64,000 bases of DNA from Nostoc sp. S4. Its GTDB lineage: Bacteria; Cyanobacteriota; Cyanobacteriia; Cyanobacteriales; Nostocaceae. Below are positions 1-64,000 of this stretch, in pieces. The position numbers were made by a program, and so were the translations under genes. The stretch covers positions 1 to 64,000 of the forward strand of contig JAQYWR010000002.1 in NCBI GenBank assembly GCA_029379225.1. The letters run 5' to 3'. The first letter of the stretch is position 1. Every line of letters begins with the position of its first letter. The notes beneath the pieces were generated by a model that was not told where the DNA came from, searched no databases, and saw nothing but the letters and a program-made list of their open reading frames with translations.

Positions 1-340
1 TTTGAATTCGAGCAGATAGAGGAATTAAACGTTGGAATTTACCATAGTAAAATTCACTTCTTGTAGCGCCATTGTTTTCGGTTTTAGTTTCAGACTTGCG
101 CTCACCGCTGATGTGAACAGCATCTTCAGTAACTTGAATATCTAGGTCTTTAGCGTCGATTCCTGGCAGTTCTAGCTTTAGATGCAAAGCATCATCAGTT
201 TCTTGTAGTTCAGCAGCCGGAACTTTGATAAGATCTCTGTCAAACCGTGCAGATGGTACTCTGGTATCTCCAAGTAAGCCGTTGATGTGACGTTCTAAAG
301 CGTTCAATTCTTGCCAAGGGTTGTAACGAACTAGTACCAT
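1..340 (-). CDS. Hsp20 small heat-shock protein, partial (3' end outside window)
   Basis: Seen: translating the minus strand from the ATG at 338-340 gives a protein starting MVLVRYNPWQELNALERHIN, then an alpha-crystallin-like stretch with LKLELPGIDAKDLDIQV and VHISGERKS, reaching about residue 113 at the window edge. An A-rich ribosome-binding region (AAAAAGA) precedes the start. Known: class A Hsp20 proteins of cyanobacteria are about 145-150 residues and act as ATP-independent holdases that protect unfolded proteins and membranes in heat and light stress. The C-terminal I-x-I tail and stop lie beyond base 1. The family call is firm; the exact paralogue is not determined. Confidence 0.93.
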   Translation of the reverse strand, partial: MVLVRYNPWQELNALERHINGLLGDTRVPSARFDRDLIKVPAAELQETDDALHLKLELPGIDAKDLDIQVTEDAVHISGERKSETKTENNGATRSEFYYGKFQRLIPLSARIQ

Positions 341-674
341 AATTCTTTTTCAGATTAATTAGCTCTTGTTTAATTGTTTTTGCACTTGATTTAGTGCTTA
401 TGTATTCATAATAAATTATGAAAAAATCATGTAAATTCGGTTGTCATCACCTAATAAAAGGATGATTACCGCACCCTCAAAGGCATGATAAAAGATTACG
501 GTTTACTCTAATTACTCAGTTCGGTAAACCTTAATAATAGCTATTAATACCAATAAGAATTAACTAATTATTCTGCTGTTGAAGGGGATTTGCTTTGACA
601 CTAAACTTTACTTTTCTAACTAAACGGCGGGCGGGTACGCTATCGCACTCATTTATGAGAACACTATTTGTCCT
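341..674. other. Intergenic region between divergent Hsp20 and methyltransferase genes
   Basis: No gene seen. The only clear structure is a short inverted repeat, GCACT-N6-AGTGC at 382-397, about 42 bases upstream of the Hsp20 start, where a regulator could bind. It does not match the CIRCE element of HrcA, whose arms are 9 bases with a 9-base spacer. The rest is AT-rich and should hold promoters for both genes. Confidence 0.4.
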
Positions 675-1562
675 ATGCTGAAGCGGAAAGTAAAAACAAC
701 AGCTATGAAATTTGCACAAAATCTCACCCCCCGCCAAGGCTTACTCAAAGCCTTGACTTTAGCAATCTTTGTATTGGCATCCGTAATGCCCCCAACTCTA
801 GCCAACGAGAGTGAAAAAGCAACATTTAACAGCACAACCACGCTCCAAACCATACTCACCAGCAGTCATCGCTCCGTTGCAAATCGTGACCGAGACAAGT
901 ACCGCCACCCAGCCCAGACCCTTGAATTCTTCGGTCTGCGCCCAAATATGACCGTAGTTGAATTGTGGCCAGGGGGCGGATGGTATACCGAGATATTAGC
1001 CCCATTTCTAGCAGCAAAGGGGCAACTCATAGTTACTAATTTGCCTGAGGCGAGTAAACCCGCTTTGGCTTTCCAAGAAAAACTGGCAGCTAATCCAGAG
1101 GTTTTTGGTAAGGTCAAAGTCGCCCAAATCAATCCCCCAAATGAACTTACCCTAGCCCCAGACAATTCTGTAGACCTAGTTGTTACCTTCCGTAATATTC
1201 ACAACTGGGTCAAAGCTGGCTATGACGAGCAGGTTTATGCGGCGGCTTATAAAGCACTCAAGCCAGGGGGCATCTTAGGGGTAGAAGAACACCGTGGCAA
1301 ACCAGATATTTCTTTACAAGAGAGTATTAAAACTGGCTATATGTCTGAAGATGGGGTAATTGCTGCTGTAGAGAAGGCTGGCTTCAAATTGGTAGGCAAA
1401 TCAGAGATTAATGCCAACCCAAAAGATACCAAGGACTATCCGGGCGGAGTTTGGACACTACCTCCAACCTTGAGCCAGGGTCAAAAGGACAGGCAACGCT
1501 TCCTCACCATTGGAGAGAGCGATCGCATGACCCTCAAGTTTATTAAACCCAAAGCCTCCTAA
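675..1562 (+). CDS. Exported class I SAM-methyltransferase-like protein
   Basis: 295 residues. Seen: a basic N-terminus, a hydrophobic segment (about residues 24-42, ALTLAIFVLASVMPPTLA) ending in a likely signal-peptidase site, then a Rossmann methyltransferase core with motif I VVELWPGGGWYT (near residue 94) and a later DLVVTFRNIHNW. Known: this matches the predicted methyltransferases of the COG4798 type, usually secreted or periplasmic and of unknown substrate. Methylation outside the cytoplasm is unlikely because SAM is absent there, so the fold may have another role. An internal ATG at 705 is an alternative start; neither has a good Shine-Dalgarno. It stands alone, not in an operon. Confidence 0.8.
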   Translation: MLKRKVKTTAMKFAQNLTPRQGLLKALTLAIFVLASVMPPTLANESEKATFNSTTTLQTILTSSHRSVANRDRDKYRHPAQTLEFFGLRPNMTVVELWPGGGWYTEILAPFLAAKGQLIVTNLPEASKPALAFQEKLAANPEVFGKVKVAQINPPNELTLAPDNSVDLVVTFRNIHNWVKAGYDEQVYAAAYKALKPGGILGVEEHRGKPDISLQESIKTGYMSEDGVIAAVEKAGFKLVGKSEINANPKDTKDYPGGVWTLPPTLSQGQKDRQRFLTIGESDRMTLKFIKPKAS

Positions 1563-1982
1563 TTAGATATAGGGTGCGATCGCCCTTTGTTCAGAGCATA
1601 TATCAAAGTTGCGATCGCCCTTTTTCCTCGCTTGAAACTGGAACTAGGGGGCATAGGTGCAGTCCGCCGCAGGCATCGCTCCCTTGCCCTCACCCACAAT
1701 CACATCTATTTCTTTGGCTCGCCAGAGTAAGAGATATAGACTAATTTTTGTAGTGCCAAAAAACTAAAATTTGGCACTACAAATTATAAAAAAACTGAAG
1801 ATGATGACAACTATCAATTTCCTTTTGAGCTTTAGATGCGATATCGTCAACTCGCCAGTACCATCATGTTCACGGTACACCGTGGCGTGATATTCGATGC
1901 TGTTCAAAGTAAGAGCGATCGCCTGTTAGTCGGTTAATGGGTTTTTCTGATCAATGGTTCACCAGCAGAGCGTGGGGAGGAT
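1563..1982. other. Gene-free stretch with HIP1 octamers and a hairpin
   Basis: Holds several HIP1 or HIP1-like sites, a perfect inverted repeat at 1747-1783 (listed separately), and at 1871-1923 a segment that recurs in diverged form at 3306-3352 on the same strand (shared core about CGTGATATT...TTCAA-GT-AGAGCGAT-GCC). No convincing gene was found. Confidence 0.5.
1747..1783. repeat. Perfect 14-bp inverted repeat
   Basis: Arms TTTGTAGTGCCAAA (1747-1760) and TTTGGCACTACAAA (1770-1783) with a 9-base A-rich loop. It lies 185 bases past the methyltransferase stop and is not followed by a clean T-run, so it may be a small palindromic repeat rather than a terminator. Confidence 0.7.
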
Positions 1983-2330
1983 GTGAAGAAAATTCTTAAC
2001 CCCAAAGGTTTGATTAATTTTGAGAACCCACGTATTGTTCTTTGCTCAATGCAGTACCCAGATGATGCAAGAGGGGCAACGATTCAGCATTTTATAGAAC
2101 AAGAATATGATCTATTTATTCAATGGCTAAACCCTGGCTATGATGACCCCAAAAAATATAATGATGACTTTGAATTTATCCCGTATATCCTCGAACAACA
2201 TAATTCCCTCTTGGGCATCAGGGATGGCAAGGTAGATCGTACATCCCGCGTTAATGAAATACAAGACTTTATCCGTGGGTGGGCTAGTGCCAGAGGTTTA
2301 CTAAATGTAGACCAACCAATTTGCCTTTAA
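1983..2330 (+). CDS. Hypothetical protein
   Basis: 115 residues, not recognised. The start chosen is GTG at 1983, with GGGGAGG just upstream. The frame stays open back to a stop at 1935, adding residues such as VFLINGSPAERGEDV, so an older, longer gene may have lost its 5' end. The protein is acidic and soluble, with no signal peptide or membrane segment; it has many aromatic and Asp residues (QWLNPGYDDPKKYNDDFEF). It ends 214 bases before xisI on the same strand. No function can be given. Confidence 0.5.
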   Translation: MKKILNPKGLINFENPRIVLCSMQYPDDARGATIQHFIEQEYDLFIQWLNPGYDDPKKYNDDFEFIPYILEQHNSLLGIRDGKVDRTSRVNEIQDFIRGWASARGLLNVDQPICL

Positions 2331-2379
2331 GGAGAATTCAACTTAAATTCGTAAATTTACAAGTGTATGTATTAAGTGT

Positions 2380-2526
2380 CTAATTCTCAAACTCATAAAG
2401 GGACATTGATTCTGGTAAATAGTGAGTAACAATTGATTCTTGGCGAGTAGCATCAAAAAATAATTCCTGTTGAAAGAAGTCTCCTTCATATTCACTTCTT
2501 AAGGCTTCTGCTGTACGATCAATCAA
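2380..2526 (-). CDS. Short minus-strand reading frame, possible gene remnant
   Basis: A 48-codon frame in the gap between the 1983 gene and xisI. It reads LIDRTAEALRSEYEGDFFQQ and ends YLPESMSLYEFEN, with a strongly acidic, protein-like composition. The only start is a TTG (2524-2526) without a ribosome-binding site, and the frame stays open a little further upstream. I do not recognise it. It could be the 3' end of a lost gene or chance. Confidence 0.3.
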   Translation of the reverse strand: MIDRTAEALRSEYEGDFFQQELFFDATRQESIVTHYLPESMSLYEFEN

Positions 2527-2544
2527 CGATGCGGAGATTGTGCA

Positions 2545-2880
2545 ATGGATAAATTAGCCAAGTATCGCGAGTGCGTGCAAAGTTTATTAACTCGTTATGC
2601 TAACGAATATGTCGCTCTTGGTGAAGTGGAAGTCCAGCTAATTTTTGATGAAAAGCGCGACCATTATCAGTGGATGAATGTGGGATGTTCAGGTTTAAAG
2701 CGTGTTTATCGCTGTATCATTCATTTTGATATTAAAGATGAAAAAATCTGGCTTCAACAAAATTTAACTGACCAAAATCCGGCTGAGGAGTTGGTAGAAA
2801 TGGGTGTACCACGAGAAGATATTGTTTTGGGTTTGCAACCTGCTTATAAACGGCAGTATACAGATTATGGTGTGGCTTAG
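2545..2880 (+). CDS. xisI: XisI-family protein (fdxN element excision controlling factor)
   Basis: 111 residues. Seen: MDKLAKYRECVQSLLTRYAN at the N-terminus, the central YQWMNVGCSG and the C-terminal LQPAYKRQYTDYGVA are typical of XisI. A GGAG lies before the ATG. Known: XisH and XisI were defined as factors needed with the recombinase XisF to excise the fdxN element in Anabaena heterocysts. Paralogues are abundant in filamentous cyanobacteria, usually as xisH-xisI pairs, and most are not tied to an excision element. Odd: no xisH lies upstream here, and no xisF or fdxN element is visible, so this copy is an orphan. Family call firm, role unknown. Confidence 0.88.
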   Translation: MDKLAKYRECVQSLLTRYANEYVALGEVEVQLIFDEKRDHYQWMNVGCSGLKRVYRCIIHFDIKDEKIWLQQNLTDQNPAEELVEMGVPREDIVLGLQPAYKRQYTDYGVA

Positions 2881-2947
2881 ATTGGTGATATTTTTGAAAA
2901 CATCCTCTAAGGTGAAATAAATTGCCTGGAAATAATAGGGTGAAAAT

Positions 2948-3112
2948 ATGACGCTAGCTGAATTATTACCTGCTGTCCGATAACTTTCTCAAGTTGAGAA
3001 ACTGAAGCTAATCCGCATCTTGACAGAAGATTTAGAAAAGAGTGAAGACATTACACTGCTACAGCCTTTTAATACCTACAGCGATCGCTCAGTCAGCGAT
3101 AAATCGGGATAG
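2948..3112 (+). pseudogene. Broken antitoxin-like small gene with in-frame stop
   Basis: From ATG 2948 the frame reads MTLAELLPAVR, a TAA stop at 2981-2983, then LSQVEKLKLIRILTEDLEKS and on to a stop at 3110-3112. Known: cyanobacteria carry many small antitoxin-like genes starting with this AELLPAV-x-L pattern, in which the codon at the stop is commonly Gln; CAA to TAA is one base. The C-terminus does not match the usual family ending either, so both the stop and the tail point to decay. No toxin gene follows. Confidence 0.6.
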
Positions 3113-3637
3113 CTAACAATTAGTAAAATCGCCAATAATTCCCGCACCTAGTCAGTTGGCATGATGGGGTCGATGTCCCAGAGGAATCGGTCGCAATCTG
3201 AGTCAATCAACGGCGAGGGGCGATCGCTAAATAATTACTCAAAGTTGCCGATAAAAACGGATTAAATTCCTGCTGAAAATAAAGACAATTGTCCACTTTC
3301 AGCTCCACGATATACCGTGATATTAAGTACTCTTCAAGGTGAGAGCGATTGCCACAAGATAAATTCCCGAAACGGGAAAAACTCTTGGGGTGGAAACGAT
3401 GCTGGTTATGAGAGTAAGTGCTGCACAAAGCAACAAACTAACTAGCGTCACAATCATTAGCCAAAAAGTAACTTTTGGTAAACCCAATTTGCGATCGCCG
3501 TCCTCATAGACTCATGCAATTATCCCAGCGTTAATATACGTTTAAGTGCTTGAGATATTACTCAAAAACAATGAACTGGAAATGCTTAAAAATTCAAAGA
3601 ATAATTCCCCATTTGAACATTGCAAGATAAACATCTC
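3113..3637. other. Gene-free decayed stretch
   Basis: No convincing gene on either strand. It contains the diverged copy (3306-3352) of the segment at 1871-1923, several HIP1 or near-HIP1 sites, and AT-rich sequence towards the 3638 gene. Confidence 0.45.
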
Positions 3638-4087
3638 TTACTTTGACGAATTACTCAACATTGTAATTAACCGTTTAATCTGCCCAACTCGCTTGCGTCG
3701 GTCGTAGCGGCGCTTGGCTTCTGTAGTGATTTTTTCAACAAGCGCGTTATCGGCACTAGCAATAGCCCAGGCTGCTTCTAGAAAAACCTCAACTGTAATT
3801 CCCCTGTCTTTACAAAATCGTGTTAATTCTTGGTCGAGGTCTTTTTCCAAAACGATCGCTGAATGTCGTCTGGTTTCGGGATATTTTTCAAGTTCCGCTG
3901 TAAGTTCGGATATTGTGTCTGCTGGTGTAGCAGTTGGGTTAGGAAGTTCGGTAACTGGGCTGGGTTCTTGTGGTGAGTTTTGTTCTTCTGCTTGGGGTTG
4001 TACTTTCGGAACGAGTGCATCCTGGCGTGGTTCAACTGTTGAGCGATTGCGTTTATTGCGTAGTTGATTGAGTACGTTATCTGACAT
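3638..4087 (-). CDS. Probable ribbon-helix-helix DNA-binding partner of ParA-like protein
   Basis: 149 residues. Seen: a disordered, Pro/Glu/Gln-rich N-terminal half (to about residue 70), then RRHSAIVLEKDLDQELTRFC followed by two helices, consistent with a ribbon-helix-helix fold, and a basic tail (EAKRRYDRRKRVGQIKR). It starts 2 bases after the stop of the ParA-like gene, so the two are cotranscribed. Known: type Ib partition and related systems pair a ParA ATPase with a small RHH centromere-binding protein encoded just downstream. I infer that role here, including autoregulation at sites upstream of the ATPase gene. No ParB HTH domain is present. Confidence 0.6.
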   Translation of the reverse strand: MSDNVLNQLRNKRNRSTVEPRQDALVPKVQPQAEEQNSPQEPSPVTELPNPTATPADTISELTAELEKYPETRRHSAIVLEKDLDQELTRFCKDRGITVEVFLEAAWAIASADNALVEKITTEAKRRYDRRKRVGQIKRLITMLSNSSK

Positions 4088-4089
4088 TT

Positions 4090-4869
4090 TTATTTACTCC
4101 CAACAGAAGTGCGAATTTTCTCAATTAAAATTTCAAATGGATATTCCAAGTCGGTATATCCCAACTCACTCAAAGTTGTACGTTTGTTGATGGCTTGTTT
4201 ATAACGTTCTGATTCGCGGATTGAGGGTATAACTAACTCCTCGCCTACTTCGTCACGCATTCCATCTACAGCTGCCCGACTTTCTTGGGCTTGAGTGTTA
4301 CCAAACCAGCGATCGCGGAATGGTAAAACACCTAATACTTGGGCATTCGTTGCGCCGACATCTCGCAAGCCGCTTAGTAAGTCCAGCGTCCGCACCAGCG
4401 AACCGTAACCTTTGACTGATGCTTCGGCGGGGATAATTAAAAAATCTGCTGCGCCGATGACTGTCAAACAAATTTGCGATCGCTGGGGTGGGGCATCAAT
4501 TATGCACACTTTAAATATTTTGCTGACGGCTTCTAATCGTCGCTTGAGTAAGGTTGCACCAACTCCACTGTTAGATAAATAATCTTGTACGGTATCGAGT
4601 TGGTCGTCAGCAGGGATTAAAAATAAATTATCATTGTCTTGTGTTGGGTAAATGCAGTCTTCTGGTGCGACTGTTTTTTTGAGAAATTCCAATAGGGTTG
4701 GTTGGTTGGGTTCTAACTCGAAACCCAGATAAGTGGTGAGATTATGTTGGGGGTCGGAGTCTAGCATCAAGGTGGGCAAGCCCTGGCGCGATAGTAGCCG
4801 ACCAAGAAACAGGCATGTTGTCGTCTTGCCCTGACCGCCACTCAAGGAGCTTACGGTAATCGTCAACAT
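4090..4869 (-). CDS. ParA/MinD-family ATPase with altered signature lysine
   Basis: 259 residues. Seen: N-terminal P-loop LSGGQGKTTT (residues 9-18), DSDPQHNLT switch I region, and VCIIDAPPQ switch II, all in ParA order. Odd: the ParA deviant Walker A motif is KGGxGKT; here the first (signature) Lys is Ser, giving SGGQGKT. That Lys contacts the partner's ATP and stimulates hydrolysis in characterised ParA/MinD proteins, so nucleotide cycling may differ. The downstream partner is a probable RHH protein. The region around is full of mobile-element debris, so a plasmid or integrated-element partition origin is plausible. Confidence 0.85.
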   Translation of the reverse strand: MLTITVSSLSGGQGKTTTCLFLGRLLSRQGLPTLMLDSDPQHNLTTYLGFELEPNQPTLLEFLKKTVAPEDCIYPTQDNDNLFLIPADDQLDTVQDYLSNSGVGATLLKRRLEAVSKIFKVCIIDAPPQRSQICLTVIGAADFLIIPAEASVKGYGSLVRTLDLLSGLRDVGATNAQVLGVLPFRDRWFGNTQAQESRAAVDGMRDEVGEELVIPSIRESERYKQAINKRTTLSELGYTDLEYPFEILIEKIRTSVGSK

Positions 4870-4947
4870 ATATTTTTAGTAATTTATTAAATTAGCCAAT
4901 TAACTTAAACTCATTTTATTAATTTGTCAATTAATAAATTTAGTTAA

Positions 4948-4997
4948 TTAGCTTTTTAAACTTTTGTAAAATTAGCTTTTTGTTATTCTAGCTTTTT
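4948..4997. repeat. Three TTAGCTTTTT iterons upstream of parA-like gene
   Basis: Direct repeats TTAGCTTTTT at 4948-4957, TTAGCTTTTT at 4972-4981 and CTAGCTTTTT at 4988-4997, 79 or more bases upstream of the ATPase start, in a very AT-rich tract with further TTAATTAGC-like words. Inferred to be binding sites (centromere and operator) for the RHH partner. Confidence 0.5.
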
Positions 4998-5140
4998 AGA
5001 AGTTCGGCAGCAATTTAGAGACATTCCCCTATTTAGGGTGAAATACTTGCTCTGGCTGCTTTTCAGTGATAAGTAGTGGTGTCACGCTTTGGTTAGAGAG
5101 GATGATTTATTGACTTGGCTGAGTCGCCAGCTTGTCCTCA

Positions 5141-5323
5141 CTACTCGAACCCCAGTTCTAGCTGCACCGATTCTTCTTGCGGTTGTGTTTTTTTGGTGCG
5201 TCGTGCGCTGGTTTTGGTGGTGGATTTTTTTACTGTTTTGGTTTGGAGTTTGGCGCGTTCTGCGCGGATGCGTTCTAGCAGGATGGATGCAGGTTCGTCG
5301 TTGGGGTCTTGGGGTACGAGTTC
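5141..5323 (-). pseudogene. 3' fragment of hsdS (type I restriction specificity subunit)
   Basis: The minus-strand frame gives 60 residues starting ELVPQDPNDEPASILLERIR, then AERAKLQTK, a Lys/Thr-rich linker and an ending VQLELGFE. Known: ELVPQDPNDEPA-LLERI-AER is a familiar C-terminal end of HsdS proteins, normally after a long target-recognition region and ...KAFRG. Here the homology stops exactly where a TGTCC... sequence begins on the other strand (5324), so everything upstream of the last 60 codons is missing. A readable frame continues to an ATG at 5401, but that part is transposon-end sequence. No hsdM or hsdR is nearby. Confidence 0.75.
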
Positions 5324-5479
5324 TGTCCTTTGAATCATAATTTGGGAAAAATTTTGAACCATAAATCGAAAAAGAGTTAACGTAATTTCGGGCTTTCTCA
5401 CTAATCACAGCATAAAACTTTGAATCAAATCATGAGAGAGAGTTGAAATTCTGAAGCATAATTAGAAAATGAGTTGAAA
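5324..5479 (+). repeat. Putative Tn7/Tn5053-like transposon end with four repeats
   Basis: Begins TGTCC at 5324, directly where hsdS homology ends. Four imperfect 27-bp direct repeats follow, at 5332-5358, 5356-5382, 5422-5448 and 5453-5479, with consensus about GAAnCATAATTnGAAAAAG plus AGTTGAAA. Tn7/Tn5053-type transposons start with TGT and carry multiple binding sites for a DDE transposase (TnsB/TniA) at their ends. The neighbouring gene is a TniB/TnsC relic, which fits. Confidence 0.55.
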
Positions 5480-5540
5480 AAACACAATTGAATGAAACTT
5501 GCACAAAAAATCTCTGAAAAAATTGCGCTAACTTAAACTT

Positions 5541-6644
5541 TTGGGAGAACCATTCTATGAGCGGCGGATGCTGATCGATATTGATGCGGAGCAGACCTGG
5601 GAGAAAAAAGGACGCTCCCGGACTAAAACAGCACAGTTTAATGATTCGCCTGAACTGCGTCACGCATTAGAAGAGGTAATGACCAAACGTGGTGTACGAG
5701 CAGTGATTTTGGATGAAGCACAGCACTTAATGAAGATTGGGACTGGTGCTAGTGCTGGTAAGCTTTTAGACCAGTTAGACTGGATTAAGTCCATGACCAA
5801 TGTTACGGGTGTGCTACACATTCTGATTGGGACTTACGAACTGCTCAATTTTCGCAATTTAAGTGGTCAAGCATCCCGGCGGGGACTGGATATCCATTTT
5901 CCGCGTTATTTGTATCAGAATGAACTTGACCGCCAAGACTTTCAATCCGCATTATTGGCACTCCTGATGCAAATACCTATGAATGTGGATGTTCCGCAAC
6001 TAATGCAGCATTGGCTTTACTTCTATGAACGTTCCATTGGTTGTGTTGGGGTACTTAAGGACTGGCTTATACGGACTGTGGCGGCGGCATTGCATGATGG
6101 ACACGATACTCTGAGTTTAGAACAATTTCATGAACATACGCTCTCTCTTGCCCAATGTGAACGCATGGCGCTGGATACTACTGAGGGTGAACAAAAACTT
6201 AGTTACATGGAAAGTCGTCGTGAACATTTGTGGCATTTGCTACAGATGGGAATGGGTTCTACATCTGTGCCAAAAACTGCGGTGGATTTATCAAAGGGCG
6301 CAGCAGATGTGGTTGCATCGCCCTCGAAATCTGACAAACCACCATCCCCAACAAAGCGGACTCGTAAAAAGCCCGTTAGTTCTACGGCCGATGAAACGGC
6401 TTCCACAACACCAGATGAAATTCCTATCGAGCCAGCCCCCAAGAAAAAACAAACTCGCAAGAAGACAAAACCAGCTGATTCTTCAATTAGCGAGACACCA
6501 CTAGAAACAAATATTACCGCCAGTCACACGGTAGAAAAGAAGACGATTGATGATGAAGCCGCAACTCAACAGGAAACGCCTAAAAAGTCTTCCCAACGTG
6601 TTGGGCAACGCAAACCCAAACGAGATACTGTAGGACTTCAGTGA
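5541..6644 (+). pseudogene. 5'-truncated TniB/TnsC-like transposition AAA+ ATPase
   Basis: Frame open from just after a stop at 5529; first start TTG 5541 or ATG 5568. Seen: LGEPFYERRMLIDID, DSPELRHALE, Walker B VILDEAQHLMK, sensor-1-like LIGTYELLNFRNLSGQASRR, DIHFPRY and ERSIGCVGVLKDWL, in the order found in TniB/TnsC proteins of cyanobacterial Tn7-like and CAST transposons. Missing: the whole N-terminus with the Walker A P-loop, so it cannot be a working ATPase. The last 120 or so residues are a Lys/Pro/Thr-rich tail (KRTRKKP, KKKQTRKKTK). In such elements tniA/tnsB lies between the end and tniB; both it and the tniB 5' part seem deleted. Confidence 0.75.
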
Positions 6645-6734
6645 ACATCAAAAAATTCAGTAGTAAACAGTTTTTATCAAGGGTATCAGTTTTTCAATAA
6701 AGTTCGTATCAGTATTCAAGGAAATTATTAATTA

Positions 6735-6793
6735 ATGAGTTTATCTACTTTACCTATAGAATTTGAATTAACAGCCGCAAAAATCCCATCATA
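6735..6793 (+). pseudogene. Interrupted 5' end of an unknown gene at the IS630 insertion
   Basis: After an AAGGA motif, an ATG at 6735 begins MSLSTLPIEFELTAAKIPS and runs into the left end of the IS630 element at 6794. It follows the TniB relic on the same strand, where transposons of this type carry tniQ or cargo. If the IS is removed at its TA site the frame continues about 26 codons to a stop, with no family match that I recognise. Likely a broken gene, but chance is possible. Confidence 0.3.
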
Positions 6794-6817
6794 TCATGTC
6801 CGGGTAATTAGTTACGA

Positions 6818-7424
6818 TTAAGCTCCAATCTGAAACCACCAATGAAAACCCGTTAACCCGCGAATAAAATCTTGCTGTTGAAGTAAAGATTGACAGCGAT
6901 GAAATAAGACATTCTCTAAGTCATGGAGTGTATTAAAAGATTGATTAGCAATTGGTTCGTCCACTAGAGTCCACAGCCTTTGTGCGGGCTGTAATTCAGG
7001 TGAGTGAGATGGCAAAAATGTTAAATGTAGCCCTTCGGGAATCTCTAAATTCTTGCTGGTATGCCACCCAGCGCGGTCAATGGCTAAAAGAATGTGTTTA
7101 TTCGCACCCAAGCCAAATTCACGAGCAAAATCAGCCAAAACTTGATTAAACAATTTTGTGTTGACGTAAGGAAGAATCCACCAATAACTTTCTCCGGTTT
7201 GAGGATGTACAAAAGCATACAGCCATAACCATTTAAACCGCCAATTGACATCAGCGATGGGTGTTTCTCCTTCGGGTACATAAACTCTTCGCAAAATAGG
7301 TTTGAGTCCTAGACGGTGTTCATCTTCACCGGAGGCGGAGCGTCTCCGGCTCCGCACCACAACTGAACTTCTGCATCCGCATAGGTAGTTTGGATTTGTT
7401 CTACTTCTGTTGCAAGTTTTTTTT
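6818..7424 (-). pseudogene. IS630 transposase, C-terminal DDE part, frameshifted
   Basis: From the A-run at 7417-7424 the -1 frame reads ...TTYADAEVQLWC, then enters the 26-bp insertion (7328-7353) and soon stops. Family-like sequence resumes in a third frame as EDEHRLGLKPILRRVYVP, with the DDE residues in EDEHR, LLAIDRAGWH and SPELQPAQRLW, and ends in FHWWFQIGA. Removing the 26 bases would join LWC directly to EDEHRLGLK. The DDE half is otherwise intact, so the palindrome insertion looks like the inactivating event. Confidence 0.8.
7328..7353. repeat. 26-bp palindromic repeat inserted in transposase gene
   Basis: Plus-strand core GGAGGCGGAGCGTCTCCGGC; reverse complement contains GGAGCCGGAGACGCTC, found again at 43448-43463. 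Self-complementary (CCGGAG...CTCCGG). Its length, not a multiple of three, breaks the transposase frame. Confidence 0.7.
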
Positions 7425-7904
7425 CCAAGCTTCTTGCTCAAAATAATCACTTTTTGTGTGATATGGGCGGGGTACTCTGAGTCTAAAAGTCATCTGCCGT
7501 AGTATTTCCCATCCCCGCTGTCGGCTAATATCAGTTCCAGTCGCTTCAGTTAACCAATCTGCCACCTTTGTTCCGTTCCAGAATCCTCCATCTGGTGCTT
7601 TTTCTTGCAACACCTGCCATAACTGTGCCTGCTGGATATCATCTACTAGCGGCTGTTTACCTTGGTTTAACTGTCTGCGCTCGCATAAGCCTTCCACCCC
7701 TGAATTGTTGTATCTTTTTACTAATGCGTATATCCATGTTCTGCTGTAGCCAGTTATTTCCTCCACTTCTTCTGTTTTTTTCCCTTGTGCCACTAACCAA
7801 ATAATTTGATACTGACGGCTTTCTATCCCATCTTTAGCTTGACGGTAACGTTGTTCTAGCTCTTCAATACTTAGATATGTAGCTACACTAATTCGTTTCG
7901 GCAT
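7401..7904 (-). CDS. IS630 transposase, N-terminal frame (HTH part)
   Basis: 167 residues: helix-turn-helix region KTEEVEEITGYSRTWIYALV (about residues 43-62) and winged-helix part with LRVPRPYHTKSDYFEQEAWK. The zero frame ends KKNLQQK-stop just after eight consecutive A residues (7417-7424, minus strand). A -1 slip there reads on as KLATEVEQIQTTYADAEVQL, which is family-like, so programmed frameshifting of the type known in IS630 elements is likely in the intact ancestor. Confidence 0.85.
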   Translation of the reverse strand: MPKRISVATYLSIEELEQRYRQAKDGIESRQYQIIWLVAQGKKTEEVEEITGYSRTWIYALVKRYNNSGVEGLCERRQLNQGKQPLVDDIQQAQLWQVLQEKAPDGGFWNGTKVADWLTEATGTDISRQRGWEILRQMTFRLRVPRPYHTKSDYFEQEAWKKNLQQK

Positions 7905-7990
7905 TAGTCATCTTTGCACTCATTACTTCTATCGTAAGCGATTATCCGGACATGATATTACTTCCTAAGTCCGTCATCCTTAAGACATTC

Positions 7991-8021
7991 AAAAGCCCCA
8001 CCCTCAGTAGCATCTGGGTGG
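7991..8021 (-). terminator. Intrinsic terminator for the SAM-hydrolase-like gene
   Basis: Read on the minus strand: CCACCC (8021-8016), 12-base loop, GGGTGG (8003-7998), then GGC and TTTT. It lies 75 bases past the stop of the 8096-8887 gene. Confidence 0.6.
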
Positions 8022-8095
8022 AGTGTTGATTATTAACACTGATACGAGTAAAAACGTTATATTAGATGACGCTTTTTTAGCTTACATCGCCGATT

Positions 8096-8887
8096 TTAGG
8101 CAATTAGAGTTACCTGCTGATTCACACGGGGACGGCCAAAGCGCTCCCAAGCACTTCCTCCTCGCAGAAATAGCTCTAAGAAGCGTAATGGCTCTGCTGA
8201 GTCGCCTCTTGACCAACCTGAACTACCAATAGCAAAAGCCAAAGTTCCTTCAGACACTTTGAAACTGCCATCAGAATAGACTGCATCACTAACCACATCT
8301 CCAATCCGGATCGCGATTTTAGTTTGAGGCTGCAAGTTAAGCGTATGCGCTGCAATAGTTGTTTTGATGTTGCCGTAGCCATCAATCCAGGCAATTCGAT
8401 CTGGAGGAACATCCGGGATTTGTTCGCTTTTAAGGCTATCTCCCAAAAGGCTGAAATCTTCACCCACGATCGCCGCCGCCGCCACAGGAAACACATCCCG
8501 CGAGCGAAACTGCGAACCACCACGAGAAACATTGACTACTCGCAACTCTTTAGTATGGTCTTTGATAAACGAGAGGGTGTATCCCGCATTTACACCAACT
8601 ACTTTTATACCATTTGATAAAAGGGCGTAAGTTAGTCCTTCACCTTCGTTGTCCCGACGAGCTTGTGGATCGTCCTGACGAGGCGCACAATTGTGATAAA
8701 TCAGCCGCTGGCTCGGGCCTGCGTTCAGTCCCAATTGGGCAATCCAGAAACCTGTTGCTAAGGTACTGAATGGCGGAACCGAAAGTAAATGAATTTGGGC
8801 ATCGGGAAAAGCCATTAGAAGACGTTGCGTGACTTCGGTAAATGCCGGATCTCCTGTACCGTAGTCTGCAATAACGCAGATAAACAT
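8096..8887 (-). CDS. SAM hydrolase / halogenase-like (DUF62 family) protein
   Basis: 263 residues, strong AAGGAGGAG ribosome-binding site. Seen: N-terminal FICVIADYGTGDPAFTEV resembles the DUF62 opening (D-G-D), and the C-terminal domain has AWIDGYGNIKTTI and GDVVSDAVYSDGSF, as in the OB-like domain. Known: DUF62 proteins are SAM hydroxide adenosyltransferases (SAM to adenosine and methionine), related to chlorinases and fluorinases. Odd: the usual DPGVGT-R segment of the catalytic half is not seen; this region reads NCAPRQDDPQARRDNEGEGL, so the subfamily is diverged and its activity uncertain. Monocistronic, with its own terminator. Confidence 0.65.
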   Translation of the reverse strand: MFICVIADYGTGDPAFTEVTQRLLMAFPDAQIHLLSVPPFSTLATGFWIAQLGLNAGPSQRLIYHNCAPRQDDPQARRDNEGEGLTYALLSNGIKVVGVNAGYTLSFIKDHTKELRVVNVSRGGSQFRSRDVFPVAAAAIVGEDFSLLGDSLKSEQIPDVPPDRIAWIDGYGNIKTTIAAHTLNLQPQTKIAIRIGDVVSDAVYSDGSFKVSEGTLAFAIGSSGWSRGDSAEPLRFLELFLRGGSAWERFGRPRVNQQVTLIA

Positions 8888-9150
8888 TCTGCTCCTCCTT
8901 GTTTAGGATAATAATTGGTAATCAATTGTCAGGCAATGGGTGGCGTTCAAACACCCAAGTCTACCTGCTTGATCGGCAGTCTAGGTGTAATCTCAACCAG
9001 ATGCAAGATTTATGCATCAAATTAATGACAACATGAAGCCATTGTTGAGAACTGTGAGCGCCAATGTAGAGCGATCGCTTTGTTGTTTTAACCACACTAT
9101 TAAAGAGGCGAAAGCATGCCAAACTCCCTTTATGCACACTAACTCACCTC
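8888..9150. other. Intergenic region, no gene seen
   Basis: 263 bases between two minus-strand genes, with one HIP1 site and no open frame worth reporting. It should hold the promoter of the SAM-hydrolase-like gene. Confidence 0.4.
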
Positions 9151-10209
9151 CTATGTTCTATCTTCTGCTATAAGTGGAATCATCTGATGACGATTTGTGG
9201 TGTTAGAGGAGTCAACTTCCCCTATTAATGATGGATGGCGACTAAACCAATATGCAGATTTGAGATAACCTGCCTCCAGTTTCATTAGTGGCAGATTATA
9301 CTTTTGTAGCACCTTTTGAATTCGCTCAAATGCGAATGGTAGTTGGTAAAAGGGAATATTCGGAAAGGCGTGATGCACTGCATGATAATCTAGTCCACCC
9401 ATCAACCAGTCAACTAAAGAACTAGTCCCAATATTACGACAAGCATAAAGCTGCGTTAATTGGTGAGTGGTAAACTTCCCCCATAGCGCGTAGTGTTCTA
9501 AGCGATCGCGTGTCTGCACTATGATGCCAATTATCCGTTCTAAAATTAACCAAAATAAAACGTAGCGCAGTATTTCTCCTTCAAAGATTGCCAGCATCAT
9601 TAGAACGCTATGCACAAACAGTATACCTGTAACATCCAGTAGTAACTGTCGCCGCATATTAGTAACTAACTTTTGCAAGCGTACACCCTTAATAAAGGTT
9701 TTAATAATTAGCCCCATACCTCCGAAAAGAAAAATATCGCACAACCACTGATGACTTACATACCAACGCACTATAGAGTGTGCTTGCTGGTATTCTTGCC
9801 AAGTCCATTGCACTCGTTCTGGATCTCGCAAGTCAATGCCATTCCAGGCATGATGCAAGCGGTGTATTTCTGCATAGATACTGTAAGGCCACAGCATTGG
9901 CCAACTCATCAACCGAGGCACGATCGTATCAAACCACTTCCAACCTGTTAAGGTTTGATGTGTCATGTCATGTGTACAAATCAGCCAAAAGCTATAAAAA
10001 ACTCCCGCCAGCATTGTTGCAGCCACAAATAAAATACCGTTTGGTACTGACCAAGCTAAGATGACTAAGCCGAGAAATATCAAGCCTAATATACTAAAAC
10101 GTAGCAATCCGGCTCTAGGGTTAACTTGGTGTAAGTTGGCAGTAACTTGCTGTAACTCTTGAGCAATAGTATTCACAGTCACGGTGTGATGGCCCATAAC
10201 CCACTTCAC
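9151..10209 (-). CDS. Membrane fatty-acid desaturase family protein
   Basis: 352 residues. Seen: three His boxes of the membrane di-iron desaturase superfamily, HDMTH (80-84), HRLHH (116-120) and HAVHH (near 275), with hydrophobic pairs around residues 38-75 and 165-225. Known: these enzymes use O2 and electrons from ferredoxin or cytochrome b5 to desaturate or hydroxylate lipids or carotenoids in membranes. The sequence is not a clear DesA, DesB, DesC, CrtR or CrtW, so the substrate is open. An internal ATG six codons in (MGHHTV) is a possible start. It stands alone. Confidence 0.8.
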   Translation of the reverse strand: MKWVMGHHTVTVNTIAQELQQVTANLHQVNPRAGLLRFSILGLIFLGLVILAWSVPNGILFVAATMLAGVFYSFWLICTHDMTHQTLTGWKWFDTIVPRLMSWPMLWPYSIYAEIHRLHHAWNGIDLRDPERVQWTWQEYQQAHSIVRWYVSHQWLCDIFLFGGMGLIIKTFIKGVRLQKLVTNMRRQLLLDVTGILFVHSVLMMLAIFEGEILRYVLFWLILERIIGIIVQTRDRLEHYALWGKFTTHQLTQLYACRNIGTSSLVDWLMGGLDYHAVHHAFPNIPFYQLPFAFERIQKVLQKYNLPLMKLEAGYLKSAYWFSRHPSLIGEVDSSNTTNRHQMIPLIAEDRT

Positions 10210-10348
10210 CTAAATTTGTGATCTAAGTTACTATTAGCTTACCGCGACTCATCGATAACTACAGGCGATCGCTATCAAAGCATTGTGCATTCAGCTTCTG
10301 TTGAGCTGGCGTTGCAATACCGCGGTTAACTAGACCCGTTTCAAGTTC

Positions 10349-10377
10349 CTTAATAAAATCTTAGGTCTTCCTATAAT
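10349..10377 (+). promoter_or_regulatory. Possible sigma-70-type promoter
   Basis: A perfect -10 hexamer TATAAT at 10372-10377, 64 bases before the start of a 33-codon gene. The -35 position (CTTAAT) is poor. Confidence 0.3.
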
Positions 10378-10441
10378 AGAGACTGGTTTTTGCTTCCAGA
10401 AAAGTCGTTATTAATAGAGGAATTTTTCTTAAGGAAAGCAA

Positions 10442-10543
10442 ATGCTTGCCAAAATTGAAGAGGAAGTGCAACAGCAACAGAACCCACCAGAATTTTATAG
10501 AAAAGCTATTCACAAAGCACTAGATGAAAATAAAGGGAAGTAA
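10442..10543 (+). CDS. Small hypothetical peptide, 33 residues
   Basis: ATG at 10442 is preceded by AAGGAAAG at good spacing and, further up, by a TATAAT box. The peptide begins MLAKIEEEVQQQQNPPEFYR and ends HKALDENKGK: charged, helical, soluble. Not recognised. The combination of promoter-like and ribosome-binding sequences is the main support; it could also be the start of a decayed gene. Confidence 0.35.
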   Translation: MLAKIEEEVQQQQNPPEFYRKAIHKALDENKGK

Positions 10544-10852
10544 CTCAAAGTTCCTAAAATGTTACTTAGCTTAAATCTTTTTTTCGCTTAGGATTATTTT
10601 TATCTAATGACTTGCATCCTTTGTAATCGAGTGTAAGGCTTTCTTGCACTCGATTCTGAATTAGTAAATCAATATCCTCTTCTTCCCAATCTCAGGGATT
10701 TTTCATACTAGTATTTAACCTTGCTTGGAGATTGAAAGTTCACTATTAAAGTCTAACGACTTAGACAGTTAAACTATCATTCTGGTGAAAGTGAAATACT
10801 CTAATTATTAAGCTGTCTGCTTAAGCACTCTTGTAGTTCATTCCACTGACAG
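10544..10852. other. Intergenic stretch with one inverted repeat
   Basis: 309 bases without a gene. It has a perfect 9-bp inverted repeat AATCGAGTG (10625-10633) / CACTCGATT (10647-10655) that could end transcription of the small peptide gene, though no T-run follows directly. Confidence 0.4.
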
Positions 10853-12040
10853 CTATTTTGGGAGCAAAGCAACTGGTTGGGCATCAATTCGAGTTCGGAA
10901 CAGACTGTAAGGTTTCTGACGCAGGTCTTTTCCTTGGTGATATCTGGCTTGACGATGCAGCTGATTAGCTGTGAAGTAAAGATAGCCGTCTTTTGCCACT
11001 GAAAGAGTATCCGGCCAAAGAACACGCGGGTCATGAATCAGAGGTTCAATCATCCCCTGCTGATTCCGACGAAAAATGGCGTTTTGCTCGTAGTTCGTCA
11101 GATATATTCGGTTATTCGCATCTGATTCCAGCCCATCAGAACCTCCGCCCTTATCACCCTTATCTTCGACTGTCACTGCAACCTGTGCATCAGTCATCTG
11201 TTCATTGGAAAGTGCATCAACGCTAACGCTGTAGAGTTTGCGACTAGCAAGTGGACAATAAAATAGACGAGAACCGTCTGCACTAATTGCAATGCCATCC
11301 GAACCTAACTTAATATAACTAGGGGGTTGATTAGGTGGTCGGCTCATCAACGGTTGACCTTCAACGCTAGGTAAAAAATTCGGCTCCGCCTTCGTAGAAG
11401 GATGGTCATTTAACCGTCGCCAACTTCTACCACTGGCTAAATCAACGACAATAATCCCATTTGCACCCTTATCAGATGAGTCAGTAATAAACGCCATACC
11501 TGCTTGACCCCGGCGCAAGTCAAAGCGGATATCATTCAAATACGTCGTTGGTAAAGCAACTTCTTGAGGAAAAAGAATAGTCTTAAAGATGCGGTTTTGC
11601 TTGAGATCGACACCAACCAGTTTTGGTCCTCCGTAAGAAGTAGGTGCGAATTCGATGCTTCCAGTATCCAGTATCCAAAGGCGATCTTGGGGATCGACAA
11701 CAACACTTTGAACAGAAATTAAGGATTTCGACTGTTCGCTACTGTTAGGTCGATTGATTTGGGCATTCGGGTAAGCTACAGCACGACCATTCTTGATCTC
11801 TGCAACTGTAAAATCTACCTTGTCGCCCCAACGTGGAAAGTTAATAAAGATGCGACCGCCCGCTGATACAGTCACCCCTGTTGGCATTGGACCGTTGAAA
11901 GCAACAACCTGCTCAATATTGCCAATCGTCTTTCCTTGCGGTAGAGCGCCACTTTTTGCCGCAAGCGAGGGCATATTATAAACTAGTGCGATCGCCAAGC
12001 CAACTAACAATCCAAGAAGTACTTTAAGCCTTTTCAACAA
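10853..12040 (-). CDS. Secreted major royal jelly/yellow-family protein
   Basis: 395 residues. Seen: N-terminal signal peptide (KRLKVLLGLLVGLAIALVYN... with cleavage near SLAA), then a beta-propeller-type sequence with repeated VDPQDRLWILDTG, YLNDIRFDLRRGQAGMAFIT and SDGIAISADGSRLFYCPL. Known: these are hallmarks of the MRJP/yellow family (SMP-30-like six-bladed propellers), found in some bacteria as exported proteins of unclear function, perhaps lactonase-like or ligand binding. GTG or alternative starts do not change the core. No partner genes are adjacent. Confidence 0.85.
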   Translation of the reverse strand: MLKRLKVLLGLLVGLAIALVYNMPSLAAKSGALPQGKTIGNIEQVVAFNGPMPTGVTVSAGGRIFINFPRWGDKVDFTVAEIKNGRAVAYPNAQINRPNSSEQSKSLISVQSVVVDPQDRLWILDTGSIEFAPTSYGGPKLVGVDLKQNRIFKTILFPQEVALPTTYLNDIRFDLRRGQAGMAFITDSSDKGANGIIVVDLASGRSWRRLNDHPSTKAEPNFLPSVEGQPLMSRPPNQPPSYIKLGSDGIAISADGSRLFYCPLASRKLYSVSVDALSNEQMTDAQVAVTVEDKGDKGGGSDGLESDANNRIYLTNYEQNAIFRRNQQGMIEPLIHDPRVLWPDTLSVAKDGYLYFTANQLHRQARYHQGKDLRQKPYSLFRTRIDAQPVALLPK

Positions 12041-12220
12041 CTTTTTGCCTCTAACACCACTTTATCATCTTAAAAAACCAGTAATTTTTTTGACTCTAGC
12101 AAGCGACAGATTCAAGTAATTTCTTTTTTTTTGTCAAATTCTCCTCAATCGACACACACACCTATGCTAAGTTTTTTATCTAACTACACAAGGGTGCATT
12201 TAACCTTTAACCAACATTCT

Positions 12221-12577
12221 TTATTTTAATAAATAAATTTTTTGCAATGGATGCTTAAGAATATCAATTTTTTGCTCTGGATACTTGATAATATCGCACA
12301 ACTCCTGCAATTGATTTATCGCTTCTGCGCCCTCTAACTTCATTAATTCGCGGTCATCCCAGATTTCCATCCAAGTAATACCGTAATCAGACACCAAAAA
12401 CCGAATCAGGTGCTTTTCTCCTAGACTTACCATAAATGAAGCACTCTTGATTTGGTCGCCGCATGTATAACAAGACGTCAGATATCCACGCTGCTCAAGT
12501 ACAGTTGATAAAGCTTGCAAGCTCATTACCAATTCTTGGACGACTTCCTGATATTGTTGGGCTAATCTAAGAAACAC
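12221..12577 (-). CDS. Hypothetical protein
   Basis: 118 residues, GTG start with AGGAGG seven bases upstream, which supports it as a real gene. The N-terminal half is helical (VVQELVMSLQALSTVLEQRG), followed by a CYTCGD pair of cysteines and a mixed segment HLIRFLVSDYGITWMEIWDD. The end KIDILKHPLQKIYLLK is hydrophobic-basic. No family recognised; not membrane-bound. It is separated from gntK by about 150 bases and is unlikely to belong to the sugar-acid cluster. Confidence 0.55.
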   Translation of the reverse strand: MFLRLAQQYQEVVQELVMSLQALSTVLEQRGYLTSCYTCGDQIKSASFMVSLGEKHLIRFLVSDYGITWMEIWDDRELMKLEGAEAINQLQELCDIIKYPEQKIDILKHPLQKIYLLK

Positions 12578-12724
12578 TAGTTTCCTCCTATCACTACAGT
12601 AATGCGATCGCTTTATATTTGTTTTAGATGAGTTTTCGCACAGATAGCATTAATCTTGTTTATGTACATATAACCTAAGATTATGTTTAATTTGACGCGT
12701 CCAAGGGAACACACCCACGAGATG

Positions 12725-13225
12725 CTAAATTCCTAAAGCTGTTCTGATATTTTGGACAATTACCTGAGGTGTCTCGATAACATCTATATATAGAGTGTCT
12801 AATGGTTCTTCTAGAGTAATAAACTGGCTATTAAGGAGTTTTTCGCTCATATAGTGATTATGACGCTCTTGCAACCGCTTTTGAATTAACTCATAAGACC
12901 CTTTGAGATAAACCAGCTTAATGCGATCGCTATCCACAACCAGAAATTGCCGATAGCTTTCTTTGAGAGCCGAACACGCCAGCACCACATTTTTATTTTC
13001 TTGTAGCCAGTTTTTAATAGCTGTTTGCAAATCTTCTAACCAAGGTATTCTGTCTGCTTCACTCAGAGCAATACCGCGCCCCATTTTCTCAATATTCTCT
13101 AGCGAGTGAAAAGCATCGGCGTCGCTAAATTGCCAGTCTAAAGAATCTGCTAGCAGTTTTCCTATGGTAGTTTTGCCAGCTCCAGAAACACCCATAATGA
13201 TAATAATCATTGATTTACATATCAT
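12725..13225 (-). CDS. gntK: Gluconokinase
   Basis: 166 residues, the usual size. Seen: P-loop MGVSGAGKTTIGKLLA near the N-terminus, FSDADAFHSLENIEKM, GIALSEADRIPWLEDL, VLACSALKESYR and the YMSEKLLNSQFITLEEP motif, all typical of GntK. Known: phosphorylates D-gluconate to 6-phosphogluconate with ATP in the cytoplasm. An internal ATG at 13208-13210 (MIIIIMG) is an equally good start. It diverges from the LacI gene, and the operator-like palindrome lies between them. In context it would capture gluconate made by the uronate/LarA genes on the other side. Confidence 0.9.
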   Translation of the reverse strand: MICKSMIIIIMGVSGAGKTTIGKLLADSLDWQFSDADAFHSLENIEKMGRGIALSEADRIPWLEDLQTAIKNWLQENKNVVLACSALKESYRQFLVVDSDRIKLVYLKGSYELIQKRLQERHNHYMSEKLLNSQFITLEEPLDTLYIDVIETPQVIVQNIRTALGI

Positions 13226-13552
13226 AGTTTGGCAAAAAAAGTTAATTTCTATCAGTCTAGCTAATTGCTTATTATTAAAATTTCTCCGCTGCCTAAATTA
13301 TAAATCTTTTACCCAAGATGATATTGAGTACGATCGCCACCATCGGCAACTGCCTCAGGAATAATAAAGTAAGTCAACTGGAATATTTATTTTGAAAACA
13401 ACAAAGTTTTAGTTAACTTTACTTTTTGTTACACTTGGCTTTTGACCTAAGTTTTGTGCTTTGTGAATGGAATAAATACATTGACAGATGACTCAACTTT
13501 GCTAATAATAAAAATTGTAATGCAAACGTGTGCATTATTTATAGTTAAGATT
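13226..13552. promoter_or_regulatory. Divergent promoter region of gntK and the LacI-led operon
   Basis: 327 AT-rich bases between gntK (minus) and the LacI start at 13553. It holds the 20-bp palindrome at 13518-13537 and no gene. An in-frame extension of the LacI gene back to 13454 is open but unlike the family and crosses the operator, so I treat it as non-coding. Confidence 0.6.
13518..13537. promoter_or_regulatory. LacI-type operator palindrome
   Basis: TAATGCAAACGTGTGCATTA: two 10-base halves that match as inverted repeats at 9 of 10 positions, with a central CG, as in LacI/PurR operators. It ends 15 bases before the regulator's ATG, where a bound dimer would block transcription or translation initiation. 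Confidence 0.7.
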
Positions 13553-14602
13553 ATGAAGAAACGAAAAGTTTCAATCGAAGATATTGCTCGCCGAGCAGGT
13601 GTTTCCCATTCCACAGTTTCACGTGCTTTGCGAGATAACTCTCTAATTAGCCCGAAGGTGCGAGAGGAAATTAAGAAAATAGCGCGGGAGATGAACTATG
13701 TGCCGAACGCGATCGCTCAAAGCTTGCTTTCTTCACGCACTAATACCATTGGGGTAGTAGTGACATCAATCGCAGATCCTTTTTACGCTGAGGTGGTAGA
13801 GGGAATTGAACAGGTAGCCAGAACGGCTGGTTTGAGTGTTTTGTTAACTGCTTCACACCGAGATTTCCAGCAGGAAATAGCAGCTATTGATAATTTTCAT
13901 CGTCGCAGAGTGGACGGGATATTAGTTACCGACTCGCGAATTGATAAGAATAATACCGACCAAGTAGGGCAAATTGCCGTGCCAACAGTTTTGATTAATA
14001 GTCAGACACAAGAGCAACCTGAAACATTTCACACAGTGACAGTGGACGACTTTTTAGGTGGTCGATTGGCGGTAGAGCATCTGATCGGCTTGGGACATAG
14101 GGCTATTGGTTATTTGGGTGTGGGCGATCGCAGTAACTCAAACCAGCTGCGCTTAGAAGGATATCAGATGGCTCTTAAGGAAGCTAATTTATCACAAAAC
14201 AGTGATTGGGTGGCAATTAGTGCTGAAGATAATATCAGAATCAGCGATGTTGATACCGGAAAAAAGCTGCTATCTCAACTATTTACAGCTGGCGTAACAG
14301 GCATCTTTTGTTACAACGATATGGTAGCAGTTGGCGCTCTCTTAGCTTGCCAGGAACGAGGTATTTCAATACCACAAGATTTAAGTTTGGTTGGATTTGA
14401 CGGTATTGCTCTTTCATCTTACGTTACGCCGCCACTGACAACAGTTTGCCAACCAATGTTGGAAATTGGTCGCTCAGCTATGCAAATATTGCTCGATTTA
14501 CTAGAGGAAAAAAGCGTGGAAAACCTCGTTCTATCTCCTTTTCTAATAAAGCGAGGTAGTAGTGCTGTATTAAAGCAAGGGGGTGGGGGATGGGGGAGAT
14601 AG
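13553..14602 (+). CDS. LacI-family transcriptional regulator of the sugar-acid cluster
   Basis: 349 residues from ATG 13553. Seen: HTH at residues 6-27 (VSIEDIARRAGVSHSTVSRALR), hinge helix YVPNAIAQSLLSSRT, and a periplasmic-binding-protein-like effector domain with IGVVVTSIADPFYAEVVEGI and GIFCYNDMVAVGAL. The start is chosen because it aligns with LacI N-termini and sits just after the operator palindrome. Known: such regulators usually repress and are relieved by a pathway sugar or sugar acid. I infer autoregulation and control of the downstream uronate genes, perhaps also gntK. The C-terminal GGGGWGR tail comes from a G-rich repeat. Confidence 0.9.
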   Translation: MKKRKVSIEDIARRAGVSHSTVSRALRDNSLISPKVREEIKKIAREMNYVPNAIAQSLLSSRTNTIGVVVTSIADPFYAEVVEGIEQVARTAGLSVLLTASHRDFQQEIAAIDNFHRRRVDGILVTDSRIDKNNTDQVGQIAVPTVLINSQTQEQPETFHTVTVDDFLGGRLAVEHLIGLGHRAIGYLGVGDRSNSNQLRLEGYQMALKEANLSQNSDWVAISAEDNIRISDVDTGKKLLSQLFTAGVTGIFCYNDMVAVGALLACQERGISIPQDLSLVGFDGIALSSYVTPPLTTVCQPMLEIGRSAMQILLDLLEEKSVENLVLSPFLIKRGSSAVLKQGGGGWGR

Positions 14603-14649
14603 GAAGAAATAACCTAACGACCAATGATCAATGACTTTGGACAAAAACT

Positions 14650-16071
14650 ATGTTAACTAAAAAATGGAGTTTATCTAGCGATCGCTGCTTTGCTCCAGAA
14701 CCAATTCAAAGACAACTAGCGCGTCAATTTTTTGAGAGCGTATACACTCTACCCTTGGTCTGTCCCCACGGACATGTAGACCCAGCTTTATTAGCCGACC
14801 CAGGAGCGCGTTTTGGTTCGCCAACTGAATTATTGATTATTCCCGACCACTACATTTTCCGGATGCTCTATAGTCGGGGCGTATCTTTGTCAGCTTTAGG
14901 CATACCTAGCCGTGATGGTTCGCCAGTCGAAACTGACCACCGCAAAATCTGGCAGCTTTTCGCCAACCATTTTTATTTATTCCAAGGTACTCCGTCTGGG
15001 TTGTGGCTGAAAGACGAACTCACTAACGTCTTTGGGGTGGATGAGCCTTTAAATTCTCGCAATGCTGGGCATATCTATGATTACCTGGAAAAGCTGTTAT
15101 TGTTACCTGAGTTTTCACCTCGGGCTTTATTCAAAAAGTTTAATATTGAAGTGCTTTGTACTACCGATGCGGCCAGCGATACTCTTGAGTACCATCAATC
15201 CCTACACCAAAAACGTTTTACTCAGATCAAACCTACCTTTCGGCCAGATGCAGTAGTCAACTTGGATACTCCTGGTTGGCGGGAGAATCTAACCAAGCTA
15301 GAAACCACTGTTGGGCGAGAAATTAGTACTTACGCTACTTTTGTGCAAACTCTAGAAGAACGTCGAGCTTTTTTTAAACAAATAGGCGCGACAGCTACCG
15401 ACCATAGTGCAGCCACACCTTATACCAAGCGCCTTACTGACCAGGAAGCAGAAGCAATCTTTGCTAAAGCATTAACCAACAAACTAAATCCAGGCGATGC
15501 AGAGCGTTTCACTGGCCATATGTTCATGGAAATGGCTCGAATGAGTGTAGAAGATGGTTTGGTGATGCAAATGCATTGCGGTATTATGCGTAACCATAAT
15601 TCGGCTGTCTTTGAGCGGTTTGGGTCTGATAAAGGTGCTGATATTCCTTTGAAAATAGAGTGGACGGAAAATTTACAGCCGTTGTTGTCAGAGTACGGTA
15701 ATCAAAAGGACTTTCACTTAATTCTGTTTGGATTGGATGAAAGCACTTATAGCCGCGAACTAGCTCCCTTAGCCGGTCATTATCCCGCAGTCCTGCTGGG
15801 GCCGCCTTGGTGGTTTCACGACAGCATGAATGGTATGGAGCGATACTTCAATCAGGTGATGGAAACAGCCGGACTTTATAACACCGCCGGTTTTAACGAC
15901 GATACCCGCGCTTTCGTTTCCATTCCTGCGCGCCATACAGTCTGGCGACGCGTAGCTTGTAACTGGTTAGCAGGATTAGTAACACGCGGGTTAATTGAGG
16001 AAGAAGAAGGCTATGAAATGGCTTTTGCTTTAGTTTATGACCTCGCTAAGCTTGCTTACAAATTAGACTAA
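14650..16071 (+). CDS. uxaC: Uronate isomerase (glucuronate isomerase)
   Basis: 473 residues, normal for UxaC. Seen: metal-site motif CPHGHVDPALLADP near residue 38, VLCTTDAASDTLEYH, MHCGIMRNHN, LILFGLDESTYSRELAPL and LGPPWWFHDSMNGMERY, ending SIPARHTVWRRVACNWLAGL. Known: amidohydrolase-superfamily enzyme that converts D-glucuronate to D-fructuronate (or D-galacturonate to D-tagaturonate), EC 5.3.1.12. It lies 47 bases after the LacI gene, probably cotranscribed. Unusual for a photoautotroph; it suggests use of plant, algal or sheath uronates. Confidence 0.95.
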   Translation: MLTKKWSLSSDRCFAPEPIQRQLARQFFESVYTLPLVCPHGHVDPALLADPGARFGSPTELLIIPDHYIFRMLYSRGVSLSALGIPSRDGSPVETDHRKIWQLFANHFYLFQGTPSGLWLKDELTNVFGVDEPLNSRNAGHIYDYLEKLLLLPEFSPRALFKKFNIEVLCTTDAASDTLEYHQSLHQKRFTQIKPTFRPDAVVNLDTPGWRENLTKLETTVGREISTYATFVQTLEERRAFFKQIGATATDHSAATPYTKRLTDQEAEAIFAKALTNKLNPGDAERFTGHMFMEMARMSVEDGLVMQMHCGIMRNHNSAVFERFGSDKGADIPLKIEWTENLQPLLSEYGNQKDFHLILFGLDESTYSRELAPLAGHYPAVLLGPPWWFHDSMNGMERYFNQVMETAGLYNTAGFNDDTRAFVSIPARHTVWRRVACNWLAGLVTRGLIEEEEGYEMAFALVYDLAKLAYKLD

Positions 16072-16096
16072 TAAATTTTGAATTTGAGATTTGAGA

Positions 16097-16135
16097 TTTG
16101 GGAATAAAAATTGTTGCCTAGATCCCAAACTTTTT
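16097..16135 (+). terminator. Possible weak terminator after uxaC
   Basis: TTTGGGA (16097-16103) pairs with TCCCAAA (16123-16129), followed by C and TTTTT. The 19-base loop makes it weak; it may attenuate rather than separate the next two genes. Confidence 0.4.
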
Positions 16136-16262
16136 AAAGAAGTTAGGGAGCAAAATCTAGCGATTTAATAAACGTTATGGCAAAAGCGATGGCGCACCGC
16201 CAATGAAATCAAAATGATGAATTAACGAAGTAACGCACCCTACCTAAATAGAGGAATTATCA

Positions 16263-17117
16263 ATGCCAGATTTATTGAATAAACCAGATTTAATTTTAAA
16301 TCAACTTTTTAGCTTGAAAGACCAGGTAGCAGTAATCACAGGCGGTTCTGGTGTGCTAGGTGGAGCGATGGCGCGGGGTTTGGCACTTGCGGGAGCGCGA
16401 GTAGTCGTTATTGGTCGCAATCAAGCACGAGCGGATGCGGTTGTGGCTGATATTAGCACCAACAGTGGCGAAAGTATGGCTGTATTGGCAGATGTTGGCG
16501 ATCGCTTGCAATTAGAAATAGCCAAACACACTATTTTAAAGCATTGGGGTCAGATAGATATCTTAGTAAACGCGGCTGGTGGTAATATGCCAGCGGCCAC
16601 AATTACTGCTGATGCTAGTTTTTTTGATATGCCTCACACAGCATTCGAGCAAGTAGTTAGCCTCAACTTGGTGGGTACTTTACTACCTAGTCAGGTTTTT
16701 GGTCAAGCAATGGTCGAAAGAAATCAACCCCAAGGTTGTATTGTGAATATTTCTTCGATGTCTGCTATCCGTGCAATCAGTCGAGTGGTTGGTTACTCAG
16801 CAGCCAAAGCAGCGATAGATAACTTTACTCGTTGGCTAGCTGTAGAATTGGCTCAAAAATATGGAGCTAGCTTGCGAGTTAATGCGATCGCCCCGGGTTT
16901 TTTTATTGGCGAACAAAATCGAGATTTACTTTTAAATGCAGATGGAAGTTTAAGCGATCGCGGACAAAGAATTATTAACCAAACCCCAGCTGGACGTTTT
17001 GGAGAACCGCACGAATTACTCAGTACCTTGATTTGGCTATGTAGTTCTGGTTCTAGTTTCGTCAACGGGGTAGTTGTGCCGGTAGACGGTGGGTTTAGCA
17101 TCTACAGCGGAGTTTAG
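16263..17117 (+). CDS. SDR oxidoreductase, probable D-mannonate oxidoreductase (fructuronate reductase)
   Basis: 284 residues. Seen: NAD(P)-binding TGGSGVLGG (residues 26-34), NAAGG (103-107), catalytic Ser in NISSMSA and Y178-x3-K182 (GYSAAKAA), all of the classical short-chain dehydrogenase fold; C-terminal VNGVVVPVDGG. Known: the short-chain type of UxuB (as in Bacillus) reduces D-fructuronate to D-mannonate, and its N-terminus resembles this one (FSLKDQVAVITGGSGVLGGAMA). The position between uxaC and a LarA-type gene supports that role. The stop is 2 bases from the next start, so it is tightly coupled to the LarA-type gene. Confidence 0.8.
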   Translation: MPDLLNKPDLILNQLFSLKDQVAVITGGSGVLGGAMARGLALAGARVVVIGRNQARADAVVADISTNSGESMAVLADVGDRLQLEIAKHTILKHWGQIDILVNAAGGNMPAATITADASFFDMPHTAFEQVVSLNLVGTLLPSQVFGQAMVERNQPQGCIVNISSMSAIRAISRVVGYSAAKAAIDNFTRWLAVELAQKYGASLRVNAIAPGFFIGEQNRDLLLNADGSLSDRGQRIINQTPAGRFGEPHELLSTLIWLCSSGSSFVNGVVVPVDGGFSIYSGV

Positions 17118-17119
17118 AA

Positions 17120-18382
17120 ATGTATTTATTAGCCGTAACTAATAATGGCAGACTTGCAGATGAGGAAATTTCCCAACTAGTTCATCAAGCTTTGGCAGAT
17201 TCTAGGTTTGATGGACAGCGCATCTTAGTATTAATTCCAGATGGAACTCGCACTGCTCCCATCCCGCAAATGTTTCGATTGCTTCACAAGGAGTTAAATA
17301 ACAGGGTTGCTGCACTGGATTTTTTGATTGCTCTGGGTACACATAATCCCATGAGTGAGAAACAAATCAATCGTTTAGTTGGGGTAACACCAGAGGAGCG
17401 AGAGACAACTTTTAAAGGAGTTCACATTTTTAATCACCTTTGGCATCTGCCAGAAACTTTTATTTCTTGTGGAGTAATTTCGGCTACAGAAATTGCAGAA
17501 ATTAGCGGGGGAATGCTGCATCAAGAAGTTGACGTGCGTGTGAATAAATTGGTAACAGAATATGATTTAATAATTATTTGTGGCCCAGTCTTTCCTCACG
17601 AAGTTGTTGGTTTTTCTGGGGGAAATAAATATTTTTTCCCCGGGATTAGCGGTGAAGAAGTAATTAATTTATCACACTGGTTAGGTGCTTTAATCACCTG
17701 TTATGAAATTATTGGTACACTGGGAATCACACCAGTTCGACGCTTAATCGACCGAGCCGCTAGTTTAATTCCTACCCCGAAACTTTGCTTGGCAATGGTG
17801 GTTGCACCGAAAACGAATCAGTTAGCTGGACTTTATATAGATAAACCAGAGTTAGCCTGGGAAGCTGCGGCAAAATTATCAGCTAGACTGCATATTAAAT
17901 ATGTAGATCGGCCTTTTAACCAAGTGCTTTCAGTCATGCCCGAAATGTATGATGACATTTGGACAGCTGCTAAAGGAATGTACAAATTAGAGCCTGTAGT
18001 CGCGGATGGAGGAGAAGTAATTATCTATGCACCTCATATTACTGAATTTAGTTATACACACGGCGAGATATTAGCCGAAATTGGTTATCATGTGCGGGAT
18101 TATTTTCTGAAACAATGGGATAAATTCCAAGCATATCCTGCGGGAGTGTTAGCTCATAGTACTCACTTGAAAGGGATGGGCACTTTCGATCCTATAGAAG
18201 GGGAAAAAGCCCGGATTCGTGTGACTTTAGCTACTGGCATTTCTCCAGAACGTTGTGCTGCTCATAACTTGAACTATCGCGAGCCGGCTACGATTCAACT
18301 AACAGAATGGTCTTATCGGGAGCATGAAGGTATTTTGCTTGTACCCAAGGCTGGCGAGATACTTTACCGGATTAATAAGTAA
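17120..18382 (+). CDS. LarA-family nickel-dependent racemase/epimerase, predicted mannonate/gluconate 2-epimerase
   Basis: 420 residues, LarA-like length. Seen: PDGTRTAP (D41, R44), GTHNP (H75), PHEVVGFSGGNK (H160, K170), SHW (H186) and AAKG (K285). The spacings D-x2-R, H-x9-K and K-x15-H equal those of the lactate racemase D72/R75, H174/K184/H200, so cofactor residues look intact. Known: LarA uses a nickel pincer nucleotide on a lysine to shuttle hydride at C2 of 2-hydroxy acids; family members with D-gluconate 2-epimerase activity have been reported. Inferred: interconverts D-mannonate and D-gluconate here. Needs LarB/C/E cofactor enzymes, which are not in the window. Confidence 0.8.
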   Translation: MYLLAVTNNGRLADEEISQLVHQALADSRFDGQRILVLIPDGTRTAPIPQMFRLLHKELNNRVAALDFLIALGTHNPMSEKQINRLVGVTPEERETTFKGVHIFNHLWHLPETFISCGVISATEIAEISGGMLHQEVDVRVNKLVTEYDLIIICGPVFPHEVVGFSGGNKYFFPGISGEEVINLSHWLGALITCYEIIGTLGITPVRRLIDRAASLIPTPKLCLAMVVAPKTNQLAGLYIDKPELAWEAAAKLSARLHIKYVDRPFNQVLSVMPEMYDDIWTAAKGMYKLEPVVADGGEVIIYAPHITEFSYTHGEILAEIGYHVRDYFLKQWDKFQAYPAGVLAHSTHLKGMGTFDPIEGEKARIRVTLATGISPERCAAHNLNYREPATIQLTEWSYREHEGILLVPKAGEILYRINK

Positions 18383-18493
18383 AAAGTAAAAAATCAAAAG
18401 AGTGATACACATAAAAAAGTCTTTATGAAGAAGAATTCAGCATGAACTTGGGAACACTAAATCTACAAACTGTCAAGATTTAGTTGTACAATC

Positions 18494-21400
18494 ATGAACC
18501 CAGTGAGTATTGGCGGATATCACCTCAGCGAACAACTTCATAATAGTTCCAAAACCTTAGTTTATCGAGGATATCGACAGACTGACTCTTTACCTGTGGT
18601 TATTAAACTGCTGAATAATCCTTATCCGAGTTTTAGCGAACTGGTACAATTTCGCAATCAATACACAATCGCCAGAAATCTTAACTCACATTTAATTATC
18701 CAAATCTATAGTTTAGAACCCTACCAAAATGGTTACGCATTAGTAATGGAAGATTTTGGGGGAATTTCTTTGAAGGATTATTTCACTCATGTAGAGACGT
18801 TACATGTAACGTCTCTAGAGGAATTTTTACTTTTAGCGATCGCGCTCTGCAATGCCTTAGAGATATTGTATCGCAATCGGATAGTTCATAAAGATATTAA
18901 ACCCAGCAATATTTTAATTAATCCCGAAACAAAACAAATTAAATTAATTGATTTTAGTATTGCATCTTTACTGCCACGGGAAACACAGACGCTTATCAAT
19001 CTCAATGTCCTAGAAGGCACGCTTGCATATATTTCTCCAGAACAAACCGGTAGAATGAATCGTGGGATTGACTACCGGACTGATTTTTATTCTTTAGGTG
19101 TAACTTTCTTTGAATTACTCACAGGTGAGTTACCTTTTCTATCAAATGACCCGATGGAGTTAGTGCATTGCCATATTGCTAAAACAGCACCATCCCTGCG
19201 GGAATTAAAAAATCAAAAATCAAAAATTAAAAGTCAAGAAATTCCGCAAGTTTTGTCAGATATTGTCATGAAAATGATGGCGAAAAATGCTGAAGATAGA
19301 TATCAAAGTGTATTAGGACTGAAATTTGATTTAGAAAAATGTTTACAGCAGTTAAGAGAAACTGGGAAGATAGAAGACTTTGAAATTGCCGAACGCGATC
19401 TGTGCGATCGGTTCATTATCCCCGATAAACTCTATGGCAGAGAAATCGAAGTAAAAACTCTACTCGAAGCATTTGATAGAGTCAGCCTAGGTGCAACAGA
19501 AATGATGCTGGTTGCGGGGTTTTCAGGTATTGGTAAAACAGCAGTTGTTAATGAAGTTCACAAACCGATTGTGCGGCAACGTGGCTATTTTATCAAAGGT
19601 AAATTTGACCAATTTCAACGTAATATTCCTTTGGGTGCTTTTGTGCAAGCATTCCGGGATTTATTGGGGCAGTTGCTTACAGAAAGTGATGCTCAAATCC
19701 AGCAATGGAAAAGCCAGATATTAGAAGCTGTTGGAGAAAATGGACAAATAATTATTGAAGTCATCCCGGAATTAGAAAGAATTATTGGTCAACAACCACC
19801 AACACCAGAATTATCGGGAACGGCTGCCCAAAATAGATTTAATTTATTGTTCCAAAAGTTTACTCAAGTATTTACTGCTGCTACACATCCATTGGTGATA
19901 TTTTTAGATGATTTACAATGGGCAGATTCGGCATCACTAAAGTTAATGCAGTTATTAATGGCTGATACAGAGTATCTTTTTTTGATTGGTGCGTATCGCG
20001 ATAACGAAGTCAATCCAGCACATCCATTAATGTTGACTTTGAGTGAAATCGCCAAAACACAAGCAACGATTAATACGATTAATTTAGCACCACTGAGTCA
20101 AACCCAAATCAATCAATTAGTTGCTGATACACTCAAATGTCCAGAAAATTTGGCATGGACTTTTTCTCAACTCGTATGTCAAAAAACTCAAGGTAATCCA
20201 TTTTTTGCTACTCAGTTTCTCAAAGCATTACATCAAGATAAACTCATTCAATTTAACTTTGATTCAGGCTGTTGGGAATGTAATATTACACAAGTAACTC
20301 AGGAAGCAGTTACAGATGATGTTGTAACTTTTATGGCATTTCAATTGCGAAGACTGCCATTATCAACTCAAAATATATTGCAATTAGCTGCTTGTATTGG
20401 GAATCAATTCGATCTAGGAACTTTGGCTATTGTTTCGGGAAACTCACACATAGAAACAGCAGCTTATTTATGGAAAGCCTTACAAGAAGGATTGATTTTG
20501 CCTGCTAGTGATATTTATAAATTTTATGTCGCCCAAGAAAATCAAACAGTTACTCAAGAAATTCAAGAGACTGTCACATATAAATTTTTGCACGATCGCG
20601 TCCAACAAGCTGCTTATTCTCTGATTCCAGAGGAACAAAAGAAAACAACTCATTATCGAATTGGTCAACAGTTATTAAAGAACATATCTGACAGCGAACA
20701 AGAAGAAAGAATTTTCGAGATTGTTAATCAAATTAATGTTGCTATCGAATTAATTACACTGCCAACTGCACGAGAAGAATTAGCAAAATTAAATTTAATT
20801 GCTGGGCGGAAAGCAAAAAATTCTACTGCTTATAGTGCGGCGGTTAAATACTTTGCAGTTGGACGCAATCTTTTAGAAAGCGATCGCTGGCAAAATCAGT
20901 ATAATCTAACACTGACTCTGCATGTAGAAGCTGTAGAAGCAGCTTATCTAAATACTGATATAGAGGAGATGGAACGCCTGATAGAAGTGGTACTGCAACA
21001 GGCAAAAACCCCACTAGATACAGTTAAAGTGTATGCTGTGAGAATTAGCGCCCACACTTCACAAGGTCAACTTCTCAAAGCTATCAGCACTGGATTGACG
21101 ATATTAAAACAATTTGATATTCATTTGCCTGAATCACCAAATTTAGAAGATGTTGCACATCTGCGTCAAGAAACACAGACTCTTTTAGGTAGCAAAAAAC
21201 CTGCGGATTTGCTAAATCTGCCAGAGATGACAAATCCTGAAATTTTGGCAGTGATGCGAATTATTAATGAAATATCTGTCCCTGCTTATTTAACAAAACC
21301 AAATCTTAATTCATCGATCATCATGACGCAGATGAATTTATCAATGACTTATGGAAATGCACCTATTTCTGCATTAGGCTACTGTAGCTACGGATTATTT

Positions 21401-24400
21401 CTTTGTGCTGTTGCTGGCGATATTGAACAGGGCTATGAATTTGGTCAGTTAGCTTTGAATTTATTATCTAAATTTCAAGAGAAAAAGATTGAAGCCAGAG
21501 TTTTATTTGTCACCTCTACTTTTATATTTCATTGGAAAGTTCATGTCCGAGAAATCTTAAAATTGCTGCAAAATGCTTACTCTAGTGGTTGGGATAGTGG
21601 AAGTTTAACTGACTTGGGTTATGCAGCTTATGGTTATGGCTACCATGCCTATTTCATGGGCTATGAATTATCCAAACTAGAACAAGAAATGGCAGCTTAT
21701 AGCAAGGTATTAGAACAAATTAATCAGCAAACACAATTTAACTACAATGAACTTTATCGACAATCAATTTTAAACTTGCTCGCTCAAACGGCAAGTCCAT
21801 TTATATTACTTGGTGAAGCAGACAAAGAAGGGGAACTTTTAGCAAGATATCAGCAAAAAGATGACAAAACAGGATTATGGCATTTCTTTCTAAACAAATT
21901 AATTCTCTGTTATTTGTTTGCAGAATTTGAGCAGGCGTTTGAATATATCGAACGTGCAAAACATTATTCTAATTGTGGCAAAGGAATGTTTAATATTCCT
22001 GTATTCTATTTTTATGCTTCTCTGACTTGGTTAAATGTTTTGCCTAGTCTCTCTCAGTCTGAGCAAGAAAATATCCTGCAACAAGTCGCAGCTAATCAAA
22101 CAACTATGCAGGGATGGATAAGCCACAATCCGACAAATCATTTACACAAATTTCATCTAGTGGAGGCAGAACAAAATCGAGTTACAGATCAATATTTAGA
22201 AGCAATGAAAAATTATGACTTAGCGATTTCTTTTGCTAAAGAAAACGGCTATATCCAAGAAGAAGGATTGAGTAACGAACTTGCAGCCAAGTTTTATCTG
22301 CACTGGGGTAAAGAAAAAGTCGCCCAAGCATATATGCAAGAAGCATACTACTGCTACGCTCGTTGGGGAGCAAAAGCTAAAACTGATAATTTAGTAAAAC
22401 ATTATCCCACACTGTTACAACCTATCCTACAACTGCAACGAATCAATCTCAACACCTCAGAAACTATTGCCTTCGATCGAACTTCATCTACCTGCAATTC
22501 TACGACTGGCATTACTAATATTGTTGATATTTTAGATTTTAACTCTGTTCTCAAAGCTTCTCAAGCTATCTCCAGTTCTTTAGAAATCAATCAACTCATT
22601 ACCAGTCTTACCCGCATTATCCTAGAAAACTCTGGTGCTAAAAAATCTGTACTAATACTTCGCCAAGATGATATTTGGCAAGTTAGGGCAATTACTTTTA
22701 TTAATCATGAAGCAAATTCTCATATTCAAATTCAAACAATTTTGAATTCACAATCATTAGATAGTTGTCAAGATATTCCTAAAAATATTATTAATTACGT
22801 AAAAAATACTGAGAAAACAGTTGTAATTGATAATTTACAAACAGACATTCCTGGAATGATTGGGGAATATATGGATCGAATAAAGCCCCAGAGTGTATTA
22901 TGTACGCCAATTATTAATCAAGGACATTTGATAGGAATTATTTACTTAGAAAATAAACTGACTCCAGGTGTTTTTACTAGCGATCGCCTTAGCGTGATTA
23001 ACCTGCTTTCTTCCCAAGCAGCAATATCTCTAGAAAATGCTCGACTTTATCAAGAATCTCAAGAAAAAGCTCAACAGTTAAAACAATCTCTCAAACAACA
23101 GAAGACTTTATTTAATGTTGTTAACCAGATGCGAAAGTCTCTAGATTTAGATGCTATTTTCTGTACAGTTACCCAAAATATTCGTCGGATTCTTAACGCC
23201 GATCGCGTGGGAATCTATCACTTCGATCTAGATTTAAATTATGACTATGGTGAGTTTATTGCCGAAGATGTACTACCTGCATTTCCTTCTGCCCTAGTGG
23301 TTAAAATTCAAGATCGTTGCTTTGGCGAAAAATATGCAAATCTTTATAAACAGGGACGCATTTGTGCAATCAATAATTTACAAACAGCTGATATTTTAGA
23401 TTGTCATCGGCAAATTCTAGCACAATTTCATGTGAGAGCATCATTAGTTGTGCCAATTATGCAAGATGATGAACTTTGGGGATTACTCTGCATCCACCAA
23501 TGCGATCGCCCCCGTGAATGGGAAGCTTCTGAGATTCAATTTGCCCAACAAATCGGCGCACAAATGGGAGTTGCACTTGAGCAAACAGATTTATTAGTCA
23601 AAACTCAAAAACAAGCAACCGAACTCGAACAAACACTCCAGTATCTCCAGCAAACTCAACTTCAGTTAGTTCAAAGTGAAAAAATGTCTGCTTTAGGTAA
23701 TTTAGTTGCAGGGGTAGGTCATGAAATGAATAATCCCTTGGGTTTTATTACTGCTAGTCTTCAAGAAGTGAAACCCACTGTTGTGGATGTGATTGCACAC
23801 TTGAAACTTTATCAAGAAACTCTAGCATTACCGAGCGAGAAAATTCTCAATCATGCCGAAGAAATTGATTTGGATTATAGCTTAGAAGATTTACCAAAGA
23901 TAATTGATGCTACGATGGTGGCGTGCGATCGCCTGAAAAATATCAGTACTAGTTTACGGATTTTTTCTCGTGCTGATAAAGATTACAAAGTACCGTTTAA
24001 TGTCCACGAAGGTATCGATAGCACAATTTTGATTCTCCAACATCGTTTAAAAGCAAATCAAAAACGTCCAGCTATTGAGGTGGTAACTGAGTATGGTAAT
24101 ATCCCGAAAATTGAGTGTTTTCCTGGTCAATTAAACCAAGTTTTCATGAATATTCTGGCAAATGCCATCGATGCATTAGAAGAATCGAACAACGGACGCA
24201 GTTTTGCAGAGATTAAAGCCAAGCCTAACCGAATTATAATTACCACTTCAGTTCAAGATAACCAAGTTAAAGTTACCATTGCTGATAATGGGACTGGCAT
24301 GGAAGAACAAGTTAAACAAAAAATATTTGACCATTTATTTACTACGAAAACTGTGGGCAAAGGAACGGGTTTAGGTTTGGCGATCGCCCAGCAAATTATA

Positions 24401-24499
24401 GTAGAAAAACATGGTGGCACTCTAGATGTTAATTCTATACTAGGCGAAGGAACCGAATTTAACATTATCATACCGATTTTGGCTGAGACTTGGGATTAA
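18494..24499 (+). CDS. Trifunctional Ser/Thr kinase - AAA ATPase - GAF - sensor histidine kinase
   Basis: 2001 residues. Domain order seen: Ser/Thr kinase (1 to about 275; Lys38 in VVIK, HKDIKPSN 132-139, DFS in place of DFG at 153-155, SPEQTGRMNRG activation segment); AAA_16/MalT-like NTPase with Walker A GFSGIGKT (342-349) and Walker B LVIFLDDLQWAD; a long TPR-like helical region (about 800-1320); two GAF domains (about 1370-1520 and 1545-1700); HisKA with His1743 in GVGHEMNNPL; HATPase with GTGLG (1957-1961). Known: this architecture is characteristic of filamentous cyanobacteria and some other bacteria. Its input and response regulator are unknown. No receiver domain or regulator gene is adjacent. 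Confidence 0.95.
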   Translation: MNPVSIGGYHLSEQLHNSSKTLVYRGYRQTDSLPVVIKLLNNPYPSFSELVQFRNQYTIARNLNSHLIIQIYSLEPYQNGYALVMEDFGGISLKDYFTHVETLHVTSLEEFLLLAIALCNALEILYRNRIVHKDIKPSNILINPETKQIKLIDFSIASLLPRETQTLINLNVLEGTLAYISPEQTGRMNRGIDYRTDFYSLGVTFFELLTGELPFLSNDPMELVHCHIAKTAPSLRELKNQKSKIKSQEIPQVLSDIVMKMMAKNAEDRYQSVLGLKFDLEKCLQQLRETGKIEDFEIAERDLCDRFIIPDKLYGREIEVKTLLEAFDRVSLGATEMMLVAGFSGIGKTAVVNEVHKPIVRQRGYFIKGKFDQFQRNIPLGAFVQAFRDLLGQLLTESDAQIQQWKSQILEAVGENGQIIIEVIPELERIIGQQPPTPELSGTAAQNRFNLLFQKFTQVFTAATHPLVIFLDDLQWADSASLKLMQLLMADTEYLFLIGAYRDNEVNPAHPLMLTLSEIAKTQATINTINLAPLSQTQINQLVADTLKCPENLAWTFSQLVCQKTQGNPFFATQFLKALHQDKLIQFNFDSGCWECNITQVTQEAVTDDVVTFMAFQLRRLPLSTQNILQLAACIGNQFDLGTLAIVSGNSHIETAAYLWKALQEGLILPASDIYKFYVAQENQTVTQEIQETVTYKFLHDRVQQAAYSLIPEEQKKTTHYRIGQQLLKNISDSEQEERIFEIVNQINVAIELITLPTAREELAKLNLIAGRKAKNSTAYSAAVKYFAVGRNLLESDRWQNQYNLTLTLHVEAVEAAYLNTDIEEMERLIEVVLQQAKTPLDTVKVYAVRISAHTSQGQLLKAISTGLTILKQFDIHLPESPNLEDVAHLRQETQTLLGSKKPADLLNLPEMTNPEILAVMRIINEISVPAYLTKPNLNSSIIMTQMNLSMTYGNAPISALGYCSYGLFLCAVAGDIEQGYEFGQLALNLLSKFQEKKIEARVLFVTSTFIFHWKVHVREILKLLQNAYSSGWDSGSLTDLGYAAYGYGYHAYFMGYELSKLEQEMAAYSKVLEQINQQTQFNYNELYRQSILNLLAQTASPFILLGEADKEGELLARYQQKDDKTGLWHFFLNKLILCYLFAEFEQAFEYIERAKHYSNCGKGMFNIPVFYFYASLTWLNVLPSLSQSEQENILQQVAANQTTMQGWISHNPTNHLHKFHLVEAEQNRVTDQYLEAMKNYDLAISFAKENGYIQEEGLSNELAAKFYLHWGKEKVAQAYMQEAYYCYARWGAKAKTDNLVKHYPTLLQPILQLQRINLNTSETIAFDRTSSTCNSTTGITNIVDILDFNSVLKASQAISSSLEINQLITSLTRIILENSGAKKSVLILRQDDIWQVRAITFINHEANSHIQIQTILNSQSLDSCQDIPKNIINYVKNTEKTVVIDNLQTDIPGMIGEYMDRIKPQSVLCTPIINQGHLIGIIYLENKLTPGVFTSDRLSVINLLSSQAAISLENARLYQESQEKAQQLKQSLKQQKTLFNVVNQMRKSLDLDAIFCTVTQNIRRILNADRVGIYHFDLDLNYDYGEFIAEDVLPAFPSALVVKIQDRCFGEKYANLYKQGRICAINNLQTADILDCHRQILAQFHVRASLVVPIMQDDELWGLLCIHQCDRPREWEASEIQFAQQIGAQMGVALEQTDLLVKTQKQATELEQTLQYLQQTQLQLVQSEKMSALGNLVAGVGHEMNNPLGFITASLQEVKPTVVDVIAHLKLYQETLALPSEKILNHAEEIDLDYSLEDLPKIIDATMVACDRLKNISTSLRIFSRADKDYKVPFNVHEGIDSTILILQHRLKANQKRPAIEVVTEYGNIPKIECFPGQLNQVFMNILANAIDALEESNNGRSFAEIKAKPNRIIITTSVQDNQVKVTIADNGTGMEEQVKQKIFDHLFTTKTVGKGTGLGLAIAQQIIVEKHGGTLDVNSILGEGTEFNIIIPILAETWD

Positions 24500-24637
24500 C
24501 TCAGGGCGATCGGATTGTCACTACTTTGTACCCTCAACCACACACCAAGGTGTTTTAATAAAAAGATAAAGTCTCTTTAAATAAGTAAATTTACTAATAT
24601 AATAGAATACAGTTTTGTAACTATATAATAGATTGAT

Positions 24638-25135
24638 ATGCGCTTGCCCATCATTATCAGTGTCAGCATGTTGGTATTTGCAGGTCTCAACCTACCAGTA
24701 ATGTCTCAATCTCCTACAGAGATAAGGCAATTAGCAACGAACAATAACTTAAGTTTAAGACGGTTAAATTTTAATCGCCGTTTGTGGAATAAGCAAAATA
24801 TTTACAACTATCGTTATACATTTAGTAATGGTTGCTTTTGTACGCCAGAAGCTAGAGGCCCAGTCATTATTGAAGTACGTAATGGTAAAACCAAATCAAT
24901 TACTTCTGTAGATACACGTCAACTAGTTCAGAATCCACAATTATTTGAAAAGTACAACACAATTCCTAAGCTTTTTAATGTGATTCAGGATGCTATCAAT
25001 CGTCGAGCCTACAGCCTGAATATAAACTACAATCCTAAATTTGGCTATCCAACCCAAATTAATGTCGATTACAATAGTCAAATAGCTGATGAAGAAATAT
25101 ATCTGACAATTAAGAATTTTGAAAAAATTAAATAA
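24638..25135 (+). CDS. Exported DUF6174-type protein
   Basis: 165 residues. Seen: signal peptide (LPIIISVSMLVFAGLNLPVMSQ), then NRRLWNKQNIYNYRYTFSNG, CFC motif, VIIEVRNGKTKSI and the C-terminal YNPKFGYPTQINVDYNSQIA plus DEEIYLTI, which fits the DUF6174 pattern (R-x2-W, C-x-C, YGYP, D-E-E). Known: small secreted or lipoprotein-like proteins of unknown function. It sits between two very similar giant kinases but reads as a separate unit, with its own hairpin terminator downstream. Confidence 0.8.
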   Translation: MRLPIIISVSMLVFAGLNLPVMSQSPTEIRQLATNNNLSLRRLNFNRRLWNKQNIYNYRYTFSNGCFCTPEARGPVIIEVRNGKTKSITSVDTRQLVQNPQLFEKYNTIPKLFNVIQDAINRRAYSLNINYNPKFGYPTQINVDYNSQIADEEIYLTIKNFEKIK

Positions 25136-25189
25136 ATACTCACCCGAACCTTACTCAGTATAAACTGAGAAAAATTTGATACTTATTTA

Positions 25190-25220
25190 AAAAGGCGATC
25201 GCACCAAGTTTGCCTTTTTT
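25190..25220 (+). terminator. Intrinsic terminator after the DUF6174 gene
   Basis: AAAAGGC (25190-25196), 15-base loop containing a HIP1-like word, GCCTTTT (25212-25218) running into a T-tract. Confidence 0.7.
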
Positions 25221-25308
25221 ATTGCATACATTAAATTGACTCAAAGAATTAGAGGCTGATCCTCCGATCTCCGTCACTTGTCATCACCCCTATCTCTACC
25301 CTCTGTAC

Positions 25309-25446
25309 TAGTACGTCACGGCGTAAATAGCGCAAAGTCTGAGCGGCGGTTCCTGCCAATCATAACTTTGCAAGATGAGCAACCATTTAAAATCTCTAAA
25401 AAGCCGATTCCATAATACTTGTGACTTCCGCCTTCCGGTAGTACGT
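25309..25446. repeat. Dispersed MITE-like repeat, copy 1 (about 138 bp)
   Basis: Runs from AGTACGTCACGGCG to GTGACTTCCGCC...GGTAGTACG. It shares AGCGCAAAGTCT, GGCGGTTCCTGC, GAGCAACCATTTAAAATC and the 3' block with 48352-48525, and a shorter core with 59599-59645. The ends carry short CTAGTAC-type inverted repeats, and GCAAAGT...ACTTTGC can pair inside. No protein is encoded. Confidence 0.75.
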
Positions 25447-25520
25447 TGAATAGTGTTGTACAACTCTACTCTAATGGGAATACTAACTAAGACATTATTA
25501 ACACAGTGTTACAAGTAACT

Positions 25521-28500
25521 ATGGTGACAGCATCAGTTAGGCTTCCAGGTTTTCAAGTTCATGAACAAATATATGTCGGCGGCAGAAGCCTTATCTACCG
25601 GGGAATTAGAGAACAAGACTCACATCCTGTGATTCTGAAACTGATGCGGAATGAATATCCCAACTTCAACGAAATCGTCCAGTTTCGTAATCAGTATACT
25701 ATTACTAAAAATCTTGATATTACAGGGATTGTCAAACCATACAGCCTCGAACAATATAGGAATGGCTATGTGTTAGTAATGGAAGATGATGGCAGTATTT
25801 CCTTATCCAGTTATATCAATCAACATACTAGTAAAGAGAAATTTATTTCTTTAGAAGAATTTTTTTCCATTGCCATTACGATTACTAGAACCCTTAGCGA
25901 ACTTCACCGCCAACGGATTATTCACAAGGACATTAAACCTGCTAATATTCTGATTCATCCACAAACTAAACAAGTTAAACTAATTGACTTTTCTATCGCC
26001 TCCCTACTACCACGAGAAACTCAACAGCTACAAAATCCTAATGTTTTAGAAGGAACGTTAGCATATATTTCTCCAGAACAAACTGGAAGAATGAATCGTG
26101 GAATTGACTACCGTACAGATTTCTATTCTTTGGGTGTCAGTTTTTATGAAATGCTAAGTGGACAATTGCCTTTTGAGTCATTAGAGCCAATGGAGTTAGT
26201 CTACTGTCATCTTGCCAAACAACCTATCCCTTTGGAGCAATTTCAAATTCCCCAAGCAGTTTCGGATATTGCGATCAAGTTGATGGCGAAAAACGCCGAA
26301 GACAGATATCAAAGTGCTTCTGGTTTGAAGTATGATTTGGAGTGGTGTTGTTGTCAATGGCAAGAAAAAAGAGCGATCGCTCCCTTGAAACTCGCACAAA
26401 CAGATATTAGCGATCGCTTTTTAATTCCAGAAAAACTCTATGGTCGTCAAAGCGAGGTAGAGACGTTACTAACAGTATTTGACCGAGTTGCAGGAAATAG
26501 AGAACAGATAAATCAAACACGAGCGCCCAGAAGCGAACTAATTCTGATAGCAGGTTTTTCTGGTATTGGCAAAACTGCTGTAGTGAATGAAGTTCATAAG
26601 CCAATTGTTCGGCAGAAAGGGTATTTTATCGAAGGTAAGTTCGACCAGTTTCAACGTAACATTCCCTTCTTTGCCTTTGTACAAGCATTGCAAGATTTAA
26701 TGTTACAACTTATCACCCAAAGCGATACACAAATTGCTCAATGGAAGACTAAAATTCTAGCTGCATTAGGAGATAATGCTCAAGTTATTGTTGACGTAAT
26801 TCCTGAACTGATAAGAATTATTGGCCTACAACCACAAGTGACAGAACTTTTTGGAAATGCGGCTCAAAAACGATTTAATCGCTTATTTCGTAAATTTATT
26901 CAGGTCTTTACCAGCCCAGAACATCCATTAGTGATATTTTTGGATGATTTACAGTGGGCAGATACAGCATCGCTTCGGTTGCTACAGATGTTAATGACTG
27001 AAAAACAAATAAGTCATTTGTTAATAATCGGAGCATACCGAGACAATGAAGTTTCGGACACCCATCCCTTAATGTTGACGTTAGATGAAATTCATAATTC
27101 TCAATATCAAGAGTCAATAACGACTATTACTTTAGCGCCACTTACTACTAAAGATATCAATCATTTATTTGCAGATACCCTTATTTGTACCTCAGCAGAG
27201 GCATTACCACTGACCCAATTAATTTACCAAAAAACACAGGGGAATCCTTTTTTTAGCCTTCAGATGTTAAAAACACTTCATGCAGAAGAACATATTACTT
27301 TTGCTCCTGAGGTTGGCAGGTGGCAATATGATTTGAATCAGGTACAAAATTTGAAACTAACGGATAATGTTGTGGAGTTTATGGTACTGCAATTGCAGAA
27401 GTTACCAGAGGTGACGCAAGATGTCTTGAAGTTAGCAGCTTGTATTGGTAATACATTTGACTTGGCAACTTTGGCAATTGTATATGAAAAATCTTTAGTG
27501 GAAACCGCAGCGGATTTATGGTTAGCTTTAGCTGAAGGACTAATTCTGCCAACAAGTCAAACGTACAAAGTTTTTCAACAATCAAATCAGCAATCTTGTT
27601 TGGAAAACTCAAATCTCCAATCTCAAACTTCATTGGATTTATCATTGCTGAATTCTGATAATTATGTCTACGAATTTCTCCACGATCGCGTGCAACAAGC
27701 AGCTTATATTTTAATTAACGAAGCACAAAAACAAATCACTCATTTGCAGATTGGGCAACTACTTATTCAAAATATTCCTTCGGCAAAACAAGAGGAGCAT
27801 ATTTTTGAAATTGTCAATCACCTAAATATGGGATTACAATTGCTCGCTCAGCCAAACGAACAGCAGCAAGTTGCTCAATTAAATTTGCAAGCAGGACGTA
27901 AAGCCAAAAATTCTACAGCTTATGCCACAGCATCGGAATATTTGGCGATCGCCATGCAATTATTGGCTGATGATAGCTGGATAGAACAGTATGAATTAAC
28001 TTATGCGATTTATAAAGAACGTTCAACAGTTGAATATCTTAACGGCAATTTTGCCCAATCAAATGCACTGATTCAGCAAGCATTAATCCAAGTACAATCA
28101 GCGCTAGACAAAGCTGAATTATATTACTTGTTAATCGTGCAACGTACACTGCAAGCAGATTATTCCCTAGCTATTCAAGCTGGTAAACAAGCTCTATTAC
28201 TTCTAGGTATTAATTTACCAGACGATAATATGCAATCTCTGATTCAGACCAGAATTGTGGGAATTAAAACTAGTTTGCATAACCGTCAAATTGTTTCTCT
28301 TTTAGATTTACCAGAAAATACCAGCCCTATTTACCGTTGTGCTATTCAATTACTGATTAATTTAGATCCACCTAGTTATATTACTTCCGCACTTGATTTG
28401 TATACTTTGGTTACAGTTAAAGCAGTCAATCTATCGATTCAACATGGTAATATTGCCGAATCTGCTAAAGCTTATGCCAATTATGGTTTTATTTTAGGTT

Positions 28501-31070
28501 CTGTTTTCGGAGATTATCGAACAGGATACGAGTTTGGAGTTTTAGCTGCCAAAACAGCCGAACGATTTCACCATAAAGGTCAAAAGTGTCAGGTGAATTT
28601 GTTATTGGGCAGTTGGTTAAATAATTGGATGAAATCGGCTCATTTAGCTGTTTCCATCAACAATGCTGGATATGAAGCAGGACTAGAATCTGGAGAATTA
28701 CAATTTGCTGGTTATAATCTTTTTGGGAATATATGCAATCAATTTTTCCAAGGGATTCATCTCAATCGGATTCGTCTGGATATTGAGAAATTTTTTCCCT
28801 TTGCTCGACAAACGCAAAACACCCTGTTATTTGAGATTTTGCTGGAAGTACAACAGGTAATAGATAATTTAGTTGGAAATTGCAATTATCAATATTCTCC
28901 AGAACGACATCATCTGTGTCAGACACCAATGGCATTGGCAATTGGCCACATTTTGCAAGCGCAATTAGCTTATTTACAACAACAGTATCAGGTTGCCTTG
29001 CAGGAAATAACCGAAGCAGAATCTTATCTGCCAGCAATTTTAGGCTTTACAACCTCAGCTAGTTATCCCTTTTACCATGCTCTAATTTTAGCGGCTCTTT
29101 ATCTCCAAGCCCCGCCGGAAATACAACGCCAATATTGGAAAAGTTTAATTATCCATCAAAACCAGATGAGAATCTGGGCAAATTATTGTCCAGAGAACTT
29201 TGAGCATCGATATCTATTGATGAAAGCAGAGATTGCTCGGATTAGTAACCAAGAATTAGAGGCAATGGATTTTTACGATCGCGCGATCGCTTCTGCTCAA
29301 GCTCATGGATTTACCCAAAATGTCGCCTTAGCAAATCAATTGGCAGCGAAGTTTTGGCTAACTAAAGGTAAAACAAACATTGCTCAACTCTATTTTGCTA
29401 AGGCGGCGAGTGCCTACGAGCAATGGGGAGCGATAGCACAAGTCAAATGTTTAGAAGCACATTACCCGCAATTTTTCTTAGAAAATCATGCTTTATCCCA
29501 ATCAGAATTAACATATCATCAACAAACCACCATCTCTAAGAATAAGCACAATCTTTTAGAAAAATTAGACTTTGCAGCATTTTTGAAAGCCTCACAAGCT
29601 ATGGCTGGAGAAATTCAACTCGAACAACTCCTTTCAACTTTGATGCAAGTCATGCTAGAGAATGCTGGAGCAGAAAAATGCGTACTTTTGTTGCTCAAAA
29701 ACCAGTTAGAGATAGTGGCGGTAGCTAGCTTTCGTAAAGGAAAAGTTTTCTCTCAAACAGCTGTCTGTGAGTCAACCATACCCCTAGAACAAAGCCAGGA
29801 TGTACCACTCACTGTTATTAACTATGTCAAGCGCACGTTAGAACCTTTGGTAATTGATGATATTGCTACACAATCTCGATTTAGCGCTGATTCATACATT
29901 ATTAAATACCAACCGAGAAGCGTGTTGTGTACTCCAATGATTAATCAAGGTGAGTGGATCGGGTTGCTTTATTTAGAAAATCAATTGACAGCCAAAGCTT
30001 TCACACACGATCGCTTAGAAGTTGTGCAACTGTTGACAAGTCAAGCTGCTATATCCCTAAAAAATGCCCAACTCTACACTGATTTATCGAAAACCACAGC
30101 AGAACTTAAACAAGCAAACACTCAATTAGCAGACTATTCCCACACTCTAGAAGAAAAGGTAGCAGAGCGTACATCCCAATTAAATACTAAAACTCAACAA
30201 TTAGAAGAAGCATTCAAAAACTTACAAACTACTCAAGCACAACTAATTCAAAATGAAAAAATGTCCTCCCTTGGACAACTAGTAGCAGGTATTGCTCATG
30301 AAATAAATAACCCTATCAGCTTTATCTACGGTAATCTCACGCCAGCTACTGAATACATTGATGATTTAATGCACGTCTTGCAATGCTATCGTCAACACTA
30401 TCCAAATCCCACACCACAACTGCAAGCTGAAATTGCCAATATTGAACTCGATTTCATCACCGAAGACTTGCACAAGCTTCTCAATTCGATGCAAGTAGGT
30501 GCAGAAAGAATTCGAGATATTGTGATGTCGCTGCGAAATTTTTCCCGTTTAGATGAAGCAGACATTAAAGCTGTTGATATTCATCAAGGTCTTGATAGCA
30601 CGTTAATGATTCTGCAAAATCGTCTCCAGGCAAAACCAGAACGTCCGGAAATTACTGTCATTAAACAATACGCTCAACTTCCGCACATTGAATGTTATGC
30701 TGGGCAACTCAATCAAGTATTTTTGAATCTACTAATGAATGCAATTGATGCTTTAGAAAATTCAATGAGTAGTGGCAAAGTGTCTCAAAGTTTATGCATT
30801 TATATCTCAACAATTATTTCGGAACTTCATCAAATAAAAATTAGCATTTCCGATAATGGTATTGGGATTAATGACAATATCAAGCCTTATTTATTTAATC
30901 CTTTCTTTACAACTAAACCAGTAGGTCAAGGTACAGGTTTAGGATTATCCATCAGTTACCAAATCATTGTAGAGCAGCATCAAGGTAATTTGGAGTGTCA
31001 ATCAACATTTGGGGAAGGGGCAAAGTTCATTATTACGTTGCCAATCAAACATCATAAATTTAATATGTAA
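25521..31070 (+). CDS. Trifunctional Ser/Thr kinase - AAA ATPase - GAF - sensor histidine kinase (paralogue)
   Basis: About 1849 residues from ATG 25521; a GTG at 25506 would add five. Same plan as the 18494 gene: kinase with HKDIKPANILIH, DFS and SPEQTGRMNRG; NTPase with GFSGIGKTAVVNEVHKPIV; TPR-like middle; GAF (about 1370-1520, with SVLCTPMINQGEWIGLLYLE), but only one GAF; a coiled-coil LEEKVAERTSQL linker; HisKA His in GIAHEINNPISFI; HATPase GTGLGLSISYQI. The two are similar over most of their length, so they are a tandem duplication or a duplicated family. Output partner unknown. Confidence 0.95.
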   Translation: MVTASVRLPGFQVHEQIYVGGRSLIYRGIREQDSHPVILKLMRNEYPNFNEIVQFRNQYTITKNLDITGIVKPYSLEQYRNGYVLVMEDDGSISLSSYINQHTSKEKFISLEEFFSIAITITRTLSELHRQRIIHKDIKPANILIHPQTKQVKLIDFSIASLLPRETQQLQNPNVLEGTLAYISPEQTGRMNRGIDYRTDFYSLGVSFYEMLSGQLPFESLEPMELVYCHLAKQPIPLEQFQIPQAVSDIAIKLMAKNAEDRYQSASGLKYDLEWCCCQWQEKRAIAPLKLAQTDISDRFLIPEKLYGRQSEVETLLTVFDRVAGNREQINQTRAPRSELILIAGFSGIGKTAVVNEVHKPIVRQKGYFIEGKFDQFQRNIPFFAFVQALQDLMLQLITQSDTQIAQWKTKILAALGDNAQVIVDVIPELIRIIGLQPQVTELFGNAAQKRFNRLFRKFIQVFTSPEHPLVIFLDDLQWADTASLRLLQMLMTEKQISHLLIIGAYRDNEVSDTHPLMLTLDEIHNSQYQESITTITLAPLTTKDINHLFADTLICTSAEALPLTQLIYQKTQGNPFFSLQMLKTLHAEEHITFAPEVGRWQYDLNQVQNLKLTDNVVEFMVLQLQKLPEVTQDVLKLAACIGNTFDLATLAIVYEKSLVETAADLWLALAEGLILPTSQTYKVFQQSNQQSCLENSNLQSQTSLDLSLLNSDNYVYEFLHDRVQQAAYILINEAQKQITHLQIGQLLIQNIPSAKQEEHIFEIVNHLNMGLQLLAQPNEQQQVAQLNLQAGRKAKNSTAYATASEYLAIAMQLLADDSWIEQYELTYAIYKERSTVEYLNGNFAQSNALIQQALIQVQSALDKAELYYLLIVQRTLQADYSLAIQAGKQALLLLGINLPDDNMQSLIQTRIVGIKTSLHNRQIVSLLDLPENTSPIYRCAIQLLINLDPPSYITSALDLYTLVTVKAVNLSIQHGNIAESAKAYANYGFILGSVFGDYRTGYEFGVLAAKTAERFHHKGQKCQVNLLLGSWLNNWMKSAHLAVSINNAGYEAGLESGELQFAGYNLFGNICNQFFQGIHLNRIRLDIEKFFPFARQTQNTLLFEILLEVQQVIDNLVGNCNYQYSPERHHLCQTPMALAIGHILQAQLAYLQQQYQVALQEITEAESYLPAILGFTTSASYPFYHALILAALYLQAPPEIQRQYWKSLIIHQNQMRIWANYCPENFEHRYLLMKAEIARISNQELEAMDFYDRAIASAQAHGFTQNVALANQLAAKFWLTKGKTNIAQLYFAKAASAYEQWGAIAQVKCLEAHYPQFFLENHALSQSELTYHQQTTISKNKHNLLEKLDFAAFLKASQAMAGEIQLEQLLSTLMQVMLENAGAEKCVLLLLKNQLEIVAVASFRKGKVFSQTAVCESTIPLEQSQDVPLTVINYVKRTLEPLVIDDIATQSRFSADSYIIKYQPRSVLCTPMINQGEWIGLLYLENQLTAKAFTHDRLEVVQLLTSQAAISLKNAQLYTDLSKTTAELKQANTQLADYSHTLEEKVAERTSQLNTKTQQLEEAFKNLQTTQAQLIQNEKMSSLGQLVAGIAHEINNPISFIYGNLTPATEYIDDLMHVLQCYRQHYPNPTPQLQAEIANIELDFITEDLHKLLNSMQVGAERIRDIVMSLRNFSRLDEADIKAVDIHQGLDSTLMILQNRLQAKPERPEITVIKQYAQLPHIECYAGQLNQVFLNLLMNAIDALENSMSSGKVSQSLCIYISTIISELHQIKISISDNGIGINDNIKPYLFNPFFTTKPVGQGTGLGLSISYQIIVEQHQGNLECQSTFGEGAKFIITLPIKHHKFNM

Positions 31071-31308
31071 TGAATTAAGCTGCCCTTGCATCTAAATTGC
31101 ACATCTTTTCGTATTGGCTGTTGACGGTTGACAATTAAGGGTCAACAATTAACGAAGTTAGGAAGTAATATCATGTTTAGCAAATTACTTATGATATGTG
31201 ATTGCTTCACTTTGTTCGCAATGACAACTGTTTAACCAGACATGATATAAGTGTGCAATTTAAAAGTCAATACAGTTCGTATCCCTCACTCCCCACTCAG
31301 CACTTCTT

Positions 31309-32481
31309 ATGCAACCTCGACAAACCATCATTGAAATATTTTCTACTTTTGTGCAATTTGCTGGCGATCGCTTTAGTCATTGGGCGATAGAATCAAGTTT
31401 GCGTCGCAGTATCCAAAGTTGTGTCAACCAGACGCCACAAGAAAGTTCGGAATATTTTTGGGCACTTTATTGGTATAAGTTTTGGCAGCTTCCCGAAACT
31501 GAGGTACTGGCTAGACAACATCTCACAGCTTATTTACAAGAACCTTGTTATTGGGCATCTCAAAAAACAGCGACTAATTTTGCCAGCACTCAGTATAAAT
31601 TATCAGACTGTTTTCAGATTGCGATCGCCCAAGTTGATAAAATCCTCAAAGGTTTTAATCCCAATCAAGGTTTTTCTTTAAAAAACTATGCCAACGCCAT
31701 TTTTAGCGGTGCTATCCGCGATACTTTACGTCAAAATAGCGAAGTTGATATCTGTACAGACTGGGGACTGTTGCGGAAAATCACTAAAAAGTTTTTGGTA
31801 GAATCCTTGCAAAATGCTGGTTTATCTCCAGAGGATATTAATGCTTATATTCTGGCTTGGGAATCTTTTAAAACCTTGTATATTCCTCCGAAAACTGGGA
31901 CTTCTCGCCAACTGTCTCGACCCAACGATGCAATTTGGCAAGCAATTGCTAAAGCTTATACTTTACAAAGTAGTCAACAAGTCAATACTCAAACTCTAGA
32001 AAAATGGCTGCTCAATTGTGCTAAAGCTGTACGCAAATATCGTTATCCAACACCGGAGTCTCTAAATATCCCCAAAGGTAGCGATGATTCTTGGGAGTGG
32101 TTAGATAATCTCCCAGGAAGCCAACAAGAATCTCTGATTAATGAAATTGTCGCCCAAGAAGAAGAACAAACAAGAATTTCTCAGCAAACTGAGATTAACA
32201 AAGCTTTAGTAATGGCGATCGCTCAACTTGAACCGCAATTACAAGAAATTATAAAACTTTACTACGGCGAACAACTCACTCAAGACAAAATTGCCAAACA
32301 ATTACAAATGCAGCAATATACAGTCTCCCGGCGATTAAAAAAAGCCCAAGAAGCTTTATTGCGGTCTTTAGCTAACTGGAGTCGAGATAATTTGCATATT
32401 ACTGTAACATCAGACCTACTCAAAAGTATAAATACAGTTATGGAAGAATGGCTGATAAATTACTGGGGACTGGGGAAATAA
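31309..32481 (+). CDS. Sigma-70-like RNA polymerase sigma factor, diverged
   Basis: 390 residues. Seen: a C-terminal region-4-like helix-turn-helix, QEIIKLYYGEQLTQDKIAKQ followed by LQMQQYTVSRRLKKAQEALL. The N-terminal and middle parts (GFSLKNYANAIFSGAIRDTL) resemble region 2 only weakly. Known: filamentous cyanobacteria carry such long, diverged sigma-like proteins, often next to a DUF1822 gene, as here. Inferred to direct a specific regulon; the DUF1822 partner might act with it. It overlaps the start of a G/A-rich repeat tract, and no anti-sigma factor is obvious. Confidence 0.75.
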   Translation: MQPRQTIIEIFSTFVQFAGDRFSHWAIESSLRRSIQSCVNQTPQESSEYFWALYWYKFWQLPETEVLARQHLTAYLQEPCYWASQKTATNFASTQYKLSDCFQIAIAQVDKILKGFNPNQGFSLKNYANAIFSGAIRDTLRQNSEVDICTDWGLLRKITKKFLVESLQNAGLSPEDINAYILAWESFKTLYIPPKTGTSRQLSRPNDAIWQAIAKAYTLQSSQQVNTQTLEKWLLNCAKAVRKYRYPTPESLNIPKGSDDSWEWLDNLPGSQQESLINEIVAQEEEQTRISQQTEINKALVMAIAQLEPQLQEIIKLYYGEQLTQDKIAKQLQMQQYTVSRRLKKAQEALLRSLANWSRDNLHITVTSDLLKSINTVMEEWLINYWGLGK

Positions 32482-32696
32482 AGGATGGAAAGATGAGGAG
32501 GAAAAGGAGGTGTGGGGGGTATGGGAGGAAAAGGAGGTGTGGGGGGTGTGGGAGGATGGGAAACAAATCTTTCCCCCCTCTCTCCCCTCTCTCCCCACAC
32601 TCCCCACACTCCCCACACTCCCCACACTCCCCACACTCCCCCCTCTCTCCCCACACTCCCCCATCCCCCCCAATCCCGATTCCCGGAGTAACCACC
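32482..32696. repeat. Purine-rich then pyrimidine-rich repeat tract with 9-bp tandem units
   Basis: First half is G/A-rich with AGGAAAAGGAGGTGTGGGG twice; second half is C/T-rich with five perfect CCCCACACT units (32593-32637) and one more at 32649-32657. The halves are partly complementary (GTGTGGGG with CCCCACAC), so the transcript can fold into a long hairpin between the sigma-like and DUF1822 genes. Reading frames cross it only as Ser-Pro-His or Trp-Gly-Val repeats. Confidence 0.85.
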
Positions 32697-33872
32697 ATGA
32701 CTGCTGAGACCACCGTATTTACTTTTGCTAATCCAACAGACCTGATCTTAGAAATTCCCACCGCTACCCAAAATTATGCAGATGCTCGCAGTCAATCTTT
32801 TTCTAACCCGACTTCTGGCTATCAAGGTTATATTAATGAACTTTGCCTGGGTGCTGTCTTGCAGTGGTTACAAGAGGATTTCACACCGCAAGCAAAGGTC
32901 TGGCCAACTACCACCGTCTTATCCAGTTTTTGGGAACTAGTAAATGGAACGGCAATTACGTTAGACACAACTCGATTTATTCTGGTTCCGAGTGAAACAA
33001 TAGATTTAAGTGAATTACGAGTACCGCAAGAATGGGTCGATATTCCCGGTTGGATAGGTGATTATTATTTAGCCGTGCAGGTAGAACCAGATGAAAGCTA
33101 TGTAAGAATTTGGGGTTACTGCACCCATGCACAACTCAAAGCTAGAGGAAGTTACGATCCAGGCGATCGCACTTATTCTCTTGATGCTAATGATATCATT
33201 AATGACATCAGCATTTTAGCCGTGGCGCGGCAACTTTGCCCAGAAGAACCAACACGTAGCGCTATTCAAGAGATAAGCACTTTACCACAACCACAAGCAC
33301 AAAACCTAATTGCCCGTCTGGGAAATCCGGAAATACTTACACCCAGACTCACTATTCCTTTTCAACTATGGGCGGGATTAATTGCACACCCTGGTTGGCG
33401 CAAAAGCTTATATCAACGCCGCTTGGGACTACCAGAACAGTGGTCAGTTATTCAATGGTTGCAAAGTGGTGTTTCCCAAGTTGGCGAAGCTGTTGGTTGG
33501 GGAAGCTTTGATTTACAAGTTAGTGAAGCTGGGGCGCGGGGTGTCGAACAAACGCCACCGCAGACGATTATATCTCGTCAGTTGGCGATTGCAGGTCAAA
33601 TCTACGAACTGCTGATTACACCCCAAGGCGAACCAGATGCAACTATTTGGCGCTTTGAGTTACGTAACTTGACTGTGGGTGGAGTCATCCCTGGTGGTTT
33701 TAAACTCCGACTCCTGACTGAAGATTTACAGCCCTTCCCCAACAACGAAGATATTGCTATAACTGCCGTAGAACAACTTTACGTAGAGGTTGCCTTGGAA
33801 CCAACAGAAGGCATAGTCTGGGAAATAGAACCTCTTCCCGAAAACTATGACCGAGAAATACTCAGATTTTAA
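32697..33872 (+). CDS. DUF1822 family protein
   Basis: 391 residues from ATG 32697, which has GGAG upstream; an upstream in-frame extension would translate the repeat tract and is not credible. Seen: YINELCLGAVLQWLQEDF, SFWELVNGTAI, EWVDIPGWIGDYYLAVQV, RIWGYCTHAQLK and PFQLWAGLIAHPGW, all typical of DUF1822. Known: cyanobacterial family of unknown function, soluble, often encoded after sigma-factor-like or kinase genes. The pairing with the diverged sigma factor suggests a shared regulatory task; this is inference. Confidence 0.85.
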   Translation: MTAETTVFTFANPTDLILEIPTATQNYADARSQSFSNPTSGYQGYINELCLGAVLQWLQEDFTPQAKVWPTTTVLSSFWELVNGTAITLDTTRFILVPSETIDLSELRVPQEWVDIPGWIGDYYLAVQVEPDESYVRIWGYCTHAQLKARGSYDPGDRTYSLDANDIINDISILAVARQLCPEEPTRSAIQEISTLPQPQAQNLIARLGNPEILTPRLTIPFQLWAGLIAHPGWRKSLYQRRLGLPEQWSVIQWLQSGVSQVGEAVGWGSFDLQVSEAGARGVEQTPPQTIISRQLAIAGQIYELLITPQGEPDATIWRFELRNLTVGGVIPGGFKLRLLTEDLQPFPNNEDIAITAVEQLYVEVALEPTEGIVWEIEPLPENYDREILRF

Positions 33873-33944
33873 GCTATTGTTTGGCTATTTTATTAGTAGT
33901 AAAGTGGAGAATTATCCGCTAATTCCACCTAAACATAAAAAGCC

Positions 33945-34412
33945 ATGAGAGAAAAACCTAAACAACAAATGCGTATATGGGCGATGTTGTGTCACCTCTC
34001 GGCTTTATTGGCATGGATATTAGTGTTGTTTTTGGTATTTATTGGTATACCTTTATATTTGCCCCTGAATCTGTTACCTCCACTCGTGATTTGGCAATTC
34101 CAAAAAGTCAAATATCCTTGGATTGATTTACAAGGTAAAGAATCTTTAAATTTTCAAATTTCTTTGACATTTTATACATTGATTTTCATAATCATCTGTT
34201 TGTTTTTTGTGTTAACCAGCTTGAGTCTGGCAGTAACTACTAATAGTAAAGTTAATCAAGTAGAAATAACATTAGATAGTTTATTAATTGTAATAATGTG
34301 CTTAATTTCATTAATCCTATTAATACAATCATTTTTAGTGAGTTTTGCTGCTATAAAAGCTTACAATGGCGAGTATTATCGTTATCCTTTGACAATTAGA
34401 GTATTACGATAA
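33945..34412 (+). CDS. DUF4870 family membrane protein
   Basis: 155 residues with four hydrophobic segments (about 18-40, 41-58, 70-100 and 115-140). Seen: MRIWAMLCHLSALLAWILVL and PLVIWQFQKVKYPWIDLQGK then ESLNFQIS, the DUF4870 signature, and a C-terminal FAAIKAYNGEYYRYPLTIR. Known: small inner-membrane proteins of unknown function, common in bacteria. Follows the DUF1822 gene by 72 bases on the same strand; cotranscription is possible. Confidence 0.85.
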   Translation: MREKPKQQMRIWAMLCHLSALLAWILVLFLVFIGIPLYLPLNLLPPLVIWQFQKVKYPWIDLQGKESLNFQISLTFYTLIFIIICLFFVLTSLSLAVTTNSKVNQVEITLDSLLIVIMCLISLILLIQSFLVSFAAIKAYNGEYYRYPLTIRVLR

Positions 34413-34802
34413 TAAATGATTAATTCTCTGTTATTGAGTATCTACAATTTTCCAAAAAGATTAAACATTTATATCTTTATTGTTAACTTCAGGTAAAATT
34501 ATAGTATAACTTAGCTTGAGCTAAAAAAATTTTCTCAAATATTAGACATTAAACTCTTCGCTGGAAAACCTACTCAGACTATGTTCTCAATAAGTCTCCT
34601 ATAATGATAATAGAGCGAATTTGAGAGAAACAGAAGTACATATTCTAAGTCTCAAAAGCAAGTATAAAGCCTGCTTTCTTTGTGACTTATGCTGTATCTG
34701 GTTATTTTTTTGAGGTTTTCATCGTTTTGTAATGAAGCTTGAAATACTATAGAATAAGGATAACCAAAGAAAACAATTTTATTATACACTAAGATAATTT
34801 TT
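34413..34802. other. AT-rich intergenic region, no gene seen
   Basis: 390 bases with no convincing frame. Contains promoter-like TATAATGATAAT near 34600. It precedes an unusually AT-rich glycosyltransferase gene and may be part of the same transferred block. Confidence 0.4.
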
Positions 34803-35714
34803 ATGAGAATAGCATATATAATTTTGGCACATAATCATCCTGAACAATTGAGGCGTCTTATTTCTAAGTTAAATACAGATAATGTTTCATTTTTTATACA
34901 TATAGATAAAAAAACAGATAGTCAAATATATTCTCAAATATTTGCTTATTTAAAAAATTTTTCCAATGTATTTTTTATCAAAAGATATAATTCAGCATGG
35001 GGAAGTTTTAATGCTGTTAGAGCTAGTCTTGAAGGAATAAAGTCAATAGTCGAAACAGGTACTTACTTTGATTATGTTATTCACTTGTCTGGGCAAGATT
35101 ATTTAATAAAATCAACAAGTGAAATATGTAACTTTCTCCAAGAAAATAAAGGAAAAGAATTTATAGAATATTTTCCGCTACCTCACAGTAAATGGAAAAA
35201 AGGAGGCTTTAGAAGAATAGAATATTGGTACATTCGTTGGCATGATGAAGATTATTTTATTCCAGAAGAACGTGAATTTAAATCCCCAATTGGATCTTTA
35301 TTATATTCATTATTGATTTTGCTTTTACCTAAAAAACGCAAACTTCCTGAAGGCTTTGCTTTTTATGGAGGGTCTGCATTTTGGTGTTTAACCGGAGAAT
35401 GTGTAAAGTATATAAATGATTTTGTGAAACAAAACCCGAAGTTTGTTAATCGCTTTAATTACACTTCACTGGCAGATGAGCTATTTTACCAAATAATTAT
35501 TTTAAATTCCCCTTTTAAAGATAAAGTAGTTAACGATAACATGAGATATATAGATTGGGGTGATGACGTTGAAGTATATCATCCAAGAGTTTTAGATAAA
35601 AGTGATTTTGAAAAAATCAGGCAATCAGAAAAATTATTCGCTAGGAAGTTTGATACAAGTAAAGACTCGGATATATTAGATATGATAGATGAAATGATTT
35701 TATTAAATAAATAG
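34803..35714 (+). CDS. GT14 core-2/I-branching N-acetylglucosaminyltransferase-like protein
   Basis: 303 residues. Seen: MRIAYIILAHNHPEQLRRLI, FFIHIDKKTDS, YVIHLSGQDYLIKS, EYFPLPHSKWKKGGFRRIEYWY and SAFWCLTGECVKYINDFVK, the layout of bacterial GT14 (branch) enzymes. Known: these add beta-1,6-linked sugars to exopolysaccharide or glycan side chains; bacterial substrates are mostly unknown. Odd: the gene and upstream spacer are much more AT-rich than neighbours, with A/T third positions, suggesting recent transfer. It precedes a Gfo/Idh/MocA gene by 14 bases, so the two may act together on a surface sugar. Confidence 0.85.
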   Translation: MRIAYIILAHNHPEQLRRLISKLNTDNVSFFIHIDKKTDSQIYSQIFAYLKNFSNVFFIKRYNSAWGSFNAVRASLEGIKSIVETGTYFDYVIHLSGQDYLIKSTSEICNFLQENKGKEFIEYFPLPHSKWKKGGFRRIEYWYIRWHDEDYFIPEEREFKSPIGSLLYSLLILLLPKKRKLPEGFAFYGGSAFWCLTGECVKYINDFVKQNPKFVNRFNYTSLADELFYQIIILNSPFKDKVVNDNMRYIDWGDDVEVYHPRVLDKSDFEKIRQSEKLFARKFDTSKDSDILDMIDEMILLNK

Positions 35715-35728
35715 TAATTTGTAGAAGT

Positions 35729-36844
35729 ATGCAAGTACAGGATGATATGATTGGGGTTGCGATCGCTGGTACTGGATTTGGTCAAAAAGTCCACATTCCT
35801 GGATTCCAAGCACATCCTCGTACTGAAGTAGTTGCTGTTTATCATCGAGATATCAATAAAGCCAAAGCCATAGCAGAATCCCATAACATTCCCCAGGCGT
35901 GCGACACACTTGCAGATATTGTGGCATTACCAGAAGTGCAAGCAGTCAGTATCTCGACGCCGCCGTTTTTGCACTATGAAATGGCAAAAATAGTCCTGGA
36001 AGCAGGCAAACATTTACTAATAGAAAAACCTATAACTTTAAATGCAGACGAAGCCAAAAAACTTTATCAATTAGCTAAAGAAAAAGGTGTAATTGCTACT
36101 GTAGATTTTGAATTTCGCTTTGTACCCGGATGGCAATTATTTGCTGAACTTTTGTCAGCAGGTTATGTGGGTGAATTGCGCCTAATAAAAATTGATTGGT
36201 TAGGTTCTTCTCGTGCTGACGCTTCCCGTCCTTGGAATTGGTATTCTGACAAAGAAAAAGGAGGCGGTGCATTGGGGTCTTTGGGTTCCCACGCCTTCGA
36301 TTATATTCACTGGTTATTTGGCCCAGTCCGGAAATTAAACGCACATTTAAGTACTGCAATTCCGACAAGAATTGACCCAAAAAATAAAGAATCAAAGCCA
36401 GTAAATACAGATGACAACTGTATATTAACGCTGGAATTAGCAGACGGTACACCTTGTCAACTTACAATTAGCGCGGTAGTTCATGCACCAAGAACCCATT
36501 GGATAGAAGTATATGGCGATCGCGGTACTTTAATTGTAGGTAGTGAAAATCAAAAAGATTATATACACGGCTTTCGTGTTTGGGGTTCCCAGCCAGGTAA
36601 ACCTCTCACAGAAATAGAAATACCAAATCGATTAATTTTCCCCAAAAATTACACCGACGGGCGAATTTCTGCATTTATTCGTGTCATAGACCAATGGGTA
36701 CAAGGAATAGACCAAAAACAGCAGACAGTACCATCCCTGCGAGAAGGAGTTTATTCTCAGCTATTGATGGATTTATCACATAAATCCCATGAAATAAACA
36801 GCTGGGTGAATGTACCCAGCTTAGAAGCTTATCTTCAAAGTTAA
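35729..36844 (+). CDS. Gfo/Idh/MocA family oxidoreductase
   Basis: 371 residues; ATG 35747 (MIGVAIAGTG) is an alternative start. Seen: Rossmann GTGFGQKVHIPGF, VSISTPPFLHYEMAKIVLEA, and the family signature GKHLLIEKPITL (EKP lysine); the C-terminal domain has GGGALGSLGSHAFDYIHWLF. Known: NAD(P)-dependent oxidoreductases of sugars and inositols. Its place after the GT14 gene suggests nucleotide-sugar or sugar modification, but base composition differs from the GT gene, so it may be the resident gene. Substrate not determined. Confidence 0.9.
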   Translation: MQVQDDMIGVAIAGTGFGQKVHIPGFQAHPRTEVVAVYHRDINKAKAIAESHNIPQACDTLADIVALPEVQAVSISTPPFLHYEMAKIVLEAGKHLLIEKPITLNADEAKKLYQLAKEKGVIATVDFEFRFVPGWQLFAELLSAGYVGELRLIKIDWLGSSRADASRPWNWYSDKEKGGGALGSLGSHAFDYIHWLFGPVRKLNAHLSTAIPTRIDPKNKESKPVNTDDNCILTLELADGTPCQLTISAVVHAPRTHWIEVYGDRGTLIVGSENQKDYIHGFRVWGSQPGKPLTEIEIPNRLIFPKNYTDGRISAFIRVIDQWVQGIDQKQQTVPSLREGVYSQLLMDLSHKSHEINSWVNVPSLEAYLQS

Positions 36845-36966
36845 TAAGGGAGTGATTAGATTTAGGATTTGAGATTTTTTCTTTAATCTCAAATTCAAAA
36901 TTTAAAATTCACTTAGCTAAAAATTACCTCCCTTATCCCTCTATTCTCCACTGTTTTTTCAAATAC

Positions 36967-37425
36967 TTAAAAGAACACAAATTGAGCTGTACCAGATAAA
37001 GGAATTATTGTGTAAAACTTTGTCTGGCCTTGTTTAGATTCATAAATCTTAGGAGAGTAGTTAAAAGTTGTAATACCTTTGGTCACGATTTTTGACTCGT
37101 TACTTTGTCCAAGATTCACAGGAGGTAACAGTAAGCTGAATGTGACATAACCGTTATTTCTTGTTTTATAAAGAGTCACCGTCACCAACGTACCAATTTC
37201 TACTTCCTGACTACGGATTTCATCTCCCACAAACTCCAATGTCCGTTGCTGGTCTTTATAGCTTAAGCGAGGTTTACCATCAAAACTTGTTGTTGAGTAA
37301 GTCACATTCACATTTTGCCCTTGCAGTTGATACAAGTCAGGTGTTTGTGCTGCTAAGGCATAAGTTGGTATCGCTGTTAATGCCATACCTATTGTTAAGG
37401 ATGAAACTAAGTTTTTGGTTCGCAT
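36967..37425 (-). CDS. Exported hypothetical protein
   Basis: 152 residues. Seen: signal peptide LVSSLTIGMALTAIPTYALA with an AQT cleavage region, then a beta-rich domain (VNVTYSTTSFDGKPRLSYKD, VEIGTLVTVTLYKTRNNGYV). No cysteines, no membrane anchor. Not recognised as a named family; cyanobacterial secreted proteins of this general type are common. It reads as a single gene, convergent with the oxidoreductase gene. Confidence 0.65.
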   Translation of the reverse strand: MRTKNLVSSLTIGMALTAIPTYALAAQTPDLYQLQGQNVNVTYSTTSFDGKPRLSYKDQQRTLEFVGDEIRSQEVEIGTLVTVTLYKTRNNGYVTFSLLLPPVNLGQSNESKIVTKGITTFNYSPKIYESKQGQTKFYTIIPLSGTAQFVFF

Positions 37426-37742
37426 GTCTGAAAAAGTAATTAATGAGTTTGAAACGATGTTACATTCGTAACTTAATTATTTGACAGGACTTTTATGGCA
37501 ATTTACGCCGTTTGACTATAAATTACCCTTCATTTATTCTTTACAATGACACATCCAGTGTCAACAAAAGCTAAGAATTGGTTAAGTTCGATGTATAAAA
37601 TTATTAAATAATAATCATTTACGTAAAAATACGACAAACTACTTGCTTGACTGAATTTTGAATAATTTTATACTAAACAATAATCGAACACAGATTGAGA
37701 AACAAGTCAAAAGCTAGAATTGAATATGTTTAATTTTGTTTA
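37426..37742. other. Intergenic region, no gene seen
   Basis: 317 AT-rich bases between two minus-strand genes for exported proteins; it should contain the promoter of the 36967 gene. No repeats stand out. Confidence 0.4.
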
Positions 37743-38318
37743 TTAGCGGCGATCGAATTCCACTTCTTTTTCTAAAATCTTGAGATCGTAGTTACCAAAA
37801 AAATCGTGACCTAGTAGTCCGATGTCAGCTTGGGGAGCGATCGCTACTTGAAGATTATGCGCTATAACTCCACCCACTGTAATAGATTTTACCTTACTGG
37901 TTGAAAATTGGACTTCACTTCCATCAGCAACTTGAGCTTGTATCATACCTGTAGTTTCTAGTTGCAGGCTACTAGCCATATTTCGAGTAATCACAGTAGC
38001 ACTAGCACCTGTATCTACAATCATTTCAAAGGTTTTTTTGTTGTTGAAAGTAACATCAATTATCGGAGTTCCACCAAAGCGGCGTTTGATGGGAACTCGA
38101 AAAACTCTCTCGTCTGGAGGTGCGTTTGCAGGTACAGCGGTTGTACCACCACAAAGCCTTGCCAATCCAATGGTTTCGCCAGAAGAGGTTACCATAAAAC
38201 ATCCTCCTGGATCTCCAATTGATGCTTGATTAAATAATACTAAAAATATTAGTGTCGGCATCAGTGCAAACCCACTTAAATTAATGGTTTTAATTCCATG
38301 CCTCCAAACATTATTCAT
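37743..38318 (-). CDS. Retropepsin-like aspartic protease, exported
   Basis: 191 residues. Seen: N-terminal hydrophobic segment (INLSGFALMPTLIFLVLFNQ) as signal or anchor, then a Cys-containing stretch (CFMVTSSG, RLCGG) and a single aspartyl protease domain with FEMIVDTGASATVITRNMAS (catalytic D in DTGAS), hydrophobic VKSITVGGVIAHNLQVAI and the second conserved GLLGHDFF. Known: bacterial retropepsins work as homodimers like retroviral proteases; substrates mostly unknown. Length and motif order fit the clan AA retropepsin-like (TIGR02281-type) family. No operon partner is apparent. Confidence 0.88.
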   Translation of the reverse strand: MNNVWRHGIKTINLSGFALMPTLIFLVLFNQASIGDPGGCFMVTSSGETIGLARLCGGTTAVPANAPPDERVFRVPIKRRFGGTPIIDVTFNNKKTFEMIVDTGASATVITRNMASSLQLETTGMIQAQVADGSEVQFSTSKVKSITVGGVIAHNLQVAIAPQADIGLLGHDFFGNYDLKILEKEVEFDRR

Positions 38319-38585
38319 ATTATTTTAATTCTCCAAATTCTTGATATTTATTAATTTCTCCAACTTGAAATACATTTAATTAAAAATATTATTTTCTACT
38401 AGTTATAGATATTTAATTATATTAGCTAAAATTACTGAGTGAGAAATTAAAGATTAGGTAAAGAGACGATAAAACTACTGAGAGTTGATTTCTCAAGTAA
38501 ATATAGTAATGTGTTTTGATTTTTAAACTTATTTGTGTAGTCAAGGAGTAGGGAGCAATGAAAATTTATTTTTCCTACTCTTTTA

Positions 38586-38820
38586 TTAATTACCCGATTT
38601 AAAGGTCGCTGGGTGTACAACAGTGGCGATCGCATTTTTAACAGCAATATCCTTCTGTTCTAAAATGATATTTTTACTAACGGTACGCGCAGCAACTACA
38701 GCGCAAATAGCTGCTGCGGCAAAATTGTATACCCCTGCCATTTTAAACAGCGTGCCGCATTCCATCTCATAATTCAAAATATTTAATTGCCAATATTTTT
38801 CTGTAACACCATGCAGCGAT
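38586..38820 (-). pseudogene. 3' remnant of a nucleoside phosphorylase gene
   Basis: The minus-strand frame, open from a stop at 38841-38843, reads RSLHGVTEKYWQLNILNYEM, ECGTLFKMAGVYNF, and ends ATFKSGN. NYEME-x2-TLF is the purine-binding/ribose motif near the C-terminus of uridine phosphorylase-type enzymes, whose full length is about 250 residues. Only the last 75 or so are left, and the missing 5' part is replaced by a terminator hairpin (38822-38854). No complete copy is in the window. Confidence 0.6.
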
Positions 38821-38821
38821 C

Positions 38822-38854
38822 GCCCTAGCAGGATATTACACTAGGGCGTTTTTT
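38822..38854 (+). terminator. Rho-independent terminator hairpin
   Basis: GCCCTAG (38822-38828) and CTAGGGC (38841-38847) with a 12-base loop, then GTTTTTT. Strong on the plus strand, but no plus-strand gene ends just before it, which suggests it was left from a deleted gene. It could insulate the fusA paralogue. Confidence 0.7.
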
Positions 38855-38988
38855 GAGAGTTAGCTAGGGCAAACATCAACGGTTTTTCTGTATTATCAGT
38901 TTTTTCTTTTTAACATAATACATATATAATACAAGATATATCACTGCTTTAGCAGTAACAGTTTGTCGCTTTAACAAAAGGAAATTTT

Positions 38989-40992
38989 ATGATTCCCCGA
39001 GAACGCATCCGCAATATTGGTATTTCTGCTCACATCGACTCTGGTAAAACTACGCTATCAGAGCGAATTCTCTTCTACACAGGCAGAATCCATGCTATTG
39101 AGGAGGTGAAGGGAAGTGGCAAGGGTGCAACAATGGACTATATGCCGGAGGAAAAGCTACATGGTATTACCATTACCTCGGCTGCAACAACCTGTCAGTG
39201 GCATGATACACAAATTAATTTAATTGATACACCAGGACATGTAGATTTCACTATTGAAGTAGAGCGTGCCCTGCGGGTACTGGATGGGGCGGTGATGGTG
39301 CTGTGTGCTGTGGCGGGTGTGCAATCCCAGTCCATCACAGTGGATCGGCAGATGAAACGCTACCGCGTGCCACGTTTGGCATTTATCAACAAGATGGATC
39401 GGATGGGTGCAAATCCATTTCGTGTAGTACAGGGAATGCGCGATCGCTTGCAATTAAACGCAATATTACTGCAATATCCGATCGGCAGTGAAGACCAATT
39501 CCAAGGTGTGATTGACCTAGTAGAAATGACTGCTAACTACTTTGAAGGTGAAAACGGGGAAAATTGGGTTAAACAGCCAATTCCCGACGTTCTTGTCCAA
39601 GAAACACAACAAGCGCGGGAGAAGTTGCTAGATACTTTGTCGCTGTTCTGTGAACCGATGACCGAAATGTTGTTGTCAGGTAAAGAGATTCCTCAAGAAC
39701 TGATTTGGCAAACTATCCGCCAAGGAGTTTTGAGTCTGGAACTGACACCCGTATTGCTGGGTTCGGCATTCAAAAACAAAGGAGTGCAAAATCTATTAGA
39801 TGCGATCGCTCTTTATTTACCATCTCCGATGGATAGAGAAGTAGTCAAAACAGTAGAATCGATAAGTGTCTACTCTAATCCTGATGCTTCTTTGGTAGCT
39901 TTGGCTTTTAAACTCACCCTTGAGTCCTTTGGACAGTTGACTTACACCCGGATTTACTCTGGGACGTTAAAGCCGGGTGATACCCTTTACAACTCCCGTA
40001 CAGGACAACGAGTACAAATCGGTCGTTTAGTGAGAATGCACGCCAACAAGCGCCAAGAGGTGAAAGTTGCAGTAGCTGGAGATATTGTTGCCTTATTGGG
40101 TGTAGATTGTGCCTCTGGCGATACATTCTGTACTGGAGAAACACTAGTTTCTCTGGAAAGGATGTATGTGCCAGAACCAGTGATTACGCTGGCAATTATG
40201 CCCAAAAAACAGGAAGATAGCGATCGCCTTTCCAAAGCACTCAACCGCTTTCAACGGGAAGACCCCACTTTTAGAGTGAGTATTGACCCGGAATCAGGAG
40301 CAACTTTGATTTCTGGCATGGGTGAACTCCACCTGGAAATTTACTTAGAGCGGATTCAACGGGAATACAATGCTGAGGTTGACGTTGGTACTCCCGCCGT
40401 GGCGTACCGGGAAACCATTGCCCAAAAAGCTAGCTTTGACTGCCGACTTAAAAAACAATCGGGTGGCCCTGGTCAGTATGCTCATGTTACTGGGTGGATT
40501 GAACCAACAGATCGGCCATTTGTTTTTGAGAATCGGGTAGTTGGGGGTGCGATTCCCAAAGAGTACATCCCTGCATGTGAGAAAGGTTTTCGGGAAGCGA
40601 TGGAATCAGGAAAGCTCGAAGGTTATCCGGTGACTGGGGTGAAAGTCGTTCTCCAAGGGGGTTCTTATCACCCAATTGATTCTTCAGAATTGGCGTTTCG
40701 CTCGGCTTCGCATCAAGCACTTGAAAGTGCGATTGCTAAAGCCAAACCTCACATCCTCGAACCGATTATGCTTGTAGAAGTGGAAACACCAAGCGAGTTC
40801 ATGGGAAGAGTTCAGGGTGACCTTTCATCCCGTCGAGGTTTGCTATTGGGTTCCGAGACAATGCAAGGATATTCAGTGATTCGGGCAGAAGTACCGCTAG
40901 CGCGAATGTTTGGGTATTCTACAGACTTGCGATCTCTCACTTCTGGCATGGCTACATTTTCAATGGAATTTTCCTGCTATCGACAGTCCTGA
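38989..40992 (+). CDS. Elongation factor G paralogue
   Basis: 667 residues, shorter than the usual 690-700. Seen: P-loop AHIDSGKTT (14-22), DTPGHVDF (80-87), NKMD (134-137), domain IV GGPGQYAHVTGWIEP and C-terminal GYSTDLRSLTSGMATFSMEF. Odd: the switch I region is EVKGSGKGATMDYMPEEKL with HGITI where EF-G has ERGITI, and it stands alone, not with rpsL-rpsG-tuf. Known: many cyanobacteria have extra EF-G copies; specialised EF-Gs act in translocation, recycling or stress. AAAAGGA ribosome-binding site. Role here undetermined; Cys106 is near the redox-sensitive Cys reported for cyanobacterial EF-G. Confidence 0.92.
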   Translation: MIPRERIRNIGISAHIDSGKTTLSERILFYTGRIHAIEEVKGSGKGATMDYMPEEKLHGITITSAATTCQWHDTQINLIDTPGHVDFTIEVERALRVLDGAVMVLCAVAGVQSQSITVDRQMKRYRVPRLAFINKMDRMGANPFRVVQGMRDRLQLNAILLQYPIGSEDQFQGVIDLVEMTANYFEGENGENWVKQPIPDVLVQETQQAREKLLDTLSLFCEPMTEMLLSGKEIPQELIWQTIRQGVLSLELTPVLLGSAFKNKGVQNLLDAIALYLPSPMDREVVKTVESISVYSNPDASLVALAFKLTLESFGQLTYTRIYSGTLKPGDTLYNSRTGQRVQIGRLVRMHANKRQEVKVAVAGDIVALLGVDCASGDTFCTGETLVSLERMYVPEPVITLAIMPKKQEDSDRLSKALNRFQREDPTFRVSIDPESGATLISGMGELHLEIYLERIQREYNAEVDVGTPAVAYRETIAQKASFDCRLKKQSGGPGQYAHVTGWIEPTDRPFVFENRVVGGAIPKEYIPACEKGFREAMESGKLEGYPVTGVKVVLQGGSYHPIDSSELAFRSASHQALESAIAKAKPHILEPIMLVEVETPSEFMGRVQGDLSSRRGLLLGSETMQGYSVIRAEVPLARMFGYSTDLRSLTSGMATFSMEFSCYRQS

Positions 40993-41005
40993 ACCTAGAT
41001 TAATC

Positions 41006-41044
41006 ACTCCAGCTTGCCGAATCAACAACACAAGCTGGAGTTTA
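41006..41044 (+). terminator. Terminator after the EF-G gene
   Basis: Perfect 11-bp stem ACTCCAGCTTG (41006-41016) / CAAGCTGGAGT (41031-41041), followed by TTTAATT. It overlaps the possible TTG start at 41014 of the next gene, which argues against that start. Confidence 0.75.
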
Positions 41045-41064
41045 ATTACAATGAGGATTTTTTT

Positions 41065-41931
41065 GTGCCTACCTTGAAAACCCTACAACCTGGAGACGAG
41101 CCACTACTAGACGCTTTCCTTTCGCAACACGCCGATACTTCGATGTTTTTGCGCTCTAATTGGCGAGCTGCGGGGCTGCTTGACCAAGGTGCAAGATTTC
41201 AAGGAACTTATATAGCTGCCTACATAGATAAAATTATCGTGGCAGTTGCAGCCCACTTTTGGAATGGGATGGTAGTAGTCCAAGCGCCTGTACATTTAGC
41301 AGAGGTGGTGCAAGCAGCAGTCACTCAATCCAGACGTGCTATTGCTGGAATTAGCGGCCCAGCAGCACAAGTTGAAGCAACAAAAAGCATTCTGGGGCTT
41401 AGCAAGCGACCAACTCAGCTTGATGAGTCTGAGATATTATTTTCTCTAACGCTACAAGATTTGAAAATACCTCCAGCCTTAGCAGCCAAAGAAGTGCAGT
41501 GTCGTTTACCACATCCACAAGAGTTGGAATTATTGAGTCAATGGTGTGCTGCCTTTAATAAAGAAGCTTTAGGACAAACAGAAACTCTGAATTTACGACC
41601 AGCTTGCCGTCAGGTAGTAGAAGCACGTCAAGCTACAGCTATGCATTGGGTGTTAGTAGCAGAAAATTCTCTAGTTTCCTACTCTGCGTTTAATGCCAGC
41701 TTGCCTGATATTGTGCAAATTGGTGGAGTCTGGACACCGCCAAGTTTGCGGGGTAAAAGTTACGCCAAAAGTGTTGTAGCAGGCTCATTGTTAGAAGCGC
41801 GATCGCACGGAGTAAAACGCGCTATCCTGTTTACAAGTGATGACAATCAGGCAGCACAAGCAGTTTATCGAGGAATTGGTTTTGTGCCTACTGGCGAGAG
41901 GTATGGGTTGGTGTTGTTTGAAGATAGTTAA
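41065..41931 (+). CDS. GNAT family N-acetyltransferase
   Basis: 288 residues from GTG 41065, preceded by GAGG; a TTG at 41014 would place the start inside the terminator stem. Seen: MFLRSNWRAAGLLDQG, a diverged N-terminal half, and a C-terminal GNAT core with IVQIGGVWTPPSLRGKSYAK (acetyl-CoA loop region R-G-K), KRAILFTSDDNQAAQAVYRG and IGFVPTGERYGLVLF. Known: GNAT proteins acetylate amines of small molecules or proteins with acetyl-CoA. Substrate unknown. Expression may depend on read-through of the EF-G terminator. Confidence 0.85.
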   Translation: MPTLKTLQPGDEPLLDAFLSQHADTSMFLRSNWRAAGLLDQGARFQGTYIAAYIDKIIVAVAAHFWNGMVVVQAPVHLAEVVQAAVTQSRRAIAGISGPAAQVEATKSILGLSKRPTQLDESEILFSLTLQDLKIPPALAAKEVQCRLPHPQELELLSQWCAAFNKEALGQTETLNLRPACRQVVEARQATAMHWVLVAENSLVSYSAFNASLPDIVQIGGVWTPPSLRGKSYAKSVVAGSLLEARSHGVKRAILFTSDDNQAAQAVYRGIGFVPTGERYGLVLFEDS

Positions 41932-42224
41932 GGATGGTACGCCTGCGGCATTGGAAGTACTGAAATCATTCTCAAGATATAGTTTGCTCGTTCTAAAATA
42001 GGTAATCTTTTTAATTTGAATCTAACAATTAGATTGCCTTGATTGCATTAAAAAATTAAAGTAATTGCTCTAATTCGTATCTGTATTTTGCAACAATCAA
42101 CTTAATGTTTTTCTACCCATAGTTAGTGAAAGCGATCGCTCAAAAGAAAGAGGGAATCTACCTTTCCTATATGTCAACGTGAGATTAGTAATAAATCCGA
42201 ACGTTTGAGAGAGGAGAACTACCA

Positions 42225-43277
42225 ATGGTAGCTAGTTTAGATGATACGAAGCGCAATACTATTGCTGTGAAATTAGCAAGTATCAAAGCACTGCAAAAAT
42301 TGGTTATTGAAAACGAACAAGTACTATTGAGAGAAGGACTTGATGCCGAAATTGCCGACCGGATTCGGAATTTCATTAAAGATGATGAAAAAAATCTTGG
42401 CGTTTTGGAAACTGTAATTACTCAATATGGTATTCAAGCTGAACCAAAAAAAGTTGTCACAGAATTCATTGAAAAAGCAAGAGAATTGTTTAAAAGTTCT
42501 GAGCTAAGCTTATATGAAAAAGTGTCTCAGCATGAATTACTTAAACATCAATTAGTAATGAGTGGCTTGATAGTTCACAAAGCAGCTCAAAAAGTTGGCG
42601 CTGACGTAATGGTGGCGATCGCACCTTTGAATACGATTAACTTTGAAAACCGCGCTCACCAAGAACAACTCAAAGGTATTCTAGAAATTCTGGGTGTCCG
42701 CGAACTAACTGGACAAGATGCAGATCAAGGCATTTGGGCGCGGGTTCAAGATGCTATGGCTGCGGTAAGTGGCGTAGTGGGTAGTGCTGTCACCCAATCC
42801 AGTGACAAAAAGGATCTGAATATCCAGGATGTTATCCGCCTCGATCATGGCAAGGTAAATACTCTGTTTACCGAACTATTACAAAGCAACAATCTGCAAA
42901 AGATTGAAGAATACTTCGGTCAAATTTACAAGGATCTCACTGCTCACGCCGAAGCCGAAGAGGAAGTTGTCTACCCAAGAGTACGTTCTTTCTATGGTCA
43001 AGACAATACTCAAGAACTGTATGACGAACAAGCTGACATGAAGCGGCGCTTAGATGAAATTAAATCTATTAGCCCCTCTGCTGCTGAATTCAAACAAAAA
43101 ATCAAACAGCTAATGGACATTGTAGGCGACCATATTCGTCAAGAAGAAAGTACAATGTTTACTGCAATTCGCAACAACTTGAGTACTGAACAAAGCGAGC
43201 AACTAGCTAGTGAATTCAAAGCTGCTAAGACCAGGATTCAACAAAAATTAGGCGTTGTTAGCGAATCAAAGATTTAG
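42225..43277 (+). CDS. Hemerythrin/HHE cation-binding domain protein
   Basis: 350 residues, GAGAGGAGAA ribosome-binding site. Seen: an N-terminal helical, ferritin-like half (residues 1-170), then an HHE hemerythrin domain with VIRLDHGKVNTLFTEL, HAEAEEEVVYPRVRSFYG, and DHIRQEESTMF, giving the His and Glu ligands of a di-iron site. Known: such proteins bind O2, NO or iron, and in cyanobacteria they are often stress-responsive. Followed by a strong terminator, so it is monocistronic. Ligand unknown. Confidence 0.9.
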   Translation: MVASLDDTKRNTIAVKLASIKALQKLVIENEQVLLREGLDAEIADRIRNFIKDDEKNLGVLETVITQYGIQAEPKKVVTEFIEKARELFKSSELSLYEKVSQHELLKHQLVMSGLIVHKAAQKVGADVMVAIAPLNTINFENRAHQEQLKGILEILGVRELTGQDADQGIWARVQDAMAAVSGVVGSAVTQSSDKKDLNIQDVIRLDHGKVNTLFTELLQSNNLQKIEEYFGQIYKDLTAHAEAEEEVVYPRVRSFYGQDNTQELYDEQADMKRRLDEIKSISPSAAEFKQKIKQLMDIVGDHIRQEESTMFTAIRNNLSTEQSEQLASEFKAAKTRIQQKLGVVSESKI

Positions 43278-43352
43278 TTAACAGAAAAAATCTAAAATCT
43301 AGCCTAATTAATTTGACCTAGTTGTCATGCTAAATTGCTAGTGAAATAAAGG

Positions 43353-43383
43353 AACTCCTAACATTATTTATTAGGAGTTTTTA
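43353..43383 (+). terminator. Terminator after the hemerythrin-domain gene
   Basis: Perfect 9-bp stem AACTCCTAA (43353-43361) / TTAGGAGTT (43371-43379), then T-rich TTTATT. Confidence 0.85.
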
Positions 43384-43768
43384 TTGACTCTGTATTTCCA
43401 AGCTAATAATATTTACTCCACATTCTGTAAATACAGCAGTCTGGAGCGGAGCCGGAGACGCTCGCCAAGGCGTCAGAATTGGTGAATTCTCCAATTAGAA
43501 TAGGCTCTGTGCCATGCTGTATGTCCTATGTCAGGTGAAAATCGAACGACTACCTAATACCGTCGCCCTTACGCTCTAGTAAAGTATCAAGCTCAAAGAG
43601 TGATGACTGTAGCTGACAATTACTCAATGGCAAGCATTCGCAAGGTAAGTTAATATCCAAGATAGCTAAGCTGCTGTTTAAAGCATTAATGGACGCGATC
43701 GCCAAAAAGTGATAACTAACTCCCTAAACTAAAGTAGGGGTTTTTAATATCAGTCAAAGGTTATTAGA
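43384..43768. other. Intergenic region with palindromic repeat relic
   Basis: 385 bases with no gene. The 16-base string at 43448-43463 (GGAGCCGGAGACGCTC) is shared with the insertion in the IS630 transposase, and nearby words such as CGCCAAGGCG are part of the same class of small palindromes. The end should carry the promoter of the exporter gene. Confidence 0.5.
43448..43463 (+). repeat. Copy of the palindromic repeat core found in the IS630 element
   Basis: GGAGCCGGAGACGCTC, identical to the reverse complement of part of 7328-7353. Confidence 0.6.
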
Positions 43769-45397
43769 GTGAATTTGATTTACTTTCTTTTACGTTCTGC
43801 TTGGGGTATGGTAGCGATCGCGATCGTCACTGGATTCCTGAGTGGCGGTAGTAGTGCTGGCTTGATTGCTTTGATTAGTCGTGCTGCTAGTAGCGGTAGT
43901 GCTGAGCGCTTCACATCCGTAGCTTGGGCTTTTGCGGGACTAGCAATAGTTGCACTAATTACCAGCATTATTTCCCAAGTGATGCTAATTCGCCTTTCTC
44001 AAAATGCAGTTTTGCAGTTAAGGATGCGTTTGAGTAGGCAAATTCTCGCTTCTGAGTTGAGTCATTTGGAACGTTTGGGAAACCCTCGATTATTGGCAAC
44101 TCTAACAGAGGATATTCAAGCAGTTGCTAATGCTGTTTATCAGATGCCTTTTTTGTTTATTAATTTAGCGATCGTTTTCGGTTGTATATCATATATTACC
44201 TGGCTTTCTTGGTTGGTACTACTGATGGTTTGTGCTATTTCCATAGTAGCGATCGGCAGTTGCCAGTGGTTATTGACTAAAGGAGGGAAGTTGCTAGCCT
44301 TAGCTCGTGAGGATGAAGACCGCCTGTTTAAGCACTTTCGCACGATAACCGAAGGAGTCAAGGAACTCAAGCTTAATTATCAGCGCCGTCAAGTTTTTTT
44401 AGAAGAAAAACTGCAAGCAACTGCTAGTGAATTTCGTCATCATAATGTTAACGGTTTAACTCTTTTTGCAACAACTTCTAGCTGGGGTCAACTCGTCTTC
44501 TTTTTTGCGATCGGTTTTGTCTTGTTTGCGCTGCCTAATTTACTTACTATTGATTCCGAAACCCTCTCTGGCTATATTTTGACTTTTACTTACTTAGTGT
44601 TACCAATGGATAACATCATCAGTAAACTTCCTTTATTAAGCAAAGCCAACATTGCCCTGCAAAAAATAGATTCACTGGGTTTATCTTTAGCTCGTAGTTC
44701 GGAAGTATCGACTGTTCCAGCTACCATTAAATCTTCATGGCACAGTTTAAGATTGAAAAAATTGACCCATACTTACTACACCAATCAAGAAGACAACAGC
44801 TTTATTTTCGGCCCCATTGACCTAATCTTATATCCTCAAGAATTAGTCTTCATTGTTGGTGGCAATGGTAGTGGGAAATCTACTTTAGCTAAACTAATTA
44901 CTGGACTTTATATTCCAGAGAATGGGGAAATTTGGTTTGACAAGGAGTTAATTAACGAGCAAAATCGAGAATGGTATCGTCAGCATTTTTCCGTTGTGTT
45001 CTCTGACTTCTATTTATTCGACGAACTTTTGGGATTAAAAAATTTAAAATTAGATACTCAAGCTACAAAATATCTCAAACAACTGCAATTAGACCATAAG
45101 GTAAAAGTTGAAAATGGACAACTTTCTACCATTGCTCTTTCTCAAGGACAACGCAAGCGCCTAGCTTTACTTACAGCATACTTGGAAGATAGACCAATTT
45201 ATCTATTCGATGAGTGGGCAGCCGATCAAGATCCAATATTTAAAGGAATATTTTATACTCAACTGTTACCAGAACTGCGATCGCGTGGTAAAACAGTCCT
45301 AGTGATTAGCCATGACGATCGCTATTTTCATTTAGCAGACCGAATTATTAAACTTGATTATGGACAAATAGAATATAACCAACAAGTAAAAAGTTAA
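43769..45397 (+). CDS. Cyclic-peptide-type ABC exporter (fused membrane and ATPase domains)
   Basis: 542 residues, GTG start. Seen: six hydrophobic segments within the first 290 residues, then an ATPase domain with Walker A VGGNGSGKSTLAKLITGL, signature LSQGQRKRLALLTA in place of LSGGQ, Walker B PIYLFDEWAADQDP and switch SHDDRYF. Known: this matches the cyclic peptide export family (SyrD/PvdE/YojI-type), homodimers that export peptides or siderophores. No peptide precursor or synthetase is adjacent, so the cargo is unknown. A small DUF6737 gene follows. Confidence 0.9.
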   Translation: MNLIYFLLRSAWGMVAIAIVTGFLSGGSSAGLIALISRAASSGSAERFTSVAWAFAGLAIVALITSIISQVMLIRLSQNAVLQLRMRLSRQILASELSHLERLGNPRLLATLTEDIQAVANAVYQMPFLFINLAIVFGCISYITWLSWLVLLMVCAISIVAIGSCQWLLTKGGKLLALAREDEDRLFKHFRTITEGVKELKLNYQRRQVFLEEKLQATASEFRHHNVNGLTLFATTSSWGQLVFFFAIGFVLFALPNLLTIDSETLSGYILTFTYLVLPMDNIISKLPLLSKANIALQKIDSLGLSLARSSEVSTVPATIKSSWHSLRLKKLTHTYYTNQEDNSFIFGPIDLILYPQELVFIVGGNGSGKSTLAKLITGLYIPENGEIWFDKELINEQNREWYRQHFSVVFSDFYLFDELLGLKNLKLDTQATKYLKQLQLDHKVKVENGQLSTIALSQGQRKRLALLTAYLEDRPIYLFDEWAADQDPIFKGIFYTQLLPELRSRGKTVLVISHDDRYFHLADRIIKLDYGQIEYNQQVKS

Positions 45398-45543
45398 AAT
45401 TTAAAATGTAAAATCAATTAGGTAGAAAATGGTTGCAAGTCATTTAAATTTATTTATGTGTAGCACTATTTTCACATTTAATTTGAAACTTAAAAAATTT
45501 CAACTTGTTTCAGCAACATTTGTACATTTATCAAATAAAAGTA

Positions 45544-45783
45544 ATGTCTGAACAAAAGCCTTTAAATCCGTGGAACTATAAACCTTGGTGGTGTCAACCC
45601 TGGTCTATACTGCTCACAGGTATAATTCTGATTGGTGGTAGCTGGTTATTATTTAAAACTATTTGGCTAACAATTCTCGTCTTTATCCCTGTAGTCACCT
45701 GGATGGTATTTTTTGTGTTAATCTGGCCGCAACTAATTATTCGCAGTGGGATTTTGGAGTCCTATAATAATTCTGAATTTTGA
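45544..45783 (+). CDS. DUF6737 small membrane protein
   Basis: 79 residues from ATG 45544; an earlier in-frame TTG at 45505 lacks support. Seen: MSEQKPLNPWNYKPWWCQPW followed by two hydrophobic segments (SILLTGIILIGGSWLLF and TILVFIPVVTWMVFFVLIWP). Known: this Trp-rich N-terminus with two helices is typical of the cyanobacterial DUF6737 family, function unknown. It follows the exporter by 146 bases; association is possible but unproven. Confidence 0.7.
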   Translation: MSEQKPLNPWNYKPWWCQPWSILLTGIILIGGSWLLFKTIWLTILVFIPVVTWMVFFVLIWPQLIIRSGILESYNNSEF

Positions 45784-46355
45784 ATTTTCAAGTGAAATAA
45801 GTTGGCATTGCAGATAAAGTGGGATGATTTAGCAAATTATAAAATCTCTTCTCCTACTCTCTGTATGTGCCTAAACTCATCCTCCTGTTATCCCTCTTAT
45901 AAGAAACAAGGCGGGAGGCACACTTCGGCAACTCTTAGAAACGCACTCGCGTTCGCTCAGTGACCAGGAAGAGGAGGCACAAGGGAAGACGATTTGACTT
46001 GTTTGTTTCATCGATAACGGACACGAGTGCGTCTGTATACAGCTTCTAAGAAACATATCTATTTCTTGAAAGAGGGATAATAGTTCTACCTCCAGCAAGA
46101 ACTGTCTCCAGCGTAGCTGCCTCCTGCTATAATTCTCAATTACTGAAGAATTTTGCAAACCGAAGCCCAAACTTTTCTTACAGTTTAGAGAAATTTGTGG
46201 TATAAAAAACATCAATTTTTGACGAAGTACTTTTATCATTTAATAAGTTTTGATAATTTTTAGCTTATTTTGCTCCTTTTCAACCTGGCTTTGGGCACAA
46301 GACCTTGTAAGCATTTACATATTCAGGGAATTTGCACACTGAAAGTCAGAGTCAA
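45784..46355. other. Intergenic region holding a large inverted-repeat element
   Basis: About 570 bases. The centre is the concentric inverted repeat at 45888-46080 (listed separately). A minus-strand 120-codon frame (45877-46239) covers it but reads as low-complexity Cys/Ser-rich sequence with no family features. No real gene seen. Confidence 0.5.
45888..46080. repeat. Nearly concentric inverted repeats, about 193 bp
   Basis: Outer arms TTATCCCTCTT (45888-45898) / AAGAGGGATAA (46070-46080), then AAGAAA (45901-45906) / TTTCTT (46062-46067), CTTAGAA (45934-45940) / TTCTAAG (46044-46050), and ACGCACTCG (45941-45949) / CGAGTGCGT (46024-46032). Centres lie within about 8 bases of one another, so the strand can fold into one long, interrupted hairpin. 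May be a MITE or structured RNA. Confidence 0.65.
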
Positions 46356-47570
46356 ATGAACAACAGAGCAAGCCGAAGGCATGAAGAAGATAATGCAATA
46401 CAATATCTCTGTATAAGATTCAACCGACTGTTGATTGCCGTTGCAGAGATGTTTCGAGTGTACAGGTTTGACACTCGAGAGAAAATCCTGCGATTATTGC
46501 AAAATTTTCAGTCTAGCAAACTTTTTTGCTTAAAGTTCAGACTCTCATCTGTGAAAACACAACCTGTTCCTCTACCTGAAAATGAAGTAGAAAGGCTCAA
46601 AGCATTGGAGGATTACAGTATTCTGGATACCCAACCAGAACAAGGTTTTGATGACCTGACTGCTCTAGCTGCCTACATTTGTAAGACTCCCATTGCTTTA
46701 ATTAGTTTAATTGATGCCGATCGCCAATGGTTTAAATCGAAACTGGGATTAAAAGCTAGGGAAACACCTAGAGATTGGGCTTTTTGCTCCTATACTATTC
46801 TGCAACCAGATGAAATATTGGTAGTTGCTAACGCTACTAAAGACGAGCGTTTTGCTAATAATCCTTTAGTTACAAATAATCCCAAAATTCGTTTTTATGC
46901 TGGTGCGTCACTAGTTACACCTAATGGTTTTCCCATAGGGACATTGTGTGTCATCGATACTATTCCTCGTCAGCTGAGTTCTCAGCAGTTAGATGCACTA
47001 CACCGCCTAAGTCGTCAGACTATTGCCCAGATGGAACTCATCCAGCAAATTCGTAACCGCAAACAAGCGGAAATCGAGGGAAGGCAGTTATCACTAACCG
47101 ATGAATTAACAGGTTTGCATAATCGGCGTGGTTTCTTCCTACTGGCCCAACAGGAACTAAAAATTGCTCGCCGGATGAAACTGTTGTGCTGGGTGATCTT
47201 CATTGATTTAGATGGTCTAAAACAGATTAACGATACCCTTGGTCACGACATCGGAGATGCCTTAATTATTGATGCTGGTCGATTACTCAAGCAAAGTTTT
47301 CGTAACTCAGATATTGTTGCTCGCTTGGGTGGAGATGAATTCATTGTTTTTATCTCCAGCTACTTCAAAGATGCAGATAGCATACAAGCACATCTGCAAG
47401 CAAATATTGCCAACTTGAATCAACAGCAAAACCGTAGTTATCTACTTTCCATGAGTATGGGAATACAGCGTTACTCACCAGAAAGCAATATGTCACTAGA
47501 ACAACTGGTTGCTAGATCGGACGAGTTAATGTACGCTCACAAACGTCTCAAGCGGCAATCTATTAATTAA
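46356..47570 (+). CDS. GAF-GGDEF diguanylate cyclase
   Basis: 404 residues from ATG 46356; a TTG at 46332 would add eight. Seen: a variable N-terminus of about 85 residues, a GAF domain ([51 protein letters not shown]), and a C-terminal GGDEF domain with [31 protein letters not shown] and an intact [10 protein letters not shown] active site. Known: makes cyclic di-GMP from two GTP; GAF-type input may bind a chromophore or nucleotide, but the Cys for bilin attachment is not obvious. There is no I-site RxxD clearly visible. Stand-alone gene. Confidence 0.93.
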
Positions 47571-47595
47571 ATTCAGTAACGCCCATTTGTTTTTG

Positions 47596-48186
47596 CTAAT
47601 TTACTACTTGACTACCATGACTACGGGGGTCATCTTGAGTAGACGTTGGAGCTGCTGGGGCTGAAAATTTGGAAACTTGCCCGTTAGATTGACCATAGGG
47701 AAGAGGCGAGCCAATAACTAAAGCCTCTAAGTTGCTCGCCAGAATCGTGCGGGGTTGATCGCCGATCGCTTGAGCGATAGTTTCTCCACCTGGCTTCAAA
47801 AACACAAAATGCGGAATCCCATCCACGCGATATTTCAACATTTCTGGTAGCCACTTGGTATTATCCACATTCAGCATCACAAAATTCAACTTGTCAGCAT
47901 ATTGTGTTTCCAGTTGGGCAATATCTGGCGCCATTTTTTGGCAGACAGTACACCAATCAGCATAAAACTCCACTAAAGATGGTTTACCGTTAGTCATTGC
48001 TACTTCTAAGGGTGTGGAGCTATCACTTAACTTGGGCAGGGAAGCTAAAGTTCTTTCTGTTCGCAATCCCAAGAACAGAGCAATGGCCAAAGCGATCGCT
48101 ACGATTGCAATTAAGAAGTTTCTCAAACGCTTGGCTAAGGTCGATTCAGACTTTTCGGAAGAATTAGCTGGTAAACCCGTACTCAT
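47596..48186 (-). CDS. txlA: Thylakoid-anchored thioredoxin-like protein, HCF164/TxlA type
   Basis: 196 residues. Seen: N-terminal membrane anchor (NFLIAIVAIALAIALFLGLR, about 23-42), then a thioredoxin domain with FYADWCTVCQKMAPDIAQLE (C79-x2-C82) and the cis-Pro in GIPHFVFLKPGG. Known: TxlA/HCF164 passes reducing power from CcdA across the membrane to cytochrome c and b6f maturation on the lumenal side. The redox pair and anchor fit. No ccdA is adjacent. The C-terminal tail is Pro/Ser-rich and disordered. Converges with the GGDEF gene. Confidence 0.85.
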   Translation of the reverse strand: MSTGLPANSSEKSESTLAKRLRNFLIAIVAIALAIALFLGLRTERTLASLPKLSDSSTPLEVAMTNGKPSLVEFYADWCTVCQKMAPDIAQLETQYADKLNFVMLNVDNTKWLPEMLKYRVDGIPHFVFLKPGGETIAQAIGDQPRTILASNLEALVIGSPLPYGQSNGQVSKFSAPAAPTSTQDDPRSHGSQVVN

Positions 48187-48351
48187 AACACAATTATTAC
48201 AACTTATTAAGTAGTCTCTTTTTCAGTTTAGCTGACTCGAACCCCTTTCAAGAAAGATTACAAATTACGAATCGTGATTGAGTGATGAGTGATGAGTGAT
48301 AACTGATGAGTGTGTGTGAACAGTGGGATATTTTTTAGAAAGGAAGTCTTT

Positions 48352-48525
48352 AGTACGTTACGGCGTAAATAGCGCAAAGTCTAAGTGGCGGTTCCTGCAG
48401 TAGACGCCCGGAGGGCGGCAAGACAGAGGCATCGGAACTTTGTAAGACGAGCAACCATTTAAAATCCCTAAAAAGGTCAATCACATTATACTTTTGAATG
48501 CGTGACTTCCGCCTTGCGGTACTAG
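48352..48525. repeat. Dispersed MITE-like repeat, copy 2 (about 174 bp)
   Basis: Same ends and internal blocks as 25309-25446 but with an extra segment of about 30 bases around 48400-48430 that is itself palindrome-like (GCCCGGAGGGC). The right end, GCGGTACTAG, supplies the stop codon of the DUF3611 gene (TAG at 48522-48524 on the minus strand). Confidence 0.75.
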
Positions 48526-49103
48526 TGTTGATGCACTCGCTCTAGCAACCATAACGAAGCGACAGTACCCACATAATGGGCAGCAATTCCTGTGATATCA
48601 GCCACAGCCACAAAAACATCCATCGGTCGAATAATCCTGTAGGGGTCGGTGATTGCTACTCCTGGAGGTTGAGATATAGATTTTGCCACTAGCACTAATA
48701 CGGTTGAACCAGCACCTAAGAGAGTTAATAATATTCCCACTAAACCCACAATTATCCCTAAACGCAGAATTTTAGTTGTATCTGGCTTACTCGGATGTAA
48801 AGCTAGATTGCGATTTTCTAAAGCTTTGCCTATGCGAGTGTAACGAAAATTCCAATAGAGACTGAATAATAATACTAAAATTCCGCATACAGCCCAAAAT
48901 ATGCCAATTCCAAGACCGGTATTCTGTTGCTGAACCAAGCCACGACCAGTCAAGGCAAACAATAAAGCTAAGACAGAAACTACTCCAATTGCCAATTGTA
49001 GCCAGAAACTAATCCAGCCTGTAATCCGAATAGTATTACCAATTCCTCGAGTTTCTGGTGCTAGCGAATGCACTTCTGATTCAGTTTGCATATCATTCAC
49101 CAT
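48522..49103 (-). CDS. DUF3611 family membrane protein
   Basis: 193 residues, four hydrophobic segments (about 31-50, 66-87, 112-138 and 160-188). Seen: GNTIRITGWISFWLQLAIGV, YWNFRYTRIGKALENRNLAL and ASLWLLERVHQH fit the DUF3611 family. Known: cyanobacterial and plastid membrane protein family, function not established. Odd: its stop codon lies in the right end of a dispersed repeat (48352-48525), so the C-terminus may have been altered by that insertion; the lost tail, if any, would be short. Confidence 0.85.
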   Translation of the reverse strand: MVNDMQTESEVHSLAPETRGIGNTIRITGWISFWLQLAIGVVSVLALLFALTGRGLVQQQNTGLGIGIFWAVCGILVLLFSLYWNFRYTRIGKALENRNLALHPSKPDTTKILRLGIIVGLVGILLTLLGAGSTVLVLVAKSISQPPGVAITDPYRIIRPMDVFVAVADITGIAAHYVGTVASLWLLERVHQH

Positions 49104-49412
49104 TGAGTTTGATTGTCTTATCTCCCTACTGCTCAGAATATTTCTGCGGTTTGCCCCATACCCCCACCCCTAGATAGAATCGGCTCATAATCTTGGGGAA
49201 TAGATGGGGAGATAGGGGGCAGAGGTTAGAATAATAACTCCTCAATCAACAGTTAGCAGTCAACCCTCCCAATGCCCATAATTTAAAATCCTGCCAAACG
49301 ATAAAAAGTTATCAAACTCAAGGATGATGAGTATTTAGCAATTAAATTGACAAAATAACTCTATAAAGAGTGATATTTAAGCGGTAGATAGCGCTTGTAA
49401 AGGATAAGGGGC
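49104..49412. other. Intergenic region, no gene seen
   Basis: 309 bases between divergent DUF3611 and TspO genes, with a G-rich run (about 49190-49225) typical of short tandem repeats. It should hold promoters for both. Confidence 0.4.
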
Positions 49413-49886
49413 ATGATTAAATCTTGGATGGTGATTGGGGGTGTGACTTTCTTAGTTGCCCTAGCAGCTAACGTGATTACGCCTAGCGATCGCCAGTGGT
49501 TCAAGCGCTTACAACGACCAAGATGGCTAACTTTCGAGGCCGCAATTCCACTTATTTGGACTGTAATATTTATTTGCGGTGCTTGGTCGGCTTACATTAT
49601 CTGGGAAAAAAACCCAGGAACCACTCCAACCTGGTTAATCATGGGTTTATATCTGCTGTTAGAAATTGTCACCATTGCCTATACACCTGTAATGTTTAGG
49701 CTTCGCAGCCTAAAAGTAGGTACAATTCTCGGCGGCGCAGGTTTTATTATTGGTATTTTGTTGATACTTGCAGTTTTAAGTGTTTCTGGTTGGGCAGCAC
49801 TGTTACTAGTTCCTTATTTGCTCTGGAGTCCTATTGGAACTTATACCACTTGGCAGATGGCTAGTCTCAACCCTCAAGATGCCTAA
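49413..49886 (+). CDS. TspO/MBR-family protein, copy 1
   Basis: 157 residues with five hydrophobic segments. Seen: SDRQWFKRLQRPRWLTFEAA, IPLIWTVIFICGAWSAYIIW and LLVPYLLWSPIGTYTTWQMA, matching TspO (W-x-P, IWT, PY-x-W). Known: TspO binds tetrapyrroles and cholesterol-like ligands in membranes and has a role in stress and pigment regulation in bacteria. AAGGATAAGG ribosome-binding site. Followed at 89 bases by a close paralogue, so this is a tandem duplication. Confidence 0.85.
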   Translation: MIKSWMVIGGVTFLVALAANVITPSDRQWFKRLQRPRWLTFEAAIPLIWTVIFICGAWSAYIIWEKNPGTTPTWLIMGLYLLLEIVTIAYTPVMFRLRSLKVGTILGGAGFIIGILLILAVLSVSGWAALLLVPYLLWSPIGTYTTWQMASLNPQDA

Positions 49887-49975
49887 GATTAGCACCAGCG
49901 AATGATTCAACTTATGCTCTGAATTGTCAAACTTGCAGTGTAGGACTTGACAAAATACACAAGCAAGGGTGCAAT

Positions 49976-50449
49976 ATGATTCCATCTTGGATAATAATTG
50001 GGGCTGTAAGTTTCTTGGTTGCCCTTGGGAGTTTCTTTATCACCCCGCGTGATGTTAAATGGTTCGCCAAGTTAAGTCGTCCTCAATGGCTAGTTTTTGA
50101 GCCGCTGATTCCATTCATCTGGACTGTGATTTTTATTTGTGGTGCAGCTTCAGCTAATATTGTCTGGCAAAAAAATCCAGGAAGCTTAATTACTTGGCTG
50201 TTAATGGTTTCGTATCTTTTAGTGGAAATTATCACCGTCGCTTATATACCTGTAATGCTGAGATTTCGCAGTCTCAAAGTTGGGGAAATTCTCGGAGTCT
50301 TTGGTTTAATTTGTGCCGTTGTCCTTGGTATCTGCATTTTACTAATTTCTCCAGTAGCAGCGCTATTACTTCTTCCTTATCTAATTTGGACTCCCATTGG
50401 GACTTACACCACAGAAGAGTTAAAGGAATTAAATCCTCAAGATGCTTGA
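49976..50449 (+). CDS. TspO/MBR-family protein, copy 2
   Basis: 157 residues, colinear with copy 1 without gaps (DVKWFAKLSRPQWLVFEPLI, PFIWTVIFICGAASANIVWQ, LLLPYLIWTPIGTYTTEELK). Five hydrophobic segments. The last residues LNPQDA are shared with copy 1. Differences cluster in the loops, including W to A near residue 58 (AWSAY versus AASAN), suggesting divergence of ligand site. Tandem paralogues may form heterodimers or differ in regulation; this is inference. Converges with the VanX-like gene. Confidence 0.85.
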   Translation: MIPSWIIIGAVSFLVALGSFFITPRDVKWFAKLSRPQWLVFEPLIPFIWTVIFICGAASANIVWQKNPGSLITWLLMVSYLLVEIITVAYIPVMLRFRSLKVGEILGVFGLICAVVLGICILLISPVAALLLLPYLIWTPIGTYTTEELKELNPQDA

Positions 50450-50526
50450 AGAAGGACTCATCAATTCTAACGCCAAGCCGTGCAGCGTCTTTGGCTTTGC
50501 TCCTGAATTCTTTTGCGATAACGCAT

Positions 50527-51234
50527 TTAAACAAGACGCCCATAACGTGCGCTCACAGGACTGGCTGGATTGGATTGATTATTCAGCCAAGCCCACATTT
50601 GATCGCCAAAAGAAAAATGCCACCATTCTCTAGGATTGCGTTGAAACCCTGCTTTTAACATTACATCCCGTAATATCTGACGGTGAGCATGATATTTCTG
50701 TGCTTCTGGATAATTACTATTAGCATAATAATCGGGATGCGATCGCTCTGACATTTCATCAATGGGCGAACCCATATTCAGTATTTCCCCACTATCATCT
50801 ACCAGCGTCACATCTACCGCCCCACCAGTACTGTGAGGAGGCGGAGTTTTTTCATCCAAACTCGGTGCAGCCCAAATTTCATAAACAGCTTGCCAAATCT
50901 CTTGGCGTTGGTTTGGCGATAACTCTACCTCAATCAGTCCCCTTTCTTGTACTGCTTGCGCGAAGCTGTAATCTACCATAAACTGCTGGACTGCGATCGG
51001 GCGATAGCCATCAAAGATTTGAATCCGCCAATTAGGACGCAACAATTCCAGGTAATTTTGCGCTTGAATTAAATTTTTAATAACGCTTTGACGGAGATAA
51101 TAAGGAGAGTGTTTTCCATAAGGCGCACCTAACTTTTCATAAGGATGAGGAGATTCCACCGCAAACAACTTCAAAGGAATCTCCATCATCTGTTCACCAC
51201 ACTCAAAAATCGGAATTTGATGATAAGGTCTCAT
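50527..51234 (-). CDS. M15D D-alanyl-D-alanine dipeptidase (VanX/DdpX-like)
   Basis: 235 residues. Seen: FDGYRP (Arg78), zinc motif PPHSTGGAVDVTL (His134, Asp141) and EWWHFSFGDQ (Glu203 base, His206), the full set of the VanX family. Known: hydrolyses D-Ala-D-Ala in the cytoplasm or periplasm; outside vancomycin clusters it serves peptidoglycan turnover or use of D-Ala as nutrient. No vanA or vanH is nearby, so a resistance role is unlikely. No signal peptide is seen. Diverges from the decarboxylase gene. Confidence 0.9.
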   Translation of the reverse strand: MRPYHQIPIFECGEQMMEIPLKLFAVESPHPYEKLGAPYGKHSPYYLRQSVIKNLIQAQNYLELLRPNWRIQIFDGYRPIAVQQFMVDYSFAQAVQERGLIEVELSPNQRQEIWQAVYEIWAAPSLDEKTPPPHSTGGAVDVTLVDDSGEILNMGSPIDEMSERSHPDYYANSNYPEAQKYHAHRQILRDVMLKAGFQRNPREWWHFSFGDQMWAWLNNQSNPASPVSARYGRLV

Positions 51235-51293
51235 CTTCTCTTTCTTTGCGCCTTTGCGCCTCTGCGTGAGCTTTTCATAATATTGATTCAGTA

Positions 51294-52802
51294 ATGCTCA
51301 ATCAAAACCAAACACCCTTATTAGACGCCTTAAAAACCACTGCAACACGCCCCCATGCTCCTTTTTACACCCCAGGACATAAACAAGGCAAGGGAATTCC
51401 TCAACCCTTAGCCGATTTATTTGGTACAGCCGTCTTTGGCGCTGACTTAACCGAATTGGCAGATTTAGATCATCTTTTTGCACCTCAAGGCGTAATTCAA
51501 AAAGCACAACAATTAGCCGCAGAAGCATTTGGCGCTTTACAAACATGGTTTCTTGTCAACGGTTCTACCTGTGGAGTTGAGGCGGCAATTCTCGCTACCT
51601 GTGGCACAGGCGATAAAATAATTCTGCCTCGAAATGTGCATTCTTCTGCCATAGCTGGGTTAATTCTTTCTGGTGCAATACCAATTTTTCTCAATCCTGA
51701 ATACGATCCAGTTTTAGATATTGCCCATAGCATCACACCTACTGCGGTAGAATCTGCACTCCAACAACATCCTGACGCCAAAGCAGTATTGACAGTTTAT
51801 CCAACATATTACGGTGTTTGTGGAGATTTGAGTGCGATCGCCCACATTACTCATCAACATAATATTCCTTTACTTGTAGATGAAGCACACGGCGCACACT
51901 TTGCCTTTCATCCAGAATTACCGATTTCAGCTTTAGCCGCAGGTGCCGATTTAACTGTACAATCCATCCACAAGGTACTCGGTGCGATGACACAGGCATC
52001 GATGTTGCACATCCAAGGTAACAGAATAGATAGCGATCGCATTAGTAAAGCTTTGCAGCTCCTACAGTCTACCAGTCCTAGTTATATACTTTTAGCTTCT
52101 CTAGATGCAGCACGTCAGCAAATGGCACTCCACGGAAAAATGCTAATGTCTCAGACTTTGCAACTTGCACAAGAAGCCAGAACCAAAATTAGCCAAATTC
52201 CTAGATTATCAGTTTTACAGACTCCTGTTGCGAATCAACAGGGATTGGTAGGATCTCCTGGCTTTGTGGCTTTAGACAAAACGCGACTAACTGTAACTGT
52301 TTCTAAGTTAGGTTTAACCGGATTTGCAGCAGATGAAATTTTGGATGACAAATTTGCCGTTACTGCTGAACTACCCTCCCAGCAACATCTGACTTTTATC
52401 ATCAGTTTGGGCAATACAGCAGCCGATATTCAGCAATTAGTCCAAGGTTTTACCATCCTTGCCAAAGAATATGGGCGAACCAATGTAAGTATTAAAAATG
52501 ATATTTGCCAGAATCTTCCTACAAAACTGGATACTAATTTGTATTTGTCTCCCCGCGAAGCTTTTTTTGCTGCTAGTGAAACATTACCTTTTGCAAAGAC
52601 AAGCGATCGCATTTGTGCCGAAATCGTCTGTCCCTATCCTCCGGGAATTCCCGTATTAATGCCAGGGGAACTCATCACCAAACCTGTTCTTGACTACTTG
52701 CAACAAATTCAGGCGATGGGAGGACTGATTGGTGGTTGCAGTGACACTAGCCTCAAAACTTTGAAGGTGGTGAAATCACTTACTAATTTTATCAAAACTT
52801 AG
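51294..52802 (+). CDS. Orn/Lys/Arg decarboxylase-family PLP enzyme
   Basis: 502 residues. Seen: APFYTPGHKQGKGIP, VNGSTCGVEAAILA, LLVDEAHGAHFAFH (Asp196) and the PLP lysine in SIHKVLGAMTQASMLH (Lys227), then a C-terminal decarboxylase lobe with CPYPPGIPVLMPGELIT. Known: fold-type I decarboxylases of group III release CO2 from arginine, lysine or ornithine, giving agmatine, cadaverine or putrescine. The compact N-terminus without the wing domain is usual in cyanobacteria and Gram-positives. Substrate cannot be told from sequence here; arginine or lysine most likely. Confidence 0.88.
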   Translation: MLNQNQTPLLDALKTTATRPHAPFYTPGHKQGKGIPQPLADLFGTAVFGADLTELADLDHLFAPQGVIQKAQQLAAEAFGALQTWFLVNGSTCGVEAAILATCGTGDKIILPRNVHSSAIAGLILSGAIPIFLNPEYDPVLDIAHSITPTAVESALQQHPDAKAVLTVYPTYYGVCGDLSAIAHITHQHNIPLLVDEAHGAHFAFHPELPISALAAGADLTVQSIHKVLGAMTQASMLHIQGNRIDSDRISKALQLLQSTSPSYILLASLDAARQQMALHGKMLMSQTLQLAQEARTKISQIPRLSVLQTPVANQQGLVGSPGFVALDKTRLTVTVSKLGLTGFAADEILDDKFAVTAELPSQQHLTFIISLGNTAADIQQLVQGFTILAKEYGRTNVSIKNDICQNLPTKLDTNLYLSPREAFFAASETLPFAKTSDRICAEIVCPYPPGIPVLMPGELITKPVLDYLQQIQAMGGLIGGCSDTSLKTLKVVKSLTNFIKT

Positions 52803-53101
52803 AATTTAGAATCCGTAAATTTATCAAATTTTTAAACTTAACTTCATAACTTTCAAAAAATTAAATAGCTTATTATAATTGAATTTTCAGGCATTTTGAT
52901 TTCTAGCTTCTGACTCAAAAATTATTTTTAATAAAATTTTTATTTATCTAGTCAATAGTAAATATGCGGTTAAGCAGATAATTTATAGAAAAGTATACAG
53001 ATGTAGGAGCAGCTATGAAACTTTTATAAAAAGGTCTACTAAATGAATGCAATTTGTGATTTCTATTTCTAGGATGATATTGATAATTCATAAACTAGAA
53101 G
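52803..53101. other. AT-rich intergenic region, no gene seen
   Basis: 299 bases with long A/T runs and no open frame of note. It should hold the promoter of the PEP-CTERM gene. Confidence 0.4.
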
Positions 53102-54085
53102 ATGAAATTAAAAACTTATTATATTTGCGGACGAGTAGCAGTTCCGATTATAGTGACTTTAGCACTGGGTTTCTCAACAAAAGCGAATGCAGTTGAGTTA
53201 GGCGCTGCGTCTGATTACAATGTATTTGTTTTGGGAGATATCTCTCAAAAATATACAGATATTGAAGGAAAACTTGCTGCTGGCGGGAATGTGAATTTCG
53301 TCGGGGGACTTGGAAGCAGACTTTCCAATAATAGTGGCAACGTAGTAGTAGCCGGACAAAACTTAACTTTGAGCAACGGTCAAGTCTACCACGGAAATGC
53401 TGTCTATGGAGCCACCGCTAATGTCTCCAGTAATGTGGGTTTTCCCCAAGGAACTCTTAGTAAAGCTAATCCCATCGACTTTAAAGCAGCAGAAGAAGAA
53501 TTGCGATCGCTATCGCAATATTTTGCAACCTTAACTCCTACTGGTAAGACAACAGTTCAACCTTGGGGTGCTATTAACCTGAGTGGCACTGGTACTGCTT
53601 TCAATGTTTTTAATCTCGCAGGCTCGGATGTCTCCAAGACAAACTATTTTGAAATCAAGGGAGACCCAAATTCAACTATCCTTGTCAATATCAGCGGTAA
53701 GGATGTATCGCTGCAAAACTTTGGTTTCAACATCCTTGGCACAGATAAACAAAAGGTGATTTACAACTTCTATGAAGCTACTAATCTAACTGCCAGTGGT
53801 ATTGGTATCCAAGGTAGTATTCTTGCTCCTTTGGCTAATTTCAACTTCAATAACGGTCAAGTTAACGGTAATGTGGTAGTAGCTTCCTTGACAGGAAATG
53901 GTGAGTCTCACAACTATCTGTTTAATGGCGATCTGCCAAGTCTGCCGACTAAGTACTACACTAAGCCGAATCCTCCCACTCATACTCAGGTTCCAGAGCC
54001 AGCAAATGTTCCAGGTTTAGGATTAATTGCTGTAGTATTTGGTGTATTTCGCCACAAACGTAAGTCCCTAACTTCCCTAAAATAG
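53102..54085 (+). CDS. Choice-of-anchor A family PEP-CTERM protein
   Basis: 327 residues. Seen: signal peptide (RVAVPIIVTLALGFSTKANA), then a beta-rich domain AASDYNVFVLGDISQKYTDI, EGKLAAGGNVNF, IQGSILAPLANFNFNNGQVN and GNVVVASL, typical of choice-of-anchor A (collagen-binding-like fold) proteins, and a C-terminal VPEPANVPGLGLIAVVFGVF plus basic tail, the PEP-CTERM sorting signal. Known: such proteins go to the cell surface or sheath via exosortase. Exosortase is not in the window. The function may be in the extracellular matrix. Confidence 0.9.
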   Translation: MKLKTYYICGRVAVPIIVTLALGFSTKANAVELGAASDYNVFVLGDISQKYTDIEGKLAAGGNVNFVGGLGSRLSNNSGNVVVAGQNLTLSNGQVYHGNAVYGATANVSSNVGFPQGTLSKANPIDFKAAEEELRSLSQYFATLTPTGKTTVQPWGAINLSGTGTAFNVFNLAGSDVSKTNYFEIKGDPNSTILVNISGKDVSLQNFGFNILGTDKQKVIYNFYEATNLTASGIGIQGSILAPLANFNFNNGQVNGNVVVASLTGNGESHNYLFNGDLPSLPTKYYTKPNPPTHTQVPEPANVPGLGLIAVVFGVFRHKRKSLTSLK

Positions 54086-54219
54086 TCAGAAATTTTTGGC
54101 AGCTTAGCGCATGAAGCGAACTTGTTTAGAGATTTTCGCTCATGCGCTATTTCCTTGTCCCTACCTTCTACAATAAGGATAGACTTTGTTGAGATTTGTA
54201 TAGTTGGGGAAAAGCTGTC

Positions 54220-55239
54220 ATGGCTCCCGCCGTTTTAATTCAAAATCTGCAAAAATCCTACGGCACGGTAGTTGCCGTCAAGGATGTTTCCTTTCAGGTA
54301 GAGTCAGGAGAAATCTTTGGTTTACTTGGCCCCAACGGTGCTGGTAAAACTACTACCTTGCGTGCCTTGTGTACACTCACCACACCGGATGCTGGCAAAA
54401 TCGAAGTATCCGGCATCTCTGTATTAGATAATCCCAGAGTGGCAAGACAACGACTAGGCTATGTAGCTCAGGAAGTCGCTATAGATAAAGTGTTGACTGG
54501 ACGAGAATTACTGCAATTGCAAGCAGCACTTTATCACCTCCCAAGCACAGTAGCCAAACAGCGTATTGAGACAGTATTAGATTTACTCAGTTTACAAGAA
54601 TACGCCAATAAAAAAACCGGAACCTACTCTGGCGGTTTACGCAAGCGCTTAGATTTAGCCGCTGGCTTACTCCATGCACCGGATGTTTTAGTCTTGGATG
54701 AGCCAACTGTGGGACTTGATATAGAAAGCCGTTTTGTGGTTTGGGAATTCTTAAGAAAATTACGCGCCTCTGGGACAACGGTAGTAATTACCAGCCATTA
54801 TTTAGAAGAGATTGACGCCCTAGCCGATCGCGTGGCAATTATCGATCGCGGTGTTGTAATTGCTGTTGGGACACCTTCACAATTGAAAGACCGATTAGGG
54901 GGCGATCGCATTACTTTGCGAATTCAAGAATTTTCCCCAATAGAAGAAGCCGAAAAAGCCAAAAACCTCTTGCAAACTTTGCCGTTTGTCCAAGAAGTTA
55001 TTGTTAACAGCGCTCAAGGTAATTCTCTCAATTTGGTGGTCACACCCCAAAATGATGTTCTGATTAATATACAGCAAACGCTAAATACTGCTGGCTTGCC
55101 CATATTTGGCATCGCTCAATCTCGCCCCAGTCTTGATGATGTTTACCTCGCCGCTACAGGACGCACATTAATGGATGCAGAACTAGCAGCCATTGCCACT
55201 CGCGATCCTAAAGCCGAGAAAAAGCAGAATATGAGATAG
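54220..55239 (+). CDS. ABC transporter ATP-binding protein, DrrA type
   Basis: 339 residues from ATG 54220; a TTG 24 bases earlier is less likely. Seen: Walker A GLLGPNGAGKTTTLRALCTL, signature YSGGLRKRLDLAAGLL, Walker B VLVLDEPTVGLD and SHYLEEIDALADR, then a C-terminal domain (ITLRIQEFSP, SRPSLDDVYLAATGR) found in drug/ABC-2 exporters. Known: powers ABC-2 permeases of DrrAB type. The matching permease follows at 55349, separated by a repeat-rich spacer. Substrate unknown. Confidence 0.92.
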   Translation: MAPAVLIQNLQKSYGTVVAVKDVSFQVESGEIFGLLGPNGAGKTTTLRALCTLTTPDAGKIEVSGISVLDNPRVARQRLGYVAQEVAIDKVLTGRELLQLQAALYHLPSTVAKQRIETVLDLLSLQEYANKKTGTYSGGLRKRLDLAAGLLHAPDVLVLDEPTVGLDIESRFVVWEFLRKLRASGTTVVITSHYLEEIDALADRVAIIDRGVVIAVGTPSQLKDRLGGDRITLRIQEFSPIEEAEKAKNLLQTLPFVQEVIVNSAQGNSLNLVVTPQNDVLINIQQTLNTAGLPIFGIAQSRPSLDDVYLAATGRTLMDAELAAIATRDPKAEKKQNMR

Positions 55240-55348
55240 GGGCTGGGGACTGGGGACTGGGAAAGAGTTTTGCTAATTCCTAATCCCTAATCCCCAATCC
55301 CTAATTTCCAATCCCCGATCTCCAATCCCCAATCTCCAATTTCCAATC
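55240..55348. repeat. STRR-type heptamer repeat spacer
   Basis: Repeats of GGGGACT/CCCTAAT/CCCCAAT/CTCCAAT type (7-bp period), about 90 bases long, between the ATPase and permease genes. Such short tandemly repeated repetitive sequences are typical of heterocystous cyanobacteria. It does not interrupt a frame. Confidence 0.8.
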
Positions 55349-56236
55349 ATGAGTGTTACCCCTAAATCTGATATTAAGTGGCAAACACTAGCATCACCCC
55401 AAGTTGTTGCTAATGCTGCTCCTAATTTTTTTGCTGAATTGGTACAAGAGACGCTGGCTTTAACTCGTCGGCTGTTTATTCAGTTGCAACGGCGTCCCTC
55501 TACATTAGTTGCTGGAATTATTCAGCCGGTGATGTGGTTAGTGCTGTTTGGCGCTTTATTTCAAAACGCACCCAAGGGCTTGTTTGGTAGTACGACAAAT
55601 TACGGACAATTTTTGGCTGCTGGAGTAATTGTATTTACAGCCTTTGCTGGAGCGCTGAATGCTGGTTTGCCTGTAATGTTTGACCGCGAGTTCGGTTTTT
55701 TAAATCGTTTGTTGGTAGCACCTTTAGCATCACGATTTTCCATTGTCTTTGCTTCGGCAATCTTCATTATCAGTCAAAGTTTACTCCAAGCAGCCGTAAT
55801 TGTGGCAGCAGCAGCGTTTTTAGGTGCAGGACTACCTGATATAGCTGGTTTGGGTGCGATCGCTTTAATTGTTTTTCTTTTAGCCTTGGGTGTGACAGCT
55901 ATTTCTCTGGGCTTAGCTTTTGCTTTACCCGGCCACATTGAACTGATTGCAGTGATTTTTGTCACTAACCTACCATTATTATTTGCTAGTACTGCTTTGG
56001 CTCCTCTATCTTTTATGCCTGGGTGGTTGCAGATTGTGGCTACCCTGAATCCTCTTAGTTATGCGATCGAACCGATTCGCTATCTCTATCTCCATAGTAG
56101 TTGGGCTTTGGATAGTGTAGTTATGCAGGCTCCTTGGGGCGATGTTACCTTTGGCGGAGCGTTGTTGGTCTTGTTTGGCTTTGCCCTTGTCGCCTTAGTT
56201 AGCATTCAGCCCCAACTGCGGCGGACTCTTGCTTAA
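55349..56236 (+). CDS. ABC-2 type permease, DrrB type
   Basis: 295 residues with six hydrophobic segments. Seen: LFIQLQRRPSTLVAGIIQPV then MWLVLFGALFQNAPKGLFG, GFLNRLLVAPLASRFSI and LSFMPGWLQIVATLNPLSYA, typical of DrrB/ABC-2 permeases. Known: forms the channel of lipid, drug or polyketide exporters with the upstream ATPase. The operon with the 54220 gene is clear despite the repeat spacer. The cargo is not determined; no biosynthetic gene adjoins. Confidence 0.9.
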   Translation: MSVTPKSDIKWQTLASPQVVANAAPNFFAELVQETLALTRRLFIQLQRRPSTLVAGIIQPVMWLVLFGALFQNAPKGLFGSTTNYGQFLAAGVIVFTAFAGALNAGLPVMFDREFGFLNRLLVAPLASRFSIVFASAIFIISQSLLQAAVIVAAAAFLGAGLPDIAGLGAIALIVFLLALGVTAISLGLAFALPGHIELIAVIFVTNLPLLFASTALAPLSFMPGWLQIVATLNPLSYAIEPIRYLYLHSSWALDSVVMQAPWGDVTFGGALLVLFGFALVALVSIQPQLRRTLA

Positions 56237-56268
56237 GATAAAATAGAGCCATTTAAGGGTCAAAATTT

Positions 56269-56667
56269 ATGAAAAAAGCATTTTTACAAATTCCTAGACT
56301 CTTCGCGGCTACAGTCGCAGGAATTAGTTTCGCTTCCTTGCTCCTGGCTCAACCCAGTTCAGCTCAGATCGCTAGCCCAACCGATCCTTTTCCCAGCACT
56401 AGTACAACAGACCAAAATACCGATCCCTTCTCTCGCTCAAACTCAGATAATTTCAACATGTTTGACCTAATTCACCGAGCGAATTTTGGGACTCTCAACT
56501 GGAATCCTGACCAACAGAACCAACAATTAGACTCAGCCGCAGCAGCTTTTAAAGCAAGGCAACAAAAACTAATTCAAGGTCAACAACAGCAAACAACTCC
56601 TGGTTTGCCAACGGTTACATCACCATCAGTTACCCAACCATTGGTTATACCACCATCAGGTAATTGA
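56269..56667 (+). CDS. Exported hypothetical protein
   Basis: 132 residues. Seen: signal peptide (RLFAATVAGISFASLLLAQP, cleavage near SSAQ), then a Ser/Thr/Asn/Gln-rich, disordered domain with Gln runs (LIQGQQQQTTPGL) and a Pro-rich tail. Not a recognised family; similar low-complexity exported proteins are common in cyanobacteria. It starts 32 bases after the permease gene, so it may belong to that operon. Ends before a hairpin at 56680-56707. Confidence 0.6.
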   Translation: MKKAFLQIPRLFAATVAGISFASLLLAQPSSAQIASPTDPFPSTSTTDQNTDPFSRSNSDNFNMFDLIHRANFGTLNWNPDQQNQQLDSAAAAFKARQQKLIQGQQQQTTPGLPTVTSPSVTQPLVIPPSGN

Positions 56668-56679
56668 ATTCAAACAAAG

Positions 56680-56707
56680 AACCCCAATTCCATTACGAAT
56701 TGGGGTT
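56680..56707. terminator. Hairpin between convergent genes
   Basis: Perfect 11-bp stem AACCCCAATTC / GAATTGGGGTT with a 6-base loop, 12 bases after the stop of the plus-strand gene and 35 before that of the minus-strand prxQ-like gene. T-runs are weak on both sides. Confidence 0.65.
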
Positions 56708-56742
56708 AGACTTCCAAAAATCCTTAATTCTCAGGCAAAAAA

Positions 56743-57180
56743 CTATAACCCAAGTGTAGCTAAAATATCTTCAGCATGACTGCTAGTATTTACAGCAGCA
56801 TCAACATGGGTAATTTTACCGTCAGGCCCAATTACGTAAGTGACGCGCTTGGCGTAACCGCCACCATCCACATCAAAAGATTTGATCAGGGATTTGTCGG
56901 TGTCAGCCAGTAAAGGAAAATTCAAATTATATTTTTGGGTAAATGCCTGATGAGAGACTTCATCATCTGCACTGACTCCCAATATGACGACATCTTTTCC
57001 TTGATATTTAGATTGAGCGTCCCGGAAACTACAGGCTTGTTTAGTGCAGCCAGGAGTATCATCTTTGGGGTAAAAATACAAAACAACTGTCTTGCCAGCA
57101 AAATCAGATAAAGAGACCGTGTTGCCGTTTGTATCTTTGGCGGTAAATGCAGGTGCATCCGTACCAACTGCTAGAGGCAT
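56743..57180 (-). CDS. Peroxiredoxin, BCP/PrxQ type
   Basis: 145 residues. Seen: VVLYFYPKDDTPGCTKQACSF with peroxidatic Cys45 and resolving Cys50 five residues later, as in PrxQ; GVSADDEVSHQAF and KRVTYVIGPDGKI complete the thioredoxin fold. Known: thioredoxin-dependent reduction of peroxides; plant and cyanobacterial PrxQ works near thylakoids. Monomeric type. No signal peptide. It lies alone and converges with the 56269 gene. Confidence 0.93.
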   Translation of the reverse strand: MPLAVGTDAPAFTAKDTNGNTVSLSDFAGKTVVLYFYPKDDTPGCTKQACSFRDAQSKYQGKDVVILGVSADDEVSHQAFTQKYNLNFPLLADTDKSLIKSFDVDGGGYAKRVTYVIGPDGKITHVDAAVNTSSHAEDILATLGL

Positions 57181-57372
57181 AATTAACCTTTCCTGTTTCA
57201 GATTGTTGATGCACTTGAAATTTTACATTAATTTATAATGATTAAATATATTTACTAAAAAATCACATAAATATACTTTCAGTAACCAAATTTTGCTTAG
57301 ACGAGGTAACTGGTACAAAAAATATATTCTGGAATTAATTTTTATCAAAAGAAAAATTTCTACCCATACACA

Positions 57373-57777
57373 ATGCCTCCTGTTGATTCCCAAAACCCAA
57401 AAACTTTTGTTTATCCTCCTAGCACAATAGAAAGAGCCGATCGCTCACTGATATGTTCCCCTTTTAATCCATCTTTATTTGAAGTCATGCGACACCAGAG
57501 TGTGTCATTGAGTGCGATCGCCCTGGAAAATGGATTCAAACAGGGTTATACTCAACGTCCTTTATCAGAATTAGCATGTGATGACGCTTTGGGTTGGCTG
57601 ATTCAAGTAGGCGTATTGCGGCGAGAAGTTGATGGCCAGGGAATTACAGATAGTTTTCGCCTCACTCCCTTAGGACGCCAGTTGATAGAACAATACCAGG
57701 GAAAAAATTGGCGTACTCCTTCATGGCGCGATCGTTTATACAATGGTGTGATTCGTTGGTTGCGGTTACCCTTTTAG
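57373..57777 (+). CDS. Npun_F0494-like hypothetical protein
   Basis: 134 residues, start ATG 57373. Seen: TIERADRSLICSPFNPSLFE, a winged-helix-like middle (DDALGWLIQVGVLRREVDGQ), SFRLTPLGRQLIEQYQ and a basic ending WRDRLYNGVIRWLRLPF. I recall this pattern from conserved cyanobacterial proteins named after Npun_F0494; function unknown. The winged-helix look suggests nucleic acid binding, but no signature is certain. Confidence 0.6.
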   Translation: MPPVDSQNPKTFVYPPSTIERADRSLICSPFNPSLFEVMRHQSVSLSAIALENGFKQGYTQRPLSELACDDALGWLIQVGVLRREVDGQGITDSFRLTPLGRQLIEQYQGKNWRTPSWRDRLYNGVIRWLRLPF

Positions 57778-57914
57778 AACAGAAAACTAAAGAGTTAGGA
57801 TTAGCCAATCAAAGGGAACAATAATATACGGAAACATCACATCCATTCATGAAGTCTTTACAATGTGGTGGAGTATTGGGTATGAAGCATTGCGCTTTGG
57901 GAGTGTGAGGGGTG

Positions 57915-58010
57915 ATGGGCGTAGCTTCGCCTATCTCCCTCATCTCCTGCTTGGTGAGCGTACCTCTGCGGGAAAGCAAGCTACGCGTAGTGTCTCGTAG
58001 AGAAGTCGAA
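57915..58010. repeat. Cluster of small palindromic repeats upstream of cobQ
   Basis: Contains GGGCGTAGCTTCGCCTATC and CAAGCTACGCGTAGTGTCTC then GTAGAGAAG, palindromes of the kind seen across Nostocales genomes. No gene; I saw no cobalamin riboswitch box. Confidence 0.6.
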
Positions 58011-58068
58011 CACATCTCCCTCATGCCCCCAAAATTTCACCCTATATATTAAAAATCTGATAGTGACT

Positions 58069-59547
58069 ATGAAATCAATTATGGTGGTGGGGACAACATC
58101 CCACGCAGGGAAATCACTCTTAACTACAGCTATTTGTCGGATTTTGTCGCGGCGCGGCTGGCGAGTGGCTCCTTTCAAAGGTCAAAATATGGCTTTAAAT
58201 GCTTATGTCACTGCCAATGGTGGAGAAATTGGCTACGCCCAAGCAGTACAAGCCTGGGCAGCAGGAGTCGTACCTTGGGTAGAAATGAACCCGATTTTAC
58301 TCAAACCGCAAGGCGATATGACTTCGCAAGTAATTATTAAAGGTAGACCTGTGGGCAAAGTAAGTGCCGCAGATTACTACGAGCAATATTTTGAACTGGG
58401 GTGGCGGACAATTGAAGAATCGCTACAGCATTTAGGAACAGAATTTGACTTGTTGGTTTGTGAAGGTGCCGGTAGTCCAGCGGAGATTAACCTCAAGCAC
58501 CGCGATTTAACGAATATGCGGGTAGCAAAATATTTGAATGCGCCAACTCTACTAGTAGTTGATATTGACCGGGGTGGGGCTTTTGCCCATGTAGTAGGCA
58601 CTCTAGAGTTATTAGAACCAGATGAACGCGCTTTAGTTAAAGGTGTAGTAATTAACAAGTTCCGAGGACAGCGATCGCTCCTAGAACCAGGAATAAAATG
58701 GTTAGAAGAACGCATTGGTATTCCGGTTGTTGGCGTTATACCTTACTTACAAGAAGTATTTCCGGCAGAAGATTCTCTCGGTCTGCTAGAACGTCAATCA
58801 ATCAAAGCCCACAGTGACCTCAACATTGCTGTTATCCGCTTACCTAGAATTGCCAACTTCACTGACTTTGACCCTTTAGAATCAGAAAGCACAGTTTCAG
58901 TAAAGTTTCTTAGTCCAAAGCAAGATTTAGGACATCCAGATGCAGTAATTATCCCAGGTACAAAAACCACAATTCCTGATTTGCTACTGTTGCAAAAAAG
59001 TGGTATGGCAGAAGCTATTCAACATTATGCTGCTTCTGGAGGTACGGTTTTAGGTATTTGCGGTGGGTATCAAATGCTCGGACAAATCATAGCCGACCCA
59101 GAAGGGATAGAGGGACAAGCTGGCAGATATCAGGGGTTAAATCTGTTACCAATCAGAACTGTAATTACAGGACAGAAAATTGCTCGCCAGCGACAAGTTA
59201 GCTCGAATTATCCTCAACTGGGCTTGCCAGTCAACGGCTTTGAAATCCACCAAGGGCGATCGCGCATTGAACAGCAAGGAATAGATAGTCAATCGTACCA
59301 TGCGCTATTTGACGATGTTAATTTAGGGTTAGTGGATAGTTGCCAATCAGTTTGGGGTACTTACCTTCACGGAATTTTTGATAATGGGCCTTGGCGACGC
59401 GCTTGGTTAAATCGCCTCCGTCAACAACGAGGTTTAAAATCTTTGCCCACTGGTGTTGCTAACTACCGGGAACAGCGAGAGCAGATTTTGGATTCATTAG
59501 CTATTGAAGTTGAAAGCCATTTAGATTTAGCTCCGTTTTTGTCTTAA
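58069..59547 (+). CDS. cobQ: Cobyric acid synthase
   Basis: 492 residues from ATG 58069; a GTG six bases earlier is possible. Seen: ATP-grasp-like P-loop MVVGTTSHAGKSLLTTAICR, FKGQNMALNAYVT, the CobB/CobQ-type glutaminase with GICGGYQMLGQ (nucleophile Cys in GICGG) and C-terminal GTYLHGIFDN (catalytic His). Known: ATP-dependent amidation of adenosylcobyrinic acid a,c-diamide at b, d, e, g with glutamine to give cobyric acid, EC 6.3.5.10, in cobamide synthesis. No other cob gene is adjacent. Its upstream spacer is repeat-rich. Confidence 0.95.
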   Translation: MKSIMVVGTTSHAGKSLLTTAICRILSRRGWRVAPFKGQNMALNAYVTANGGEIGYAQAVQAWAAGVVPWVEMNPILLKPQGDMTSQVIIKGRPVGKVSAADYYEQYFELGWRTIEESLQHLGTEFDLLVCEGAGSPAEINLKHRDLTNMRVAKYLNAPTLLVVDIDRGGAFAHVVGTLELLEPDERALVKGVVINKFRGQRSLLEPGIKWLEERIGIPVVGVIPYLQEVFPAEDSLGLLERQSIKAHSDLNIAVIRLPRIANFTDFDPLESESTVSVKFLSPKQDLGHPDAVIIPGTKTTIPDLLLLQKSGMAEAIQHYAASGGTVLGICGGYQMLGQIIADPEGIEGQAGRYQGLNLLPIRTVITGQKIARQRQVSSNYPQLGLPVNGFEIHQGRSRIEQQGIDSQSYHALFDDVNLGLVDSCQSVWGTYLHGIFDNGPWRRAWLNRLRQQRGLKSLPTGVANYREQREQILDSLAIEVESHLDLAPFLS

Positions 59548-59598
59548 GCTAAAATGCATTGAAATAGTCATTAGTCATTGGTCATTTGCTTTAGATAA

Positions 59599-59645
59599 AG
59601 CGCAAAGTCTGGGCGCCGGCTTCCAGCGATCGGAACTTTGTAACA
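59599..59645. repeat. Partial copy 3 of the dispersed MITE-like repeat
   Basis: AGCGCAAAGTCTGGGCGCCG through GGAACTTTGTAA, matching the cores of 25309-25446 and 48352-48525 but lacking both ends. Confidence 0.6.
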
Positions 59646-59697
59646 GAGGACAAAGGATAAATGACAAATGACAACACTAAATAAAAGCGTAAGATTG

Positions 59698-59934
59698 ATG
59701 ATTGTTCGCGTCCGATTTCTACCAGATGATGTCACAGTAGACGCTGAAGTGGGCGAAGCCCTTTTGGATGTAGCAGACCGGGCTGGAATATTTATTCCCA
59801 CTGGTTGTTTGATGGGGTCTTGTTACGCTTGTACTGTGGAATTAGAAGATGGAGAGAACATCCGTGCTTGTATTACAGCGATACCACCAGGCGAGGAATT
59901 AACGATTAATTTGTTTAGTGACCCAACTTGGTAA
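59698..59934 (+). CDS. 2Fe-2S ferredoxin-like protein
   Basis: 78 residues from ATG 59698 (an earlier ATG at 59668 lies in repeat-like sequence). Seen: IFIPTGCLMGSCYACTVELE with Cys37, Cys42, Cys45 and a fourth Cys58 (ENIRACIT), giving CX4CX2CX12C. Known: the plant-type ferredoxin fold usually has CX4CX2CX~29C; this shorter spacing marks a small subfamily of cyanobacterial 2Fe-2S proteins with unknown electron partners. It lies after cobQ on the same strand, 150 bases apart; a functional link is unproven. Confidence 0.85.
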   Translation: MIVRVRFLPDDVTVDAEVGEALLDVADRAGIFIPTGCLMGSCYACTVELEDGENIRACITAIPPGEELTINLFSDPTW

Positions 59935-59935
59935 T

Positions 59936-60145
59936 GTGCTTAAGTACCAAATGATTATTCAATGGTCTGAAGAAGATAATTGCTTCTTGGTAGGATTCCC
60001 TGATTTTCCAGGACAACCCTGGCGGACTCATGGGGATACTTACGAGTTGTCCGTGGCAAATGGGATTGAAGCCTTAGAGTCTCTAATTATCGCTTATGAA
60101 GCTACGGGTGATTCACTTCCAGAACCAACAGTAAGTAGGGTATAG
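59936..60145 (+). CDS. HicB-family antitoxin-like protein, orphan
   Basis: 69 residues from GTG 59936, one base after the ferredoxin stop; this start gives MLKYQMIIQWSEEDNCFLVG, aligning with the HicB N-terminus. Then FPDFPGQPWRTHGDTYELSV, NGIEALESLIIAYEATGDSL and PEPTVSRV follow the HicB pattern (P-x-P-G, HG-T-Y, E-A, LPEP). Known: HicB is the antitoxin of HicA mRNA interferase, RNase H-like fold with DNA-binding tail; stand-alone HicB-like proteins are common in cyanobacteria. No HicA is seen next to it. Translation may be coupled to the ferredoxin gene. Confidence 0.8.
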   Translation: MLKYQMIIQWSEEDNCFLVGFPDFPGQPWRTHGDTYELSVANGIEALESLIIAYEATGDSLPEPTVSRV

Positions 60146-60308
60146 TAACGCACTTTAGTAGCTAGTGACTAATGCTGCACAATTTACTCGAACAATCGCA
60201 GGTTATTTTAATTCAAATAGTAGTTAGTTTTACGTATTATTACTGTTTTTTGACAAGAATATAATTTGTATATTGATTTTTCACTATGCAAGTCAATGGT
60301 AAAAGCGT

Positions 60309-60542
60309 ATGAGTATAAGTGAATTAGCACACGAAAAACTTCGTGACTTATGTGCATCTGCTGTTGATTATAGGTTGGTATATTCTTGTGGAGAGACTCC
60401 AACTTATGAGACTTATGATTCTACAACAGAATCTGTTAAACCAGTTCCACCTAAACCTTGGTATGTCAAAAAGACTGCAAATGAGCCGGAACAGTATTTT
60501 ACAGGCGGAGAATTATATGAATATTTGAGCCAATTAAAGTAG
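60309..60542 (+). CDS. Small hypothetical protein
   Basis: 77 residues. Not recognised. Seen: helical opening MSISELAHEKLRDLCASAVD, a Tyr/Thr/Pro-rich middle (YDSTTESVKPVPPKPWYVKK) and an ending GGELYEYLSQLK. No signal peptide or membrane segment. Followed 19 bases later by another small gene on the same strand, ending at a shared terminator; the two look like a bicistronic unit. Confidence 0.5.
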   Translation: MSISELAHEKLRDLCASAVDYRLVYSCGETPTYETYDSTTESVKPVPPKPWYVKKTANEPEQYFTGGELYEYLSQLK

Positions 60543-60561
60543 GTTGTCAGAGATAAATTTT

Positions 60562-60774
60562 ATGTCAGACTACATGACAGTGCAAAACAGCAACGAGATT
60601 ATCAAGATTTATAAAGATAAATTTAGCGGTTTCATCGACACAAATTTTGATAAGGCTATAATTTCTCTTGCTTATGAGGATGATAATGGTATTCTCAAAG
60701 TAGTTAAAATTTATAAAGATAAAGATCCTGCTGCGTTTGCAGAAGCCTTGGATTTTTTACAAAGTCTAAAATAA
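60562..60774 (+). CDS. Small hypothetical protein, second of a pair
   Basis: 70 residues from ATG 60562; a TTG at 60544 would add six. Seen: NSNEIIKIYKDKFSGFIDTN, KAIISLAYEDDNGILKVVKI and YKDKDPAAFAEALDFLQSLK, with IKIYKDK / VKIYKDKD as a near repeat. Soluble, acidic-basic mixed. Unknown. It is followed by the terminator at 60851-60896. Confidence 0.5.
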   Translation: MSDYMTVQNSNEIIKIYKDKFSGFIDTNFDKAIISLAYEDDNGILKVVKIYKDKDPAAFAEALDFLQSLK

Positions 60775-60850
60775 ATACGAACTGTTTTGAAAATGCTTTA
60801 ATAAAGGCATTTGAAGGGTTAATACTACTCAATTTGCACGAACAATTGTT

Positions 60851-60896
60851 CAGGCAGTAAGAAACCTATACACATTGTTTTCTACTGCCTGTTTTT
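60851..60896 (+). terminator. Terminator of the small-gene pair
   Basis: Perfect 9-bp stem CAGGCAGTA (60851-60859) / TACTGCCTG (60883-60891) with a 23-base loop, then TTTTT. It lies 76 bases past the 60562 gene's stop and supports a transcript on the plus strand. Confidence 0.75.
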
Positions 60897-60906
60897 GCTA
60901 TCTATA

Positions 60907-61350
60907 TCAATTACCTTTAACATTCAGCGCATATTGTTTAAACCTTTCCAAATCAGCTTGAATTGTTGATTTTACTATCCGCCCCAAGAATAAGTTATCC
61001 ATAATTTTGCCAATAACACCCGGAATGGCGTAAGAAATGGTCATTTTGACAATACTACTACCGTGGCGATCGTAAAAGCGAATTGCTCCCTGATTTGGCA
61101 AACCATCAACCGATTCCCATTGAATAATTTGGTTGGGAATAACTTTGAGAATTCGAGATTTCCAAGTAAATTCTAGACCGTTACTACTCAATTTCCAAAG
61201 AGATATATCCGGATTATCTGGCGGAACCTTTACTGAATCAATCCACTTCATCCATCGCGGCATTTGCTCTAAATCAGACCAGAGGCTCCATACTAAATCT
61301 ATGGGAGCTTCTACTTCTATTTGCACAGTATGCTCTAACCAATCTGACAT
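60907..61350 (-). CDS. SRPBCC (START-like) protein next to zeta-carotene desaturase
   Basis: 147 residues. Seen: VQIEVEAPIDLVWSLWSDLE, QMPRWMKWIDSVKVPPDNPD, ILKVIPNQIIQWESVDGLPN and SSIVKMTISYAIPGVIGKIM fit the SRPBCC/cyclase-dehydrase lipid-binding fold. Known: proteins of this fold bind hydrophobic ligands such as lipids or carotenoids, and a small gene of this type commonly follows zds in cyanobacteria. 54 bases downstream of zds, so one operon is likely. Inferred to help carotenoid handling; not a proven enzyme. Confidence 0.8.
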   Translation of the reverse strand: MSDWLEHTVQIEVEAPIDLVWSLWSDLEQMPRWMKWIDSVKVPPDNPDISLWKLSSNGLEFTWKSRILKVIPNQIIQWESVDGLPNQGAIRFYDRHGSSIVKMTISYAIPGVIGKIMDNLFLGRIVKSTIQADLERFKQYALNVKGN

Positions 61351-61404
61351 TATTTTTTCTTCCTTAGCGTCCTACTCTTTGACAGAAGTTAGTGCGTGTC
61401 TATG

Positions 61405-62841
61405 TCAATTTTTCAAACTCTCCAAAATCGCTTTTGCTGCACGCTGTCCAGAAATAGTTGCTCCCTCCATACTGTCAATATAGTCTTGCTGAGTATAACT
61501 TCCGGCAAGGAAGAAATTATTCACTGGTGTCTTTTGGTTGGGACGATACACATCCATTCCTGGCGCTTCTCGATAAAGAGACTGAGCAAGTTTTACCACA
61601 CTGTACCAAGTCATATTTAGCTCCTGTGATGAAGGAAACAGTTCGTGGACTTGCTTGAGGACGTGCTGAGCGATCGCTTCATTGGTTTGTGCAATAAAGG
61701 GATCTCCGGGCGTCAGCACTAGCTGTAACAACGATCCCTGTCCTGGGCGATAATAATCAGCAGGGCTAGTCAACGCTAAATCGGCAAAACAAGAAAAGTC
61801 AGCATCAGCTGTATACAGCAAATTATCTATTCCAGCCGCTTGATTTAGCTGTTTACGCTGTTCTCCATCGTTGAGTTCTGTCACCCAACCATCGAAGCGT
61901 AATTGCACTGTTGCTACTGGCACTGCATTTAGTTTATAAATATTGTCAAATTCTGACCACTTACGCCACTCTTGGGGTAAAATTCGCTGGATACCTGGAA
62001 CATCACAAGCAAAGACATAAGCATCAGCAGTAATAGTTTCTACTGTATCACCTTGGGCAACTATTATCCCAGTGACGTGAGTTTGTTCGTCTGATTTAAA
62101 CTGAATTTCCCGCACTTGGCGACGGGTGTAAATTTTGGTGCCCCTGACTTCCAGATATTTCAGAATCGGCTTGTGTAAATATTCATAGGGAGAACCTTGC
62201 AGCATTCGCAGGACTGAAGCTTCTGTTCTGGCGGCAAAGAACTGGAATATTGTCAACATACAACGGGCAGACATATTTTCGCAATCTATAAATCCCAGCG
62301 CGTAGGCGATCGGGTTCCACATTCGTTTAATGCTACCATTGCTGCCACCATGACTGCGGAACCAGTCGGCAAAGCTAATTTTATCCAAATTGCGGATAAT
62401 TTTCATCGCCCCATTAAAGTCCACTAACCCGCGAACTATCGGACTAGTACCCAAAGCGATCGCATTTTGCAATTTATCCTGCAATGATAATTGAGAAGTA
62501 GTAAAAAATGCTTTTAAGCCATTAAAAGGCGCACCTGTAATAAACCGAAAATCTAAAGCACCAGTCCGCCCTCCTTTGTTAATAAAAGTGTGGGTATGTT
62601 CTTTGAGGCGTAAGTTTTCTAACACCCCCACTTTCTTCATCAAGTCAAATAATTGGTAGTAGCACCCAAAAAATACATGCAACCCCATTTCTAAATGGTT
62701 GCCATCTCCATCAACCCAACTGCCAACTTTACCACCCACAAATGGACGAGACTCAAAAATCTGTACTTCACAACCAGCATCAGCTAGATCTACTGCGGTT
62801 GCTAGCCCAGCCAATCCCGCACCTACAATTGCAACACGCAT
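61405..62841 (-). CDS. zds: 9,9'-di-cis-zeta-carotene desaturase
   Basis: 478 residues. Seen: N-terminal FAD-binding [20 protein letters not shown] (GAGLAGL), [20 protein letters not shown], then [20 protein letters not shown] and a C-terminal [20 protein letters not shown], typical of plant-type carotene desaturases. Known: with plastoquinone it converts di-cis-zeta-carotene via neurosporene to prolycopene (EC 1.3.5.6); membrane-associated in carotenoid synthesis. The plant-like CrtQ type supports a cyanobacterial host. The SRPBCC gene follows in the same direction. Confidence 0.96.
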
Positions 62842-63114
62842 TCCGTCGTTCCTTTTCAGTTTCTTTACAGATTGTAACTGGATTGGCGTCGGAATTCGCT
62901 ACTTAATATCAACTTTCCAGCATCTTAAGACTGGGCAATGTCAATATCAAAATATCTTTGATTACTCCTTTTAGTCTCACTAAATGACCAGACGCAAGAA
63001 AAAGGCGTCTGTATCAATTAAACAAATTCTTGCCTATTGCAGCGGACTCAAAAAAGTATTATGGCTATTTTTTAGTGGTAAAGCAGTTATCTGCTAACTT
63101 ATGAAAGCATCTTC

Positions 63115-63285
63115 TTACCTATTTACATCTTTGCCTTCATCAGGCAAAGGCAAACTTCTAATCAGTTCACGAATGACATCGGTTGCTGGTCTACCTGTTT
63201 GTTGACAATATTTTTCTAGCTTTTCTGCTTCCTGTGTTGCGAGATTCACAGTTATACGTTTTACGGCCCATTTTTTATTTGTCAT
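63115..63285 (-). CDS. Ribbon-helix-helix (CopG-like) small DNA-binding protein
   Basis: 56 residues from ATG 63285; ATG 63291 would add two. Seen: AVKRITVNLATQEAEKLEKY then CQQTGRPATDVIRELIRSLP, the classic beta strand plus two helices of RHH repressors. Known: such small proteins are antitoxins or repressors acting as dimers. No toxin gene adjoins. It lies 273 bases upstream of zds on the same strand. The call rests on pattern, not on a search, and it is too short for most gene finders. Confidence 0.65.
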   Translation of the reverse strand: MTNKKWAVKRITVNLATQEAEKLEKYCQQTGRPATDVIRELIRSLPLPDEGKDVNR

Positions 63286-63291
63286 TATCAT

Positions 63292-64000
63292 GCTATTTGC
63301 TATACATTTACATCATCGAAAAAGTCTAACTAAAGAGGAAAACGATAAGATTATCAGAGTTTGTGTCAGGAAACAAGTAATACCATTAATATTAAGATTG
63401 TCCGTTTTGTCAAAGGATTCATTATCTTCTAAAAAATCAAAAAACTATACTTTTTGTTACCATTGTGACAGCATAAAAATCACATACTTGCTTGTGAAAA
63501 TAATAACCTTAGTACTAGCATGAGTAAACCCTGACAATTAAATTTCAAGACTGAATTTGAGACACCTACTGTTGACTCAATCAGGATTTCCAAAACTATT
63601 TTCTAACGAAACCATCTGAGCTTGTCTATTAGCCAAGTTTACCTAACGTTCTTGGAGAGAACATCTGGTATAACACCTAAGGTTAAATGCTGACCCAAAA
63701 ACGGGTTGGAATAGTGTACATAACTAGTAAACACTCACTTAAAAGTAGGTAAATAGGCATCGCTCTAGACTAAAGACCATCTACACACATTACACTAATC
63801 AATTAGTTAAGAGTTATTTCAACGGTTTTAACTTGAGGTTTTGTTAATTAAAGAGATTCATTTCCTGTATCAATCTTGCACTTAGAAAAACTGAAGTGTA
63901 AATATTGAAGATTTACTGATAAAATTTGACAGCATTATCTGTAATATTACACAGATTAATCTACTTAAGAAGTGATGTTACTTGAGTGTTATTAAGAAAA
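63292..64000. other. Gene-free AT-rich end of window
   Basis: About 700 bases, no convincing gene. A 77-codon plus-strand frame (63290-63523) overlaps the RHH promoter and reads as Lys/Ser/Leu-rich sequence without family features. No repeats stand out. Confidence 0.4.

Follow-up and report, generated by a model that had tools for sequence, protein, structure and literature searches.

How would Nostoc use D-mannonate without a mannonate dehydratase? The question is raised by a cluster in the window (the whole stretch of 64,000 nucleotides of Nostoc sp. S4 DNA that was analysed), where gntK diverges from the run lacI-uxaC-SDR-larA and the genes together appear to encode a complete sugar-acid pathway. 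A sequence-only reading had proposed that UxaC and a UxuB-type SDR deliver mannonate to a LarA-type C2 epimerase and that gluconokinase takes over from there. With no UxuA found and larB, larC and larE present, this route is supported as the best reading, and we infer its direction of flux. The five genes lie where that reading had placed them, with the LarA-like gene starting just 2 bases after the SDR ends, and uxuA, kdgK and eda, which it had noted as absent locally, are indeed not among the nine genes scanned for families (8096-18382). The features are:

12221-12577, minus strand: DUF1815 protein (Pfam PF08844, 166.9 bits)
12725-13225, minus strand: gntK = hrmK, GntK/IdnK-type gluconokinase (TIGR01313, 153.5 bits, cut-off 113.75)
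13481-13508, plus strand: sigma-70-like promoter of hrmR, read out from the sequence (TTGACA 13481-13486, TAATAA 13503-13508)
13521-13534, no strand assigned: putative HrmR-type operator TGCAAACGTGTGCA, fitting TGCAMACGTKTGCA without mismatch
13553-14602, plus strand: lacI = hrmR, LacI-family repressor (Pfam LacI and Peripla_BP_3)
14650-16071, plus strand: uxaC = hrmI, glucuronate isomerase (NF002794, 498.5 bits, cut-off 387)
16263-17117, plus strand: SDR = hrmU, UxuB-type D-mannonate oxidoreductase (fructuronate reductase; NF006132, 383.3 bits, cut-off 281)
17120-18382, plus strand: hrmA, LarA-superfamily protein, candidate nickel-pincer D-mannonate/D-gluconate 2-epimerase (Lar_N PF09861, 81.5 bits, cut-off 23.3)

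The hrmR gene probably starts at ATG 13553 rather than at TTG 13454 of the open reading frame list, because the N-terminus is conserved in relatives and the promoter and operator occupy 13481-13534.

Judged by its genes and their order, the cluster is the Nostoc hrm locus (hrmK divergent from hrmR-hrmI-hrmU-hrmA), with hrmE elsewhere in the genome; the LarA-like gene is named hrmA on the basis of synteny and the published Fig. 6 legend (PMC5987646). Neither the hrm identity of the locus nor the membership of hrmE on another contig was part of the sequence-only reading. The hrmUA locus was described in 1997, as cited in PMC5987646, and the hrm locus represses hormogonia in plant symbiosis (PMC5987646). 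The function of hrmA was listed as unknown in that 2018 genome paper, and a 2021 review described the gene as having no database homologue (PMC8074062), whereas here its product is a LarA-superfamily protein. The gene content of N. punctiforme hrm is that of the cluster plus hrmE (PMC5987646, Fig. 6 legend; hrmRIUA operon, PMC8074062), and the two differ in that hrmE of Nostoc sp. S4 sits on a separate contig (G000:C108:68972-69700). There it is followed by ABC transporter genes of the sugar type, a gene for an MFS sugar porter and one for an oxidoreductase. The encoded myo-inositol oxygenase (MIOX) passes Pfam PF05153, for which the control matched in 0 of 14 genomes, and none of the NCBIfam models matched it. 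A histidine kinase was at a later time called hrmK as well and now bears the name hrmX.

The neighbourhood recurs elsewhere, as a survey suggested by the sequence-only reading could establish, and it does so together with hrmE and the DUF1815 gene: the order hrmE-DUF1815-hrmK|hrmR-hrmI-hrmU-hrmA was found in 17 of 22 regions, these 17 complete regions (of a 20-region set) having been chosen because their HrmA and MIOX genes lie near each other. In all 17 hrmK diverges from hrmR and the DUF1815 gene keeps its position between hrmE and hrmK; in one (L086) HrmA is split into two pieces. The same hrm order is seen in 19 of 30 named cyanobacterial loci, including N. punctiforme NIES-2108 (L125), while one (L098) has all the genes in another order, with hrmK after larA, and ten have fewer hrm genes in view. 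Across 53 same-genus genomes HrmA and UxaC occur together in 34 and apart in 1 and 1, and HrmA and MIOX together in 34 and apart in 1 and 5, associations whose Fisher tests ignore shared descent. In 28 of the 34 genomes with both, no more than about 10 kb separates the HrmA and MIOX genes, and in the other six, Nostoc sp. S4 among them, hrmE is not near hrmA.

That HrmA is a common cyanobacterial gene is an idea that we rejected on finding full-length LarA in 2 of 386 phylum genomes, with a fragment in one more, and UxaC in 2 of 386. Two further weak partial LarA matches (27-29% identity) were not counted as HrmA. The remark that hrmUA is among the genes common throughout Nostocales (PMC10999742) does not fit this 386-genome draw.

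What would place the distant hrmE under the same control is the operator. In the 7.66 Mb genome TGCAMACGTKTGCA occurs without mismatch at only three places, once in the hrmR promoter and twice before hrmE, and HrmR would bind the predicted operator TGCACACGTGTGCA. These positions match the reported HrmR targets, the hrmR and hrmE promoters of N. punctiforme (PMC5987646). In relatives the hrmR promoter layout is alike, and the putative operator is found without mismatch in 20 of 20 hrmR promoters and 20 of 20 hrmE upstream regions examined. The search of Nostoc sp. S4 covered sites with up to one mismatch and gave a single fourth site (C67:4149, one mismatch), which we read as chance because it lies within a WD40-repeat coding frame. 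At up to one mismatch, a wider regulon under this operator was therefore rejected, and a mannonate dehydratase under the same operator, a prospect that would have counted against the proposed route, was not among the sites, which lie in the hrmR promoter, before hrmE and in the one unrelated coding frame. The predicted operator is thus common to hrmR and hrmE and nearly private to them in this genome, tying the inositol oxygenase to the symbiosis switch.

The canonical hexuronate pathway proceeds through UxuA and KDG, and its dehydratase was not found here. UxuA was found in 0 of 53 same-genus genomes (the control matched in 5 of 14), so that the gene which the sequence-only reading had noted as absent locally is absent from the whole Nostoc sp. 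S4 genome as well. A ManD-type mannonate dehydratase was likewise not found in Nostoc sp. S4, the one genome searched for it. Enolase-superfamily matches in this genome number three, a DgcA/dipeptide-epimerase-like protein, MenC and enolase, and the DgcA-like protein scores 222.5 bits, below its own cut-off of 400, and 48.3 against the ManD cut-off of 550. On these results a hidden mannonate dehydratase of the UxuA or ManD type was rejected.

If mannonate is not dehydrated, HrmA is the candidate for its next step. It belongs to the LarA superfamily, and its best PDB match is 4nar, GntE2 of Thermotoga maritima (phmmer 5.5e-64; about 33% identity). The predicted HrmA model (pLDDT 89.2, pTM 0.88) also finds 4nar as its best Foldseek match (TM 0.90, E 6.6e-40), with other listed LarA-type structures at TM 0.77 or less and the listed lactate racemases at E 3e-18 or better. 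In an alignment of the window's HrmA with 38 sequences chosen from 80 related loci, the catalytic residues D41, H75, H160 and K285, the last being the catalytic lysine, and the cofactor residues R44, K170 and H186 are invariant (39/39), so the sequence-only reading was right to call D41, R44, H75, H160, K170 and H186 intact. The GntE-type substrate-loop pair E161-V162 after the catalytic His and W281 are also present in 39 of 39, and G342, paired by eye with N348 of GntE2 on an alignment, in 38 of 39. An E-V/S pair in the loop and a W in helix 11 are features of LarAH groups 18-20 (PMC7583248), and HrmA has both, together with a small side-chain-facing residue in helix 14. With the GntE enzymes (LarAH19, LarAH20 = T. 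maritima 4NAR, LarAH15) it thus has in common the fold, the catalytic and cofactor residues, the loop pair and the tryptophan. It differs from them in its modest identity to 4NAR, in falling in a clade with Chloroflexota and other sequences, and in its score against the NCBIfam hexonate-epimerase model of group 18 (NF052594), where 191.9 bits against a cut-off of 500 puts it well outside that curated subfamily. By sequence and predicted fold HrmA is closest to GntE, and we take it to be probably a GntE-type epimerase, an identity found in no paper among the literature searched.

From its residues HrmA looks like a nickel-dependent enzyme, predicted to use the nickel-pincer nucleotide. Missing cofactor genes would have been an objection, which we rejected: larB, larC and larE, whose presence the sequence-only reading left to a genome search, are all in Nostoc sp. 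S4, and each of the six same-genus genomes examined for them, this one included, has all three above cut-off. Most cyanobacteria reportedly make this cofactor yet have no LarA-like protein (PMC11796402), and HrmA is a possible client for it. The nickel-pincer genes of Synechocystis reportedly function in E. coli (PMC11796402).

We propose, and consider it likely, that the hrm locus and hrmE form an HrmR-controlled route from myo-inositol to 6-phosphogluconate via a GntE-type HrmA, and that hormogonium repression in symbiosis depends on the flux through HrmA. A hexuronate-like ligand would release HrmR; HrmE would convert myo-inositol to D-glucuronate, HrmI would convert this to D-fructuronate and HrmU to D-mannonate; HrmA would invert C2 on the nickel-pincer cofactor to give D-gluconate; and HrmK would phosphorylate it to 6-phosphogluconate for the oxidative pentose phosphate pathway. 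An HrmA of the GntE type would thus account for the C2 inversion between HrmU and HrmK. The gene families, the shared operator, the lack of UxuA and ManD matches and the cofactor genes are the sequence basis from which we infer HrmR release, the reaction steps, the way the flux runs and a part in symbiosis.

The isomerase, reductase and epimerase reactions are reversible in principle, and it is conceivable that the route runs backwards, from gluconate through mannonate to fructuronate or glucuronate, with a hexuronate inhibitor keeping the hrm genes on and blocking hormogonia. The inositol oxygenase and kinase steps are irreversible, and both point forward: the gene preceded by the same operator encodes an enzyme that makes glucuronate, and the kinase of the locus drains gluconate. 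We therefore hold the reversed route to be quite improbable, although published work favours synthesis of an inhibitor, a metabolite similar to galacturonate, over catabolism (PMC5987646).

The conversion of mannonate to gluconate has been proposed for Thermotoga GntE and shown in vitro, there too with probable entry into the pentose phosphate pathway (PMC7583248). This step and the link of hrm to uronates are thus published, and what none of the searched papers gives is the reaction proposed for hrmA, previously of unknown function. T. maritima has UxuA as well (a match in the control), whereas in Nostoc, where UxuA is lacking, the step is preceded by UxaC and MIOX. The galacturonate pathway of Lactobacillus suebicus likewise takes mannonate to 6-phosphogluconate without a dehydratase; the published activities there are those of a mannonate kinase and a 6-phosphomannonate 2-epimerase, phosphorylation comes first and the genes are not identified. 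An HrmA acting in this way on 6-phosphomannonate seems to us very unlikely, since free D-mannonate is the substrate of GntE2, the closest characterised enzyme (PMC7583248), and the GntK/IdnK kinases are annotated as gluconokinases.

A specific reaction for hrmA makes the old question of plant control over Nostoc assayable. More tentatively, and with rather less than even confidence, we suggest that HrmA is the first LarA-type protein known to use the nickel-pincer cofactor in cyanobacteria and that the signal by which the host plant represses hormogonia is a metabolic one. Plant inositol or hexuronate would be drained through HrmA to 6-phosphogluconate, and the flux beyond HrmA, rather than HrmR derepression alone, would switch filaments from infective hormogonia to nitrogen-fixing growth, a switch that would then depend on nickel.

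Non-cyanobacterial relatives bear on the substrate of HrmA. Related stretches were found with peptide patterns taken from the protein in the window, and 50 of the best 80 of 404 are non-cyanobacterial; as many lie on short contigs, the partner counts are lower bounds, and they include weak cases (FGGY L138, 26%; UxaC L168, 27%; IolO-type L159, 32% identity). Among these 50 loci the commonest partner is the UxuB-type D-mannonate oxidoreductase SDR (at least 36), followed by 6-phosphogluconate dehydrogenase (Gnd, at least 22), UxaE (at least 19) and an FGGY gluconokinase-like protein (at least 8), whose representative scores 238.1 bits, below the FGGY gluconokinase cut-off of 648.55. The window-type GntK was found in 0 of the 50, as was E. 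coli-type UxuA, for which these loci hold no positive control. UxaC acts on galacturonate too, and HrmA could act on another 2-hydroxy acid of uronate metabolism, such as an aldarate or altronate. HrmR reportedly answers to a galacturonate-like ligand (PMC5987646), and for group 19 (GntE1), which occurs in uronate contexts, a high KM has been taken as a hint that the native substrate may be a different one (PMC7583248). The oxidoreductase, Gnd and gluconokinase-like partners, however, would need gluconate, the C2 epimer of mannonate, and we regard a substrate other than mannonate as unlikely.

Near-identical plasmid-borne copies were looked for and none was found. Alteromonad plasmids carry the gene run uxaC-gntK-larAH-larC-larB, and in one plasmid protein a gluconokinase is fused to a LarA homologue.

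The gntK, lacI, uxaC, SDR and LarA-like genes proposed in the sequence-only reading are all present as described, the LarA-like gene starting 2 bases past the SDR stop. The gluconokinase, glucuronate isomerase and D-mannonate oxidoreductase passed the expected family tests, and the regulator and the LarA-type protein matched the LacI family and Lar_N, respectively; ATG 13553 is the better choice of lacI start. In 17 of 22 fetched regions the full seven-gene set is present and ordered MIOX-DUF1815-GntK / LacI-UxaC-SDR-LarA, counting one (L086) with LarA in two pieces. Of the five incomplete regions, one is a contig end, one a decayed copy and one the distant MIOX locus of the own genome, and two have MIOX and GntK only. 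LacI-UxaC-SDR-LarA is found in 28 of 30 named cyanobacterial loci and the whole seven-gene order in 19; Dendronalium (L098) keeps all genes, but with GntK, DUF1815 and MIOX placed after LarA, and Nostoc punctiforme NIES-2108 (L125) has the same hrm gene order. The cluster is thus the published hrm locus (figure legend in PMC5987646), previously tied to hexuronate metabolism (PMC8074062, PMC10575698), and since the gene order matches, the LarA-like gene is hrmA. Among the best 80 of 404 related stretches, Nostoc sp. PA-18-2419 has the closest named HrmA (97%). Near the cluster, a Major royal jelly protein domain protein (window 10853-12040, minus strand) had no match in the 22 compared regions at the cut-offs used.

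Upstream of hrmR, relatives have a TTGACA/TATAAT-type promoter followed by a palindrome, TGCACACGTGTGCA or a near copy. Across 23 sources in all, a mismatch-free fit to TGCAMACGTKTGCA was present at the hrmR promoter in 20/20 regions holding one and ahead of hrmE in 20/20 loci, often with a second copy. A pattern search of the window's own genome, allowing one mismatch, returned four places in all.

Operator matches, genome-wide pattern search of the own genome
Window 13521-13534: operator site
Contig C108, ahead of MIOX: two operator sites
Inside a WD40 gene: operator-like site with one mismatch

The reversed control pattern occurred in one place, and base composition predicts about 0.09 mismatch-free sites. 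Given so few sites and so low an expectation, a nearly private putative HrmR operator is common to the window operon and the distant hrmE, a layout that agrees with the report that HrmR targets hrmR and hrmE (PMC5987646). The genes that come after hrmE on C108 encode sugar-type ABC transporter proteins, an MFS sugar porter and an oxidoreductase, resembling the sugar-transport genes named in the same paper.

The sequence-only reading had noted that the cluster holds no uxuA, and UxuA proved absent genome-wide, as in all 53 same-genus genomes (0/53, own included). The dehydratase search covered UxuA and, in the own genome, the enolase superfamily, whose three genes there are DgcA/dipeptide-epimerase-like, MenC and enolase. 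The closest solved structure to HrmA by sequence is 4nar, the Thermotoga GntE2 (5.5e-64), which is again the best match of the predicted model (TM 0.90; next 0.77). Catalytic and cofactor residues catalogued as important in LarA homologues (PMC7583248) are invariant in 39/39 chosen HrmA-clade sequences, bearing out the claim that the cofactor residues are intact, and so are E161-V162 and W281. HrmA forms a separate branch, as its score against the curated hexonate-epimerase model (191.9) is below the cut-off of 500. The cofactor genes larB, larC and larE, which the earlier reading had marked for checking, are present in 6/6 same-genus genomes examined. Three of these (G278, G068, G167) gave no match to HrmA in a single-protein query that distant LarA homologues could escape, and because they carry larB, larC and larE the cofactor may have another use there. 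That LarB, LarE and LarC are widespread in cyanobacteria, most of which have no LarA-like genes, is a puzzle already known (PMC11796402).

From the observed families, gene order, operator and absences we infer the reaction steps. HrmE would convert myo-inositol to glucuronate, HrmI glucuronate to fructuronate and HrmU fructuronate to mannonate, which HrmA with the nickel-pincer cofactor would epimerise to gluconate for phosphorylation by HrmK to 6-phosphogluconate. The 6-phosphogluconate would then enter the oxidative pentose phosphate pathway. A LarA homologue that converts mannonate to gluconate has been published for Thermotoga (PMC7583248), further GntEs have been described (PMC11770544), and another order of steps has been published for L. 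suebicus. A hexuronate-like inhibitor was proposed earlier for hormogonium repression (PMC5987646); among the matches listed in open-licence PubMed Central, the 1997 and 2003 hrm papers aside, none brought LarA, racemase, nickel or epimerase together with hrmA or hormogonia.

The five-gene neighbourhood is not due to chance. HrmA occurs in 35 of the 53 same-genus genomes (own included), at full length in 32; of the other three, one is divided between two contigs, one consists of two overlapping pieces and one is a fragment. UxaC is found in 35 genomes, one copy being a fragment with a stop. MIOX is found in 39, where two copies are fragments and one is shortened (the control of that search rang in 0/14). 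LarA and UxaC occur together in 34 genomes and each alone once; LarA and MIOX are together in 34, with LarA only in one (a 72% complete genome) and MIOX only in five, co-occurrence tests that ignore the genomes' shared descent. At most about 10 kb separates LarA from MIOX in 28 of these 34; the own genome, G125, G376, G405, G410 and G421 are the exceptions. Two genomes of a 386-genome cyanobacterial draw carried UxaC, and the same two carried full-length LarA. Several genomes show decay of the hrm locus. G125 (L025) retains remnants of UxaC, SDR and HrmA, G423 has a UxaC fragment, and in G431 (L086) HrmA is broken into two overlapping pieces; G416 and G429 have hrmE fragments, and hrmE and hrmK alone are in view in G167 (L087) and G432 (L088).

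The best 80 of 404 related stretches in a contig scan comprised 30 cyanobacterial and 50 other loci, the latter mainly Chloroflexota and Acidobacteriota by title.

Neighbour families in the 50 non-cyanobacterial loci (among the best 80 of 404), each named from one representative
UxuB-type SDR: 36/50
6-phosphogluconate dehydrogenase: 22/50
UxaE: 19/50
HAD-like protein: 15/50
IolO-type: 11/50
FGGY gluconokinase-like: 8/50
UxaC: 7/50
IolN-type: 6/50
PfkB: 4/50
LacI: 3/50
Window-type GntK, MIOX, E. coli-type UxuA: 0/50 each

Because IolO- and IolN-type genes adjoin HrmA homologues, inositol breakdown may be a common mannonate source for the HrmA clade; such neighbours are seen in, for example, L126, L131, L135, L142, L151 and L164. 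The HAD-like family (~300 residues, near the HrmA homologue in L127:3649-4560 and 14 further loci) is so labelled from a reading of its sequence, its representative having no Pfam or NCBIfam match at the thresholds used. Two plasmids add strong cases. On that of Saccharobesus litoralis (L174:5500-7269), a single open frame encodes a fusion in which a gluconokinase domain (184.8 bits against a cut-off of 113.75) is joined to a LarA-type hexonate-epimerase domain (618.9 against 500). Its neighbours include gnd, larB and a tagaturonate epimerase, and it gives context support to NCBIfam group 18, which has so far carried the name 'putative' hexonate epimerase. A Catenovulum adriaticum plasmid has the order uxaC, TRAP transporter, gluconokinase, LarA homologue, larC, with larB one gene farther. 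In the tree, the ten cyanobacterial HrmAs included form one clade (100/99) amid mostly Chloroflexota sequences, which suggests a single horizontal acquisition.
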